Shown here: piece by piece, positions 1 to 64,000 of the stretch
Layout: each line of letters starts with the position of its first letter
How positions within the stretch are numbered: position 1 is the stretch's first letter
Origin: Pseudomonas mandelii
GTDB lineage: Bacteria; Pseudomonadota; Gammaproteobacteria; Pseudomonadales; Pseudomonadaceae
Assembly (NCBI RefSeq): GCF_900106065.1
Contig: NZ_LT629796.1
Coordinates: forward strand, 1,240,001 to 1,304,000
Direction of reading: 5' to 3'
Length of the DNA stretch: 64,000 nt
Made by a program: the position numbers and the translations under genes
Notes under the pieces: model-generated
Database searches by the model: none
What the model saw: only the letters and a program-made list of their open reading frames with translations
Told to the model about the DNA's origin: nothing

Positions 1-782
1 AGCAGTAATTCCCAGATCCGGTCCAGGCTGTTGATACCATCCGGTCCGACGACCGGTGCAGGAATTTCGCCAGCCACCAGGCCAACTTTCTCGATCAACT
101 GGGCAGCGCTGATGTTCCAGTTCAGCAGTTCATGCAGCATGACGCGGCTGACCGCGACAAAATTTCCGACCAGCGCGAAACTGGCCGCCAACAGACGCAC
201 CGGCACCCAATCAAACGCATGACGCAACTGTGCCGCGCGCTCGACCACAGCAGGGTTCTGCCCGTGCTCTTCGGCCAGCGCCAGCAGCCGGTAGCTCAGT
301 GCGGCGACCGGGCCCAGCACGAAGTACCAGAAAATCACCGCGAAAAAGCTCTGGTAAGCCTCCCACAGCAAATGCCCTTCGACCCGCTCAAGCAGTTGCT
401 CGCCGCTATCGGCGCAGATGTCCACGTCGCGCTTCGCCACATGGGCGGCGGCTTGCAGGTCTTCCCGGCGCCAGGCATCGCGAAACGGTCCCAGGCCAGC
501 CAGCAAATCGCCGCGACCCAGACTGTAAATCACCACCAGCAGGTGCACCGGCAATGCCAGCAACCCGTAGGCCACCGGTTCAAGCACCACCAGCAACAAA
601 CCCAGCAGCGCCACCGGCAACAACACCAGCACCACCAATACCAGCCATGGCCGATCAATCAGGCGCGGGCTGACTTCAAGCTTGTTCAGTTCACGCACCC
701 AACCGCCGTCACGTTGGACCCGATGGCGCAAGGCCGAGAATTTCTCGATCCAGACGGCCAACAGCAACACCAGAAAACTCAT
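1..782 (-). CDS. ampE: AmpE, inner-membrane accessory protein of the AmpD-AmpE locus (3' end outside window)
   Basis: Partial gene: about 260 codons are present and the C-terminus runs off the window edge. The reverse-strand translation starts MSFLVLLLAVWIEKFSALRH and contains very hydrophobic membrane stretches, beginning near residues 46-72, typical of the AmpE/CobD-like family. Its ATG overlaps the ampD stop codon (ATGA), so it is translationally coupled as the second gene of an ampDE operon. AmpE is an integral membrane protein usually linked to beta-lactamase induction and cell-wall recycling; its biochemical role is poorly defined. The start is fixed by the ampD overlap and by the conserved N-terminus. 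Confidence 0.9.
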   Translation of the reverse strand, partial: MSFLVLLLAVWIEKFSALRHRVQRDGGWVRELNKLEVSPRLIDRPWLVLVVLVLLPVALLGLLLVVLEPVAYGLLALPVHLLVVIYSLGRGDLLAGLGPFRDAWRREDLQAAAHVAKRDVDICADSGEQLLERVEGHLLWEAYQSFFAVIFWYFVLGPVAALSYRLLALAEEHGQNPAVVERAAQLRHAFDWVPVRLLAASFALVGNFVAVSRVMLHELLNWNISAAQLIEKVGLVAGEIPAPVVGPDGINSLDRIWELL

Positions 783-1354
783 CGTTGTTCCTCTTGTTCC
801 AAAGCGGCTTTTGCCAAGGCGGCGCGGTAGCGTGCCCAGTCGAACGCGGGTCCCGGATCCGTCTTGCGCCCCGGTGCGATGTCGCTATGCCCGCAGATGC
901 GTTGCGCCGTGATCGCCGTAAATGTGCTTCGCAGTTGTCGGGTCAGAGTCGTCAACGCCTGATACTGGGCGTCCTCGAACGGAAGATCATCCGTGCCCTC
1001 AAGTTCGATGCCCACGGAAAAATCGTTGCAGGTCTCCCGCCCCTCGAAACTCGAGACACCGGCGTGCCAGGCGCGCTCAAGACAAGAGACAAACTGAGTG
1101 ACGGTGCCGTCACGTTCGATCAGAAAGTGCGCAGACACCCGCAGGTCAGCAATACCTGCAAAATAGGGATGCTCCGTGACATCCAGACGATTCTGGAAAA
1201 ATTCCTGCACCTTGCCGGTGGCGAACTGCGCTGGCGGCAGGCTGATGTTGTGGATCACCAGCAGGGAAATTTCGCCCGAGGGGCGCGCATTGAAGTTGGG
1301 CGAGCGGCATACACGCACGCCCTGACACCAACCGCTCGCGGGGTCCAACTGCAT
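779..1354 (-). CDS. ampD: 1,6-anhydro-N-acetylmuramyl-L-alanine amidase AmpD
   Basis: Cytoplasmic zinc amidase of 191 residues. It removes the stem peptide from anhydromuropeptides during peptidoglycan recycling and so keeps the AmpR inducer low. The Amidase_2 fold is recognisable and the three zinc ligands are visible: H35 (VIHNIS), H156 (CGHSDIAPGRKTDPGP) and D166. The start at MQLDPASGWC gives the usual family length; the upstream in-frame extension is not AmpD-like and overlaps the end of the DUF1631 gene. The stop overlaps the ampE start by four bases. Confidence 0.95.
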   Translation of the reverse strand: MQLDPASGWCQGVRVCRSPNFNARPSGEISLLVIHNISLPPAQFATGKVQEFFQNRLDVTEHPYFAGIADLRVSAHFLIERDGTVTQFVSCLERAWHAGVSSFEGRETCNDFSVGIELEGTDDLPFEDAQYQALTTLTRQLRSTFTAITAQRICGHSDIAPGRKTDPGPAFDWARYRAALAKAALEQEEQR

Positions 1355-1418
1355 ACAGGTTCCTTCAACGACGACTGTGTTGGCGCCCAGTATGCCGCGA
1401 TAGGCCCTCGGGGCGCGA

Positions 1419-3626
1419 TCACTTGCCGCGATTGAGACGCCGCAGATTGCCCAGCACCGACTCCAGGGCCCGGTCGAACAGCAAGGTATCGTCCAGCGCC
1501 CGCACCGCGCCACGGCGAAATTCCAGGGCCAGGCCGGTGCGGCTGCGCTCCAGCACTTTCATTCCCGTGCGGTCGACAAAGATGTATTTGCCGGTGGAAT
1601 CGATGATCGCTGCCAGCTTGCAACGCAGGGTGTTTTCATCGTTTTCCTGAAACTCGACCCAGCAGCCCGGACGCAGTTGATCGACCTGAAGCAAACCGGC
1701 ATCGTCCGCCGGCAACCGCACAGACACCACATCGGCCAGGCCTTCGTCCGCGGTGTGCAGCACGATTTGCTGCAGCACTTCGACCATAACCGGCGGGTCG
1801 ACGGGTTGTTCAGCCGTCTGACCCGGGCGCTCGAACAGTTGCACGTGCAAGGTTTCCAGCTCACTGAAAAACTCACTGGTGGCGAACGGATCGAACGCCG
1901 AGCTGCTCAATCCGTCGCGCAAGGCCTTCAGCAGCCCGGGCACCAGCGCCAACAAACGCAGGCCGGCATCGGGCTCGTCATGACGCTGCACGCTCCAGAT
2001 CAATTGCTCCATAGTCTGCACATCGGCCTGCCATTGCGCCGACGCATCACCATGTTTGAGGCAGGTCAACAACAGCACTTTGCTCCAGGCCTCCTGCACG
2101 AAGACCACCACAGCCTGGGGCAGCACTTTGCCCAATAACGCCTGATTCAGCGCCTGCTCGACACGCTGGCGAGCCAGTTCGGTCCTGGCGCGGCCTTCCT
2201 CGGCGTCACGGGTACGCTGTTCCAGGAGTTCGCTGCGGCGGCGCTCATCACTGGTGAAGGCGAGAAAATCCGCCAGCAATTCGGAAAAGATCGCCGGATC
2301 GTCAACAAAGTCGTTCAACAGACGCTGGACCACTTGCTCGATGCGCAGGTACAGGCTGTCACGCTCGTGGTCATCGCACTCGCCCCAGCCCATCGCGGCG
2401 GCAGCGATTTCGTTGAGCAGACGCCGGGCCGGGTGGCTGGCCCGGCTGAAGAAGCTCTTGTCGAGCACCGCCACTTTGAGCATCGGAATCTGCAACCGAC
2501 CAATCAGCGCCTTGAGGGAGTCAGGCAGGTTGCGGTCATCAAGGATGCATTCGAAGAGCATGGCGATCAGGTTGATCACGTCTTCGTCAGCCACGCCGAC
2601 CACGCGCGACTTGCCGCTTTTGACGCTGACCCGGGTTAGCAGCTGTTCGAGCTGGTTACGCAGATCGAAGTCGTCCTGGGTCGCCAGCGCCGGCACGTAT
2701 TGCTGCAAGTGCGAGAGCAGGCGCAACAGGTCACGGGTGGAAATGGGCTGTGTCTGGGCACTGGCTTCGAGGGTCGGCGCGACACTGCCGCGCACGTGTA
2801 GCAGCAGCTCCTGCAACGCGGCAAAGACTTCCTGCACGCCATCGTCGACCGGTGCATGGCCCGAGTGGATGCCGACTTCGATCGGTTCGGCATAGGCGCT
2901 GGCGGCGGCATGATCGCTGGCTCGCCGCGTGGGAGCGGGCTTGAGGTCGGGCAACACGCCGGTCGCGATGAGCAGTTGATTGGCTTCGGCGTACAGCTGA
3001 TCAGTGCTGCTGAGCACGTAGCGATCAAATAGTTTGAGAATGATCAGCTTGACCTTGATCTCCACCCCCAGGTTGCGCCAGGCCTGCAAGAAATACTCGC
3101 AGAGCCGCGCAGGCCCCAGCGGGTTGTGCTCATCGTCCAGCGCCTTGTCCAGCAACGCACTGAGTCGGGCTGTCAGTTGGTCAAGGGCGAACCCGTCGCG
3201 GCTCAGCACTTTGCTGACCATGGCGTCCACCGCGACGCTGCGTTCCAGATCGTCATTGGGCAATGCATCGGTTTCAAATGCCAATGCCTGAGGCAAGGCC
3301 GCCTGGGCGCTGTCGTGCTGCGAGAGACTGACGAACGCCTCGAAGAAGTGTTCGAGAAAACCGCGTTCGATGCTTTTTCGCTTGAGTCGCAAGTCGCGCA
3401 TGGCTTCGAAAAAGAGGTTCTGTTCGACATCGCTGCGGGCCCGATCAGCCATTTCGAACAGCGTGTCGTCGGCGTTATCAAACAGCTCCTGCAAGCCATG
3501 CCTGAGCTGTTGAGTGGCCTTGTCGCGAACCTGAAGCAGAATCACAGGCAGGCGGGCGAGCGGCGATTGCGTCGCCTGACCGGTAGCCGCCTTGTGCAAA
3601 GGCACTACATTCCCGTCGTTGTGCAT
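1419..3626 (-). CDS. DUF1631 family protein
   Basis: 735-residue, mostly helical cytoplasmic protein of the Pseudomonas DUF1631 family (often mislabelled thymidine phosphorylase). Its position between ampD and nadC corresponds, as I recall, to PA4523 of P. aeruginosa. There is no signal peptide or membrane segment. The C-terminal ~100 residues (around GCWVEFQENDE and GKYIFVDRTGMKVLE) look like a small beta-rich domain, as often seen in this family. The start is taken at MHNDGNVVPLHK because an AGGAGG ribosome site lies six bases upstream; the longer in-frame extension has none. The molecular function is unknown to me. Confidence 0.85.
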   Translation of the reverse strand: MHNDGNVVPLHKAATGQATQSPLARLPVILLQVRDKATQQLRHGLQELFDNADDTLFEMADRARSDVEQNLFFEAMRDLRLKRKSIERGFLEHFFEAFVSLSQHDSAQAALPQALAFETDALPNDDLERSVAVDAMVSKVLSRDGFALDQLTARLSALLDKALDDEHNPLGPARLCEYFLQAWRNLGVEIKVKLIILKLFDRYVLSSTDQLYAEANQLLIATGVLPDLKPAPTRRASDHAAASAYAEPIEVGIHSGHAPVDDGVQEVFAALQELLLHVRGSVAPTLEASAQTQPISTRDLLRLLSHLQQYVPALATQDDFDLRNQLEQLLTRVSVKSGKSRVVGVADEDVINLIAMLFECILDDRNLPDSLKALIGRLQIPMLKVAVLDKSFFSRASHPARRLLNEIAAAAMGWGECDDHERDSLYLRIEQVVQRLLNDFVDDPAIFSELLADFLAFTSDERRRSELLEQRTRDAEEGRARTELARQRVEQALNQALLGKVLPQAVVVFVQEAWSKVLLLTCLKHGDASAQWQADVQTMEQLIWSVQRHDEPDAGLRLLALVPGLLKALRDGLSSSAFDPFATSEFFSELETLHVQLFERPGQTAEQPVDPPVMVEVLQQIVLHTADEGLADVVSVRLPADDAGLLQVDQLRPGCWVEFQENDENTLRCKLAAIIDSTGKYIFVDRTGMKVLERSRTGLALEFRRGAVRALDDTLLFDRALESVLGNLRRLNRGK

Positions 3627-3854
3627 CCAAGCCTCCTGAAACGGTGATTCTGCGAATAGTCGTAAATCCAAACGAACGTCAAAGCCATGACGTCAAAAGC
3701 AAGGCGGATTATCTTGCAAAAGCGCTCCCGTGTACCAGCAGACTCTGTGCTACGTATCGAAATAGACGCATAGGAAAGACGTTGACTTAGTGCCGATGAT
3801 TCAAGGGAATCGACCAAATGCAGGTTTGCAGGTGAGGGGAACGCCTCTGATGCC

Positions 3855-3884
3855 TTGGGTTGCCTCGCGCCATGGCCCTATAAT
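3855..3884 (+). promoter_or_regulatory. Sigma-70 type promoter of nadC
   Basis: TTGGGT at 3855-3860 and a perfect TATAAT at 3879-3884, separated by 18 bases. Transcription would begin about 20 bases upstream of the nadC ATG, leaving room only for its GGAG ribosome site. Confidence 0.6.
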
Positions 3885-3911
3885 CGGGCCACTTTGTTTG
3901 TGGAGCCCGTT

Positions 3912-4760
3912 ATGCCGAATCTACGTCTCGCCGATTTGACCGCCGAAATCGAAGCCAACGTGCGCCGTGCGTTGCTCGAAGACATCGGCAGCGGCGACAT
4001 CACCGCACAGCTGATCCCGGCCGAACGCCTGGCAAAAGCCACCATCATCACCCGCGACGCCGCGGTCATTGCCGGCACCGCATGGGTCGATGCCGTTTTC
4101 CGGCAACTCGATTCACGGGTCGCGGTGCACTGGCAGGTGCGTGACGGCGAACGGGTGAAACCCAATCAGGCGCTGTTTCACCTCGAGGGCCCGGCACGCT
4201 CGCTGCTGACCGGCGAACGCTGCGCACTGAATTTCCTGCAATTGCTCTCGGGCGTGGCCACGCGCGCGCAATACCTGGCGGATTTTGTCGCCGAGACCCA
4301 GGTGAAGCTGCTCGACACCCGTAAAACCCTGCCAGGGCTGCGTCTGGCGCAGAAGTACGCCGTGACCTGCGGCGGTTGCCACAACCACCGCATCGGCCTG
4401 TACGACGCCTTCCTGATCAAGGAAAACCACATCGCCGCCTGCGGTGGCATTCCTGAGGCCATCAACGCCGCGCACAAGATCGCCCCGGGCAAGCCGGTCG
4501 AGATTGAAGTGGAAAGTCTGGCGGAATTGAAAGAAGCCCTGGCGGCGGGTGCCGACATCATCATGCTCGATGAGTTGAGCCTGGATGACATGCGTGAAGC
4601 CGTGCGCCTGAACGCGGGCAAGGCGAAACTGGAAGCCAGCGGTGGTATCAACGAAAACACGCTGCTGCCGATCGCCGAAACCGGGGTGGATTACATTTCG
4701 ATTGGTGCGATGACCAAGGATGTGAAGGCTGTCGACCTGTCGATGCGCTTAAGCCTCTAA
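3912..4760 (+). CDS. nadC: Quinolinate phosphoribosyltransferase (carboxylating)
   Basis: 282 residues. Converts quinolinate and PRPP to nicotinate mononucleotide in de novo NAD synthesis. The family signatures are present: the [13 protein letters not shown] segment, [12 protein letters not shown] with its substrate-binding His and Arg, [10 protein letters not shown], and the C-terminal EASGGINE barrel motif. ATG 3912 is preceded by GGAG and by a good promoter; the upstream in-frame extension is not conserved in type. It runs opposite to the DUF1631 gene, as in other Pseudomonas. Confidence 0.97.
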
Positions 4761-4775
4761 AACGCAGCTTCGAGC

Positions 4776-4850
4776 GGCAAGCTCCAAGTTTCAAGCAGTT
4801 TTGCTTTTACTTGCAGCTTACCGCTTGAAGCCTGAAGCCTGAAGCTGCTC
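4776..4850. repeat. REP-like imperfect palindromic repeats
   Basis: Between the converging nadC and DUF6388 genes lies a run of related short words (GCTTGAAG, CCTGAAG, GCAAGCT, AGCTTCGAG) in both orientations, including two tandem CCTGAAG units near 4830. This is the usual look of Pseudomonas extragenic repeats and may form hairpins that end transcription from both sides. Confidence 0.5.
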
Positions 4851-5156
4851 TCAAACCACCAGATTGTTCATCTCGCAGTACTCTTCCCACTCGACCCCTA
4901 ACACCTCGGCCGCCTCCTTGTGCAGCACCAGGCGCGCAGCCTCGAACTCTTCAGGGGTCGAGGTGTACTTGAGCGTCAGTTCCCATGGCTGCAAGCCCTG
5001 GGACTCCGCCTCATCCTCGAACGCCCACTGGATCTGGTCTTTTTGATCGTCGGCCGGCAGGTCCTTGATCTCGTCGGCTAGCTGGGGCGACTCCTGCAGG
5101 TACTTTTTCAGCGCTTCTTCGTGTCTGGCTTCTTGGGTCAATTCTTTAACGGTCAT
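4851..5156 (-). CDS. DUF6388 family small protein
   Basis: 101-residue acidic cytoplasmic protein, starting MTVKELTQEARHEEAL and ending EYCEMNNLVV. The sequence resembles the Pseudomonas DUF6388 family, whose function is unknown. There is no signal peptide or membrane segment. The start at MTVKEL is preceded by a modest GAG-type site; the track of in-frame codons further upstream is compositionally unlike a protein. It stands alone, with a 314-base AT-rich gap separating it from the divergent coiled-coil gene. Confidence 0.7.
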   Translation of the reverse strand: MTVKELTQEARHEEALKKYLQESPQLADEIKDLPADDQKDQIQWAFEDEAESQGLQPWELTLKYTSTPEEFEAARLVLHKEAAEVLGVEWEEYCEMNNLVV

Positions 5157-5470
5157 GGCGTTCTCGCTGATCTGGGGAATGGAAGATGGATCTGGATCAT
5201 CAAGGATCTCTCTGACGCAAAAAACCGTGTGAAGCCCGGTTTGTCTGGCCTTCAGAACCATTCGGGGATCATCTGAAAACTGCAAAGTGGTACGTGTGCA
5301 ACGTCCGAATATAGGACGTTTGGTCGACGATTTATATGGACTTTTACATCAAATCTACAAAAAAACCGTTGATCGGCCTTTCTGAAAATTTTCCCTCGCT
5401 ACCCAGGAACAACGTTCAAAAGGTAAAGTCATAGCGATGTGCCATATAGGCACTTCACAAGGAATCGGTG
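5157..5470. other. AT-rich divergent intergenic region
   Basis: No gene is visible. The central part (about 5325-5400) is clearly AT-rich with A and T runs and probably holds the promoters for both divergent genes, but I see no unambiguous -35/-10 pair. An AAGGA ribosome site at about 5459-5463 serves the downstream gene. Confidence 0.5.
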
Positions 5471-6505
5471 ATGCGCAATTTTCCCAAGCTTCCATCTACC
5501 CTGTTTGCAACCGGCATGGCTGCCCTTCTTCTCGGCAGCCTGGCAATGCCCGATTCGGCTCAAGCCGGTCTGGAGTACAAATTCGACAGCGCAAACTCTT
5601 CCGATAAATTTTTGGTTTTCCACAACTATTACGGCACAGACGTGATGGTCAAATCAGGCCTCAGTATCGAAGACGTGGAAAAATTACAAAGAATGGTTAA
5701 AACCGATACGGCAGATCTTGAAGAGCTGAAGAAAACCGTCAGTACACAGGCGCGGCTCATCGAAGAGTTGAAAAAGAACACGGTGTCCGGTTCGAGTTCG
5801 ACTGCCAGCGAAGTGGATAAACTCAAGCGCACCGTCAGTGATCAGGACACTGCGCTGAAAAACCTCGCCAAGGCCATGGACGAGTTCAAACGCAACAGTG
5901 GTTCGAGCTCCAGTTCCAGCGCCAGCGAAGTGAACGACCTGAAACGCACGGTCAGCGAACAGAACACCGGTTTGGTAAACCTTGCCAAGGCTGTGGACGA
6001 ACTCAAACGCAATAGCAGCTCGAATTCCAGCTCCAGTTCCAGCGAAGTCAACGACCTCAAGCGGACGGTCAGCGAACAGGACAACGGACTGAAAAAGCTC
6101 GCCAGTCAGATGGACGATCTGAAGCGAAGCAGCAGCTCGAATTCCAGCTCAAGCGCAAGCTCTAGCTCAAGCGAAGTGAGTGATCTGAAACGCGCGGTCA
6201 GCGAACAGGACAACGGTCTGAAAAAGCTCGCCAGTCAGATGGACGATCTGAAGCGCAGCAGCGGCGGCTCGAACTCCAGTTCAAGCTCCAGCGAAGTGAA
6301 CGACCTCAAGCGTACCGTCAATGAACAGGAAAACGACTTGAAAAGACTTGCCAGCCAGGTGGAAGACCTCAAGCGTAGCGCCGGTTCGAGTTCCAGCTCG
6401 AGCTCCAGCGACCTGTCCAGCCTTAAGCGGGAAGTCAGCGATCAGGACAACCAACTGGATCAGCTGAAACGCACCGTGGAAGATTTGAGCAGAAAGGTGA
6501 AATAA
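5471..6505 (+). CDS. Exported protein of tandem coiled-coil modules joined by Ser-rich linkers
   Basis: 344 residues; no named family recognised. Residues 1-33 are a Sec signal peptide (basic start, hydrophobic core AALLLGSLA, then SAQAG). A short unique segment follows (LEYKFDSANSSDKFLVFHNYYG). The rest is about seven modules of roughly 28 residues of the form EVNDLKRTVSEQDNGLKKLA, with a clear heptad pattern of Leu/Val. They are separated by 8-15 residue linkers that are almost pure Ser with some Asn and Gly. Modules 4 and 5 are nearly identical at DNA level, so repeat number could change by recombination. The last module lacks a linker and ends DLSRKVK. It precedes the acyltransferase genes in the same direction. 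A periplasmic or surface oligomeric spacer is an inference. A GTG just upstream of ATG 5471 is an alternative start. Confidence 0.75.
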   Translation: MRNFPKLPSTLFATGMAALLLGSLAMPDSAQAGLEYKFDSANSSDKFLVFHNYYGTDVMVKSGLSIEDVEKLQRMVKTDTADLEELKKTVSTQARLIEELKKNTVSGSSSTASEVDKLKRTVSDQDTALKNLAKAMDEFKRNSGSSSSSSASEVNDLKRTVSEQNTGLVNLAKAVDELKRNSSSNSSSSSSEVNDLKRTVSEQDNGLKKLASQMDDLKRSSSSNSSSSASSSSSEVSDLKRAVSEQDNGLKKLASQMDDLKRSSGGSNSSSSSSEVNDLKRTVNEQENDLKRLASQVEDLKRSAGSSSSSSSSDLSSLKREVSDQDNQLDQLKRTVEDLSRKVK

Positions 6506-6575
6506 CAAGGGAACGGTGCCTGGACAGGAATCGCATAACACCGATTTAACCCTGCTTTTTCTGGGCACCACCCTT

Positions 6576-6583
6576 CCCCCCCC
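6576..6583. repeat. C8 homopolymer at the 5' end of the MBOAT gene
   Basis: Eight consecutive C residues, directly before the codons VIAIFLVRL of the acyltransferase. Reading through from the upstream GTG frame would need nine (or six) C, so tract length decides whether the normal N-terminus is joined to the rest. Confidence 0.6.
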
Positions 6584-7594
6584 GTCATTGCAATTTTTTT
6601 GGTTCGACTGACTGCATTCCTCTGCTTCATCAAGGTAGCAGCGTCTGTGTTTTTTTATGGCTGGTGGAGCACAACCTATATCCCGCTCCTACTGGCATCG
6701 ATCGTGTTCAACTACACCGTTGGATACATCATTGCGAAAAACCATGAGCGAGCCCGGGCAAAATCTAAGGCAGCCCTGTATGTTGGAGTCATCAGCAATC
6801 TACTGCTGCTCTGCTACTACAAATACTCCAATTTCTTTCTAGGTGAGGTTGCCCGATCTACCGGCGTCCACATGCCGACCCTTGAACTCGTGCTACCGCT
6901 CGGTATTTCTTTTTTCACATTTACTCAGATCGCTTTCCTCGTTGATGCCTGGAAAGGCAAAGCCCAAGAATACAATTTTTGGCACTACCTGCTGTTCGTA
7001 ACCTGGTTCCCCCACCTGATTGCGGGTCCGATCTTGCACCACGGGCAAATGATGCCTCAATTCAAAGACCCGGAGATCTACCGCATCCGGTCAAGGAACA
7101 TCTCTATTGGTGTTGCGTTATTCGCGGTCGGGCTCGGTAAGAAATTATTGCTTGCTGATCCCATCAGTACCTATGCGGACCCGGTATTTCATGCGGCCGC
7201 CACTGGACAGGCGATTGGGCCAATGATTGCTTGGGTCGGGGCCATCGCTTATACGTTGCAAATTTACTTTGACTTTTCTGGCTACTCGGATATGGCTGTC
7301 GGCCTCTCCATGTTGTTCGGAATCCACCTCCCTATAAACTTTAACTCACCTTACAAAGCCCGAAACATCATTGAATTCTGGCGCCGCTGGCATATGACAC
7401 TGTCCCAATTTTTAAGGGACTACCTGTATATCCCCTTAGGCGGGAATCGAAAGGGAGAAACACGCCGCCTGGTCAATCTAATGCTCACGATGCTGCTTGG
7501 TGGCCTTTGGCATGGTGCGAATTGGACCTTTGTCATCTGGGGCGCTCTTCATGGCGCTTATCTATGCATCAACCATATGTTTCAGAAGATACCG

Positions 7595-7602
7595 CCCCCC
7601 CC
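7595..7602. repeat. C8 homopolymer inside the MBOAT gene
   Basis: Eight consecutive C residues within the codons for IPPPP. Removing one C fuses the two acyltransferase frames into a continuous reading frame that ends at 8030. Confidence 0.85.
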
Positions 7603-8032
7603 TAAGGATGTCAGGGTTGCTTCCTGCAGCGATTACAATTCCGGCGAGTGTCTTGCTAACGTTCTGCGTGGTTGTCATCGCATGGGTATTCTTCCGCGCC
7701 GAGAGCATCCATTCAGCCCAAACTATAATTGTCGCAATGGCGGGTTTCGAAGAGCCAGTTGCGTGGGAGGCCATATTCAAAACGATAAGCTTTCTGCCAT
7801 TGCTCGCTTACTTTTCAATATCAATGCTGATTATCTGGGCATTTCCAAACGTTTATGAGGTATTAGACCTGCTACATAAACGAATTCAGATTAACGGTGA
7901 TGAAGGTCATAGAGTAAGTTCGATGGTCTGCGTCACAGCCGGGATCGTCTGCGTGGCGGTGATAGGCGCAAGCATGTTGTCTACTTTCGGAACAAACGTC
8001 ATCAGCCCTTTCCTCTATTTCCAATTCTGACC

Positions 8033-9100
8033 ATGACCCTATATAGAAAATTCATCATTTCTGCGGCTTGCGCGACCATTGTTTCCTTTGGTGCGTTTTA
8101 TGCTGCATTTCTGTATCAGTTTGACGCGCCGATACCATCCGGATATGACGCGGCCAACTGGAATACTTATAAGAATCTGGTAGGGATCAATACACCAGGT
8201 AAACGAATATTATTATTTGGCGATTCAAGCACAGTATTTGGCGTTAACAGCGAGTTGTTATCTAAAAAGACTGGCATGCCAGTTGCCAATATGGCGCTAC
8301 ATGGCGGCCTTCCGTTAGATGCCCTTACCAAATCGGTCATCAAAAACTCCCGCGAGGGGGACACGGTCGTAATGTCCTTGGTGTGGCTATACTACTTCAA
8401 AGACTACCGAACGCCTGAGGATTGGATCTTAAGAGAAATGGTAGCTTGGTATGGTGACTATTTTTATAGTCTTCCCTTTTTGACGAAACTCAAATACATG
8501 TCCGCGATTGACATGAAGACTCTTTACACAAACATGGACGTAAAATCCAAGAAAGATGCTGTATTGAAGGAGTTTCTTTATCGCAGGGCTCTGACTATGG
8601 ATGAGATTAGAGTCCAATACGCAAAAATCGATCGAACCGCCCCGCAACCGTTCTCCTATTCATACCTTAACATGAACTCCTCTGGAGACATTCAAGGCGC
8701 GTGCGGTACTCACCCCATAGCAAATATGGTGAGCATTGATATCCCTCAAAACCCAAAAGTCAATAAGAACGTACTAGAACTGCTCTCAGATACCGCAAAA
8801 GAGCTCAAAAGCAAAGGTGTTGCATTTTACATTGCGCCAAGCGTAACCGTTCAAGATGAACGATCGAACAAAGAGTCCTACCACAAAGCTTTGATGACTA
8901 TGATGGAGCAAATAAGGGCTGCTGGTGTTCCTATCGTGGGCAACCCGGATGACTTCTATTTCCCTTTATCCAGTTTTTATGACACCGCATTTCATATAAA
9001 TTGTGAGAACACGGTTGAGCGCACTAGCAGGCTATACACCATAATAAAAGATTACCTCCCAAAGACGACTCTGACAGCTTCACCCAGAGCCACCAACTAG
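8033..9100 (+). CDS. SGNH-hydrolase-like membrane-anchored protein, partner of the MBOAT acyltransferase
   Basis: 355 residues. It has an uncleaved-looking N-terminal membrane anchor (IISAACATIVSFGAFYAAFL) and a periplasmic domain. GDSS at residues 63-66 (after RILLFGDSSTVFGVNS) matches SGNH block I with a candidate nucleophilic Ser, and FYDTAFH near residues 315-321 gives the Asp/His pair expected near the C-terminus. Such proteins (AlgX/AlgJ/WssI-like) take the acetyl group from an MBOAT partner and place it on a glycan. The gene begins two bases after the MBOAT stop, so the two form an operon. It is more AT-rich than the flanking core genes. The acceptor cannot be read from sequence. Confidence 0.7.
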   Translation: MTLYRKFIISAACATIVSFGAFYAAFLYQFDAPIPSGYDAANWNTYKNLVGINTPGKRILLFGDSSTVFGVNSELLSKKTGMPVANMALHGGLPLDALTKSVIKNSREGDTVVMSLVWLYYFKDYRTPEDWILREMVAWYGDYFYSLPFLTKLKYMSAIDMKTLYTNMDVKSKKDAVLKEFLYRRALTMDEIRVQYAKIDRTAPQPFSYSYLNMNSSGDIQGACGTHPIANMVSIDIPQNPKVNKNVLELLSDTAKELKSKGVAFYIAPSVTVQDERSNKESYHKALMTMMEQIRAAGVPIVGNPDDFYFPLSSFYDTAFHINCENTVERTSRLYTIIKDYLPKTTLTASPRATN

Positions 9101-9156
9101 CGGATTGCCAGAAAAGATCGACGGGGCCTTATGCTCGCCCTTTTTCTAAACAAACA

Positions 9157-9174
9157 AGCCGCCCGAAGGCGGCT
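9157..9174. terminator. Hairpin between the converging SGNH and O-antigen-ligase-like genes
   Basis: Perfect 7-bp stem AGCCGCC/GGCGGCT with a CGAA loop. On the minus strand it is followed by a T-rich stretch (TTGTTTGTTT), so it best terminates the ligase-like gene; it may also stop the plus-strand operon. Confidence 0.75.
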
Positions 9175-9190
9175 GAACTTAATGGGGCAG

Positions 9191-10525
9191 CTAAGCTTTT
9201 TTCGTTGTCGCCAGCAATCCGAACAGGAAGAAGGCCAAAGCCCCCGCGCTCGGTACGATCAGGATATCCCAAGCCATTGCCATTGGTCCGAACGCCATCA
9301 AAACAGCAGCCCATGCAAAGAATCGCTCAGCAGAGCGGGCAGTGGTTTTCGTTACGGCTATCGCGGCCTTCAAGTTTAGGAGGAGCATCACCACAATTGG
9401 AATGAAGAATATCAGCCCGCCTTTCCACAGCAGTGTAAGGTAATAAACGTGGGTTGAGGTGTTAGCTTCCAAAGCCTTGGACAGCCCCTCTGTCGAATAC
9501 CGACCGTAGCCAGCGAACCCGCTGCCGATGATTGGGCTCGCTTTAACTTCATTAAAGCCAGCGATAGCCAACTCTACACGGCCAGTTGCAAACTGATCGG
9601 CCTGTTTCTCCCACTTCTTATCAACAATTTGGCCCTGCGGCGAACCGAGCGGCTCGTAGCCGGCCAAAACGTCATTTCCAGAATCAGTTCTGATAGCTTC
9701 AATGGAAGACAACATGCGGCTTTCGTTCATGCCCCGCGCGTACGTCACCGCAAACGCCATCAGGATAGTGAGAATGACGACGACACAAGCACGCCGAGCG
9801 TCAGCATTACGGAATGCGTAAACCACCACAGCCCCAAGAATCCACACCAACAGAATCTGGGCGCTTCGAGAATCGCTGCCGATGATCAGGAAGGATGCGC
9901 AGAACAGCGCAACCCACAGCAATACTGATACCGGCTTGCTGGCTTTACCACCAATGAGAGTTCCGCAAAGAATCACTGCCTGCAAGCACACCAGGTGTGC
10001 GAGGCTCAGAACGCCAAACGTTGCAAACACTGGAAGGCCAAAGAATTCGGCATTCATTGCCGCGAGACCTTGGGTGCCAATATAAATGCGAACGTCCTGC
10101 TCAAGGTAAAGTATGCGGGTAGTAACCACGATCAAAAATAGAGCAGAAAAGAGTGACAGCCAGTAAAAAACTTTTCCTATCTCATGAGTTTTAGAGACAT
10201 ATTTACCAAGAAACAAGAAAGACGGTGCGAACATAATTAACACTAGTGAAAAAATATGTTTAATCACATCTCCGTCAGGGGATATTTTATTGGCCGCGAA
10301 TATTGAAATTAGGCCAAAAACCATTGTCGCAATATACGCAAGCGCAGTGCGGCCGAAGGTCATCAAAAATGCGACTCCAATAATAGGAGCAAGCAGAAAT
10401 GCCGGATTAATATCATAGCCCATTAGCGAAAACATCACTATTGGTAACGACATTGCAGCCCCAATCACAGGTACAAGTACCCCGCTCCTGGTATTTGAAT
10501 AATTCAGCGTTTGCGCGAGAGACAT
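9191..10525 (-). CDS. O-antigen ligase / Wzy-C family polytopic membrane protein
   Basis: 444 residues, about 10-12 hydrophobic helices, with a large periplasmic loop (residues about 270-360). The family pattern is GSDSRSAQ before the loop, SPIIGSGFAGYG in it, and STHVYYLTLLWKGGL after it, matching the WaaL/PglL-type Wzy_C region. Such enzymes move a lipid-linked glycan to lipid A core or to a protein such as pilin; which one cannot be told here. The start is MSLAQTLNYS, with AGGAAGAG placed five bases upstream. It converges on the MBOAT-SGNH operon, so the block looks like a surface-glycan modification module. Base composition is AT-rich near the start. Confidence 0.75.
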   Translation of the reverse strand: MSLAQTLNYSNTRSGVLVPVIGAAMSLPIVMFSLMGYDINPAFLLAPIIGVAFLMTFGRTALAYIATMVFGLISIFAANKISPDGDVIKHIFSLVLIMFAPSFLFLGKYVSKTHEIGKVFYWLSLFSALFLIVVTTRILYLEQDVRIYIGTQGLAAMNAEFFGLPVFATFGVLSLAHLVCLQAVILCGTLIGGKASKPVSVLLWVALFCASFLIIGSDSRSAQILLVWILGAVVVYAFRNADARRACVVVILTILMAFAVTYARGMNESRMLSSIEAIRTDSGNDVLAGYEPLGSPQGQIVDKKWEKQADQFATGRVELAIAGFNEVKASPIIGSGFAGYGRYSTEGLSKALEANTSTHVYYLTLLWKGGLIFFIPIVVMLLLNLKAAIAVTKTTARSAERFFAWAAVLMAFGPMAMAWDILIVPSAGALAFFLFGLLATTKKA

Positions 10526-11147
10526 TCTAACTCTTCCTGAAAATATAAATGAGCTGATGCAAGTCTGTATCGAGGAAGCCAAACAGCTTTGCATCTGCCC
10601 TAAGTGCTGCTGGCAAGGTGCGGCACAAGGTACCGAATCCTTGGAAAAAAGCGTCAGCGGCGCACCGAGGATACATCAGGCAAAAATGTTTCTCTAGGTT
10701 TCAGTTTCCAGCCAGCCTGCTGCAGTAATTCCGCCCCCGTTCGTCATACGGCCTCATCACCGATCACATACTTGCTCAAGGACACATTCACCTTCACATT
10801 CACAATCTCGAGTTCGTGATTTGGTTGTCGATCCTCTTGGTTGATTGCCTCGGCATCGCACCGAAAACCGTAGCCTGAGATCCCGACCGGCGCTTAAGGA
10901 CGTTATCCAGTAAAAGATTGACAGTGTGGTGCCACTATCGAACTGGTTATTTTCCATATCGGCGTACCGCGCCTGTGTCGAGCAAGATACCGTAATAAGG
11001 GGAGCAGTCGTAGTGCCGCCCCCTTCATTGTCGATCTTGAGTTCTACATGATATCCAGCAGCTGATTTCCGTCGTTCAAAACCAGTTGATGACGCTTTCG
11101 TCCGTGATTCCAAACTGTTGCTCACCGGCACCCGGTGGAATTTGAAT
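10526..11147. other. Intergenic region between the ligase-like gene and tRNA-Thr
   Basis: 622 bases with no intact gene. The only protein-like signal is on the minus strand (see the decayed ORF entry at 10744-11110). The region is a junction between the accessory block and the conserved pnp neighbourhood and has mixed base composition. Confidence 0.5.
10744..11110 (-). pseudogene. Possible decayed or frameshifted ORF, family unknown
   Basis: One minus-strand frame reads GYHVELKIDNEGGG and YADMENNQFDSGTTLSIFYW and is protein-like up to about 10880. The next frame then carries on protein-like (CDAEAINQEDRQPNHELEI and VNVSLSKYVIGDEAV) to a stop at 10744. One base removed near 10880 would join them. 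No start with a good ribosome site and no family match could be recognised, so this may be coincidence. Confidence 0.25.
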
Positions 11148-11223
11148 TGGTGCCCGAGACAGGAATCGAACCTGCGACCTTCGCGTTACGAGTGCGCTGC
11201 TCTACCGGCTGAGCTACACGGGC
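11148..11223 (-). tRNA. tRNA-Thr (anticodon CGT)
   Basis: 76-nt cloverleaf on the minus strand: acceptor GCCCGTG against CTCGGGC (one U-U pair), D-arm with GGTAGAGC, anticodon loop CTCGTAA, T-loop GGTTCGATTCC and an encoded CCA end. CGT reads the threonine codon ACG. Confidence 0.95.
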
Positions 11224-11283
11224 GGTGGGCTAAACCTAGCACCGGGTTCGAAAGCCAGCAACTTCACACCCTGTTTCACAGAC

Positions 11284-11322
11284 AAAAAAATGCCCCGCAG
11301 CTTTCACTGCGGGGCATTTTTT
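11284..11322. terminator. Bidirectional rho-independent terminator after pnp
   Basis: Perfect 10-bp stem (TGCCCCGCAG at 11291-11300, CTGCGGGGCA at 11307-11316) with loop CTTTCA, flanked by an A7 run on one side and T6 on the other, so it works on both strands. It separates pnp from tRNA-Thr. Confidence 0.93.
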
Positions 11323-11351
11323 ATAACGTTGAAGCAATCAAGCGGGGGTGA

Positions 11352-13457
11352 TTAAACGCCCGAAGCCTTGGCCGCTGCTACGTCTTTGATGGACAGTTTG
11401 ATACGGCCGCGGTTGTCCACGTCCAGTACCAGTACTTCCACTTCCTGGCCTTCTTTCAGGATGTCGGTCACTTTCTCAACGCGAGCATCGCTCAGCATCG
11501 AGATGTGTACCAGACCGTCCTTGCCAGGCAGGATGTTGACGAATGCGCCGAAGTCGACGATGCGCTCAACCTTACCAACGTAGATCTTGCCGATTTCAGC
11601 TTCTGCGGTGATGCCCAGAACGCGCTGACGTGCTGCTTCAGCCGCTTCCTTGGTTTCGCCGAAGATCTTGATCGAGCCGTCGTCTTCGATGTCGATCGAA
11701 GCCTTGGTCTCTTCACAGATCGCACGAATGGTCGCGCCGCCTTTACCGATGACATCACGGATTTTGTCGGTGTCGATTTTCATCGCGATCATGGTCGGAG
11801 CATTTTCCGACAGTTCGGTGCGAGACTGACCAATGATCTGGTTCATCTGACCGAGGATGTTCAGGCGCGCTTCCAGGGCTTGGCCCAGAGCGATTTCCAT
11901 GATTTCTTCGGTGATGCCTTTGATCTTGATGTCCATCTGCAGCGCGGTAACACCTTTGGCGGTACCGGCTACTTTGAAGTCCATGTCGCCCAGGTGGTCT
12001 TCGTCACCCAGGATGTCGGTCAGGACGGCGAACTTCTCGCCTTCTTTAACCAGACCCATGGCGATACCGGCAACCGGTGCCTTCATCGGAACGCCGGCGT
12101 CCATCAGAGCCAGGGAAGCGCCGCAAACGGAAGCCATCGAGCTCGAACCGTTGGATTCGGTGATTTCCGACACAACACGAATGGTGTATGGGAACACGTC
12201 GGCAGCAGGCAGCATGGCTGCAATCGAACGACGGGCCAGACGGCCGTGACCGATTTCGCGACGGCCAGCGCCACCCATGCGACCACACTCACCTACCGAG
12301 AACGGAGGGAAGTTGTAGTGCAGCATGAACGGGTCTTTTTTCTCACCTTCCAGGGTGTCCAGCAGCTGTGCGTCACGGGCGGTGCCCAGTGTTGCAACAA
12401 CCAGCGCCTGGGTTTCGCCACGGGTGAACAGAGCCGAACCGTGAGTCTTTGGCAGAACACCGACTTCGATGTTCAAAGGACGTACGGTCTTGGTGTCGCG
12501 ACCGTCGATACGTGGCTTGCCGTTTACGATGTTTTCGCGAACGGTGCGGTATTCGATTTCGCCGAAAGCGGCTTTGACTTCGCTGGACGAAGGCTGGCCT
12601 TCTTCACCGGACAGCTTGGCAACCACCTGGTCTTTCAGCTCACCCAGGCGAGCGTAACGGTCGGCCTTGATGGTGATGGTGTAAGCCTGGGAGATCGCGT
12701 CGCCGAACTCGGCACGGATAGCGCCCAGCAGAGCAGTGGCTTCTGGCTGTGGAGCCCAGGTCCAGGTCGGCTTGGCAGCTTCGGCGGCCAGTTCCTTGAC
12801 GGCGTTGATCACCACCTGGAACTCGTCGTGAGCAAACAGTACCGCGCCCAGCATCTGGTCTTCGGTCAGCTCTTTGGCTTCCGATTCAACCATCAATACG
12901 GCTTCCGAAGTACCGGCAACGACCATGTCCAGGCTCGAAGCTTTCTGTTGTTCGTAAGTCGGGTTCAGCAGGTAGCCAGTGCTTTCGTGGAACGCCACGC
13001 GGGCAGCGCCGATCGGGCCATCGAAAGGAATACCGGAGATAGCCAACGCAGCCGAGGTACCGATCATCGCAGCGATGTCCGGATCGGTTTTCTTGCTGGT
13101 GGAAACGACGGTGCAGACAACCTGCACTTCGTTCATGAAGCCTTCTGGGAACAGCGGACGGATCGGACGGTCGATCAGTCGGGAAGTCAGGGTTTCTTTC
13201 TCGGAAGGACGGCCTTCACGCTTGAAGAAACCGCCAGGGATCTTACCGGCAGCGTAAGTCTTTTCCTGGTAGTGAACAGACAGAGGGAAGAAGCCCTTGC
13301 CTGGATCGGCTTGCTTGGCGCCGACCACAGTCACCAACACGCTGACGTCGTCGTCAACGGTGACCAATACTGCGCCGGAGGCCTGACGGGCGATACGGCC
13401 AGTCTCGAGGGTAACGGTCGACTGACCGAACTGGAATTTTTTGATTACCGGGTTCAC
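11352..13457 (-). CDS. pnp: Polyribonucleotide nucleotidyltransferase (PNPase)
   Basis: 701 residues. Phosphorolytic 3'-5' exoribonuclease, core of RNA decay and a partner of RNase E. Two RNase PH domains with a helical linker fill residues 1-550 ([18 protein letters not shown] in the first; [20 protein letters not shown] in the second). They are followed by a KH domain ([16 protein letters not shown]) and an S1 domain ([18 protein letters not shown]). It lies downstream of rpsO in the same direction, the classic rpsO-pnp pair. A hairpin in the 195-base leader probably serves RNase III cleavage and autoregulation as in E. coli (inference). Confidence 0.98.
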
Positions 13458-13593
13458 GGTGTCCTACCTTCTTTTGTGGCTCTTGGGGAACTTGTCTTCT
13501 TGCGAAATTCTTGGGCAATGTCGGGAATCGGCCCAACGCCTGTCCAGGGTAAAACGACTATCCAGATAAAACTTGAGGCTGGGAGCCTGCCAT

Positions 13594-13620
13594 GTGCCAG
13601 CGGGAAACCCACTGGCGCAC
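13594..13620 (-). promoter_or_regulatory. Stem-loop in the rpsO-pnp intergenic leader
   Basis: GTGCCAG and CTGGCGCAC pair with a two-base bulge, and the centre CGGG/CCCA extends the stem. It sits about 140 bases upstream of the pnp start, where E. coli has RNase III processing hairpins that set PNPase level; the regulatory role here is inferred. Confidence 0.45.
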
Positions 13621-13652
13621 GACAGACAACCAACCTCTAGCGCAATCGCTTA

Positions 13653-13922
13653 TTAGCGACGCAGACCCAGGCGACCGATCAGAGCCTGATAACGACCCAG
13701 ATCCTTGCCTTTCAGGTAGTCCAGCAGCTTACGACGCTGGTTAACCATGCGGATCAGACCACGACGGGAGTGGTGATCTTTACCGTTGGCCTTGAAGTGA
13801 CCTTGCAGCTTGTTGATGTTGTGGGTCAGCAGTGCAACTTGCACTTCCGGCGAACCAGTGTCACCAACAGCTTGCTGGTAGTCAGCTACGATTTGAGCTT
13901 TTTCTTGAACGTCGAGAGCCAT
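13653..13922 (-). CDS. rpsO: 30S ribosomal protein S15
   Basis: 89 residues, the standard S15 length. It binds the central domain of 16S rRNA early in assembly. The family core [18 protein letters not shown] and [20 protein letters not shown] is intact. It is transcribed after truB and before pnp. Confidence 0.98.
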
Positions 13923-14039
13923 GAGGCAATCCTTTTATCAGGAAACTGTTTCAAAGAAACAGCTTCAACAGGCCAGGGACAAATCCCTGTATCTAAAAAT
14001 GAGTAGTGACCGTGCCTGTTAACAGCCACCCTCGTCCGG

Positions 14040-14957
14040 TCATTCTGACCGAATCAGTCGACGTGGCGCGATGCGCCCGTCTTCGCTCACTTCACCGATA
14101 CCGATGAAGCGACCGTTGTGATCCTGTACCCGTACCATGCCGAACTTCGGTGCATCCGGGGCTCGTACCGGTTGGCCGTTAAGCCAGTAGAACGAACTGT
14201 GCTCCGAGAACTGCAACAGTGGCCAATCCAGAAGGCCGCTGTCCGATGGCATCAGGAAGCGGTCGACCGCTTCGTTGCCGCCTTCGGCATGTACCGCTTC
14301 CAACTCTTCAAGCGTGACCGTCTGCGCCAGCGTGAAAGGCCCGGCCTGGGTACGTCGCAATTCAGCCACGTAAGCGCCACAACCGAGTTGCTCACCGATA
14401 TCCTCCACCAGGGTGCGAATATAGGTGCCTTTGCTGCAATCCACCGCAAGCCGCGCAGTATCACCTTCAAAGGCCAGCAATTCCAAGCGCGCAATAGTAA
14501 CAGAACGCGGTTCACGCTCCACTACTTCGCCTGCACGGGCCAGCTTGTACAGCGGCTGGCCATCACGCTTGAGCGCCGAGTACATCGGCGGTATCTGACT
14601 GATTTGCCCGCGAAAATTCGGCAGAACAGCTTCGACATCTGCGCGACCAACGGTCACCGGACGCTCCTGCAAAACTTCACCCTCGGCATCGGCCGTGGTG
14701 GTGGTCTTGCCCAGTTGCGCCAGGGTTTCGTAACCCTTGTCGGAATCGAGCAGGTACTGCGAGAACTTGGTGGCCTCACCGAAGCACAACGGCAACACGC
14801 CGGTGGCCAGCGGATCGAGACTGCCGGTGTGACCGGCTTTCTCGGCGTTCAGCAGCCAGCGAACCTTCTGCAACGCGGCGTTGGAGGTGAACCCCAATGG
14901 CTTGTCGAGCAGAATGATACCGCTGACGTTACGACGGATACGTTTGACCTGAGCCAC
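14040..14957 (-). CDS. truB: tRNA pseudouridine(55) synthase TruB
   Basis: 305 residues. Makes pseudouridine 55 in the T-loop of tRNAs. The catalytic motif [20 protein letters not shown] contains the essential Asp; [14 protein letters not shown] and the [13 protein letters not shown] motif are also clear, and a C-terminal PUA-like domain follows. It starts three bases after the rbfA stop, inside the nusA-infB-rbfA-truB-rpsO-pnp operon. Confidence 0.97.
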
Positions 14958-14960
14958 CGA

Positions 14961-15362
14961 TTACTCCTTGGCGTCTTCGGGTTCAGCCGCTACCGGGTGC
15001 TGATTGTCTTCAGCCACCGCACGCTCGATCAGGGCCGACAGGTGCGCGCCACGCACGACGCTTTCGTCGTAGTGGAAGTGCAACTGCGGAACGCTGCGCA
15101 ACTTCATTTCACGAGCCAACTGCATGCGCAGGAAACCGGCGGCTGAGTTGAGCACCTTGATGCTTTGCGCGATGTCTTCGGCGTTGTCCTGGCCCATCAC
15201 GGTGATGAAGATCTTGGCGTGACCGACGTCACGGCTGACTTCAACAGCGGTAATGGTGACCAGACCGACGCGCGGGTCTTTGACTTCACGACGGATCAGC
15301 TGTGCCAGCTCACGCTGCATCTGATCGCCGATACGTTGGGTACGGCTGTATTCTTTTGCCAT
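14961..15362 (-). CDS. rbfA: 30S ribosome-binding factor RbfA
   Basis: 133 residues. Cold-shock-associated factor for 16S rRNA 5'-end maturation. It has the KH-like fold with [20 protein letters not shown] at the start and AKIFITVMG in the middle, and an acidic C-terminal tail (AEPEDAKE). It lies between infB and truB in the conserved order. Confidence 0.96.
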
Positions 15363-15416
15363 GTCTTGTTACCTGTTACTGCCCCACGGTGAAACCCGAG
15401 GGGTCTGAAAGCGGCA

Positions 15417-15450
15417 AACGCCCGGCCTGACAAAAGCCAGACCGGGCGTT
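15417..15450 (-). terminator. GC-rich hairpin between infB and rbfA
   Basis: Nine-bp stem AACGCCCGG/CCGGGCGTT with an inner CTG/CAG extension. There is no long T run on the minus strand, so it is more likely an RNA-processing or attenuating hairpin inside the operon than a full terminator. Confidence 0.5.
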
Positions 15451-15521
15451 GCGTTTAGAGTCCTGACGCGGTGCCGCGCATTTGCATGCGGCGGCTTGGC
15501 GTGGCCCTTGAAGTGCGCGAG

Positions 15522-18050
15522 TTAGAGGCTGCGAGCAACCTGAACCTTCTCGAAGACTTCGATCTTGTCACCGACTTTGACGTCGTTGTAGCTCTTCACG
15601 CCGATACCGCATTCCATGCCGGCACGTACTTCGGAAGCGTCATCCTTGAAGCGGCGCAGGGATTCCAGCTCGCCTTCGAAGATAACGATGTCTTCACGCA
15701 GTACACGGATTGGACGGTTACGGTGAACAACACCTTCGATAACCATGCAACCGGCGATCGCGCCAAACTTCGGCGAACGGAACACGTCACGCACTTCAGC
15801 GGTACCCAGGATGTTCTCGCGAACATCGCTGCCCAGCATACCGGTGAGGGCTTTCTTGACGTCTTCGATGATGTCGTAGATCACGTTGTAGTAACGCATA
15901 TCCAGACCTTCCTGCTCGACGATCTTGCGAGCGCCAGCATCGGCACGCACGTTGAAGCCAAACAGTACAGCGTTGGAGGCCAGTGCCAGGTTAGCGTCGG
16001 ACTCGGTGATACCACCGACGCCGCCACCGACAACACGCACTTGCACTTCGTCGTTACCCAGGCCGTTCAAGGCACCGTTCAACGCTTCCAGCGAACCACG
16101 GACGTCGGATTTGAGGACGATGTTGAGCGTCTTCTTCTCTGCCTGACCCATGTTTTCGAAGATGTTTTCCAGCTTGCCGGCGTGAGCGCGAGCCAGTTTG
16201 ACTTCGCGGAACTTGCCTTGACGGAACAGAGCCACTTCACGGGCTTTCTTCTCGTCCGACAGCACGCTCATCTCATCGCCAGCGTCCGGGGTACCGTCCA
16301 GGCCGAGGATCTCGACAGGGATGGAAGGACCGGCTTCTTTGATCGGCTTGCCGTTCTCGTCGAGCATGGCGCGTACACGGCCATAGTTCGAACCGACCAG
16401 GACCATGTCGCCTTGGCGCAGAGTACCGTCTTGAACCAGAACGGTTGCAACCGGGCCACGACCTTTGTCGAGACGCGATTCAACCACCACACCACGGCCA
16501 GGAGCCGAAGGCGTCGCTTTCAGTTCCAGAACTTCGGCTTGCAGCAGAACAGCTTCGAGCAACTCGTCCACACCAGTACCGACTTTCGCCGAAACCGATA
16601 CGAACGGGGTGTCGCCGCCCCACTCTTCCGAAGTCACGCCGTGAACCGACAGCTCGCTACGGATGCGATCGAGATCAGCGCCCGGCTTGTCGATTTTGTT
16701 CACTGCAACAACCAGTGGAACACCGGCAGCCTTGGCGTGCTGGACCGCTTCAATGGTCTGCGGCATTACGCCGTCGTCCGCTGCAACCACCAGGATCACG
16801 ATGTCAGTCGCCTTGGCACCACGGGCACGCATTGCGGTAAACGCGGCGTGACCCGGGGTATCGAGGAAAGTGACCATGCCACGATCAGTTTCAACGTGGT
16901 ACGCACCGATGTGCTGGGTGATACCGCCGGCTTCGCCTGCAGCTACCTTGGCACGACGGATATAGTCGAGCAGCGACGTCTTACCGTGGTCAACGTGGCC
17001 CATTACGGTCACGACTGGCGCACGGGAGAACGTCTCACCTTCAAACTTCAGGGACTCGGCCAGGGAATCTTCCAGGGCGGTGTCGCTGACCAGGGTCACT
17101 TTGTGGCCCAGTTCTTCGGCTACCAGTTGAGCAGTTTCCTGATCAAGCACCTGGTTGATGGTCGCTGGCGTACCCAGTTTGAACATGAACTTGATGATTT
17201 CAGCAGCCTTGACCGACATCTGATTGGCGAGATCGCCAACAGTGATGGTCTCGCCGATCTGCACATCACGCACGACAGGGCCGGTTGGGCTCTGGAAACC
17301 GTGGGCGTTGCGTTTCTTCAGCTTGGCCTTGCCGCGACCACCACGACGGAAGCCATCGCTTTCTTCGTCGGTAGTACGTGGTGCAACGCGTGGAGCAGGC
17401 GCTTTCTCTTTAACCGAAGCACGATGCGGAGCGTTTTTGCGCTCACCATCGCCACTGCCACGACGATTGTTATCGTCGGCGCGTGGTTTGTCCGGACGGC
17501 GCTGTTCGTTCTGCTTGTTGCGAACGTCAGCAGACGGTGCTGGAGCAGCGGCTACAACCGGCGCGCTTTCGCGTACTGGCTCAGCAACTGCAGCAGGGGC
17601 TGCAACGGCGTCGTTAGTAGCGGATTGCGCAGCAGCAGGCTGGCGACGCGCTTCTTCTTCGGCGCGACGCTTGGCTTCTTCTTCAGCCTTCTGACGAGCA
17701 GCATTTTCTACTGCGCGACGTTCTTCCAGTTCGCGTTTGCGCTCGGCTTCAATTTCTTCCGGGCTGCGCTGTACGAAGACTTTCTTCTTGCGTACTTCAA
17801 CGCTGATGCTTTTGCTGCCAGCAACACGCAGGGTGCTGGTGGTTTTGCGCTGCAGTGTGATCTTGCGCGGTTCTTCCACTTTCGCCTTGTGGCTGCTCTT
17901 CAAGTGAGTCAGCAAAGACTGCTTCTCACTATCGCTCACACCTTCATCGGCGGCGGTGTGCGGCAGACCTGCCTCACGCATCTGCTGCAACAGGCGCTCT
18001 ACCGGTGTTTTGACCTCATCGGCCAGTTGTTTCACCGTGACTTGCGTCAT
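15522..18050 (-). CDS. infB: Translation initiation factor IF-2
   Basis: 842 residues. GTPase that places fMet-tRNA in the ribosomal P site. It has an N-terminal IF2_N domain ([19 protein letters not shown]), then a long charged low-complexity region rich in Ala, Glu and Arg (residues about 90-240), then the GTPase domain with [19 protein letters not shown] and NKIDKPG. Domain II and the C-terminal fMet-tRNA-binding domain follow ([18 protein letters not shown] near the end). It is encoded 27 bases after nusA. Confidence 0.98.
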
Positions 18051-18077
18051 GCACTTCTCTCCTCAGGCCGCGCCTAA

Positions 18078-19559
18078 TTACTCGAACCAGTGGGCTCGGG
18101 CGGCCATGATCAACTTGCCGGCACGATCATCGTCAATGCCGTCGATGTCGAGCAGGTCGTCAATAGACTGCTCGGCCAGGTCTTCGCGGGTAATTACGCC
18201 GCGCACCGCCAGTTCCATCGCCAGATCCTTGTCCATACCCTCAAGCGAGAGCAGGTCTTCGGCCGGATGGGCGTCTGCCAGCTTTTCCTCAGTAGCGATG
18301 GCTTTGGTCAACAAACGATCCTTGGCGCGAGCGCGAAGCTCGTTGACGGTTTCTTCGTCAAAGCCTTCGATGTTGAGCATTTCTTCCAACGGTACGTAGG
18401 CAATCTCTTCCAGGCTGGTGAAGCCTTCATCTACCAGCACCTGTGCAAGGTCTTCGTCGACTTCCAGCTCGTCGATGAAGTTGCGCAGGATGTCGCCGGT
18501 TTCTGCTTGCTGCTTAGCCTGGATGTCCGATTCGGTCATCACGTTCAGGGTCCAGCCAGTCAACTGGCTAGCCAGACGCACGTTCTGACCACCGCGACCG
18601 ATGGCCTGAGCCAGATTGTCTGCGCCAACGGCGATGTCCATTGCATGGGCATCTTCGTCAACGATAATTGCCGCAACCTCAGCCGGGGACATGGCGTTGA
18701 TTACGAACTGAGCCGGGTTGTCATCCCACAGGACGATATCCACACGCTCACCGCCCAACTCACCCGACACTGCCTGGACGCGCGAACCGCGCATACCGAT
18801 GCAAGCGCCCTGCGGGTCGATGCGTTTGTCTTTCGAGCGGACCGCGATCTTGGCACGCGAACCCGGGTCACGGGAGGCTGCCATTACTTCGATCAGGCCT
18901 TCAGCGATTTCCGGCACTTCGATGCGGAACAACTCGATCAGCATTTCCGGCGCGGTACGCGACAGGATCAGCTGCGGGCCGCGGTTCTCGGTGCGGATTT
19001 CCTTGAGAAGCGCACGCAAGCGCACGCCAACCCGGAAGGTTTCGCGAGAGATGATGTCTTCACGAGCCAGCAACGCTTCAGCGTTGTTGCCCAGGTCGAC
19101 GATCACGTTGTCGCGGGTCACTTTCTTCACGGTGCCGGAGATGATTTCCCCCAGGCGCTCGCGATAAGCGTCAACGACTTGAGCGCGCTCGGCTTCGCGA
19201 ACTTTCTGCACGATGACTTGCTTGGCAGTCTGTGCAGCAATGCGGCCGAACTCGATGGATTCGATTTTCTCTTCGACTACATCACCCACCTGGGCGCCCG
19301 GGTGCGTTTCGGCAACCTTGCTCGGCCAGGTTTCGATGGCCGGATCATCCAGGTCTGCTTCTTCGACGACCGTCCAGCGACGGAATGTCTCGTAAGCACC
19401 GGTGTGGCGATTGATTTCCACACGCAGATCGACTTCGTCCTCGAAACGCTTTTTGGTAGCAGTGGCCAGGGCCAGCTCCAGCGCTTCAAAAATTACGTTT
19501 GCCGGTACGCCCTTTTCATTGGATACCGACTCAACAACCAGCAGTACTTCTTTGCTCAT
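18078..19559 (-). CDS. nusA: Transcription termination/antitermination factor NusA
   Basis: 493 residues. Binds RNA polymerase and nascent RNA to modulate pausing, termination and antitermination. The N-terminal polymerase-binding domain starts [12 protein letters not shown]. An S1 domain, two KH domains ([20 protein letters not shown] and [15 protein letters not shown]) and two C-terminal acidic helix-hairpin-helix repeats follow, as in gamma-proteobacteria. The start at MSKEVLL has an AGGCGAGG site upstream; an in-frame extension of seven codons is not used in the family. Confidence 0.97.
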
Positions 19560-19606
19560 CGTACGCCTCGCCTTTCGCAAGCCATTGGATCCGCGGGATC
19601 CGCGTC

Positions 19607-20065
19607 TCAGTCAAAACTGGGAATAATGTTGGCCTTGTCGATCATATCGATCGGCAACAGGAACTCATGGTCTTCTACCTGCACCACGACGTCCTGCTCT
19701 TCTACACCGCGCAGAAGGCCCTGAAAGTTGCGTCGTCCTTCAAAAGGCGAGCGCAGCTTGATCTTCACTTGTTCACCGGCAAATTTTGCAAACTGCTCAA
19801 TAGTGAACAGTGGGCGTTCCATGCCAGGCGAGGAAACTTCAAGGGTGTATTCAACGGCGATTGGATCTTCAACATCCAGGACACCGCTGATCTGACGGCT
19901 GACGATGGCACAATCGTCCACCAGCACACCGCCCTCTTTATCAATATAAACGCGCAACATTGAGTGGCGACCTTGAGCCGAAAACTCAATACCCCAGCAT
20001 TCATAGCCCAGGGCCACGACCACCGGGGCCAACAAGGCCTGCAACTCTTCTAGCTTGCTCGACAC
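19607..20065 (-). CDS. rimP: Ribosome maturation factor RimP
   Basis: 152 residues. Needed for 30S subunit maturation. Family features: [20 protein letters not shown], then the conserved [15 protein letters not shown] start ([12 protein letters not shown]) is chosen because a GAGGGGG site lies about five bases upstream and the length fits the family; an ATG six codons further up is possible. It is first in the rimP-nusA-infB operon, downstream of tRNA-fMet. Confidence 0.95.
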
Positions 20066-20111
20066 CTGAACCCCCTCGTGCATGTATGTGCATGCTATGC
20101 AAAATAAAAAA

Positions 20112-20128
20112 ATGGGCGAAACGCCCAT
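20112..20128 (-). terminator. Rho-independent terminator between tRNA-fMet and rimP
   Basis: Seven-bp stem ATGGGCG/CGCCCAT with an AAA loop; on the minus strand it is followed by T7 and further T-rich sequence. It is the second of two hairpins downstream of the tRNA. Confidence 0.85.
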
Positions 20129-20177
20129 CCTTGAAACGCCGTCGAACAGCGGCGTAGAAAGTGTCCAGCTAACAAAA

Positions 20178-20195
20178 AGCCCCTTAAAAGGGGCT
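20178..20195 (-). terminator. Hairpin directly after tRNA-fMet
   Basis: AGCCCCTT pairs with AAGGGGCT around a two-base centre; the minus-strand product continues TTTTTGTT. It probably forms the 3' end of the tRNA precursor. Confidence 0.8.
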
Positions 20196-20203
20196 CCTTA
20201 AAC

Positions 20204-20280
<77 letters not shown>

Positions 20281-20347
20281 ACAAAGCTGGGGCGGAAGTA
20301 TACGACCGATCCTTGACAGGGTCAATGTAACCTTCCACCTACAAGAA

Positions 20348-20365
20348 AGCCCGCAACAGCGGGCT
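20348..20365 (-). terminator. Terminator after tRNA-Leu
   Basis: Seven-bp stem AGCCCGC/GCGGGCT with an AACA loop, followed on the minus strand by TTCTTGT. Confidence 0.7.
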
Positions 20366-20376
20366 CTCCTGATAAT

Positions 20377-20462
20377 TGGTACCGAGAAGGGGACTCGAAC
20401 CCCTACACCCTATGGGCACAACCACCTCAAGGTTGCGTGTCTACCAATTCCACCACCTCGGC
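20377..20462 (-). tRNA. tRNA-Leu (anticodon GAG)
   Basis: 86-nt class II tRNA with the long variable arm, anticodon loop CTTGAGG, T-loop GGTTCGAGTCC and encoded CCA. The first acceptor pair is a G-U wobble. It lies just downstream of secG. Confidence 0.96.
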
Positions 20463-20484
20463 AATACTACGTTTGAAACCCTTC

Positions 20485-20868
20485 TTACTTTTGCTCTTGA
20501 GCTGGAGGCACGTCAGTCGCTGGAGTAGCCGACTTTTGCTCTTGAAGCACCGGTACATCATCAGAAGCCGGTTGTTGCTTTGGAACTTCCAACACTGCCG
20601 GGTTTGGCAAACCTACTTGAGTCAGCTGCTGAGCTTTCTCTTTAGCAAAGTAACCTAACCCTAAGCTGGTTATGAAGAAACCGGCGGCAAGTATAGCAGT
20701 AAACTTACTAAGAAAGGTAGAGGAACCTTGGCTTCCGAACACAGTATTTGAAGCACCTGCTCCGAAAGACGCGCCAGCATCCGCACCTTTACCCTGCTGC
20801 AGCAATACCAGAGCAACTACGCCCAATGCACCCAGCAGATGAAAAACGACTACGACTGTTTCCAGCAT
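20485..20868 (-). CDS. secG: Preprotein translocase subunit SecG
   Basis: 127 residues. Small accessory subunit of the SecYEG channel in the inner membrane. Two membrane helices ([19 protein letters not shown] and [17 protein letters not shown]) flank the conserved loop [17 protein letters not shown] Pro/Gln-rich tail follows, with two copies of a short unit (PVLQEQK, PPAQEQK). It starts four bases after the tpiA stop. Confidence 0.95.
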
Positions 20869-20872
20869 TTTT

Positions 20873-21628
20873 TCAGTTTCCCGCGGCGCGACAAATCGCA
20901 CCGAACTCATCTGCATTCAGGGAAGCTCCACCAATGAGCCCCCCATCGATATCCGGCATGCCGAACAGTTCGACCGCATTGGCCGCCTTCACGCTGCCGC
21001 CGTATAGAAGCCGCACACCTTGTGCGACCTCAGAATTCTCTGCCGCCAACTGAGCGCGAATGGCTGCATGCACATCCTGCGCTTGTTGCGGCGAAGCAGT
21101 CAGCCCAGTGCCAATGGCCCAGACTGGCTCGTAAGCAATTACTGCATTTGCAAAGGCACCTACACCCAGCTCCTCTATGATACTGCCTAGCTGACGCCCG
21201 ACAACCTCTAGAGTTTTACCGGCTTCGCGCTGCTCAAGGGTTTCCCCTATGCACAACACCGGGATCAAGCCACATGCCTGCGCCGCTGCGAACTTGCGAA
21301 TCAGCACACCGTCCTGCTCGCCCATAATCTGGCGGCGCTCGGAATGCCCGACAAGAACCAGGGAACAACCTGCATCCACCAATTGACTCGGCGCGATTTC
21401 ACCGGTCAGTGCACCTTGCATGGCTTCCACCGCAGAGTTCTGCGCGCCGACCGAAATCGACTTGCCGTTCAAGCCATCAATCACTTGATTGATATGCAAG
21501 TAAGGCGGGAATACCGCTACATCAACACCGCTCGGCAAGGCCAGATGACGAAGGCCATTGATCAGCTCAGCGACGCTGGCGCGGGTACCGTGCATCTTCC
21601 AGTTACCAGCTACCATAGGGCGACGCAT
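20873..21628 (-). CDS. tpiA: Triosephosphate isomerase
   Basis: 251 residues. Interconverts dihydroxyacetone phosphate and glyceraldehyde-3-phosphate. Active-site residues are present: GNWKMHG (Lys), GHSERR (His) and [11 protein letters not shown] (Glu), plus the phosphate-binding [10 protein letters not shown]. It lies between glmM and secG as usual in Pseudomonas. Confidence 0.98.
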
Positions 21629-21694
21629 GCTGTACCTCGTCGGTCAAAGTGGGCGCAGATGTTACCCAACACAATCATGGCTGGCAAGCCGAAT

Positions 21695-23032
21695 TCAGGC
21701 AGAAACTTCAGTAACCAGTTTTGCCAGCTCTTCGGCGTAGCCACGGACCTGTGTTTCGTCCTCGCCTTCAACCATCACGCGCACCAACGGCTCCGTCCCG
21801 GACTTGCGCAACAACACGCGCCCGCGGCCGGCCATAGCCTGGGTAACACGGTCGCTGGCTTCCTTGACCGCCGGATGGTCGAGCGGACTCGCGCCCCCAC
21901 CGAACCGGACATTGATCAGCACCTGAGGGCACTTGCGCAGCGCCTGACGGGCCTGAGCAAGTCCTTCCGAGCGCGTTTTCAGCGCCATCAGCACCTGCAA
22001 CGCCGCGATGATCGCATCACCTGTGGTGGTGTGATTGAAGCAGACGATATGACCCGAGTTCTCACCGCCTACCAACCAGTTACGCTCCAGCAAGTCAGCG
22101 ATCACATAACGGTCGCCAACGTTGGCACGCACGAAAGGAATCGACAGATCCGCCAGGGCCAATTCGAGCCCAAGGTTACTCATCAATGTACCAACCACGC
22201 CGCCTTGCAGCTTGTCGCGCTCATGCAGATCGCGGGCGATGATGTACAGCAACTCGTCACCATCTACGATGGCGCCTGTGTGGTCGACCATCAAGACGCG
22301 ATCACCGTCACCGTCAAAGGCAATACCCAGATCGGCGTGTTCGGCCAATACCGCAGCCTGCAACTGCCCCATATGGGTCGAACCGCAATTGTCATTGATG
22401 TTCAAGCCGTTTGGCTGAGCAGAAAGCACAACGACTTCGGCACCCAACTCGCGGAACACGCTAGGTGCAACCTTGTAGGTCGCGCCGTGAGCGCAGTCGA
22501 TCACGATTTTCAGGCCGGCGAAGTTGGTACCGGTCGGCACGCTGCTCTTGCAGAATTCGATATAGCGGCCAGAGGCATCGTTGATTCGCGAAACTTTGCC
22601 GATCTTGCTCGACTCAACCACGGTCATCGGGGTGTCGAGCAACTCTTCAATCATCAGTTCGACTTCATCCGGCAGCTTGGTGCCCTTTCCGGAGAAGAAC
22701 TTGATGCCGTTGTCATCATGAGGATTGTGCGAGGCACTGATCACAATACCGGCTTCAGCATGAAAGGTACGCGTCAGGTAAGCGATCGCCGGCGTTGGCA
22801 TCGGGCCCAACAGCATCACGTCAGCACCTGCCGACGTCAGACCAGCCTCGAGCGCGGACTCAAACATGTAACCGGAGATCCGGGTGTCCTTGCCAACCAG
22901 CACCTTGCAGGCGCCCATTTTGCGGAACGCCATGCCCGCAGCCCAACCGAGCTTGAGCATGAAGTCAGGAGTTATCGGGTATTCGCCGACCCGACCACGA
23001 ATACCGTCGGTGCCAAAGTATTTTTTGCTCAT
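21695..23032 (-). CDS. glmM: Phosphoglucosamine mutase
   Basis: 445 residues. Converts glucosamine-6-phosphate to glucosamine-1-phosphate on the way to UDP-GlcNAc for peptidoglycan and LPS. It has the phospho-serine loop [17 protein letters not shown], the metal-binding DGDGDR loop, sugar-binding GGENSGH, and C-terminal phosphate-binding [12 protein letters not shown]. It starts 16 bases after the folP stop. Confidence 0.98.
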
Positions 23033-23048
23033 AAGTGCTCCATCATTC

Positions 23049-23900
23049 TTATTCGGCTGATTCCACTGCGGCGATCATCCGCACCACGTCCACTGTTTCG
23101 GCTACATCATGGACGCGCAATATACGCGCACCCTTGGCCGAAGCCAGCGCCGCGAGCGCCAGACCACCAAACAGGCGTTCTCCAACCGGGCGATTCAAGG
23201 CCTGACCTATCATGCTCTTTCGCGAAACCCCAACCAACAGGGGCCGCCCCAAGGCATGCAGGTCTTCCATATGTTTGAACAAGCTTAGATTGTGCTGCAA
23301 GGTTTTCGCGAACCCAAACCCCGGATCAAGAATAATCCGCTCAGCAGGGATTCCCACCAACGCACACTGGGCCATACGCTCAGCGAGAAACTCGCCAACC
23401 TCCCTGGTCACGTCCCCGTAGCTCGGATTGTCCTGCATATCGCCCGGCTCACCGAGCATATGCATCAGACACACCGGCAATCCGGTGGCGGCTGCCGCAT
23501 CCAGGGCACCGTCTCGGCGCAGCGAGCGCACATCATTGATCAAGCCCGCTCCGAGCCGTGCGGTTTCGCGCATGACCGCCGGAGTGGAGGTATCAACCGA
23601 AATAATCACATCCAGTTCGCGATTGATGAGCTCAACGATAGGCGCCACGCGCTCCAGCTCTTCAAGTGGCGAAACCGCCCTTGCACCGGGCCGGGTCGAT
23701 TCGCCACCGACATCGATCAGCGTGGCGCCCGCCGCTACCATCGCCTCGGCGTGGCGCAGGGCCGCGTCGAGCTGGCTGTATCGGCCGCCATCAGAAAAGG
23801 AATCGGGAGTGACATTGAGAATACCCATGACATGCGTCTGGGCCAAATCAAGAACCCGGTTGCCGCAAGGCAACCGGGTCGAGGACTGAACAGAAGTCAT
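23049..23900 (-). CDS. folP: Dihydropteroate synthase
   Basis: 283 residues. Condenses 7,8-dihydropterin pyrophosphate with p-aminobenzoate in folate synthesis; the sulfonamide target. Both family signatures are intact: [15 protein letters not shown] and the [15 protein letters not shown] region, with DPGFGFAKT and the C-terminal RVHDV. It begins eight bases after ftsH. Confidence 0.97.
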
Positions 23901-23908
23901 TTCAAACC

Positions 23909-25831
23909 TTAGACGTCAGCAGCCGGACCGCCGATCGGTGTTTGCGGACGCTCATCCTGGACCACCGGAGGTGTCCCGGAAGTACCGGTGCCGCCACCCG
24001 ACCAGTCGCGTGGTTCGCGAGGGGTACGTCCGGCCATGATGTCATCGATCTGATCGGCATCGATCGTCTCGTACTTCATCAAGGCATCCGCCATGGCGTC
24101 GAGCTTGTCACGGTTATCCGTGAGGATCTGCTTGGCCGTGCCGTAGCACTGATCAATGATGCTGCGCACTTCGGAGTCAATCAGCTTGGCTGTCTCACCA
24201 GAGAAGCTCGCACCCTGACCACCGCCGCCGCGACCAAGGAATACTTCGCCCTCTTCTTCGGCATACATCAACGGACCGAGTTTTTCCGAAAGGCCCCACT
24301 TGGTCACCATGTTCCGCGCAATCTGGCTGGCACGCATGATGTCGTTGGACGCGCCGGTGGTAACACCGTCAAAGCCCAGGGTCATTTCTTCAGCGATACG
24401 GCCACCGTACAGCGAGCAGATCTGGCTGATCAGCGCACGCTTGGACAGGCTATAGCGATCTTCTTCCGGCAGGAACATCGTCACACCCAGCGCACGACCG
24501 CGCGGGATGATCGACACCTTGTAGACCGGATCGTGCTCTGGCACGACACGACCGACGATGGCGTGACCCGCTTCGTGATAAGCGGTGTTCTGCTTCTCTT
24601 TTTCCGACATGACCATGGATTTGCGCTCGGCGCCCATCATGATCTTGTCTTTCGCCAGTTCAAACTCTTTCATTTCGACGATGCGCTTGCCGGTACGGGC
24701 AGCGAACAACGAGGCCTCGTTCACCAGGTTAGCCAGGTCGGCACCAGAGAAACCAGGCGTACCACGTGCAATCACCGCAGGAGCGACGTCGTCACCCATT
24801 GGCACTTTGCGCATGTGAACCTTGAGAATCTGCTCACGACCACGAATATCCGGCAGACCGACCACAACCTGACGGTCGAAACGGCCCGGACGCAGCAACG
24901 CGGGGTCCAGTACGTCGGGACGGTTGGTTGCTGCAATGACGATGATGCCGTCATTCATTTCAAAGCCATCCATCTCAACCAGCAATTGGTTGAGTGTCTG
25001 CTCGCGTTCGTCATGACCGCCACCCATACCGGCGCCACGGTGACGACCGACAGCATCGATTTCATCGATAAAGATGATGCAGGGTGCGTGTTTCTTGGCC
25101 TGCTCGAACATATCGCGAACACGGCTGGCACCGACACCGACGAACATCTCGACGAAATCGGAACCGGAAATGGTGAAGAACGGCACTTTGGCTTCGCCGG
25201 CAATCGCCTTGGCCAGCAAGGTTTTACCGGTACCCGGAGGACCCACCATCAGCACGCCGCGTGGAATGCGGCCGCCCAGTCGCTGGAACTTGCCCGGATC
25301 ACGCAGGAACTCGACCAGTTCACCGACCTCTTCCTTGGCTTCGTCGCAACCGGCAACGTCACCCAAGGTGGTTTTCACCTGATCTTCGGAGAGCAGGCGT
25401 GCCTTGCTCTTGCCGAAGCTCATCGGCCCGCCCTTGCCGCCCGCACCGCCCTGCATCTGCCGCATGAAAAACATGAACACGGCGATGATCACCAGGATCG
25501 GGAAGCTGGCGACCAGGAGTTGAGTCCAGATGCTTTGCTGCTCAGGCTGCTTGCCTTCGACCACGACGTGGTTATCCACGAGATCGCCGATCAGACCGTT
25601 GTCCTGAATGGCAGGACGAATGGTCTTGAAGCTATCGCCATCGGTGCGCTTACCGGTAATCACATAGCCGTCAACTGCTACGCGTTCGACCTTGCCATCC
25701 TTGACCTGCTGGATGAAGTCGGAATAGTTGAGGGTCTGCGGCTCGTTAGGGCTGGAGAAGTTGTTCATCACCGTCACCAGGACAGCCGCGATGATCAACC
25801 ACAGGATCAGATTCTTTGCCATATCGTTCAA
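23909..25831 (-). CDS. ftsH: ATP-dependent zinc metalloprotease FtsH
   Basis: About 640 residues. Membrane-bound AAA protease that degrades LpxC, sigma-32 and misassembled membrane proteins. Two N-terminal membrane helices ([16 protein letters not shown] and [19 protein letters not shown]) flank a periplasmic domain. The AAA module has [19 protein letters not shown] and SRH region RPGRFDRQV. The protease zinc site is [17 protein letters not shown] ribosome site is spaced properly for the TTG at 25831 (reading LNDMAKN) but is about 17 bases from the ATG at 25822, so the TTG start is preferred; the ATG is the alternative. Confidence 0.96.
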
Positions 25832-26024
25832 TTAACTACCCTCTGAAGCAAGCTCCGCTAATGGCGCGCGCTTCGCATGATATTCACCGGCCTAACTTAC
25901 TACATTACCTACGACTCTGGCAGGCGCCGTCTGTAACCCTTTGTGAAACACTTTCTACACAATATTCGCTAATGCTCACGGGGCGAAATACGAAAATCCT
26001 ATCGACCCGCAAAAAAACCTCGAT

Positions 26025-26654
26025 TTACTCGCTACGGCCACGGTAGCCCCAAGCCAGCATGTATTGCTCGCGGGAACTGCCACGGGAAGAATCCGGCTTG
26101 ATCATCTGGACCTTGTCGAATTTCTGACGAGCGTCCTTCACGTAAGCATCAAACCCTTCGCCCTGAAACACCTTGATCACGAAATTACCACCCGGCTTGA
26201 GTATCCGAGCCGCCAGATCAAGAGCCAGCTCACATAGAAACATGGCTTTGGGCATATCCACCTCAGGCGTACCACTCATATTGGGGGCCATATCGGAAAT
26301 CACAAGGTCCACCTGCGAATTACCCACGGCTTCGAGGATCTGAGCGAGCACTTCGTCCTGGGTGAAGTCACCCTGGATGAAAGTCACGTCCGGAATGCTG
26401 TCCATTTCCAGGATGTCCGAGGCGATCAGTCGCCCCTGACCACCGATCAGCCGACTGGTGACCTGCGACCAGCCGCCGGGCGCCGCTCCCAGGTCGACAA
26501 CGCTCATACCCGGACGGATCAGTTTGTATTTCTCCTGGACCTCCAGAAGCTTGTAACTCGCACGCGAGCGATAACCATCCTTCTGCGCCTGCTTCACATA
26601 GGGATCATTGACATGTCTTTGCAGCCATTTAAGGCTTGTCTTGGAACGGGCCAC
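26025..26654 (-). CDS. rlmE: 23S rRNA 2'-O-ribose U2552 methyltransferase RlmE (FtsJ/RrmJ)
   Basis: 209 residues. Methylates U2552 in the 50S A-loop. The SAM-binding motif [14 protein letters not shown], the catalytic Asp in [11 protein letters not shown], and the later Lys and Glu ([11 protein letters not shown]) fit the K-D-K-E tetrad. It is upstream of ftsH in the same direction, the conserved rlmE-ftsH pair, and divergent from yhbY. Confidence 0.97.
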
Positions 26655-26759
26655 GGGCCACCTCGAAAATAAAACGGGTCGTGATTAACTGGGCGGTCCC
26701 GGACTCGCTCGGGTAAACTGGCCGCCGCTTTTTACAAGATCAGACGCAGGGGTCAGATT

Positions 26760-27068
26760 ATGCCGCTCACTCAAGAGCAGAAGAAACAGTACAAATCCAT
26801 TGGCCATCATCTGAAACCAGTTTTGATTGTGGCTGACAACGGTTTGACTGAAGGTGTGTTAGCCGAACTTGAACGCGCTTTGGCGGATCACGAGCTGATT
26901 AAAATCAAGCTCAACATCCTCGATCGCGAGTCGCGCCTGGCGAACATTGCAGAACTGTGCAAGGTCGGCAAAGCGGACCTGGTTCAGGTCATCGGCAAGA
27001 TGGCACTGATTTACCGCAAGAACTTCAGCGTCAACAAGCAGCTGTCGAACGTTCATCGCTTCAAGTGA
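26760..27068 (+). CDS. yhbY: CRM-domain ribosome assembly RNA-binding protein YhbY
   Basis: 102 residues, single CRM domain. It associates with pre-50S particles. Family core: KQYKSIGHHLKPVLIVADNGLTE, KIKLN and the end VQVIGKMALIYRKN. It is divergent from rlmE and convergent with the DUF4149-like gene. Confidence 0.93.
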   Translation: MPLTQEQKKQYKSIGHHLKPVLIVADNGLTEGVLAELERALADHELIKIKLNILDRESRLANIAELCKVGKADLVQVIGKMALIYRKNFSVNKQLSNVHRFK

Positions 27069-27077
27069 TGGCAAGGG

Positions 27078-27482
27078 TCAAGGGTGTGCTTCGCGCACCC
27101 TGCCACTCCATCCGGGTACCGGCTGCAACACCAGCACCACCCCGGAAAAGCCCAGAACAAGGTAACTGAACACCTGCCAGCGCACGGCATCCGGCCAACC
27201 GACGCGCACCGCGAAGAACATACCGCACGCATACAGCGCCATCAGCAGCAGTTGCCCACGAATATCGCGCCATAGACTGACAAGGCCCTCGGCCTGAATC
27301 AGCACCAAAGCCTGAAAAATCACACACGCTGTGGCGAAACCCACCATCAGCGCATCAAGCATGCCTGCAATTTCGTCAATCAGCAGCGGCGCCAGGCCAA
27401 TCTGGCCCAGCACCGGCAGCAGACCGATGTGTAACAGCCACAAGCCGCCCACCCACAACATCTGAGTGAGCTGCCAAAGCAT
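27078..27482 (-). CDS. Small integral membrane protein (DUF4149-like)
   Basis: 134 residues with four hydrophobic segments; it begins MLWQLTQMLWVGGLWLLHIG. The N-terminal VGGLWLLH pattern resembles DUF4149 membrane proteins, found at this position downstream of greA in Pseudomonas (as I recall). Function unknown. The start at MLWQLT follows the greA stop by 28 bases; an in-frame upstream extension would overlap greA and is basic and unlike the family. Confidence 0.7.
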   Translation of the reverse strand: MLWQLTQMLWVGGLWLLHIGLLPVLGQIGLAPLLIDEIAGMLDALMVGFATACVIFQALVLIQAEGLVSLWRDIRGQLLLMALYACGMFFAVRVGWPDAVRWQVFSYLVLGFSGVVLVLQPVPGWSGRVREAHP

Positions 27483-27510
27483 GGAGCCCGCACGGAGCGG
27501 GCGCCTGCGT

Positions 27511-27983
27511 TTAGATGTGGCGTACTTCGACAATCTCGTACTCGATAACGCCGCCAGGCGTTTTCACGGCAACCACGTCACCCTCTTCCTTGGCAATCAA
27601 GGCGCGGGCCAGTGGTGAGCCCACCGAAATCTTGCCGAGTTTAAAGTCAGCCTCATCCTCACCCACAATGTGGTAAGTGACGCTTTCATCAGTCTCGACG
27701 TTGGCGATTTCAACGGTGGTACCGAAAATCACTTTGCCGGTGTGAGGAATGGTCGTGACGTCGATGATCACCTGATTCTGAATCCGGCCCTCGATGTCAC
27801 GAATCCGCGCCTCGACCATCCCTTGCTGCTCACGGGCAGCGTGGTATTCGGCGTTTTCCTTCAAGTCACCCAACTCGCGGGCCGTGCCGATGTCCTGGCT
27901 GAGCTTCGGACGGACGACCTTGGTCAGGTGAGCGTGTTCTTCTTCCAGGGCTTTCGCGCCCTGGACGGTCATAGGGTACTTGA

Positions 27984-27987
<4 letters not shown>
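27511..27987 (-). CDS. greA: Transcription elongation factor GreA
   Basis: 158 residues. Stimulates cleavage of backtracked RNA in RNA polymerase. The N-terminal coiled coil carries the acidic tip ([17 protein letters not shown]), and the C-terminal FKBP-like domain contains [15 protein letters not shown]. Its ATG overlaps the carB stop (ATGA), so it is coupled to carB. Confidence 0.97.
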
Positions 27988-31205
<3,218 letters not shown>

Positions 31206-31264
31206 GGGTTTGTCACTCAAATCCGCAGGTCAGTCGGCAAGCCGTCTTGTTCAATCTGTGAAGC

Positions 31265-31302
31265 CTTGAGGGGGCCGCCGATGTTCGGGACCGCCCCTCA
31301 AG
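31265..31302 (-). other. Hairpin in the carA-carB intergenic region
   Basis: Nine-bp stem CTTGAGGGG/CCCCTCAAG with a 20-base loop and no T run. It could modulate the carA to carB ratio or be a decayed repeat; the role is unknown. Confidence 0.4.
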
Positions 31303-31325
31303 CTTTGCAACATCAAGGCGAGCGA

Positions 31326-32462
31326 TTAGCGTCGCTTGGCCATTTCGTTGATGAAGCGATCGAACAATGGCGCTACGTCGTTCGGGCCAGGGCTGGCTTC
31401 AGGGTGACCCTGGAAGCTGAAGGCGCTTTTGTCGGTACGCTCGATGCCTTGAAGGGTGCCGTCGAACAGCGATTTGTGAATCGCGCGGACGTTGGCCGGC
31501 AGGGTCGCTTCGTCTACCGCAAAACCGTGGTTCTGGCTGGTGATCATCACTACACCGGTATCCAGATCCTGGACCGGGTGGTTGGCACCGTGGTGGCCGT
31601 GGCCCATTTTCAGGGTCTTGGCACCGGAGGCCAGGGCCAGCAGCTGGTGACCGAGGCAGATGCCGAAGACCGGAATCTCGGTTTCGAGCACGTCCTTGAT
31701 CGCCTGGATCGCGTAGTCGCAAGGCTCAGGGTCACCAGGGCCGTTGGACAGGAACACGCCGTCCGGCTTCATCGCCAGAACGTCAGCGGCTGGAGTCTGA
31801 GCCGGCACCACGGTCACGCGGCAACCGCGTTCGACCAGCATGCGCAGGATGTTCAGCTTGACGCCGTAGTCGTAGGCGACCACGTGGTAGGGCAGCTCGG
31901 AGGCTTCGATGGTCGCGTGGCTGTCGGTTTTCAGATCCCAGACAGTCGAGCGCCACTCGTATTGCTCTTTGGTGCTGACGACTTTCGCCAGGTCCATGCC
32001 TTTGAGGCCAGGGAAACCCTGGGCGGCGGCGATGGCGGCTTCTTCGGAGATGTTGTCACCTGCCATGATGCAGCCGTTCTGCGCACCTTTTTCACGCAAA
32101 ATGCGTGTCAGGCGGCGAGTGTCGATACCGGCGATTGCCACTACGTTGTTGGCTTTCAGGTAGTCCGACAGGGACATCGTGTTACGCCAGTTGCTCGCAA
32201 CCAGTGGCAGGTCACGGATGACCAGGCCAGCGGACCATACGCGGTCGGACTCGGCGTCTTCCGGCGTTGTGCCGGTGTTGCCGATGTGCGGGTAAGTCAG
32301 GGTAACGATCTGTTGGGCGTAGGAAGGATCGGTAAGGATTTCCTGATAGCCGGTCATGGCGGTGTTGAATACCACCTCACCAACGGTTTGACCGTCGGCT
32401 CCAATTGCTTCGCCGCGAAAAATGCTGCCATCAGCAAGGGCGAGTATGGCTGGCTTAGTCAA
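31326..32462 (-). CDS. carA: Carbamoyl-phosphate synthase small subunit (glutamine amidotransferase)
   Basis: 378 residues. Hydrolyses glutamine and channels ammonia to CarB. It has an N-terminal CPSase domain ([23 protein letters not shown] start) and a class I GATase domain with the catalytic Cys in [10 protein letters not shown] and His/Glu in GHPEASPG. The start is a TTG with GGGAGG five bases upstream; the longer in-frame extension runs through the leader hairpin and is not family-like. Confidence 0.97.
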
Positions 32463-32511
32463 GAAGACCTCCCGTAAATAAAGCCTGAAAGGGCGATCGC
32501 AGGTGTAAAAA

Positions 32512-32543
32512 AGCGGAGTGACGTATGGACACGTCACCCCGCT
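32512..32543 (-). terminator. Terminator-like hairpin upstream of carA
   Basis: AGCGGAGTGACGT (32512-32524) and ACGTCACCCCGCT (32531-32543) pair along 13 positions with a single A-C mismatch. On the minus strand T6 follows. It lies 50 bases before the carA start, so it may end the dapB transcript or act as an attenuator for carAB. Confidence 0.75.
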
Positions 32544-32720
32544 CATTCACTGAATTATTCTGCGCGCTTTTAGTGAACACACTAAAGCTGTAGCTTACAG
32601 AAAAAGGCATTTTCGGTCTACCGCCAATGAGCCTTAAAGGCCGGAGAATGCGACAGGACGTCGCTTGGCGGAGTAAAACCGGGCTCAAACGCCGTGTTTG
32701 AACCCGATTTCAGGCACTTC

Positions 32721-34659
<1,939 letters not shown>

Positions 34660-34882
34660 AAGTCTTTGCACTCTTAAGGACGTCCGGCAAACCCCTCCTG
34701 AGCCTCGCCAAACTCGTTGAGCCCCAATACAGGCCCGGACCCAACTCACGTCAATTCAACGATCCTGGTCTTTGATTCAATGCGGTACTTTCAGCTCGAG
34801 AAGCAGGAGCATTCCCGGCCATACCGCCAGCATTCGAGCGTTGTCGCATGCTGTAAAAATTCGCTAACTCCAGACACGCCAA

Positions 34883-34902
34883 CGCGGGAGCAAGCTCCCG
34901 CG
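34883..34902. repeat. Palindrome (REP-like) between dnaK and dnaJ
   Basis: Perfect 8-bp stem CGCGGGAG/CTCCCGCG with a CAAG loop, a common Pseudomonas extragenic palindrome. No T run follows, so dnaK to dnaJ read-through remains possible. Confidence 0.6.
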
Positions 34903-34956
34903 CGGCGACATCCTACCAGTCACCGCCAGAAGGCAGTCAACCGGGCGACCAACAAC

Positions 34957-36873
34957 TTACTTGTGGTCTTTGACTTCTTCGAACTCGGCATCAACAACGT
35001 CGTCGGCTTTTTCGGCTTTTTCGTCGTTAGGTGCCGCGCCTTCGGCAGGCTGGGCCTGTTCGGCGTACATCTTCTGCGCCACTGGAGCGGAGACTTTGGA
35101 CAACTCTTCAACCTTGGCTTCGATTGCAGCCTTGTCGTCGCCTTTGACAGCGGCTTCCAGAGCAACAACAGCGGCTTCGATTGCAGTCTTCTCTTCAGCC
35201 GTCACTTTATCGCCGGCGTCAGCGACCATTTTGCGAGTCGAGTGAACCAGTGCATCGCCCTGGTTGCGGGCTGCGGCCAGTGCTTCGAACTTGCTGTCTT
35301 CTTCGGCGTTGGCTTCAGCATCGCGAATCATCTGCTGAATCTCTTCCTCGGACAGACCGGAGTTGGCCTTGATCACGATCGACTGAGTCTTGCCGGTGGC
35401 CTTGTCTTTGGCGCCTACGTGCAGGATGCCGTTGGCGTCGATGTCGAAGGTCACTTCAATTTGTGGCACGCCACGTGGTGCTGGTGGAATCTCGGCCAGG
35501 TCGAACTTGCCCAGGGACTTGTTCTGTGCCGCTTGCTTACGCTCACCTTGCAGCACGTGAATGGTCACGGCGCCCTGATTGTCGTCGGCAGTCGAGAACA
35601 CTTGCGATTTCTTGGTAGGAATCGTGGTGTTTTTCTCGATCAGCGCGGTCATCACGCCACCCATGGTTTCGATACCCAGGGTCAGCGGGCTGACGTCGAG
35701 CAGCAGAACGTCTTTCACGTCACCGGCCAGTACGGCACCCTGGATAGCAGCACCCATGGCAACGGCTTCGTCCGGGTTCACGTCTTTACGTGCTTCTTTA
35801 CCGAAGAACTCGGTCACCAACTTCTGAACCAGTGGCATACGTGTCTGACCGCCCACCAGGATCACGTCGTTGATGGCGCCAACGTCGATACCGGAGTCTT
35901 TCAGCGCGATGCGGCAAGGTTCGATGGTGCGCTGAACCAGGTCTTCTACCAGCGCTTCGAGCTTGGCGCGGGAGATTTTCACGTTCAAGTGCTTAGGACC
36001 GGTGGCGTCTGCAGTGATGTACGGCAGGTTCACATCAGTCGACATGCTCGAGGACAGTTCGATCTTGGCTTTTTCAGCGGCTTCTTTCAGGCGCTGCATG
36101 GCCAGCGGGTCACCTTTGAGGTTCATGCCGCTTTCTTTCTTGAATTCGTCGACGAGGTAGTCGATCAGACGAATGTCAAAGTCTTCACCGCCCAGGAAAG
36201 TGTCACCGTTGGTGGCCAATACTTCGAACTGGTGCTCGCCATCGACTTCAGCGATTTCGATCACGGAAACGTCGAAGGTACCGCCGCCCAAGTCGTAAAC
36301 GATCACGGTGTGATCGCCCTTCGCCTTGTCCATACCGTAGGCCAGAGCGGCCGCGGTCGGTTCGTTGATGATACGTTTTACGTCCAGGCCAGCAATACGG
36401 CCGGCGTCTTTGGTGGCTTGACGCTGGCTGTCGTTGAAGTAAGCCGGAACGGTGATGACCGCTTCGGTCACTGGCTCGCCGAGATAGTCTTCGGCGGTCT
36501 TCTTCATTTTCTTCAGAATTTCAGCCGAGATCTGTGGCGGCGACATTTTCTGGCCGTTCACTTCTACCCATGCGTCGCCGTTGTCAGCCTTGGCGATTTT
36601 GTACGGGACCATCTTGATGTCTTTCTGTACGACTTCTTCGTCGAACTTACGACCGATCAGACGCTTCACCGCGTACAGGGTGTTATGCGGATTGGTCACA
36701 GCTTGACGCTTGGCGGACTGGCCAACCAGGATTTCGCCGTCGTTGGCGTAAGCGATGATCGACGGCGTGGTACGCGCGCCTTCAGCGTTTTCGATAACTT
36801 TGGCTACGCCGTTTTCAAGCACGGAGACGCAGGAGTTGGTAGTCCCCAGGTCGATACCGATAATTTTGCCCAT
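34957..36873 (-). CDS. dnaK: Chaperone protein DnaK (Hsp70)
   Basis: 638 residues, standard length. ATP-driven folding chaperone. The nucleotide-binding domain starts [15 protein letters not shown] and has [12 protein letters not shown] and the linker [15 protein letters not shown]. The substrate domain and a Gln/Ala/acidic tail ([15 protein letters not shown]) follow. Its own sigma-32 type promoter lies upstream, overlapping the end of grpE. Confidence 0.98.
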
Positions 36874-36953
36874 GTTTATTCTCCCGAAACTTTTGGATTT
36901 GGTTGCCGCAGCAGTGGTGGCTAACTGCGGTAGCACTTAAACGCTTGACTTCT

Positions 36954-36981
36954 AAATGGGGGCCTTGTGGCTAATTTCAAG
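36954..36981 (-). promoter_or_regulatory. Sigma-32 heat-shock promoter of dnaK
   Basis: Reading the minus strand: CTTGAAA (36981-36975), 13-base spacer, CCCCATTT (36961-36954). This matches the sigma-32 consensus almost perfectly. The -35 box overlaps the grpE stop codon, so dnaK can be transcribed independently of grpE. Confidence 0.88.
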
Positions 36982-37543
36982 CCTGCTCATCAATAGAAGG
37001 CGAAACTGGCGCAGGGGCCTTGCTCACCACAACCATGGCCGGGCGCAGCAGACGACCGTTGAGCTGATACCCTTTCTGGAACACCTTGAGCACGCTGTTC
37101 GGCTCAACGTCGGCGCTTTCCTGCATGGCCATTGCCTGGTGCTGAACGGCATTGAACGGCTCGCCATGCGGATCGATCACTTCCAACTGATAACGCTTCA
37201 GGGTGTCCTGGAACATTTTCAGGGTCAGCTCGATGCCTTCGCGCATTGGGCGGATGCTTTCGTCATCCGGGTTGGACAACTCCAGGCCACGCTCCAGGCT
37301 GTCGATGATCGGCAACAAATCGCCAGCAAATTTTTCCAGGGCGAATTTGTGCGCTTTTTCTACGTCCTGCTCGGCTCGACGGCGGACGTTCTGCAGATCA
37401 GCCGCTACACGCAAAGCTTGATCATGAGCGCCAGCCAATTGCTCCTCGAGCACTTGTACGCGAGCCGCCAGTTCATCACCCGAATCCGGGGCAGCCTGAT
37501 CGGCGTCTAGATTTTGCGTATCCACTGTCTGTTCGTCAGCCAT
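36977..37543 (-). CDS. grpE: Nucleotide exchange factor GrpE
   Basis: 188 residues. Releases ADP from DnaK. It has a long N-terminal coiled coil ([20 protein letters not shown]) and a C-terminal beta domain with [18 protein letters not shown]. It is first of the grpE-dnaK-dnaJ group and is preceded by a sigma-32 promoter. Confidence 0.97.
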
Positions 37544-37596
37544 AGAATTCTCCTTTCAATAACGTCCGCGAGCTCAACTCGCGCTTCTGCCCCGGT

Positions 37597-37624
37597 ATAT
37601 GGGGCCGCAAAAATCAGCTTCAAG
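37597..37624 (-). promoter_or_regulatory. Sigma-32 heat-shock promoter of grpE
   Basis: On the minus strand: CTTGAAG (37624-37618), 13-base spacer, CCCCATAT (37604-37597), about 55 bases upstream of the grpE start. Same architecture and spacing as the dnaK promoter. Confidence 0.88.
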
Positions 37625-37782
37625 GGGCGGGTTGCGATTAACCCTACAAAAAACGCTGCATTGTGATTACGCGACGACCAGGCATTTCGTCAGACCGAGG
37701 CGATCGAGCACTTCAGGGGCATTGTCAGCCGCAAATAAAACACTGTATAAATAACCAGACCTAAAGCCTGGGAGCGGCCTTT

Positions 37783-39456
37783 ATGCTGGTGCACCTGTCC
37801 GTACATAACTACGCCATCGTTGAACATCTCGATCTCGAGCTCGATCGCGGGATGAGCGTGATAACCGGGGAAACCGGTGCCGGCAAGTCGATCATGCTCG
37901 ACGCCCTCGGCCTGACCCTGGGCGACCGTGCCGACAGCGGCGTAGTCCGTCCCGGCGCCGACAAGGCCGACATCCTTGCAACCTTCGACCTGGTCGACAT
38001 CCCGGAAGCCAGCGCCTGGCTGGCAGAGCGCGACCTGGAAAGCGACGGCCCGTGCATCTTGCGACGGGTCATCACCGCCGAAGGACGCTCTCGTGGCTAT
38101 ATCAACGGCACGCCCTGCCCGCTCGGCGACCTCAAAGCCCTCGGCGAACTGCTGATCGATATCCACAGCCAGCACGAACACCAATCCCTGCTCAAGACCG
38201 ACACTCACCGCCGCTTGCTCGACGAATACGCCGGCGCCACTGATCTTGCCCGCCAGGTGCATCTGGCCGCCCAACGCTGGCGCCAGACTCGCCAGGAGCT
38301 GGAGCGCCTCTCCAATTCCGGCGACGAGCAGCGCGCTCGCCATCAATTGCTCAGCTATCAGCTCGAAGAGCTGGAAAACCTCGGCCTCGGCGAAAACGAG
38401 CTGGAACAACTGGAACAGGAGCACAAGAACCTCACCAACGCAGAAACCCTGCTGGGTATCTGTCGGCAAGTGGTCGAGCAATGCAGCGAAAGTGATTCCG
38501 GGAATGTCCTGAACGCGCTGACCGCCAGCCTCAATCGTCTATCGAGCGTCAATAACTCGATCGGCGCACTGGGTGAAGCCAGCAGCCTGCTGACCAGCGC
38601 ACAGATACAGGTCGAAGAAGCCGTGGGCGAGCTCAACCGCTTTCTCGACAACTTCGACGCCGACCCGGCGCGCCTTCAATACCTGGAAGAACGCCTGGAT
38701 GCGATCTACACCATGGCGCGCAAGCACCGCATCCAGCCGACCGAAGTCGCCGAGATGCAGCAGCGCTTGCTGGATGAAATCGAAACCCTGAACGCCAACG
38801 ATGAATCCATCGAGCGACTGAGCGATGAGCTGGCTTCTTATGCCCGTCATTATCAGGAGAAGGCTCGAGAACTAAGCGACCTGCGCCATCAAGCCTCGAA
38901 CAGCCTGGCCAGCGCCGTGGAACAGGAAATCCAGCGACTGGGCATGCCCGGCGGGCGCTTCACTATCGAATTACGTCCTAACAGCAGCGACGAACTGCTG
39001 CCTAATGGACTGGAGCAGGTCGAGCTGCTGGTCAGCGCCAACCCCGGTCAGCCATTAAAAGCCTTGGCCAAAGTGGCCTCGGGTGGCGAACTGTCACGAA
39101 TCAGCCTGGCTATTCAGGTGATCACCGCACAGACCTCACGTGTGCCGACACTTGTATTCGATGAGGTAGACGTGGGCATCGGAGGCCCCACCGCGGAGAT
39201 CGTTGGCCAACTGCTACGTCGCCTCGGTGAACGCGGACAGGTGCTGACAGTGACCCACTTGCCGCAAGTGGCCGCCCAGGGCCATCAACATCTATTCGTG
39301 CACAAGGTGCGCGGCGAAGAGGCGACCCACACGGCTGTTTCCAAACTGAGCAAGAATGATCGCGTCGAAGAAGTAGCGCGGATGCTGGGTGGCATCGATC
39401 TGACCAAGGAATCCCTGGCTCACGCGAAAAAAATGGTCGTCACCGCAAAAATTTAA
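37783..39456 (+). CDS. recN: DNA repair protein RecN
   Basis: 557 residues. SMC-like ATPase that acts early in double-strand-break repair. Walker A is GETGAGKS near residue 30, followed by two long coiled-coil arms (residues about 150-380). The signature region is ASGGELSRISLAIQ and Walker B TLVFDEVDVGIGG. It is divergent from grpE, as usual in Pseudomonas. I did not identify a clear LexA box. Confidence 0.97.
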   Translation: MLVHLSVHNYAIVEHLDLELDRGMSVITGETGAGKSIMLDALGLTLGDRADSGVVRPGADKADILATFDLVDIPEASAWLAERDLESDGPCILRRVITAEGRSRGYINGTPCPLGDLKALGELLIDIHSQHEHQSLLKTDTHRRLLDEYAGATDLARQVHLAAQRWRQTRQELERLSNSGDEQRARHQLLSYQLEELENLGLGENELEQLEQEHKNLTNAETLLGICRQVVEQCSESDSGNVLNALTASLNRLSSVNNSIGALGEASSLLTSAQIQVEEAVGELNRFLDNFDADPARLQYLEERLDAIYTMARKHRIQPTEVAEMQQRLLDEIETLNANDESIERLSDELASYARHYQEKARELSDLRHQASNSLASAVEQEIQRLGMPGGRFTIELRPNSSDELLPNGLEQVELLVSANPGQPLKALAKVASGGELSRISLAIQVITAQTSRVPTLVFDEVDVGIGGPTAEIVGQLLRRLGERGQVLTVTHLPQVAAQGHQHLFVHKVRGEEATHTAVSKLSKNDRVEEVARMLGGIDLTKESLAHAKKMVVTAKI

Positions 39457-39471
39457 GGACGGCAGAAAGCA

Positions 39472-39523
39472 CGAAGGCGACCCTTGGGTCGCCTTCGCTC
39501 GTTTCGCGAATGTAAAATTCGCG
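39472..39523. terminator. Pair of hairpins between converging recN and fur
   Basis: First stem CGAAGGCGACCC/GGGTCGCCTTCG (39472-39497, 12 bp, TT loop); second stem CGCGAAT/ATTCGCG (39505-39523). Neither has a long T run, but the first is very stable and the position between convergent stops fits a bidirectional terminator. Confidence 0.7.
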
Positions 39524-39531
39524 CGACATGC

Positions 39532-39936
39532 TTACTTTTTCTTGCGCACGTACAGCACCAGATTGTGATCAACCATCTCGAAGCCGTACTTATCGACGAT
39601 GGCTTTCTGCAGACGCTCGATTTCTTCGTCGAAGAATTCGATCACTTCGCTGGTTTCGACGTTGACCATATGGTCGTGATGCTTGCCGTCATCCAGCTCG
39701 AAGACCGCATGGCCTCCGTCGAAGTTGTGCCGCACCACAAGGCCAGCTGCCTCGAACTGAGTCAGTACACGGTAAACCGTGGCCAGACCGACGTCCTCAC
39801 CAGCCTCCATCAGCGCCTTGTAAACATCCTCGGCACTCATGTGGCGTTGCTCGGCGGAATCGAGCATTTGCAGAATTTTGACCCGTGGAAGGGTCACTTT
39901 GAGGCCGGCTTTGCGTAGTTCGCTATTTTCAACCAT
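39532..39936 (-). CDS. fur: Ferric uptake regulator Fur
   Basis: 134 residues. Fe(II)-dependent repressor of iron uptake genes. It has an N-terminal winged helix (LRKAGLKVTLPRVKIL, TVYRVLTQFEAAG) and a C-terminal metal/dimer domain with HHDHMVNVET. It lacks the Cys pair of enteric Fur, as in other Pseudomonas. It is divergent from bamE with a 97-base shared region, the conserved Pseudomonas order. Confidence 0.97.
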   Translation of the reverse strand: MVENSELRKAGLKVTLPRVKILQMLDSAEQRHMSAEDVYKALMEAGEDVGLATVYRVLTQFEAAGLVVRHNFDGGHAVFELDDGKHHDHMVNVETSEVIEFFDEEIERLQKAIVDKYGFEMVDHNLVLYVRKKK

Positions 39937-40033
39937 GGTCAGCTTTCTCGCGATGCTGCTTCGCAGCTTCTCTTAATGCGGGTATGATCGGCGTTTACGT
40001 TGTCCCAGCCAAGATAGTGGAAGTCGCCCACCG

Positions 40034-40561
40034 ATGCAAAACACCAAGCTCTTGCTAACCAGTTTCACCTTTGTGGGACTGCTCGCACTCGCCGGTTGTT
40101 CATTCCCCGGGGTTTACAAAATCGACATCCAGCAGGGCAATGTCGTCACGCAGGACATGATAAACCAGTTACGCCCGGGAATGACCCGTAAGCAAGTACG
40201 GTTTATCATGGGCAACCCCCTGCTGACCGACACGTTCCATGCCGATCGCTGGGATTATCTGTACAGCCTGCAACCGGGTGGCGGTGAACGCCAACAGGAA
40301 CGCATTAGCGTTATCTTCAACCCAAATGACCAACTTGTCAGCCTCTCTGGTGATTTCATGCCAGGCGTGAGCCGCGACGAAGCTATTCTCGGCAAGGACA
40401 GTGGCACAACAGTCACTGCACCAGCAGAAAACGCCGAGAAGCCGAAACCGGAAAAACCGGTCAAGCCAGGCTCGTTGCTGGACCAGATCCAGAAGGACGT
40501 AGACGGTGTAGAAACCGTTCCGGTCCCGACGCCAGAACCGCTGGAAACCTCGCCGCAATAA
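40034..40561 (+). CDS. bamE: Outer membrane protein assembly factor BamE (OmlA/SmpA lipoprotein)
   Basis: 175 residues. Lipoprotein of the BAM complex that inserts beta-barrel proteins. The signal peptide ends in a lipobox LALAGC with the lipidated Cys at residue 22. The SmpA/OmlA fold follows ([28 protein letters not shown]). A Pro/Glu/Lys-rich C-terminal tail is longer than in E. coli, as in Pseudomonas OmlA. A terminator lies 26 bases downstream. Confidence 0.95.
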
Positions 40562-40586
40562 TTTGCGACGCAATAAAATGTATGGT

Positions 40587-40619
40587 CAGCCCATCTCCTG
40601 CAACCTCATGGGCTGTTTT
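40587..40619 (+). terminator. Rho-independent terminator of bamE
   Basis: Stem CAGCCCAT (40587-40594) / ATGGGCTG (40608-40615) followed by TTTT. Confidence 0.85.
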
Positions 40620-41875
40620 CGGTAAAGCTGGCTTGCGCTAATGTATTCGGGCTCGTCGTGAGTGTTGCGTCAACAACGCTCGGCCCTTGATGAGTAGCCG
40701 CTCCCGACTGTCCTGAAAAAACCCTCAGCCTCTAAAGCTGATTTTATTGCCAGGTTCTCAGTCGGGCCGTTTGCCGTTTACTGTCATCAGTCAGTGACGT
40801 CGCAAAAGCCGGTGGTAAAGCTGTACGTTCAAACGTTCGGATGTGGGTCGTACTGGCCGCCTTTGGCCAGTACCGCCCACACGATTCGCGCCAGTTTGTT
40901 CGCCAGCGCGCACGCGACGACATTGGAGTGTCGACGCGTCAGCAGCTCCCGAACCCAAGGCCCAATGGCGTCTTCCCGCTTATCGATATGCTGCATGATG
41001 GATCGCGCGCCCTGCACCAGCAGTTGGCGGATGTGCTTGTCGCCGCGCTTGCTGATCCCCAGAAGCACTGTCTTTCCGCCCGTCGAATATTGCCTCGGCA
41101 CCAGCCCTAGCGAAGCGGCAAAATCGCGTCCACTTCGATAGTTCGACGCATCGCCTACATCGGCCAATACCGCACTGGCGGTGATGGGGCCGATGCCAGG
41201 AATACTCTGCAAACGACTTCCGGCATCGTCTTCTTTCAACTGTTGCTTTAGATCGGACTCGATGTCCTTGATTTCATCATTCAGCAGTTGAATTTGATGA
41301 TGGAGGCGCATCACCACGCCCTTCAGACGCAATGGAACCGGGTGCTGTGCATCGTCCAGCAGCGCCGGCACGCGGTGCAATGCAGTTGCGCCAATGGGCA
41401 GGCTGATGCCGAATTCCAGTAAAAAGCCATGAATCTGGTTGGTCGCGACGGTGCGATGGCCAATCAAGGAATCTCGGACACGATGCAGGGCTGAAAGCGT
41501 TTGCTGCTCTGCGGTTTTGATCGAGCAGAAGCGCATCGCGGGGCGGCTCGCCGCCTCGCAAATCGCTTCGGCATCAATGAAGTCGTTTTTGTTGCCTTTG
41601 ACGAACGGTTTGACGTACTGCGGGGCGATCAGCTTCACCTCGTGGCCCAATGCACCGATCTGTCGAGCCAGCCAGTGGGCGCCGCCGCACGACTCCATCA
41701 CCACCGTGCAGGCCGGTAACTGGGCCAATGTGCTGAGCAATTGGCCGCGGTTGGTTTTCTTGCGCAATACCTGATGACCTTTGGCGTCCTGGCCATGCAG
41801 GTGGAAACTGTGTTTGCCAATGTCGATACCGAGAAGCGTCATCGTGTTCATGAGAGATCCTCCGCCGAAAACGAG
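40620..41875 (-). mobile_element. IS110-family insertion sequence (ends approximate)
   Basis: A single transposase gene with about 210 bases of non-coding DNA downstream of it and little upstream, lying between the bamE terminator and the rnfH end. IS110-family elements lack long terminal inverted repeats and target duplications, so the exact ends cannot be set by eye; the coordinates are bounded by flanking terminators. The long non-coding part on the 3' side is the arrangement of the IS1111 subgroup, whose bridge RNA is encoded there. Confidence 0.6.
40829..41851 (-). CDS. IS110-family DEDD transposase (bridge-RNA type recombinase)
   Basis: 340 residues, apparently full length. The N-terminal RuvC-like DEDD domain shows GIDIGKHSFHLHG (first Asp), VVMESCGGAHW (Glu) and KNDFIDAEAICEA (two Asp). 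After a coiled-coil linker, the C-terminal Tnp domain has QSIPGIGPITASAVLADVG and PRQYSTGGKTVLLG, where a Ser is the expected nucleophile. A GGAGG-type site precedes the ATG. No frameshift or stop is seen, so it may be active. Confidence 0.93.
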   Translation of the reverse strand: MNTMTLLGIDIGKHSFHLHGQDAKGHQVLRKKTNRGQLLSTLAQLPACTVVMESCGGAHWLARQIGALGHEVKLIAPQYVKPFVKGNKNDFIDAEAICEAASRPAMRFCSIKTAEQQTLSALHRVRDSLIGHRTVATNQIHGFLLEFGISLPIGATALHRVPALLDDAQHPVPLRLKGVVMRLHHQIQLLNDEIKDIESDLKQQLKEDDAGSRLQSIPGIGPITASAVLADVGDASNYRSGRDFAASLGLVPRQYSTGGKTVLLGISKRGDKHIRQLLVQGARSIMQHIDKREDAIGPWVRELLTRRHSNVVACALANKLARIVWAVLAKGGQYDPHPNV

Positions 41876-41877
41876 AA

Positions 41878-41907
41878 AAGCCCTGCAAGCGTAAACCTGC
41901 AGGGCTT
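41878..41907. repeat. 10-bp inverted repeat next to the IS110 element
   Basis: AAGCCCTGCA (41878-41887) and TGCAGGGCTT (41898-41907) pair perfectly around a ten-base loop. It lies just upstream of the transposase start, and could be part of the element's end or the chromosomal palindrome it inserted beside. Confidence 0.55.
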
Positions 41908-41931
41908 CTCGGTCAGGCTGACCATCTCATT

Positions 41932-41955
41932 AAACCCGGCATGTCCGGGTTTTTT
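41932..41955 (+). terminator. Terminator between IS110 and rnfH
   Basis: AAACCCGG (41932-41939) and CCGGGTTT (41945-41952) form a perfect stem, followed by T-rich sequence on the plus strand. It probably terminated transcription coming from the bamE side before the IS arrived, and may serve rnfH on the other strand. Confidence 0.75.
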
Positions 41956-41976
41956 ATTGTCTGGCGCTTGGGCGGC

Positions 41977-42291
41977 TTACTGATTCCGGGCCTTGGCCTC
42001 AGCAGCCTTGGCGGCACGCAGCCGACGAATCTCTTTCGGATCTGCCAGCAATGGCCGGTAAATCTCGATGCGATCACCCGCCTGCACAGGACAAGTGTCC
42101 GCATCAGTAATTACTTTACCGAAGATCCCCACCGGGCAATGGGTCAGATCCAGCTCCGCGAAGGTCTCGCCAACGCCTGACGCCAGCAAAGCCGCGCGCA
42201 CCGTCGTTCCCGCTGGCACCGACACTGCGAGAAGCACCTGACGATCAACTGCGGCGTAGACCACCTCGACGTCAACCTTCGACTCAACCAT
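41977..42291 (-). CDS. rnfH: RnfH family ubiquitin-like protein
   Basis: 104 residues. Family UPF0125/RnfH with a beta-grasp fold; role unclear. It starts MVESKVDVEVVYA and includes LTHCPVGIFGKVITDADT and GDRIEIYRPLLADPKE, the signature region. It overlaps the end of ratA by eight bases, the conserved ratA-rnfH pair. The tail is Ala/Lys/Arg-rich. Confidence 0.93.
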   Translation of the reverse strand: MVESKVDVEVVYAAVDRQVLLAVSVPAGTTVRAALLASGVGETFAELDLTHCPVGIFGKVITDADTCPVQAGDRIEIYRPLLADPKEIRRLRAAKAAEAKARNQ

Positions 42292-42718
42292 GCATTTGTT
42301 TGGCGCGCTGGCAAAACGCGTCCACCAACGTGTTTGCGGCCTGATTGAACAGCGGCCCCAAGGTTGCGCGAACAATCGGCCCGGCGTAATCGAAGGACAG
42401 GTCCAGACTGATCTTGCAGGCCTTTTCGCCCAACGGCTTGAACACCCAAATGCCATGCAACTGGGTGAAAGGTCCTTCCTCGAGGTTCATCTCGATTGAA
42501 TGGCCGGGCACTAAAGTGTTTCTGGTAACAAAATGCTGACTCAACCCACCCTTGGCCACGCCCACGCTGGCACGCATGTGCTCGGGAGTGCTTTCCAGCA
42601 CTTCAGCGGTGGAACACCACGGCAGAAATTCCGGGTAACGCGCCACGTCGTTGACCAGGTCATACAGCGCTTGCGCCGGGTAAGGCAGCAGAGCCGAACG
42701 TTGAATGTGTGTCGTCAT
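42284..42718 (-). CDS. ratA: RatA family protein (START/polyketide-cyclase-like)
   Basis: 144 residues. It belongs to the RatA/coenzyme Q-binding COQ10-like family; E. coli RatA was described as a toxin blocking 70S assembly, while a ubiquinone role is also suggested for the family. It starts MTTHIQRSALLPYPAQALYD and has LVNDVARYPEFLPWC, a family hallmark. An earlier in-frame ATG overlaps the transporter gene and is unlikely. Confidence 0.92.
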   Translation of the reverse strand: MTTHIQRSALLPYPAQALYDLVNDVARYPEFLPWCSTAEVLESTPEHMRASVGVAKGGLSQHFVTRNTLVPGHSIEMNLEEGPFTQLHGIWVFKPLGEKACKISLDLSFDYAGPIVRATLGPLFNQAANTLVDAFCQRAKQMHG

Positions 42719-42725
42719 GTCAGCG

Positions 42726-44129
42726 TCACTTCCACAGCTGTGCGGCAAACACTACGAGAATGCCGATGGGCGCCACATAGCGCATCAAGAACAAGGACAG
42801 GGCGAACAGCGCAGGGTTGCGGACCGACAACTCGTCGCGCACCGCTTCACGCCCCATCACCCAGCCCGCAAACACCACGAAACACAAACCACCGAGTGGC
42901 AACATGATCCGCGACGTGAAGAAATCGATCACGCCAAAGAAGTCCAGGCCACCTGCCGCACCCCATTGATAGAGATGGAACATCCCGCCTTCGTTCACGA
43001 AAAATTTGGCTTCCTTCCAGATATTGAAGGAAAACACCGTGCCCAACCCCACGAACCAGCAGATAAAAGCCAGCCAGAAAGTCACCCAGGCGCGACTGAC
43101 TTTCGTACGCTCGACCAGGTAAGCCACCATCGGCTCGAGCAGGGAAATCGCCGAGCTCCAGGCAGCCACCGCGACCAGTACGAAGAACACTACGCCCATC
43201 AACTGGCCGAACGCTACGTTACCGAAGGCGAACGGCAGGCTGACAAACATCAGGCCCGGGCCTTCGCTCGGGTTCAAGCCCGCAGCGAACACAATCGGAA
43301 ACAATGCCAGACCAGCCACCAGGGAAACGAAGGTGTCGAGCAGCGCCACGCCGACCACAGTGCCGGAGATCGACGAATGCTTGGGCATGTAAGCGCCGTA
43401 AATCATGATCGAACCAACGCCCACACTCAGGGAGAAGAACGCGTGCCCCATGGCCGGCAACAAGCCGTCGAGGACTTTTTCCGGGTGGAAGTCGAACATG
43501 AAATGCACGCCTTCCATGAAATGGCCGGTGGTCATGCTGTAGCCCAGCAGCACCAGAATCATCACGAAGAGCAGCGGCATCATGATCCGCAAGCTGCGTT
43601 CAAGCCCGGCGACCACGCCTTTGGCGATGACGACGGCAGACAGCAGCATGAAAATCGTGTGCCAAAGTGTCAGGCGCCACGGATCGGCGATCACATTGCC
43701 AAAGTACGCGCCGACCTGATCGGGCGTTGCTCCCTGGAAGTCGCCACGGCCCATGTCGATGATGTAATCCAGCGACCAGCCGCCGACCACACTATAGAAA
43801 GACAGGATCAGCAACGCCGTGATCATCCCGGCGAATGCGCCCCAGGACCACTTGCCCGAATGCCCCGCCTCCACCGCCAGCACCTTCAAGGCGTTGGCCG
43901 GACTCTGCCGCGCGCGGCGGCCGATCAGGGTTTCGGCCAGCATGACCGGCACACCGATCAGCGCGATACAGGCCAGGAACATCAGCACGAAGGCGCCGCC
44001 CCCGTAGACGCCGACCATGTACGGGAATTTCCAGATACTACCCAGGCCCACGGCCGAACCGGTCGCGGCGAGTATGAAGACCCAGCGGCTAGCCCAACTG
44101 CCGTGGACAGAAACCTTGTCTGTCGACAT
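42726..44129 (-). CDS. Sodium-dependent transporter, NSS (LeuT) family
   Basis: 467 residues with about 11 membrane helices. The TM1 sodium/substrate motif is [17 protein letters not shown], and TM6-like [16 protein letters not shown] is clear. Bacterial NSS proteins of this size carry amino acids with Na+; the substrate here cannot be told. The start is [12 protein letters not shown]; the longer frame is not conserved in type. It ends seven bases before ratA, so they may be co-transcribed. Confidence 0.88.
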
Positions 44130-44232
44130 CGTTATCACGCCCAAGCGTTCAAAAAAGAGGCCGCATTGTCCGGGATTCAATCAACCTGCTCAAGCACGTA
44201 GCGATACCGTAGCCGACTCGCGTGCAACTCCC

Positions 44233-44238
44233 TATAAT
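44233..44238 (+). promoter_or_regulatory. Probable -10 box of smpB
   Basis: A perfect TATAAT ten bases before the smpB start codon region. The position 17 bases upstream has only a poor -35 match, so the promoter is tentative; the 5' leader would be very short. Confidence 0.45.
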
Positions 44239-44247
44239 GCCGCCCCT

Positions 44248-44730
44248 ATGGCTAAACAGAAGAAACACCCAACAGGGACCATCGCGCAAAACAAAAAGGC
44301 GCGACACGATTACTTCATCGAGCATAAGTTCGAGGCTGGTCTGGTCCTGGCCGGCTGGGAAGTAAAAAGTCTGCGGGCAAGCAAGCTGCAACTGGTTGAC
44401 AGTTACGTGCTGCTCAAGGATGGCGAAGCCTGGCTGCTCGGCAGCCACATTACGCCGCTGATGACCGCCAGCACCCACGTCATCGCCGATCCGACCCGCA
44501 CCCGCAAGTTGTTGCTCAACCGCCGCGAGCTTGAAAAGCTGGCCGCCGCCGTGCAGCAAAAAGGCTATGCCTGCGTGTGCCTGTCCTGGTACTGGAGCAA
44601 GCACATGGTCAAGTGCGAGATCGCTCTGGGCAAGGGCAAGAAGGAATACGACAAGCGTGATACCGAACGCGAACGCGACGCCGGTCGCGAGTTGCAGCGT
44701 GCGGTGCGCAACAAGGGCAAGGAAGATTAA
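44248..44730 (+). CDS. smpB: SsrA-binding protein SmpB
   Basis: 160 residues. Binds tmRNA and brings it to stalled ribosomes. Core motifs: [40 protein letters not shown] and the basic C-terminal tail [16 protein letters not shown]. Start [10 protein letters not shown]. Its RNA partner ssrA is at 54626, about 10 kb away. Confidence 0.97.
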
Positions 44731-44742
44731 TCTTTCGGTCTG

Positions 44743-44777
44743 ATGATCGTTCCCACGCGGAGCGTGGGAATGATCAT
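44743..44777. repeat. REP palindrome between smpB and lldR
   Basis: ATGATCGTTCCCACGC and GCGTGGGAATGATCAT form a near-perfect 16-bp stem with a three-base loop. This word (GTTCCCACGC...GCGTGGGAA) is a common Pseudomonas extragenic palindrome; here it separates two convergent genes. Confidence 0.85.
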
Positions 44778-44779
44778 GG

Positions 44780-45547
44780 CTACATCCCCTTGCGCCGCTC
44801 CGCCCGGGCCATGCGCTGCACTTCCTGACGCACTTCTTCCAGCACTTCCTGCACATACAAAATATGTCGGCTGGAGACTTCCCGCGCCTGTTCCGCCCGC
44901 CCTTCGATAATCGCCAGGTACAGCTCCCGATGTTGCGTGATCAGCATGTCGCGGGTTTCCGTGCGCTGCTTGTACATGCCGCCAATGTTGGTCACCACGT
45001 TGCGCTTGAGCAGATCGAACAGCCCGCGAATGGTGTGCAGCAACACAGCGTTGTGACTGGCTTCGGCAATCGCCAAATGAAATTTCGCATCCGCCGCGCC
45101 CTCTTCCGCCCGGCTCACCTCATCGTGACGCGTGTAGCAGTCCTGCAATTCATTGAATGCCGCCGTCAGCCGCTCGCGATCGACATCCGTGGCGCGCAGT
45201 GCCGCGTAATAGGCGCAGGACGCCTCCAGCGTATGACGAAACTCCAGCAGATCGCGCTGGGCTTCGGGGTTGCTTTCCAGCAGATGCAACAGTGGATCGC
45301 TGAAGGTTGAACCCAGCGACTCCACCACATAATTGCCGCCGCCCTGGCGACTGACCAACAAGCCTTTGGCCGCCAGTTTCTGAATCGCCTCGCGCAACGA
45401 GGGGCGTGACACGCCGAACTGCTCGGCCAACGCGCGCTCGGCCGGCAAGCGCTCGCCAGACTTCAACGTGCCTTCGAGGATCATCCCCTCGAGTTGCTCG
45501 ACAATATCGTCAGACAAACGGCGCTGACGAATCTGATCAAACCCCAT
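44780..45547 (-). CDS. lldR: GntR/FadR-type transcriptional regulator of lactate genes (LldR-like)
   Basis: 255 residues. N-terminal winged helix (SDDIVEQLEGMILEGTLKSG, QFGVSRPSLREAIQKLAAKG) and C-terminal FCD ligand domain (FRHTLEASCAYYAALRAT, DAKFHLAIAEASHNAVLLH). It is divergent from lldP with a palindromic operator between them. In related bacteria lactate relieves repression by this regulator; that it does so here is inferred from context. Confidence 0.88.
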   Translation of the reverse strand: MGFDQIRQRRLSDDIVEQLEGMILEGTLKSGERLPAERALAEQFGVSRPSLREAIQKLAAKGLLVSRQGGGNYVVESLGSTFSDPLLHLLESNPEAQRDLLEFRHTLEASCAYYAALRATDVDRERLTAAFNELQDCYTRHDEVSRAEEGAADAKFHLAIAEASHNAVLLHTIRGLFDLLKRNVVTNIGGMYKQRTETRDMLITQHRELYLAIIEGRAEQAREVSSRHILYVQEVLEEVRQEVQRMARAERRKGM

Positions 45548-45694
45548 AACTCAATTCTCCACGGTCCCGACGGCTCGCCGGGCCCTCTATTCTGGCCTAT
45601 CGGCGCTGTGCCAGCACCTACCAGACGGCATTTGTTAAAGCGGATCACGCCCACGATTCAGCACTTATTCGACAAAAGTTTTAGGGCGACAAAT

Positions 45695-45724
45695 TGACAC
45701 ACCGCATACAAGGCTTTTACCCTA
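45695..45724 (+). promoter_or_regulatory. Possible lldP promoter
   Basis: A perfect TTGACA at 45695-45700 with a weak -10 (TACCTA) 18 bases downstream. The LldR-type operator follows directly, in a position to block transcription start. Confidence 0.4.
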
Positions 45725-45740
45725 GCCAACAGCGATTGTA

Positions 45741-45757
45741 AATTGGTATTACCAATT
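45741..45757. promoter_or_regulatory. Operator for the LldR-like repressor
   Basis: Perfect inverted repeat AATTGGT-ATT-ACCAATT. The half-site TTGGT/ACCAA is the type bound by PdhR/LldR-like FCD regulators. It lies 52 bases upstream of lldP, between the divergent regulator and permease genes. Confidence 0.8.
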
Positions 45758-45809
45758 ATCCAAGAACGCTGACCAGTGCCTGACCAACAACAATTAGGGG
45801 CCACCCCAT

Positions 45810-47504
45810 ATGCAAACCTGGCAACAGCTCTATACCCCGCTCGGCAGCCTTGGCGTCTCCGCGCTCGCGGCCGTTATTCCCATCGTGTTTTTCTTCCTGG
45901 CGTTGGCGGTGTTCCGCCTCAAAGGCCATGTCGCCGGCAGCATCACCCTGGCGTTGTCCATCGCCGTTGCGATCTTTGCCTTCCAGATGCCGGTCGATAT
46001 GGCCTTCGCCGCCGCAGGCTATGGCTTTGCCTACGGTCTGTGGCCGATTGCCTGGATCATTGTCGCGGCCGTGTTCCTCTACAAACTGACGGTCAAGAGT
46101 GGTCAGTTCGAAGTGATCCGCAGCTCGGTGTTGTCGATCACCGACGACCAGCGTTTGCAGGTGCTGCTGATCGGTTTCTGCTTCGGCGCGTTCCTGGAAG
46201 GTGCCGCTGGTTTCGGTGCACCGGTAGCGATTACCGCCGCGCTGCTTGTAGGACTGGGCTTCAACCCACTGTACGCCGCTGGCCTGTGCCTGATCGCCAA
46301 CACCGCGCCAGTGGCCTTCGGTGCCCTGGGGATTCCGATCATCGTGGCCGGGCAAGTGACCGGCATTGACGCGTTCAAGATCGGCGCCATGACCGGCCGC
46401 CAACTGCCGTTGCTGTCGCTGTTCGTGCCGTTCTGGCTGGTGTTCATGATGGACGGCCTGCGCGGCGTTCGGGAAACCTGGCCTGCTGCGCTGGTGGCCG
46501 GCTTGAGCTTTGCCATCACCCAATACTTCACGTCGAACTTCATCGGCCCTGAGTTGCCGGACATCACCTCGGCCCTGGCCAGCCTGATTTCCCTGACGCT
46601 GTTCCTGAAAGTCTGGCAGCCAAAACGCGCCGCCGGCCAACACATCGCCGGTGCCGTCTCGGCCTCCGTGGTGACCGCCAGCGCCGGCGGTTTCGGCCAG
46701 CCGCGCACCAGCGTAGCGTCGCCTTACAGCCTGTTTGAAATCGTCAAAGCCTGGTCGCCGTTCCTGATCCTCACCGTGCTGGTCACCATCTGGACCCTGA
46801 AACCGTTCAAGGCCATGTTCGCCGCCGGCGGTTCGATGTACAGCTGGGTGTTCAACTTCGCCATCCCGCACCTGGATCAGATGGTGATCAAGGTCGCACC
46901 GATCGTGACTGCGCCGACCGCCATTACAGCGGTGTTCAAACTCGATCCGATTTCCGCGACCGGCACGGCGATTTTCTTCTCCGCGCTGATCTCGATGCTG
47001 GTGCTGAAGATCAACATCAAAACTGGTCTTACCACTTTGAAAGAGACCTTCTACGAGCTGCGCTGGCCGATTCTGTCGATCGGCATGGTGTTGGCGTTCG
47101 CCTTCGTCACCAACTACTCGGGCATGTCTTCGACCATGGCACTGGTATTGGCAGGCACTGGCGCGGCATTCCCGTTCTTCTCGCCATTCCTCGGCTGGCT
47201 GGGCGTGTTCCTGACCGGGTCCGATACCTCGTCCAACGCGCTGTTCAGTTCGTTGCAAGCAACCACCGCGCACCAGATCGGCGTGAGCGATGTGCTGTTG
47301 GTGGCGGCAAACACCAGCGGCGGCGTGACCGGCAAGATGATCTCGCCACAATCGATCGCCGTGGCCTGCGCCGCCACCGGTCTGGTGGGCAAGGAATCGG
47401 ACCTGTTCCGCTTCACCCTCAAGCACAGCCTGTTCTTTGCAACCATCGTCGGCCTGATCACCTACATCCAGGCCTACTGGCTCACTGGCATGTTGGTGCA
47501 CTAG
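45810..47504 (+). CDS. lldP: L-lactate permease (LctP family)
   Basis: 564 residues with about 13-14 membrane helices. Proton-coupled lactate (and glycolate) importer. It starts [20 protein letters not shown]; family motifs include [23 protein letters not shown] and [17 protein letters not shown] near the end. It is the first gene of the lactate operon, downstream of the operator. Confidence 0.96.
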
Positions 47505-47530
47505 GGACTACAAGCCACATCGAAAAAACC

Positions 47531-47555
47531 GACGCCGGACCACGATTCCGGCGTC
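47531..47555. terminator. Hairpin between lldP and lldE
   Basis: GACGCCGG/CCGGCGTC stem with a nine-base loop. No T run follows on the plus strand, so it is likely an RNA-stability or partial-attenuation hairpin inside the operon. Confidence 0.55.
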
Positions 47556-47655
47556 AGCTATTCACAACCCGGTCTGTAAGGCTGCTGAAAGTTTCCCTCT
47601 CTATATTCAGCAGCCTCAGCAGACGGATAACCGGGTCCACCCGGAGACACGCCTG

Positions 47656-48480
47656 ATGAGCGAGCTTTTTTACAACGCCGTGCCGAATGCGACCCGCGTC
47701 GCCCCGCCACTGCCCGAGCCTCGGCAATACCCCAGCGAGAAACCGTCACGGGTCTACCTGTTCGGGACCTGCGTGGTGGACTTGTTCTACCCCGAAGCCG
47801 GGATGGACGCGATTCACTTGCTGGAACGCGAAGGTATCCGTGTCGAGTACCCGCAAGGGCAGAGCTGCTGCGGACAACCGGCCTACACCTCGGGTTACAC
47901 CGAGCAGGCAAGGACCGTGGCGCGCTCGCAACTGGCGCTGTTCGCCGGGGATTACCCGGTGGTGGTGCCGTCGGGATCCTGTGCCGGGATGTTGCGCGAA
48001 CACTACGCCGACTTGTTCAAGGACGAGCCGCAGACGTTGAAGCAGGTTCAGGCGCTGGCGGCCCGGACTTACGAACTGGCCGAGTTCCTGCTGTTTGTCT
48101 GCAAGGTGCAGCTCAAGGACGGCGGCGAGCCGGTAAAAGTGGCGTTGCACACCTCGTGTTCGGCACGGCGTGAAATGAACACCCACTTGCATGGTCGCGA
48201 GTTGTTGTCGCAACTGAGCAACGTGGAGCGAGTCGACCACAGCCACGAAAGTGAATGCTGTGGCTTTGGTGGAACGTTCAGCGTCCGTATGCCAGATATT
48301 TCCGGCGCGATGGTGGCTGACAAGACAAGGTCGTTGAAGGAATCCGGCGCACACAAGGTTCTCAGTGCCGATTGTGGTTGCCTGATGAACATCAACGGCT
48401 CGCTGGAGAAACAGAAGGAAGCGTTGCGCGGCCAACACCTGGCCAGTTTCCTTTGGCAGCGAACCGGAGGTGTTCTATGA
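47656..48480 (+). CDS. lldE: L-lactate oxidation subunit LldE (LutA-like, CCG domains)
   Basis: 274 residues. Heterodisulfide-reductase-like subunit with two CCG Fe-S domains (SCCGQPAYTSGYTEQA and ECCGFGGTFSVR). With LldF and LldG it forms the FMN-independent L-lactate dehydrogenase. Start MSELFYNAVPNATR. Its stop overlaps the lldF start (ATGA), giving tight coupling. Confidence 0.93.
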   Translation: MSELFYNAVPNATRVAPPLPEPRQYPSEKPSRVYLFGTCVVDLFYPEAGMDAIHLLEREGIRVEYPQGQSCCGQPAYTSGYTEQARTVARSQLALFAGDYPVVVPSGSCAGMLREHYADLFKDEPQTLKQVQALAARTYELAEFLLFVCKVQLKDGGEPVKVALHTSCSARREMNTHLHGRELLSQLSNVERVDHSHESECCGFGGTFSVRMPDISGAMVADKTRSLKESGAHKVLSADCGCLMNINGSLEKQKEALRGQHLASFLWQRTGGVL

Positions 48481-49931
48481 ACGCTTCCGCGATTATTCCT
48501 ACGGTTGCCGTGGAAGAAGACTTTCGCACCCGGGCTCACAAGGCATTGGGTGACAAGCAGCTGCGAAACAACTTTCGTACTGCGATGGATTCTCTGATGA
48601 CAAAACGGGCAGCGTCCTTCAGCGATGCCCATGAAAGAGAACATTTACGAGCGCTGGGCAATGCAGTCCGTGCCCGTGCGTTATCCAAGTTGCCCGACCT
48701 GCTCGAGCAGCTGGAACAGAACCTGACCCGCAACGGTGTGACAGTGCACTGGGCGGAAACGGTGGACGAGGCCAATGGCATCGTCCTATCGATCATCCGC
48801 GCTCACGAGGGGCGGCAAGTGATCAAGGGCAAATCGATGGTCAGCGAAGAGATGGAGATGAACCATGTCCTCGAAGCTCAAGGCATTGAATGCCTGGAGT
48901 CGGACATGGGGGAGTACATCGTCCAGCTCGATCACGAGAAGCCTTCACACATTATTATGCCGGCGATCCACAAGAATGCCGGTCAGGTCGCGTCCTTGTT
49001 CCACGACAAACTTGGCGTGGAGTACACCAAGGACGTTGACCAACTCATTCAGATCGGTCGCAAAGTCTTGCGACAGAAATTCTTCGAAGCGGACATCGGC
49101 GTTTCTGGCGTCAACTTCGCCGTGGCCGAAACCGGCACCTTGCTGCTGGTGGAAAACGAAGGCAACGGCCGCATGACCACCACGGTGCCGCCGGTGCACA
49201 TCGCGGTGACCGGCATCGAAAAAGTCGTGGAAAACCTGCGCGACGTGGTCCCGCTGCTATCGCTGTTGACCCGCTCGGCCCTCGGCCAGCCGATCACCAC
49301 CTACGTCAACATGATCTCCGGCCCGCGCAAGGAACATGAACTCGACGGTCCGCAGGAAGTGCATCTGGTCCTGCTCGACAACGGTCGCAGCCAGGCCTTC
49401 GCCGACAGCGAATTGCGCCAGACCCTGAACTGCATCCGCTGCGGTGCTTGTATGAATCATTGCCCGGTGTACACCCGAATTGGCGGTCACGCCTATGGGG
49501 AGGTTTACCCTGGGCCTATCGGAAAAATCATCACCCCGCACATGGTCGGCCTGGCGAACGTCCCGGACCATCCGAGCGCATCGTCGCTCTGCGGTGCTTG
49601 CGGTGAAGTTTGCCCGGTAAAAATTCCGATCCCGGCACTGCTGCGTCGCCTGCGGGAAGAGAACGTCAAAGCCCCGGACAGTGCGCATCAAGTCATGCGC
49701 GGTCAGGGCAGCAAATATTCGCGCAAGGAACGTTTTATCTGGAACGCCTGGGCCAGACTCAACAGCTCGCCGACGCTGTATCGTCTGTTCGGCTTTGTCG
49801 CCACACGACTGCGTGCCCTGGCACCGAACAATGTTGGCCCGTGGACGCAAAACCACAGCGCACCGAAACCCGCTGCCCGCTCACTGCATGACATGGCCCG
49901 TGAGCATCTGGCCAAACAGGGAGATCGTTGA
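48477..49931 (+). CDS. lldF: L-lactate oxidation Fe-S subunit LldF (LutB-like)
   Basis: 484 residues. An N-terminal LUD domain is followed by a ferredoxin-like region with two 4Fe-4S clusters (CIRCGACMNHCPVY and CGACGEVCPVKIPIP) and a C-terminal DUF3390-like segment. It passes electrons from lactate oxidation towards the quinone pool. Overlaps lldE by four bases and lldG by one (TGATG). Confidence 0.94.
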   Translation: MNASAIIPTVAVEEDFRTRAHKALGDKQLRNNFRTAMDSLMTKRAASFSDAHEREHLRALGNAVRARALSKLPDLLEQLEQNLTRNGVTVHWAETVDEANGIVLSIIRAHEGRQVIKGKSMVSEEMEMNHVLEAQGIECLESDMGEYIVQLDHEKPSHIIMPAIHKNAGQVASLFHDKLGVEYTKDVDQLIQIGRKVLRQKFFEADIGVSGVNFAVAETGTLLLVENEGNGRMTTTVPPVHIAVTGIEKVVENLRDVVPLLSLLTRSALGQPITTYVNMISGPRKEHELDGPQEVHLVLLDNGRSQAFADSELRQTLNCIRCGACMNHCPVYTRIGGHAYGEVYPGPIGKIITPHMVGLANVPDHPSASSLCGACGEVCPVKIPIPALLRRLREENVKAPDSAHQVMRGQGSKYSRKERFIWNAWARLNSSPTLYRLFGFVATRLRALAPNNVGPWTQNHSAPKPAARSLHDMAREHLAKQGDR

Positions 49932-50602
49932 TGAGCGCCAAGCAAAACATCCTCGCCAAGCTACGGAAAAGTCTGACAGGCACCACGCCCGTGCCCGACG
50001 AATTCGACGTCGAGCTGGTGACTGCTCCTTACACCTACACCGCCGAGCAACGCATCCCGCAATTGCGCAAACTGATGGAAGCGGTGCACACCGAGATCCA
50101 CCTCACGTCCGGCGAAGGTTGGCCGGCGCTGCTCGCACAGTTGTTGCGAGACCGTCAGTTGCCGAGCTTGTTGATCGCGCCGACTACGCCTCATGGGCAA
50201 CGCGTCACTCAACACTGGGCGAACAACCCTGATCTGCCGACACTCAAGTCCTACGACCGTCCGGTTGAAGAGTGGAAAGCCGAGCTGTTCAACGACACCC
50301 CGGCCAGCCTGACCACCACCCTCGGCGCAATTGCCGCCACCGGAAGTCTGATTCTCTGGCCAACACGGGAGGAACCGCGCTTGATGAGCCTGGTTCCGCC
50401 CGTGCATTTTGCCCTGCTGAAGGCCAGTGAAATTCGCGACAACTTCTATCAGGTCCAACAGGAATTCAACTGGGCGCAAGGCATGCCGACCAACGCCCTG
50501 CTGGTGTCCGGCCCATCGAAAACGGCCGACATCGAGCAAGTCCTGGCCTACGGTGCGCACGGTCCGAAAGACCTGGTGGTTTTGATTCTGGAGGACCAAT
50601 GA
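49931..50602 (+). CDS. lldG: L-lactate oxidation subunit LldG (LutC-like)
   Basis: 223 residues, a single LUD domain. Features are TTTLGAIAATGSLILWPTRE and VPPVHFALLKASEI. Start MSAKQNILAKLRK at 49931; a TTG three bases upstream is ignored. The stop overlaps the start of the D-lactate dehydrogenase gene (ATGA). Confidence 0.93.
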   Translation: MSAKQNILAKLRKSLTGTTPVPDEFDVELVTAPYTYTAEQRIPQLRKLMEAVHTEIHLTSGEGWPALLAQLLRDRQLPSLLIAPTTPHGQRVTQHWANNPDLPTLKSYDRPVEEWKAELFNDTPASLTTTLGAIAATGSLILWPTREEPRLMSLVPPVHFALLKASEIRDNFYQVQQEFNWAQGMPTNALLVSGPSKTADIEQVLAYGAHGPKDLVVLILEDQ

Positions 50603-53409
50603 CTCTACCGGCGGCTTTCCTGCGAGATGCGCAGCAACTGATCCCCCAAGAGCGGCGCTTCGACGACCCATTGTCGACATTGGCCTTCGGCACCGACGCC
50701 AGTTTTTATCGTCTGATTCCGAAACTGGTGATCCGTGTCGAGTCCGAAGACGAAGTGGTGGCGCTACTGAAACTGGCGCAACGTGACCAGGTCCCGGTGA
50801 CCTTCCGCGCGGCCGGTACCAGCCTGTCCGGCCAGGCCATCAGCGATTCGGTGCTGATCGTGCTTGGGGATAACTGGAACGGTCGCGAGATCCGCGGCCA
50901 AGGCACGCAAATCCGCCTGCAACCGGGCGTGATCGGCGCTCAGGCCAACGCCTGGCTGGCGCCGTTCGGGCGCAAGATTGGTCCAGATCCGGCCTCGATC
51001 AACGCCTGCAAAATCGGCGGTATCGTAGCCAACAACGCCAGCGGCATGTGCTGCGGCACCGCGCAGAACACCTACCACACGCTGGCCGGTATTCGTCTGG
51101 TCCTGGCCGACGGCAGCCGTCTCGATACCGAAGATGCGGCGAGCGTTGCCGCGTTTCACCAGAGCCACGCCGCGCTGCTTGAACGTCTGGCGACATTGGG
51201 CCGCGAAACCCGCGCCAATGCCGAACTGGCTGCGAGAATCCGCCACAAGTACCGCCTGAAAAATACCACCGGCCTGTCACTCAATGCGCTGGTGGATTTT
51301 GACGAGCCTGTGGATATCTTGAGCCATTTGTTGGTGGGCTCCGAAGGCACGCTCGGCTTCATCAGCGCGGTGACCTACGACACGGTCATCGACCACCCGA
51401 ACAAGGCTTCGGCGCTGATCGTGTTTCCGGATGTGGAGACCTGCTGCAACGCCGTCACCGTGCTGAAAAGCCAGCCGGTGTCCGCCGTGGAACTGCTGGA
51501 CCGTCGCAGCCTGCGCTCGGTGCAGGACAAACCCGGCATGCCCGCTTTCGTACAACAGCTGTCGAACAATGCCTGCGCCTTGCTGATCGAATCCCGCGCC
51601 GCATCGTCCACTTTGCTACAGGAACAACTGGCGCAGATCATGGCGTCGCTGACTTCTTTCCCGGTGGAAAAACAAGTCGACTTCACCGAGGACCCCGTGG
51701 AAAACGCTCGACTTTGGGCGATCCGCAAAGACACCTTCCCTGCCGTCGGTGCGGTGCGCAAAACCGGCACCACAGTGATCATCGAAGACGTGACGTTTCC
51801 GGTGGAACAGCTGGCCATTGGCGTTAACCGCCTGATCGAGCTGTTCGACAAACACCACTACGACGAGGCGATCCTCTTCGGCCATGCCCTGGAAGGCAAT
51901 CTGCACTTCGTCTTCACCCAAGGCTTCAACAACCCGGAAGAAGTCGCACGCTACCAGGCATTCATGGACGACGTGGCGCAGTTGGTGGCGGTGGAGTTTG
52001 GCGGATCGTTGAAGGCCGAGCACGGCACCGGCCGCAACATGGCGCCCTTTGTCGAGCTGGAATGGGGCAGCGATGCCTATCAACTGATGTGGCAACTCAA
52101 ACGGCTGCTCGACCCTAATGGCATCCTCAACCCGGACGTGGTGCTCAGCGAAGATCCGCAGATCCACCTCAAGCACCTGAAACCGCTGCCGGCCGCCGAC
52201 GAGATTGTGGATAAGTGCATCGAGTGCGGTTTCTGCGAACCGGTCTGCCCGTCGAAAGGACTGACCCTGAGCCCGCGCCAGCGCATCGTGATCTGGCGCG
52301 ATATTCAGGCGAAGAAACGCGCAGGCGTCGACACCGCCGAACTTGAAGCCGCCTACGAATACCAAGGCATCGACACCTGCGCCGCCACCGGTTTGTGTGC
52401 GCAACGTTGCCCTGTAGGCATCAACACCGGCGAGCTGGTGAAAAAGCTTCGCGGCCGCAAGGCGACGCATACGAAAACCGCCAACTGGCTTGAAGGCAAT
52501 TTCGCCACGGCACTGCAAGGCGCGCGTTTCACCCTGCATGTCGCCAACGGTGCGCGGATGCTGCTGGGCGCACCGCGTCTGGCGAAGCTGTCGGCGACGT
52601 TGACCAAGTTGTCCAAAGGTCAGGTCCCGCAATGGACCAACGCTATGCCGCAGCCAGAAAAAGCCATTCGCTTCAGCCCGGTCGTATCGGACCAACGCCC
52701 TCGTGTGGTGTATCTGGCGGCGTGTGTCTCGCGGGTCATGGGCCCGGCGGCGGGTGATAAGGAGCAGATGTCGCTGTACGACAAAACCCGTGGGCTGCTG
52801 GAAAAAGCCGGTTACCAGGTCGTCTTTCCCGACAATCAGGACAGCCTCTGCTGCGGTCAGCCATTTGCCTCCAAAGGCTATGCGGAACAGGCCGAGCACA
52901 AACGCCAGGAACTGATCGGCGCATTGCTGCACGCCAGTCGCGGCGGGCTCGATCCGATCTATTGCGACACCAGCCCGTGCACGCTACGGCTGGTTCAGGA
53001 TTTGGGCGAAGTCCGACTCGACCTTTACGACCCGGTGCGATTCATCCGTACGCATTTGATGGACCGCCTGGATTTCACACCGCAGGAAGCGCCGATCGCG
53101 GTGCACGTCACTTGCAGCACCCAGCACCTTGGCGAGAGTCAGGCGTTGATTGATCTGGCGCGTAAATGCAGCAAAAACGTGGTCATTCCAGAGGGCATTC
53201 ACTGCTGTGGTTTTGCAGGGGACAAGGGCTTCACCACCCCCGAACTGAACGCTCACTCACTGCGCAGCCTGAAAGACGCCGTGCAGTTCTGCGCAGAAGG
53301 CATTTCCACCAGCCGCACCTGCGAAATCGGCCTGAGCCAACATGGCGGGATCGACTATCACGGTCTGGTTTACTTGGTGGATCGGGTGACGCAAGTGCGT
53401 CCGGCTTGA
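50599..53409 (+). CDS. dld: FAD-binding D-lactate dehydrogenase with Fe-S domains (Dld-II type)
   Basis: 936 residues. An N-terminal FAD_binding_4 domain (VTFRAAGTSLSGQAISDSVL, GSEGTLGFISAVTYD) and FAD-oxidase C-terminal domain (HALEGNLHFVFTQGF, EHGTGRNMAPFVE) are followed by two 4Fe-4S motifs (CIECGFCEPVCPSKG, CAATGLCAQRCPVG) and two CCG motifs (CCGQPFASKGYAEQ, CCGFAGDKGF). This is the long Pseudomonas-type membrane-associated D-lactate oxidase. Last gene of the lldP-lldEFG-dld operon. Confidence 0.94.
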   Translation: MTLPAAFLRDAQQLIPQERRFDDPLSTLAFGTDASFYRLIPKLVIRVESEDEVVALLKLAQRDQVPVTFRAAGTSLSGQAISDSVLIVLGDNWNGREIRGQGTQIRLQPGVIGAQANAWLAPFGRKIGPDPASINACKIGGIVANNASGMCCGTAQNTYHTLAGIRLVLADGSRLDTEDAASVAAFHQSHAALLERLATLGRETRANAELAARIRHKYRLKNTTGLSLNALVDFDEPVDILSHLLVGSEGTLGFISAVTYDTVIDHPNKASALIVFPDVETCCNAVTVLKSQPVSAVELLDRRSLRSVQDKPGMPAFVQQLSNNACALLIESRAASSTLLQEQLAQIMASLTSFPVEKQVDFTEDPVENARLWAIRKDTFPAVGAVRKTGTTVIIEDVTFPVEQLAIGVNRLIELFDKHHYDEAILFGHALEGNLHFVFTQGFNNPEEVARYQAFMDDVAQLVAVEFGGSLKAEHGTGRNMAPFVELEWGSDAYQLMWQLKRLLDPNGILNPDVVLSEDPQIHLKHLKPLPAADEIVDKCIECGFCEPVCPSKGLTLSPRQRIVIWRDIQAKKRAGVDTAELEAAYEYQGIDTCAATGLCAQRCPVGINTGELVKKLRGRKATHTKTANWLEGNFATALQGARFTLHVANGARMLLGAPRLAKLSATLTKLSKGQVPQWTNAMPQPEKAIRFSPVVSDQRPRVVYLAACVSRVMGPAAGDKEQMSLYDKTRGLLEKAGYQVVFPDNQDSLCCGQPFASKGYAEQAEHKRQELIGALLHASRGGLDPIYCDTSPCTLRLVQDLGEVRLDLYDPVRFIRTHLMDRLDFTPQEAPIAVHVTCSTQHLGESQALIDLARKCSKNVVIPEGIHCCGFAGDKGFTTPELNAHSLRSLKDAVQFCAEGISTSRTCEIGLSQHGGIDYHGLVYLVDRVTQVRPA

Positions 53410-53427
53410 GGGTACTTTGGTGAAAAT

Positions 53428-53448
53428 GGGGCGATTACGCCCCTTTTT
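53428..53448 (+). terminator. Rho-independent terminator of the lactate operon
   Basis: GGGGCG/CGCCCC stem with an ATTA loop followed by T5. Confidence 0.93.
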
Positions 53449-53615
53449 CATGCACTGCCGTTGCGCCAAACCTCTCGACACTCCTTCAAAAAAAAACCGA
53501 ACTCCAGCATGCGGCTATAGTCATTTAGCTAGGCCCTGTGAACGGGCTTATAACCACCTCGGCCAGCAGCCTACTTCACCGGCAGCACCGAGCCCTCATG
53601 CGCAAGGAGATACCC

Positions 53616-53891
53616 ATGAAGCACTCTGCAATTGCTGGATTGTTCATCACCACCGCACTGTTGGCCTCGCCGGTGTTTGCGGCAGATAAAGACCTTTGCA
53701 AACAAAACATAAGCCAAATTCAGCAGGTACTGGACTCTGATCCCGCCACATCAGAAAACGCCAAGGACAACGTACAAGCCGGTTTGGACAAAGCAAAAGC
53801 AGCCCAAGCCGCAGGGGACGACAAGGGTTGCGTTGGAATCACTAGCGGTTTGCTTGAGAAAATTCAAACGCGAAACCCAACCAACAAGTAA
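53616..53891 (+). CDS. Small exported Cys-pair protein, copy 1
   Basis: 91 residues; family not recognised. Signal peptide MKHSAIAGLFITTALLASPVFA with AxA-type cleavage, leaving a ~69-residue helical mature protein. It has the pattern ADKDLC near the start and AAGDDKGC about 47 residues later, so one disulfide is likely. GCAAGGAGATA gives a strong ribosome site. It is paralogous to the next gene (54259), sharing the signal peptide, the Cys pattern and the upstream leader. A hairpin terminator follows 13 bases after the stop. Confidence 0.8.
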   Translation: MKHSAIAGLFITTALLASPVFAADKDLCKQNISQIQQVLDSDPATSENAKDNVQAGLDKAKAAQAAGDDKGCVGITSGLLEKIQTRNPTNK

Positions 53892-53904
53892 TCCCGTGTG
53901 ACCA

Positions 53905-53924
53905 GGCCAACCTTCGGGTTGGCC
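53905..53924 (+). terminator. Terminator of small exported protein gene 1
   Basis: GGCCAACC/GGTTGGCC with a TTCG loop, followed by TTATCC. The identical hairpin follows copy 2. Confidence 0.75.
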
Positions 53925-53991
53925 TTATCCACCGCGGTGGCGCACACGGCGCGGGCGTGTTGCTCACTTTGAATCACAGAGCAACAGGCTC

Positions 53992-54041
53992 GGGGCCGTT
54001 CAGGATTTGACGCCGGTTCAAGCAGCTAAAACTTACACAAC
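53992..54041 (+). pseudogene. Internally deleted ssrA (tmRNA) remnant
   Basis: 53992-54018 matches the first 27 bases of the intact tmRNA (from 54626) with two differences, including the 5' acceptor strand GGGGCCG. Directly after it, 54020-54041 matches tmRNA bases 54880-54901 with one difference (AAGC[A/G]GCTAAAACTTACAC). About 225 bases including the tag reading frame are missing. The upstream 30 bases also match the region before intact ssrA. Confidence 0.7.
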
Positions 54042-54258
54042 CCCACCCGCGATACAGAGGCAATTACCCCCATTTTTAGTGCCACTGCACCCATCGACTA
54101 TCAAACAGTTTTTTCATAGCCATTCTGAAAAAACCGAATTTCTGCGCCGTGTCGTAGTCTTTTAGGTAGGCCCCAATCAATCGTGGCTTATTTTTCGGAC
54201 TGGCCCGAGCCGCCCGCTCATACGGCAGCACCGAGACCATCAGTACAAGGAGATATCC

Positions 54259-54510
54259 ATGAAACGTACCGCACTCGCGTGTTTGTTCATGTCTGCTGCA
54301 GTGTTGGCCTCTCCCGTATTTGCAGCGGACAACGACCTTTGCACGAGCAAGCTGCAGGAACTCGAAGCCAAAGTGAATGCGCTACCAGCGACCTCCACCA
54401 ACGCACCGGAGATCAAAAGACTGCTGGCCAGCGCCAAAACTTCAAAAGCCGCCGGGGACGACAAAAAATGCGCCACCGAGGCCATCCAGGCATTGGCGCT
54501 GACAAACTGA
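54259..54510 (+). CDS. Small exported Cys-pair protein, copy 2
   Basis: 83 residues. Signal peptide MKRTALACLFMSAAVLASPVFA; mature part begins ADNDLC and carries AKTSKAAGDDKKC, the same two-Cys layout as copy 1 (LASPVFAAD and AAGDDK are identical in both). AAGGAGATATCC before the ATG is a strong ribosome site, also shared with copy 1. A TTCG hairpin terminator follows. The two genes are diverged tandem duplicates; function unknown. Confidence 0.8.
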   Translation: MKRTALACLFMSAAVLASPVFAADNDLCTSKLQELEAKVNALPATSTNAPEIKRLLASAKTSKAAGDDKKCATEAIQALALTN

Positions 54511-54538
54511 GCAGCGAACCCAACCCATAACCACTCGC

Positions 54539-54558
54539 GGCCAACCTTCGGGTTGGCC
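54539..54558 (+). terminator. Terminator of small exported protein gene 2
   Basis: GGCCAACC/GGTTGGCC with a TTCG loop, same as at 53905-53924; lies just upstream of the ssrA promoter region. Confidence 0.75.
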
Positions 54559-54625
54559 TTCTCACGCGTGTTGGCGTACAATGCGCAGGCTTGTTGCTCA
54601 CTTTGATTCACCGAGCAACAGGCTC

Positions 54626-55019
54626 GGGGCCGTTTAGGATTCGACGCCGGTTGCGAAACTTTAGGTGCATGCCGAGTTGGTAACAGAACTCGTAAATCCA
54701 CTGTTGCAACTTTCTATAGTTGCCAATGACGAAACCTACGGGGAATACGCTCTCGCTGCGTAAGCAGCCTTAGCCCTTCCCTCCTGGTACCTTCGGGTCC
54801 AGCAATCATCAGGGGATGTCTGTAAACCCAAAGTGATTGTCATATAGAACAGAATCGCCGTGCAGTACGTTGTGGACGAAGCGGCTAAAACTTACACAAC
54901 TCGCCCAAAGCACCCTGCCCTTCGGGTCGCTGAGGGTTAACTTAATAGAAACGGCTACGCATGTAGTACCGACAGCGGAGTACTGGCGGACGGGGGTTCA
55001 AATCCCCCCGGCTCCACCA
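54626..55019 (+). ncRNA. ssrA: Transfer-messenger RNA (tmRNA)
   Basis: 394 bases. Rescues stalled ribosomes with SmpB. The tRNA-like ends pair (GGGGCCG with CGGCTCC) and include the G-U third pair that marks alanyl-tRNAs; the T-arm GGTTCAAATCC and encoded CCA are at the 3' end. The tag frame at 54722-54763 reads ANDETYGEYALAA then TAA. Its 3' end directly borders a tyrosine integrase gene, so it serves as the island attachment site. Confidence 0.97.
55000..55019. other. Presumed attachment site at the ssrA 3' end
   Basis: The 3' end of ssrA is a common target of P4-type integrases, and such an integrase starts 190 bases further on. The other att copy would lie beyond the window, so the core cannot be defined here. 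Confidence 0.5.
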
Positions 55020-55129
55020 TTTTATCAACTAAAGACGTCCACGGACGTCTTTTTTTGTGCCTGAAATCCAGTGAAATCAAGGGTTTCAGGGCCATTGGCT
55101 TCCGTAGAGGCATTTTGATTTCCAGGCAT

Positions 55130-55184
55130 TTTGGTATCCCATTTGGTATCCCGGACCCACCGGTGCTATTTTTGGGATACCAAA
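55130..55184. repeat. Direct and inverted TTTGGTATCCC repeats before the integrase
   Basis: TTTGGTATCCC at 55130-55140 and 55142-55152 (12-base period), and its reverse complement at 55174-55184, ending 21 bases before the integrase start. The layout suits arm-type sites for the integrase or an operator for its control (inference). Confidence 0.7.
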
Positions 55185-55205
55185 ACGGTGTCGGAGGTAG
55201 CTCTC

Positions 55206-56462
55206 ATGCCTACTAATGCAACCCGCCTCTCAGACCGCCAACTCAAGGCAGTCAAGGCAACAGGAAAAGACTTCGTTCTCACTGACGGCGACGGCCTTCA
55301 ACTCAGGGTCAGAGCCAGTGGCTCGATGATATGGAATTTCAACTACCGCGAGCCGGTAACCAAAAACCGCCTCAATATGGCGCTGGGCCCTTACCCGGCT
55401 CTCTCGTTGGCGAACGCCAGAAAGAAAGCTCAAGAAGCACGTGAACTACTGGTGCTAGGCATTGATCCCAAGGCTCACCGCGATGAGCTCAGGCAAGCCA
55501 AGCTGGCGAAGACCGAACACACATTTGAGAAGGTGGCCACCGCCTGGTTCGAACTGAAAAAACACTCCGTCACAACGGCCTACGCCGAAGACATCTGGCG
55601 CTCACTCACGCTGCATGTTTTCCCCAGACTCAAAGCCACACCCCTCGCAGACATCACCGCCCCCATGATCATCAAGCTCCTACGCCCGATCGAGGCCAAA
55701 GGCAGCCTGGAGACGGTCAAGCGACTTTCCCAACGTCTCAACGAAATCATGGCCTACGGCGTCAACTGCGGGCTGATCTTTGCGAACCCGCTCAGTGGCA
55801 TTCGGGCAGCCTTCAAGAAACCGCAAAAACAAAACATGGCAGCACTTCCTCCCGAAGAACTACCCGACCTGATGCTGGCGATTGCCAACGCCAGCATCAA
55901 ACGCATCACCCGCTGCCTGATCGAATGGCAACTGCACACTATGACCCGCCCTGCCGAGGCTGCTGGGACGACCTGGGCAGAAATAGATTTCGAGAAACGC
56001 ATCTGGACCATCCCAAAGGAGCGCATGAAAAAACGCCGTGCGCACCCCATCCCCCTAAGCGACCAGACGCTCGCGCTGCTAGAGACACTCAAGCCCTACA
56101 GCGGCCACCGGGAACACGTATTTCCGGCCGACCGAAATCCGCGTACCCACGCAAACAGCCAGACTGCGAACATGGCATTAAAGCGTATGGGCTTCCAGGA
56201 TCGGTTGGTCAGCCACGGCCTGCGATCAATGGCCAGCACCATCCTCAACGAACATGGATGGGACCCGGAGTTGATTGAAGTCGCACTCGCCCATGTCGAC
56301 AAAGACGAAGTCCGAAGCGCGTACAACCGAGCGGACTACATTGAGCGCCGGCGTCCAATGATGATTTGGTGGAGCGAGTACATTCAAAAAGCCGCCACCG
56401 GCAATTTGTCGGTGACGGCCATTCATGAAAACAAAAACGGGAACGTCATCCCGTTTCGTTAA
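55206..56462 (+). CDS. P4-type tyrosine site-specific integrase
   Basis: 418 residues. N-terminal DUF4102 arm-binding domain (LSDRQLKAVKATGKDFVLTD, LGPYPALSLANARKKAQEAR), SAM-like core-binding domain (residues about 120-215), and catalytic domain with Arg in HTMTRPAEAAGTTW, HGLRSMASTIL, LAHV and the nucleophile Tyr region SAYNRADY. It inserts and excises the island at ssrA. Start MPTNATRLSD chosen after GGAGGTAGCT; an in-frame extension passes through the repeats and is not typical. Confidence 0.94.
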   Translation: MPTNATRLSDRQLKAVKATGKDFVLTDGDGLQLRVRASGSMIWNFNYREPVTKNRLNMALGPYPALSLANARKKAQEARELLVLGIDPKAHRDELRQAKLAKTEHTFEKVATAWFELKKHSVTTAYAEDIWRSLTLHVFPRLKATPLADITAPMIIKLLRPIEAKGSLETVKRLSQRLNEIMAYGVNCGLIFANPLSGIRAAFKKPQKQNMAALPPEELPDLMLAIANASIKRITRCLIEWQLHTMTRPAEAAGTTWAEIDFEKRIWTIPKERMKKRRAHPIPLSDQTLALLETLKPYSGHREHVFPADRNPRTHANSQTANMALKRMGFQDRLVSHGLRSMASTILNEHGWDPELIEVALAHVDKDEVRSAYNRADYIERRRPMMIWWSEYIQKAATGNLSVTAIHENKNGNVIPFR

Positions 56463-56474
56463 TCAGTTCCTGCT

Positions 56475-56544
56475 GGCGACAGCGGCGACACTGGCGACAA
56501 CCCAAGTATTTAGCGGTCCTTCGTATGGCGACAACGTGGCGACA
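56475..56544. repeat. Iteron-like GGCGACA repeats
   Basis: Five copies of GGCGACA at 56475, 56484, 56493, 56527 and 56538; the first three have a 9-base period. An inverted GTCGCC follows at 56545. Confidence 0.75.
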
Positions 56545-56583
56545 GTCGCCACCATCTGCAGCGCCCACAAGCTTTTAATGCCC

Positions 56584-56628
56584 AGCCCCTGAGGGCAGGA
56601 AGGCTTCGCCTTCCCGTCCTCAGGGGCT
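56584..56628 (+). terminator. Long hairpin downstream of the integrase
   Basis: AGCCCCTGAGG and CCTCAGGGGCT form the base and GGAAGG/CCTTCC the top of a roughly 20-bp stem with one mismatch and one G-T pair. A short T/A-rich stretch follows. Probably terminates the integrase transcript. Confidence 0.65.
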
Positions 56629-56889
56629 CACTTTAAAAACCGACGAACGGCCCATTGTCCATTCCAAGCCACCTTCTTCCAAACACGTACAACGCCTAAA
56701 AACCCCACCGCTCACCCAGTTGACCACCCTCCGAGCACGCGTTACACCAGAGCCGTAAAGCGCTGTCATCGACAGCATTGCCCAGGTAGCCAGGGACCTT
56801 TAAGGCTACGCCCTACAGTGGTGGTCCCAGCCCATGCGCGCTCGCTTCCAATTAGGCGCGCAGTCACGCCCAACGTGATCGAAGCCAAC

Positions 56890-56898
56890 TTATCCACA
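56890..56898. promoter_or_regulatory. Consensus DnaA box
   Basis: TTATCCACA, a perfect consensus DnaA-binding box, within the gap between the integrase and DUF3987. Single boxes occur by chance, so significance rests on the neighbouring repeats. Confidence 0.45.
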
Positions 56899-56917
56899 GT
56901 GCAAATGCGGCAGCCCA

Positions 56918-56950
56918 CGCCCGTCTCTTTCTCCAGGAAAGAGACGGGCG
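56918..56950. repeat. 14-bp perfect inverted repeat
   Basis: CGCCCGTCTCTTTC (56918-56931) and its exact complement (56937-56950) around a five-base centre; no T run on either side. Could be an RNA hairpin, a protein-binding site, or a single-strand origin structure. Confidence 0.6.
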
Positions 56951-57367
56951 CCGAAACCACTGCCGCAGCCCTTACCAGGCAACGCATTGCAGCTTTTGTC
57001 CCAGTGACAATCGGCATGACAACCCCGATGTCACCCGCAGCAGCGATACAGATGATGGTGCCGCAGCTCATGGAATGGACTGCACCTGACTGACAGTCAG
57101 GCACGCCCCGGTCATCGCATCACTGCCTGCAAAAGACTCAGGATCTCGCGGCGCTGGTCTCGTCAGCCAACGCAGCCTCCACCCGCCCACCGCTATCGGT
57201 GCTCAGGAGGCCAGATCATGAGATGCCCAAGCTCCCGGTCGTAAAGAGCCGCCCGTCCTGCGTAAGTGGACAACCCTCACAGGCTGCAGGGGCCTTGATC
57301 CCTGATAACACTCAACAACCGTGGCGGGGAGAGTGAGGGGGAAATTCGAAGCACCAGGAGAATGACG

Positions 57368-58735
57368 ATGCAATTGTGCGAAGTGTTCGACCTGCCACGG
57401 CCGCTGCTGGAATACCGGCCCGAGCCGCTGGCGTATCCGGTCGAAGCGTTGGGACAGATATTAGGGCCAGCCGTCGAACGCATGGCCGAGGTGATCGGCG
57501 TGCCCTGCGCCATGGCTGCGCAATCGGTGTTGGCCACTGCCGCCCTGGTGACCCAGTCGCACGCCAATGTGCAGCTCGATGGCCGTGTTTATCCGTTGTC
57601 CCTGTACATGCTGACGGTGGCATCGTCGGGTGATCGGAAAAGCGCAGTGGATCATCTGGCGCTAGCGGCTGCGCGTGAGTGGGAGCGGCGGCAGTGGATG
57701 TTGTATTTGGAGCAACTGAAAGCCAATCGCGCCGCCATTCGAGGAAAGCACGAAGCTCGTGAGTTATCCGACCCCGTCCCGCCCAGGTTGATCATCGCCG
57801 AGCCGACCATTGAAGCCTTGATCAAAAGCCTATGCCAGGGCTTGCCCAGCATGGGGTTATTCAACGATGAGGGTGGCCAATTTCTGGGCAGCAGCACCAT
57901 GAGCAAAGAGAACCAACTCAAGGCCATCACCACCCTGTCAGCACTATGGGACGGCAGCCCCATCGACCGGGCGCGCTCCATGCCTGGCGAAAGCCTGCGA
58001 GCTTATGATCGTCGCCTCAGTCTGCATCTGATGCTGCAACCTTACCTGGCCAACCAGCTACTCACAGATCGAATGATCAACGGCCAAGGCATTCTTGGCC
58101 GCTGCCTGATCAGTTGGCCCGAACGCCTGGTGGGGCGGCGCTTGTACAAGGCAGTCGACCTTACGCGAGATGCCAGGATCCAGCGCTACCAAGCGCGCAT
58201 TACCGCTCTGCTGGATAAGCCGCTGTCGCTGCACAACGATGGTTCACTTAACCCTGACAGGCTGGAACTGACACCCAACGCGCGCATTGCTTGGATCGAT
58301 ATTCACGACACCATCGAATGCCAATCTGGTGAGTTTGGCGAGCTGGCCGGTGTGCAGTCCGTCGCGGGGAAAGCAGCCGCCAACGTACTGCGTATCGCCG
58401 GGGTATTGGCGGTGATTGAAGACGCGCATGCAGTGGACGAACCCCATATCCAGCGCGCCTCGACGCTGATGGATTACTACCTGGCCGAAATCCAGCGCCT
58501 GACGGAGCAAGAGCCCATCAACACGTTACGCGAGGAGGCGGATCGACTATTGCGCTGGCTAACGCAAAAAGGCTGGACCCAATTCTCCGTCCGCGACCTC
58601 AACCGCAATGGCCCCCGCTTTGCCCGCAAGAGCAGTCATCACGCAATTACGCTGCTGGTCGAATTGATCTCACATAGCTGGCTGGACTCTCCTGACGGAA
58701 AGACCTTCGAGGTGCGCCATGTTCCGCCTCAATGA
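57368..58735 (+). CDS. DUF3987 family protein (replication-helicase-like)
   Basis: 455 residues. A Walker-A-like loop VASSGDRKSAVDH near residues 80-92 and a Walker-B-like LFNDEGGQFLG near residue 160 fit the RecA-fold DUF3987 family, common on phages, plasmids and islands and often thought to act in their replication. The C-terminus has a winged-helix-like region (WTQFSVRDLNRNGPRFAR). Start MQLCEVFDLP, because AGGAG lies seven bases before it, whereas an ATG six bases upstream is too close. It overlaps the next ORF by 17 bases. Confidence 0.8.
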   Translation: MQLCEVFDLPRPLLEYRPEPLAYPVEALGQILGPAVERMAEVIGVPCAMAAQSVLATAALVTQSHANVQLDGRVYPLSLYMLTVASSGDRKSAVDHLALAAAREWERRQWMLYLEQLKANRAAIRGKHEARELSDPVPPRLIIAEPTIEALIKSLCQGLPSMGLFNDEGGQFLGSSTMSKENQLKAITTLSALWDGSPIDRARSMPGESLRAYDRRLSLHLMLQPYLANQLLTDRMINGQGILGRCLISWPERLVGRRLYKAVDLTRDARIQRYQARITALLDKPLSLHNDGSLNPDRLELTPNARIAWIDIHDTIECQSGEFGELAGVQSVAGKAAANVLRIAGVLAVIEDAHAVDEPHIQRASTLMDYYLAEIQRLTEQEPINTLREEADRLLRWLTQKGWTQFSVRDLNRNGPRFARKSSHHAITLLVELISHSWLDSPDGKTFEVRHVPPQ

Positions 58736-59078
58736 CGCGGTGCGCCGTTACCAGGCACAGCATCAGACACGACCTGCATTGCGGAGCGTCGCCACTTCCG
58801 TCGCCGCCTTGTCGCCAAGCTTCAGAGCAGCAACTACAAGGGATGTCGCCACTGTCGCCGTTATCGCCACACCCGTCTTAGGGCCTGTCGACATCGGCCA
58901 ACTGATCCACCAACTGCGCGAAGAGGGAGCAATGCTCCGGTATCAGCAAAACGCCCTGATTATTCGTCCCACACATTGGCATCAGACGGACAAGATCAGC
59001 GCCCACTGGAAAGCGGTGCTGCGCTTTCTGCAAGACACGGAAAACGGTGAAGCCGATGGCATTGGTCGGCCGGCGTGA
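58719..59078 (+). CDS. Small island ORF with Val-Ala-Thr repeat, unknown function
   Basis: 119 residues; family not recognised. N-terminal MFRLNDAVRRYQAQH, then a Val/Ala/Thr-rich stretch (SVATSVAAL and DVATVAVIATP) encoded by GTCGCC-type repeats, then DIGQLIHQLREEGAMLRYQQ and a basic end. Overlaps DUF3987 at its start and the recombinase at its end, so it is part of the same translational unit. Confidence 0.6.
   Translation: MFRLNDAVRRYQAQHQTRPALRSVATSVAALSPSFRAATTRDVATVAVIATPVLGPVDIGQLIHQLREEGAMLRYQQNALIIRPTHWHQTDKISAHWKAVLRFLQDTENGEADGIGRPA
58788..58868. repeat. In-gene GTCGCC repeats matching the upstream iteron-like motif
   Basis: GTCGCC at 58788, 58800 and 58811, then TGTCGCC at 58844 and 58853 and TATCGCC at 58862 with a 9-base period. 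This is the reverse complement of the GGCGACA motif at 56475-56544. Confidence 0.7.
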
Positions 59079-60036
59079 CGGGCGCAACTTTGGCTACGGC
59101 CGTCAGCTCAGCTATGCCGGCCCACAAGCGCTGAAAGATATGTTTGCCGGCGGCCACTTCGCTACGGTCAAAGCACACAGTGATCGCTGGCAGGCGTTTG
59201 TGAAGTGGTGTCAGTCAACAGATGGCCCCGGTTACAACGATGCCCGCCAGATAGATCGCAGTACCTTGCACAGCTACGCCACACACCTGCGTCAGCAAAT
59301 CCAACAAGGTGAAATCTGCATCGCCACCGCGCAGAACCGCCTGAGTAGCGTCAACCGCACCCTCGCAGCGTTACGCGGTGATCAGTATGTGAAAATCGCC
59401 AGTCCGAGCAAGGCGCTTGGCATGCAGCGATCAAGCGTACGCAACCGAGCACCGGATGGCCAAGACCGCCAACGGTTGAGTCGCGTGGTTGAAGCGCTTC
59501 GTGAGCAGCACCACGAACGTATAGCGGCGATTGTCTGCCTGGTCTGCGCAACCGGTATGCGCCTGCGCGAAGCGATCCTGGCTGATCTGCCACGCCTACA
59601 ACGCGAAGCAAAACGATTCGGTCGCATCAACATTCAGAACGGCACCAAGGGCGGTCGCTCAGGGGCTTTCGCGCCGCGCTGGATCGAGGCCAATAAAGAC
59701 GTAAAGGCTGCGCTGCGGTTTGCCCAAAACACCTCGCCCGCCGGCAGCCGAAACTTGCTAACCCGCGACGAAAGCTATGCCGCCTTTTTACAACGAACCG
59801 TGCGCCCCGCCCGCGAACTGCTGCATGAGCAAGGGCTGAAGGGCTTTCACGAGCTGCGTGCGGCCTATGCCTGCGAACGTTACGAACAGCTCACCGGCCA
59901 CGCAGCACCGGTCAATGGCGGCCATTGCTATCGCATCGACCGAGGCCTCGATCAACAAGCGCGAAAGCAAATCAGCCTTGAGCTTGGGCACAACCGGATC
60001 GACGTGGTGGCGGCCTACATAGGGGATAGAAGGTGA
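59056..60036 (+). CDS. Second tyrosine recombinase (integrase-domain protein)
   Basis: 326 residues. An N-terminal core-binding domain (residues about 30-110; KAHSDRWQAFVKWCQ) precedes a catalytic domain with Arg in ATGMRLREAILADLP, KGGRSGAFAPRW, HELRAAYACERY, LGHNRIDVVAAYIG (His and Tyr). The catalytic pattern R-K-H-R-H-Y is nearly complete. ATG 59056 is taken; a GTG nine bases upstream is also possible. The stop overlaps the next start (GTGA). Confidence 0.85.
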   Translation: MALVGRRDGRNFGYGRQLSYAGPQALKDMFAGGHFATVKAHSDRWQAFVKWCQSTDGPGYNDARQIDRSTLHSYATHLRQQIQQGEICIATAQNRLSSVNRTLAALRGDQYVKIASPSKALGMQRSSVRNRAPDGQDRQRLSRVVEALREQHHERIAAIVCLVCATGMRLREAILADLPRLQREAKRFGRINIQNGTKGGRSGAFAPRWIEANKDVKAALRFAQNTSPAGSRNLLTRDESYAAFLQRTVRPARELLHEQGLKGFHELRAAYACERYEQLTGHAAPVNGGHCYRIDRGLDQQARKQISLELGHNRIDVVAAYIGDRR

Positions 60037-60308
60037 GCAAACCCTTCGATATGGCGCTGTTCCTCAGCGGCGTACTGACCGGCTCAAAAGCCACCCAGCA
60101 GCGACACCTACGCCAAGCCCGCTTCATGCAAGCGGCCATTCAACAGCGATGGCAACGCGACAATCCCTGGACCTGGCAGCTGAAGCATGTGCGCTGGTTT
60201 CTCACCCAGCACTTGAAAGACCACTCCGACGCCACCCGGTACTACTACCGTCTCACTGCCTTGTTGATCTGGAAGCGATTGGGGAAAGGCCAAACCTCTC
60301 AAATGTAA
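60033..60308 (+). CDS. Small companion ORF of the recombinase, unknown function
   Basis: 91 residues, starting with GTG in a four-base overlap with the recombinase stop. Basic and helical, rich in Gln, Arg and Trp (QQRHLRQARFMQAAIQQRWQ, WTWQLKHVRWFLTQHL). It resembles the N-terminal DNA-binding half of a phage integrase (SAM-like), but with no catalytic part. No membrane segment. Confidence 0.6.
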   Translation: MSKPFDMALFLSGVLTGSKATQQRHLRQARFMQAAIQQRWQRDNPWTWQLKHVRWFLTQHLKDHSDATRYYYRLTALLIWKRLGKGQTSQM

Positions 60309-60661
60309 ATTCGACTGGTCGTCGGTGTTCAATACGGCTATTGCGATTCCTAGAAACTTCGTCAGCTCCCATACAGGGAAATGAGAACTCTTTCTTCCGC
60401 AGCCTGAGTCAGCTCACCGTACGAGGAGGCAAATCCAACAGAGGTGGCGGGTAAGCAAAAACAGGAAGGGAGATAGAGCGCTGATCTCAACCACAGCCTC
60501 AATAAGACATCTACTGCACAAAAAACATTTGACAGCAGGCGCAAGCGAAGCGATATTGCTCTCGCCGCAACTCAGTACGCGATGTACGGAGAAAAAATGA
60601 GGTGCGACAGGTGGCAGCCTGTCGCGATTGCCATAACTGACCGATTAGGAGAGCTAAAGCT
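60309..60661. other. Gap between recombinase cassette and Cas2-like gene
   Basis: 353 bases with no gene seen. It ends with a perfect 8-bp inverted repeat (GCGACAGG at 60604-60611, CCTGTCGC at 60618-60625) and an AGGAGAG ribosome site before the next gene. Confidence 0.5.
60604..60625. repeat. Palindrome upstream of the Cas2-like gene
   Basis: GCGACAGG/CCTGTCGC with a six-base centre, 36 bases before the start codon; a possible operator. Confidence 0.55.
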
Positions 60662-60943
60662 ATGAAATTGTACCAAATCACCTATGACCTGCGTAAGCAG
60701 CGTGACTATCAATCTCTGTATGAGCGCATCAAAGCCTATGGCACTTGGTGTCGACCGCTGGAATCTACATGGATTATTGCTACGAGCCAAAACGCTGCTC
60801 AGGTACGGGATAACCTTAAAGCGGTAATGGATGCTGATGATGGGCTGCTGGTGACCCGTCTCAAGGGAGATGCCGCCTGGCACGGATTGTCTGCGAAGGC
60901 GATTGAGTGGCTGAAAAACCAGTACCAGCGCTGCGAAGTCTGA
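60662..60943 (+). CDS. Cas2-like / SinR-family small protein
   Basis: 93 residues with a predicted ferredoxin-like fold. The N-terminal beta strand MKLYQITYDL carries the YD pattern of Cas2 and VapD-like proteins, followed by YERIKAYGTWCRPLESTWII. It resembles stand-alone 'SinR family' proteins. There is no cas1 or CRISPR array nearby in the window. It is followed 43 bases later by the half-length specificity gene. A nuclease or RNA-interferase role is possible but not shown. Confidence 0.65.
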   Translation: MKLYQITYDLRKQRDYQSLYERIKAYGTWCRPLESTWIIATSQNAAQVRDNLKAVMDADDGLLVTRLKGDAAWHGLSAKAIEWLKNQYQRCEV

Positions 60944-60986
60944 CCAACTCTTGCGCCAAGGACGGCGCTTTTTACCAGGGCTATTT

Positions 60987-61559
60987 ATGCCAACCCCATT
61001 ACTTAAATTGAGCGAACTGGCAGAGGTTCGATCTGGCTACACCTTTCGCGGTGCGTTGGAGCATGATCCGTCTGGCGATGTTCGCGTGCTGCAGATCAAG
61101 GATCTGCGACACAGCGCTGCGATTGAGCCCGATAAGCTGATTGCCATTACCTGGGACGCTCGCACCGCTGCGCCCCTGCTTCAGCACGGCGACATCACCG
61201 TGATTTCCCGTGGCGACAGCAACAAGGCTGCCCTTTATAAAGATGAGGAGCCAGTTGTCGCGACGAGCCAGTTTTTTATTGTCAGCGCAAAAAAAACAAA
61301 CGTCTTACCCGAATACCTGTGCTGGATGATCAATTTGCCGCAAAGCCAACGCAGCCTTGAACGCAGCGGCAGCAGCATCCAGGCCATCAGCAAAGGCGCC
61401 TTGCAGGACATGATGATTCCTCTCCCCCCGCTTGCCACTCAGCAAAAGCTGATCGACTTGCAGCGGCTTTGGGATGAAGAAGATCATCTGATCGCGCGCC
61501 TGCAAACCAACAGAGAGCAAATGCTGCAAGGCATTTACCAGCACCTTATTAAGGATTGA
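60987..61559 (+). CDS. Half-length type I specificity subunit (single TRD HsdS)
   Basis: 190 residues. One target recognition domain (LSELAEVRSGYTFRGALEHD, DITVISRGDSNKAALYK, GSSIQAISKGALQDMMIPLP) followed by one conserved helix (ATQQKLIDLQRLWDEEDHL). A normal HsdS has two such units, so this protein would need to dimerise or serve as an accessory. The start MPTPLLKLSEL gives the compact domain. It ends three bases before hsdM. Confidence 0.8.
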   Translation: MPTPLLKLSELAEVRSGYTFRGALEHDPSGDVRVLQIKDLRHSAAIEPDKLIAITWDARTAAPLLQHGDITVISRGDSNKAALYKDEEPVVATSQFFIVSAKKTNVLPEYLCWMINLPQSQRSLERSGSSIQAISKGALQDMMIPLPPLATQQKLIDLQRLWDEEDHLIARLQTNREQMLQGIYQHLIKD

Positions 61560-61562
61560 GCC

Positions 61563-63089
61563 ATGAACGACAAAGTAAATCAGGACGAGATCAACAAGGC
61601 GCTTTGGGCGGCCTGCGACACCTTCCGCGGCACCATCAGTGCGGACACCTACAAAGATTTCATTCTTACCATGCTGTTCCTCAAGTACATCAGCGATGTC
61701 TGGCAGGACCACTACGACAACTACAAGAAGGAATACGGCGACGAGCCGGAGCTGATCGAGGAAATGCTCAAGAACGAGCGTTTCGTGTTGTCACGTGATG
61801 CCAGTTTCTACGCTCTCTATGAGCGTCGCCATGAGCCAGGCAATGGTGAGCGCATTGATCAGGCACTTCACGCCATCGAAGAAGCCAACGGCACCAAACT
61901 CAAGGATGCCGGCAAGAGCGTGTTCCAGGACATCTCCTTCAACACCGACAAGCTTGGCGAGGAGAAGCAGAAGAACACCATCCTCCGCCATCTGCTGGAA
62001 AACTTCGCCGGGGCCGAACTCAACCTCAAGCCATCCCGCGTCGGCAGCCTGGACGTGATCGGTAACGCCTACGAGTACTTGATCAAGAACTTCGCCGCCA
62101 GCGGCGGACAGAAGGCCGGTGAGTTCTACACCCCGCCGGAAGTCTCCGAGCTGATCGCAGAGTTGCTCGACCCACAACCGGGCGACAGCATCTGCGATCC
62201 GGCCTGTGGCTCGGCCTCGTTGCTGATGAAGTGCGGGCGCAAGGTGCGCGAACACCACAACAGCAAGCAATATGCCCTCTATGGCCAGGAAGCCATCGGC
62301 TCCACCTGGTCACTGGCCAAGATGAACATGTTTCTCCATGGCGAGGACAACCACAAGATCGAGTGGGGCGATACCCTGCGCAACCCCAAACTGCTCGACC
62401 AGAATGGCCAACTGCTGAAATTCGATATCGTCACCGCCAACCCGCCGTTCTCGCTGGATAAATGGGGCCATGAGGAAGCCGAGCACGATCAGTTTGGCCG
62501 CTTCAAGCGCGGCATCCCACCGAAAACCAAGGGCGACTTCGCTTTTATCCTGCACATGATCGAAACCCTGAAGACCAAGACCGGGCGCATGGCCGTGATC
62601 GTGCCCCATGGCGTGCTATTCCGCGGTTCCAGTGAGGGGAAGATCCGCCAGCAGTTGATCGAGGAAAACCTGCTGGATGCCGTTATTGGCCTGCCGGAAA
62701 AGCTCTTCTACGGCACCGGCATCCCCGCAGCGATCCTGGTTTTCAGTAAAGCCAAGACCGATGAAAACGTGCTGTTTATTGACGCCAGCCGCGACTTCAA
62801 GGCCGGCAAAAACCAGAACATCCTGGGTGAAGAGCAGATCAACAATATCCTGATCACCTACCGCCACCGCATCAACTCAGACAAGTACAGCCACCGTGCC
62901 AGCCTGCAGGAACTCCGAGACAATGATTACAACCTGAATATTCCGCGTTATGTGGACACCTTCGAGGCAGAAGAGGAAATCGACCTGTTGACAGTCCGGG
63001 CCGAGCGCAAGCAACTAAAGCTGCAACTGGCTGAACTTGAAGTGCAGATGGATGGGTACTTAAAGGAGCTAGGTTATGGTCAAATCTAA
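61563..63089 (+). CDS. hsdM: Type I restriction-modification DNA methyltransferase HsdM
   Basis: 508 residues. N-terminal HsdM helical domain (INKALWAACDTFRGTISADT), then N6-adenine methyltransferase domain with AGEFYTPPEVSELIAELL, SAM motif DPACGSASLLM and catalytic NPPF (FDIVTANPPFSLDKWG). The C-terminal coiled coil (LTVRAERKQLKLQLAELEVQ) contacts HsdS. It overlaps hsdS by 14 bases. The hsdR gene is not in the window. Confidence 0.96.
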   Translation: MNDKVNQDEINKALWAACDTFRGTISADTYKDFILTMLFLKYISDVWQDHYDNYKKEYGDEPELIEEMLKNERFVLSRDASFYALYERRHEPGNGERIDQALHAIEEANGTKLKDAGKSVFQDISFNTDKLGEEKQKNTILRHLLENFAGAELNLKPSRVGSLDVIGNAYEYLIKNFAASGGQKAGEFYTPPEVSELIAELLDPQPGDSICDPACGSASLLMKCGRKVREHHNSKQYALYGQEAIGSTWSLAKMNMFLHGEDNHKIEWGDTLRNPKLLDQNGQLLKFDIVTANPPFSLDKWGHEEAEHDQFGRFKRGIPPKTKGDFAFILHMIETLKTKTGRMAVIVPHGVLFRGSSEGKIRQQLIEENLLDAVIGLPEKLFYGTGIPAAILVFSKAKTDENVLFIDASRDFKAGKNQNILGEEQINNILITYRHRINSDKYSHRASLQELRDNDYNLNIPRYVDTFEAEEEIDLLTVRAERKQLKLQLAELEVQMDGYLKELGYGQI

Positions 63090-64000
63090 TTTTAGATATA
63101 CTGCTCTTGACGCTTTTGTAGATAAAAGCGGTCCTATTTGCTATGGAATTCTGAAGCCTGGGGAAAATTACCCGGGTGGCATTCCAGTAATTAAGGTTAA
63201 AAATATTATAGGTGGTCGAGTCCTAGAGAGTGATTTGCTACATACCTCTCCAGAAATTCACAAGCAATATAAGCGCGCAGAAATAAAATCAGGAGATCTA
63301 CTACTGACAATTCGAGGGACCACAGGACGAGTTGCATTCGTTCCTAAGTCGCTCGATGGCGCCAATATTACCCAGGACTCCGCAAGGATCCGCGTATCAT
63401 CAAACGACAGCCCTAGATATGTCTATTACGCGCTTCAGTCGCCTGATATCCAGAGACAAATAGAATTAAACACCGTTGGCCAGGCGGTTAAAGGAATAAA
63501 TATTGGAGAAGTTAAAAAACTAACCATCTATCACCCAGAATTACAGGAACAACAGAAAATTGCTTTAGTGCTCTCCACTTGGGACCAAGCAATCACTACC
63601 ACCGAAGAACTGTTGAAAAACAGCCAGCGACAAAAAAAAGCGCTGCAGCAACTGCTGTTATCTGGTAATCAGCGAGTTCACGGCGTCCAAAGTGAATGGC
63701 AAAATATTCGGCTCGAACAGCTCTTCTCCAGAGTAACCACAAAGAACACTGAAGCTAGCACCAATGTTGTCACCATTTCGGCCCAGCATGGTCTGATCCG
63801 GCAGGAAGATTTCTTTAATAAGACCGTTGCATCAGAGACTCTAGATAACTACTTCCTATTGAAGAAAGGGCAGTTCGCCTACAACAAAAGCTACTCCAAT
63901 GGCTACCCGATGGGAGCCATAAAACGCCTAAACAAATATGACAAAGGCGTAGTTACCACACTTTATATTTGCTTTGAAGTAAGTGACGAGACCATCTGCA
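63076..64000 (+). CDS. hsdS: Type I specificity subunit HsdS (3' end outside window)
   Basis: About 308 codons are present. The first target recognition domain starts FRYTALDAFVDKSG and runs to VGQAVKGINIGEVKKLTI. The first conserved helix follows (QQKIALVLSTWDQAITTTEE, NSQRQKKALQQLLLSG). The second domain starts WQNIRLEQLFSRVTTKN and continues to the window edge. The gene is markedly AT-richer than hsdM, as is common for exchangeable specificity genes. It starts inside the end of hsdM. Confidence 0.92.
   Translation, partial: MVKSNFRYTALDAFVDKSGPICYGILKPGENYPGGIPVIKVKNIIGGRVLESDLLHTSPEIHKQYKRAEIKSGDLLLTIRGTTGRVAFVPKSLDGANITQDSARIRVSSNDSPRYVYYALQSPDIQRQIELNTVGQAVKGINIGEVKKLTIYHPELQEQQKIALVLSTWDQAITTTEELLKNSQRQKKALQQLLLSGNQRVHGVQSEWQNIRLEQLFSRVTTKNTEASTNVVTISAQHGLIRQEDFFNKTVASETLDNYFLLKKGQFAYNKSYSNGYPMGAIKRLNKYDKGVVTTLYICFEVSDETIC

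What the first reader, a model, noticed from the sequence alone, without database searches (positions are those of the whole stretch)
6516..8030. AlgI-like acyltransferase broken at two C8 tracts: possible phase variation
Two separate C8 homopolymers lie in one gene, and each sits where the reading frame changes: 7595-7602 (seven C would join the two conserved parts) and 6576-6583 (nine or six C would join a plausible start). Poly-C slippage is a known on/off switch for surface-modification enzymes in other bacteria. The alternatives are homopolymer sequencing error or a true pseudogene. The second tract is clear; the first rests on a weaker N-terminal match.
Basis: partly seen in the sequence, partly recalled or inferred. 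Interest (0 to 1): 0.72.

Follow-up and report, generated by a model that had tools for sequence, protein, structure and literature searches.

The report
Decaying acyltransferase gene on tRNA islet
A horizontally acquired gene for decorating the bacterial surface has lost its beginning and is frame-broken at a run of eight Cs; that run does differ between strains, but the whole looks more like a gene falling apart than like an on/off switch.

Summary
Both C8 tracts are real. Tract 2 (7595-7602) splits an MBOAT O-acyltransferase: the catalytic part lies in one frame, the last helices and the C-terminal FxYxxF motif in another. A near-identical protein, P0005, reads through tract 2, while P0002, P0004 and P0006 share the window's state. 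Slippage, rather than sequencing error, is the likely cause.

Tract 1 (6576-6583) is not a break inside the gene. The conserved first ~37 codons of intact relatives were not detectable in any frame; homology starts at 6634-6638. Five relatives have the left flanking gene next to that tRNA, so 6534-11148 is a 4.6-kb insert: truncated MBOAT, SGNH-like partner, Wzy-like gene.

The long C run is absent from 53 of 53 other MBOAT contexts read as DNA, and none of six near-identical protein records has the N-terminus. Best reading: a recently decaying O-acyltransferase on a tRNA islet, its slippery tract varying neutrally. A working switch is not excluded (about 10%). The same site in two other species holds AT3 acyltransferases, one also in two frames.

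The parts
5468..6505 (+). coiled-coil repeat gene, left flank of the insert (not part of it)
   Evidence: 90% identical over 2872-6507 in G048, where it is followed directly by the tRNA
   Evidence: 20-column alignment with 11149-11168, one mismatch and one gap; as good in 28 of 1,988 random window pieces
6534..11148 (.). 4.6-kb insert at the tRNA-Thr 3' end, GC 48% against 57% for the window
   Evidence: sites without the insert in G048, G099, G072, G052, G002; GC of 6536-11149
6534..6633 (.). unidentified junction sequence containing tract 1
   Evidence: no match beyond 6533 in the other 148 of 149 genomes; homology to relatives starts at 6634
6576..6583 (+). tract 1, C8, outside the recognisable gene
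6634..7594 (+). MBOAT remnant with the catalytic core, without the first ~37 codons
   Evidence: PF03062 122 bits; alignment A1
7595..7602 (+). tract 2, C8, frame change
7603..8030 (+). C-terminal part of the MBOAT in another frame; FLYFQF at 8010-8027
   Evidence: 141 residues identical to P0005
8033..9100 (+). SGNH-like partner protein, 355 aa, intact
   Evidence: 11 homologues, model pLDDT 83.5, best fold matches GDSL/SGNH esterases, weak
9191..10594 (-). Wzy-like O-antigen ligase/polymerase (PF04932)
   Evidence: 52.4 bits
11148..11223 (-). tRNA-Thr (CGT), right end of the insert
   Evidence: ARAGORN

Best explanation
The feature is a 5'-truncated, frame-broken MBOAT O-acyltransferase gene on a small genomic islet at the 3' end of tRNA-Thr in a Pseudomonas chromosome. 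Intact relatives probably work as an MBOAT-SGNH pair: the MBOAT loads an acyl group onto its C-terminal FxYxxF tyrosine and the partner passes it to a surface polymer (inferred from PatA-PatB). Here the codons of the first helix and about half of the second are gone next to the left end of the islet (shown), and at tract 2 the catalytic part is cut off from the shuttle motif (shown). Tract 2 changed length by slippage in a gene no longer under full selection, so strains differ there (the difference is shown at protein level; slippage and neutrality are inferred). Tract 1 is junction sequence without a role in the gene (inferred).
For: No detectable N-terminus in any frame, abrupt homology start, none of six near-identical records with an N-terminus, P0006 with a different 5' end; insert bounded by tRNA-end copies and absent in five relatives; a phage-type integrase at the same tRNA in G150; tract state differs between near-identical proteins; long C run not seen in 53 other contexts; 13 of 47 other C/G runs sit undisturbed in open frames over 300 codons, one in tilS; MBOAT-SGNH chemistry in PMC12148441 (abstract and passages).
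Against: P0005 departs at only 1 of 154 positions invariant in the 25 other aligned proteins, like intact relatives (0-5), so constraint was recent or persists. The SGNH partner is intact. The DNA of the P0005 strains over the N-terminus was not available; their start could have been cut short by the gene caller. The left tRNA-end copy is imperfect and no integrase was seen in the insert.
Confidence: 0.72

Rival explanations
1. Phase-variable switch: the truncated gene still makes a working acyltransferase from a downstream or junction-derived start, and slippage at tract 2 (perhaps also tract 1) turns surface acylation on and off.
For: Tract 2 state differs among near-identical proteins; conserved residues kept; intact SGNH partner; phase-variable surface O-acetyltransferases exist elsewhere (passages of PMC9558356).
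Against: No N-terminus in any of six records; no clear start signal at 6599, 6647 or 6704 (judged by eye); one event explains the strain difference; long C run absent from 53 other contexts.
Confidence: 0.12
2. Homopolymer sequencing or assembly error at tract 2; the strain's gene is joined there.
For: Homopolymers are error-prone in some technologies (general knowledge).
Against: P0004, on a 6.52-Mb contig and two residues different, has the same state; other C/G runs are undisturbed, including one in tilS. P0002 and P0006 agree too but may be sister isolates. No reads were available.
Confidence: 0.06
3. Transcriptional or ribosomal slippage at tract 2 makes some joined protein in the present state.
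For: Both pieces are open on either side of the tract; polymerase slippage at poly(A) tracts in Buchnera is described in PMC2831843 (passages).
Against: The N-terminal loss remains; nothing here tests poly-C slippage.
Confidence: 0.04

Closest known systems
MBOAT-SGNH envelope acylation pairs (AlgI with AlgJ/AlgX, PatA-PatB, DltB-DltD)
   Same: MBOAT core close to DltB by sequence (6bug, E 7.5e-38) and, for the intact relative, by fold (TM 0.60/0.71); FxYxxF ending; adjacent SGNH-like gene
   Different: first ~37 codons missing; shuttle motif in another frame; substrate unknown
Phase-variable O-acetyltransferases (e.g. oafA of Haemophilus influenzae, described in passages of PMC9558356)
   Same: surface acyltransferase with strain-to-strain on/off-like differences
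   Different: MBOAT rather than AT3; no working state seen; tract not conserved in relatives
Serotype-converting phage modules (SF6 oac, passage of PMC9558356; D3 of Pseudomonas aeruginosa, recalled)
   Same: acyltransferase and Wzy-like gene together on an acquired segment; the genome's Wzy paralogue follows an ORF that looks like a phage Rz lysis gene (likeness judged by eye)
   Different: no phage gene seen in the insert; PHROGs matched none of its three main proteins

Membership tests
MBOAT (PF03062), AlgI/PatA-like | profile match over the curated cut-off | tested here: met
   122 bits, cut-off 27
MBOAT (PF03062), AlgI/PatA-like | conserved catalytic His region | tested here: met
   GLWHG present and invariant in alignment A1
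MBOAT (PF03062), AlgI/PatA-like | complete N-terminal helices | tested here: not met
MBOAT (PF03062), AlgI/PatA-like | FxYxxF motif in the same chain | tested here: not met
   in another frame in the window; in one chain in P0005
Slippage-driven phase-variable (contingency) locus | repeat tract whose length sets the frame | tested here: met
   tract 2; not tract 1
Slippage-driven phase-variable (contingency) locus | tract state differs between strains | tested here: met
   P0005 against P0002, P0004, P0006, at protein level
Slippage-driven phase-variable (contingency) locus | a state with a complete gene | tested here: not met
   none of P0001-P0006 has the N-terminus
Slippage-driven phase-variable (contingency) locus | reversible switching within a clone | not testable with these tools
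   no reads held
tRNA-associated genomic islet | insertion at a tRNA 3' end with related sites lacking it | tested here: met
tRNA-associated genomic islet | flanking direct repeat | tested here: inconclusive
   imperfect 20-column copy, right position, score not rare by itself: 28 of 1,988
tRNA-associated genomic islet | integrase in the element | tested here: not met
   the three main ORFs are not integrases; smaller ORFs were not scanned; an integrase sits at the same tRNA in G150

The most novel reading that the evidence does not exclude
The truncated MBOAT still works, and the tRNA-Thr/pnp site is a hotspot where Pseudomonas species swap unrelated surface O-acyltransferases (MBOAT plus SGNH here, AT3-SGNH in G107, AT3 in G046) that are then turned off and on by frame changes, tract 2 being such a switch.
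Probability: 0.1. Interest if true: 0.6.

Novelty: new member of a known kind. Interest (0 to 1): 0.3.

Why it matters
It corrects an attractive phase-variation claim: one tract is junction sequence beside an islet end, and the gene lacks its beginning in each near-identical record seen. What remains is a natural slippage site whose state differs among strains, and a tRNA site where surface acyltransferases of two superfamilies have inserted in different species. That hints at recurrent gain and loss of surface acylation, as one would expect if phages or hosts press on the surface polymer.

Tried and rejected
Tract 1 as a break between a start and the gene: rejected. With a very cheap frameshift penalty (-5) the aligner did string a path through the region with many frame jumps; I discount it because the N-terminal score (run at penalty -8) does not exceed shuffles. 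Sequencing error at tract 2: unlikely. A genome-wide contingency system: of 49 runs my broken-frame script flagged 3; the L163 pieces match separate MFS and Na/H-exchanger families, the L155 ORF matched none, which leaves window tract 2. Clustering of C/G runs: three close pairs are more than chance, but a pair also lies in one undisturbed gene, L154. A paper search for seroconversion islets gave 3 papers, none used. Paper searches on phase variation and acetyltransferases were seen as listings; I claim no absence in print. A search with the C-terminal piece found no protein (0 of 76 candidates). PHROGs gave no match for the MBOAT, SGNH-like or Wzy-like proteins. No Pfam or NCBIfam family matched the SGNH-like protein.

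Full report
What is there. The window lies in a single 7.04-Mb contig. The nearest named relatives are Pseudomonas, so I take the host to be a Pseudomonas, species unknown. Two C8 runs lie at 6576-6583 and 7595-7602. The window would show 1.86 C8/G8 by chance. The genome has 49 runs of eight or more; 3 neighbouring pairs fall within 1,019 bases where 0.33 are expected. A pair in one kilobase is thus uncommon but not unique: another pair lies in one open gene, L154.

Tract 2. The 419-aa ORF 6599-7858 is an MBOAT acyltransferase (PF03062, 122 bits). After tract 2 it runs about 85 codons in a wrong frame, while the proper C-terminus continues in another frame to 8030. In P0005, a 460-aa protein differing from the window at 1 of 316 compared residues before the tract and at 0 of 141 after it, the two parts form one chain. 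P0002, P0004 and P0006 carry the window's state. P0001 and P0003 lie on a contig of 7,041,758 bases and appear to be the window's own record called with two starts. P0002 and P0006 are identical to the window over the compared part and could be sister isolates; P0004 differs by two residues and is another strain. P0005 stands for a cluster of 5 member sequences, of which I saw only the representative. So the tract state differs between strains, but one event is enough to explain it; repeated switching is not shown. Of 54 distinct MBOAT contexts that my motif found among the loci held, the window included, only the window has a C run above 5. Most of those relatives are distant, and the closest (P0007-P0012, 80-87% identical to P0005 in the alignment) were seen as protein only.

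What tract 2 breaks. In the model of the intact relative P0007 (mean pLDDT 82) the matching residues lie in the loop after helix 333-353; beyond it come helices 361-364, 367-390, 394-404, 413-417, 422-438, 442-452 and 458-486 and the end FLYFQF, of which the last four residues are modelled with low confidence. For PatA, auto-acetylation of the Tyr in this C-terminal FxYxxF motif, and evidence for its hand-over to the SGNH protein PatB, are given in PMC12148441 (abstract and passages seen). In the window the catalytic part is therefore cut off from its acyl carrier, if this relative works like PatA.

Tract 1. Eleven of 12 intact relatives have 41 residues before FFYG and one has 44. In the window nothing like the first 37 or so was detected in any frame: the N-terminal score is 17.8 against 17.0 +- 2.8 for shuffles, 23 of 60 as good, and 22 of 60 other window stretches as good. 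blastn to three relative loci begins at 6634. A scan of 1-14000 found only noise, while it found the AlgI N-terminus at its own locus.

The islet. In G048, G099, G072, G052 and G002 the coiled-coil gene 5468-6505 is followed within a few dozen bases by the tRNA-Thr 3' end that stands at 11148 in the window. A 20-column imperfect copy of that tRNA end stands at 6515-6533, where homology to the left flank stops; matches as good occur in 28 of 1,988 random pieces of the window, so position rather than score carries the argument. The insert has GC 48% against 57% and holds the MBOAT remnant, an intact SGNH-like gene and a Wzy_C gene. The SGNH assignment rests on fold matches, of which only two (rhamnogalacturonan acetylesterases) have E below 0.001 with modest TM-scores, PatB being rank 15 at E 0.053, on a source name for homologue P0130 and on its place beside the MBOAT. 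I saw no integrase in the insert, though its small ORFs were not scanned; one sits at the same tRNA in G150. The MBOAT-SGNH pair occurs at E <= 1e-60 in 3 of 398 genomes of the genus, this one included, with other neighbours where I looked, so it seems to move. The likely history is arrival at tRNA-Thr followed by loss of the left part, including the gene's first codons; that order is inferred.

The site elsewhere. I could read both ends of the site in ten genomes: 6 without a large insert (the five above and G070, 74 bases) and 4 with inserts over 300 bases (this one, G107, G046, G124). In five further stretches the tRNA was not in reach. G107 holds an intact AT3-SGNH fusion, G046 an AT3 gene in two frames, G124 other genes. 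I chose several of these because they looked interrupted, so the share is not a rate; a look at 30 more loci (28 with a recognised tRNA end) gave the integrase in G150 and was not classified further. Still, three of the four inserts carry acyltransferases, of two superfamilies, and two of the three are frame-broken.

Error as a cause. 13 of the 47 other C/G runs lie in open frames over 300 codons without disturbance (open frames, not all proven genes), one of them in tilS; and P0004 repeats the tract state in another genome. I therefore think the tract-2 length is real.

Is the gene dead? For: no N-terminus in any of the six near-identical records, P0006 with a different 5' end again, no clear start signal, long C run not conserved. 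Against: P0005 departs at only 1 of 154 positions that are invariant in the other 25 aligned proteins, like intact relatives (0-5), and the partner gene is intact, though the window has Leu at residue 182 where the other 11 aligned proteins mostly have Pro. Recent decay fits these best. Phase-variable surface acetylation exists elsewhere (passages of PMC9558356). In P. aeruginosa mutation lines indels lie mostly in homopolymers and those inside genes appear counter-selected (passages of PMC8115180). Horizontally spread surface O-acetyltransferases with many inactive minor alleles are known (lag-1, passages of PMC8660822).

Verdict. It is best called a decaying O-acyltransferase on a tRNA islet with one naturally variable slippage tract.

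Noticed in passing
L217 9567-11570 (G107); L233 885-2109 (G046): At the same tRNA-Thr site other species carry AT3 acyltransferases: an intact AT3-SGNH fusion in G107, and an AT3 gene in two overlapping frames in G046.
   Followed up: partly
L235 7392-8840 (G000:C1:4905391-4906839): A Wzy paralogue (70-81% identical over two stretches) lies just after an ORF that looks like a phage Rz lysis gene, suggesting a prophage-borne O-antigen gene.
   Followed up: partly
L238 29-1372 (G150): A phage-type integrase (PF00589, PF22022, PF13356) sits beside the same tRNA-Thr.
   Followed up: no
L154 277-3534 (G000): A 1085-aa RCC1-repeat protein holds two undisturbed G8 tracts; the second has the same 3' context as a G8 in L182.
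   Followed up: no
L163 2520-2528 (G000:C1:2797419-2797427): A G9 run lies just upstream of the ORF of a Na/H exchanger (PF00999); it could be a leader or promoter tract.
   Followed up: no
G000:C1:1031296-1031309: The longest C run of the genome, C14, lies outside ORFs of 100 aa or more, near a 220-aa ORF.
   Followed up: no
P0006 (protein record, 305 aa): In another record the MBOAT starts with a different short 5' end joined at KAQEYNFW: a second 5' rearrangement of this gene, or a contig artefact.
   Followed up: no
window 5468-6505: A secreted-looking coiled-coil protein with Ser-rich repeats next to the tRNA site; its repeat number seems to vary among species, being 345 aa here and 191 aa in G107.
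   Followed up: no
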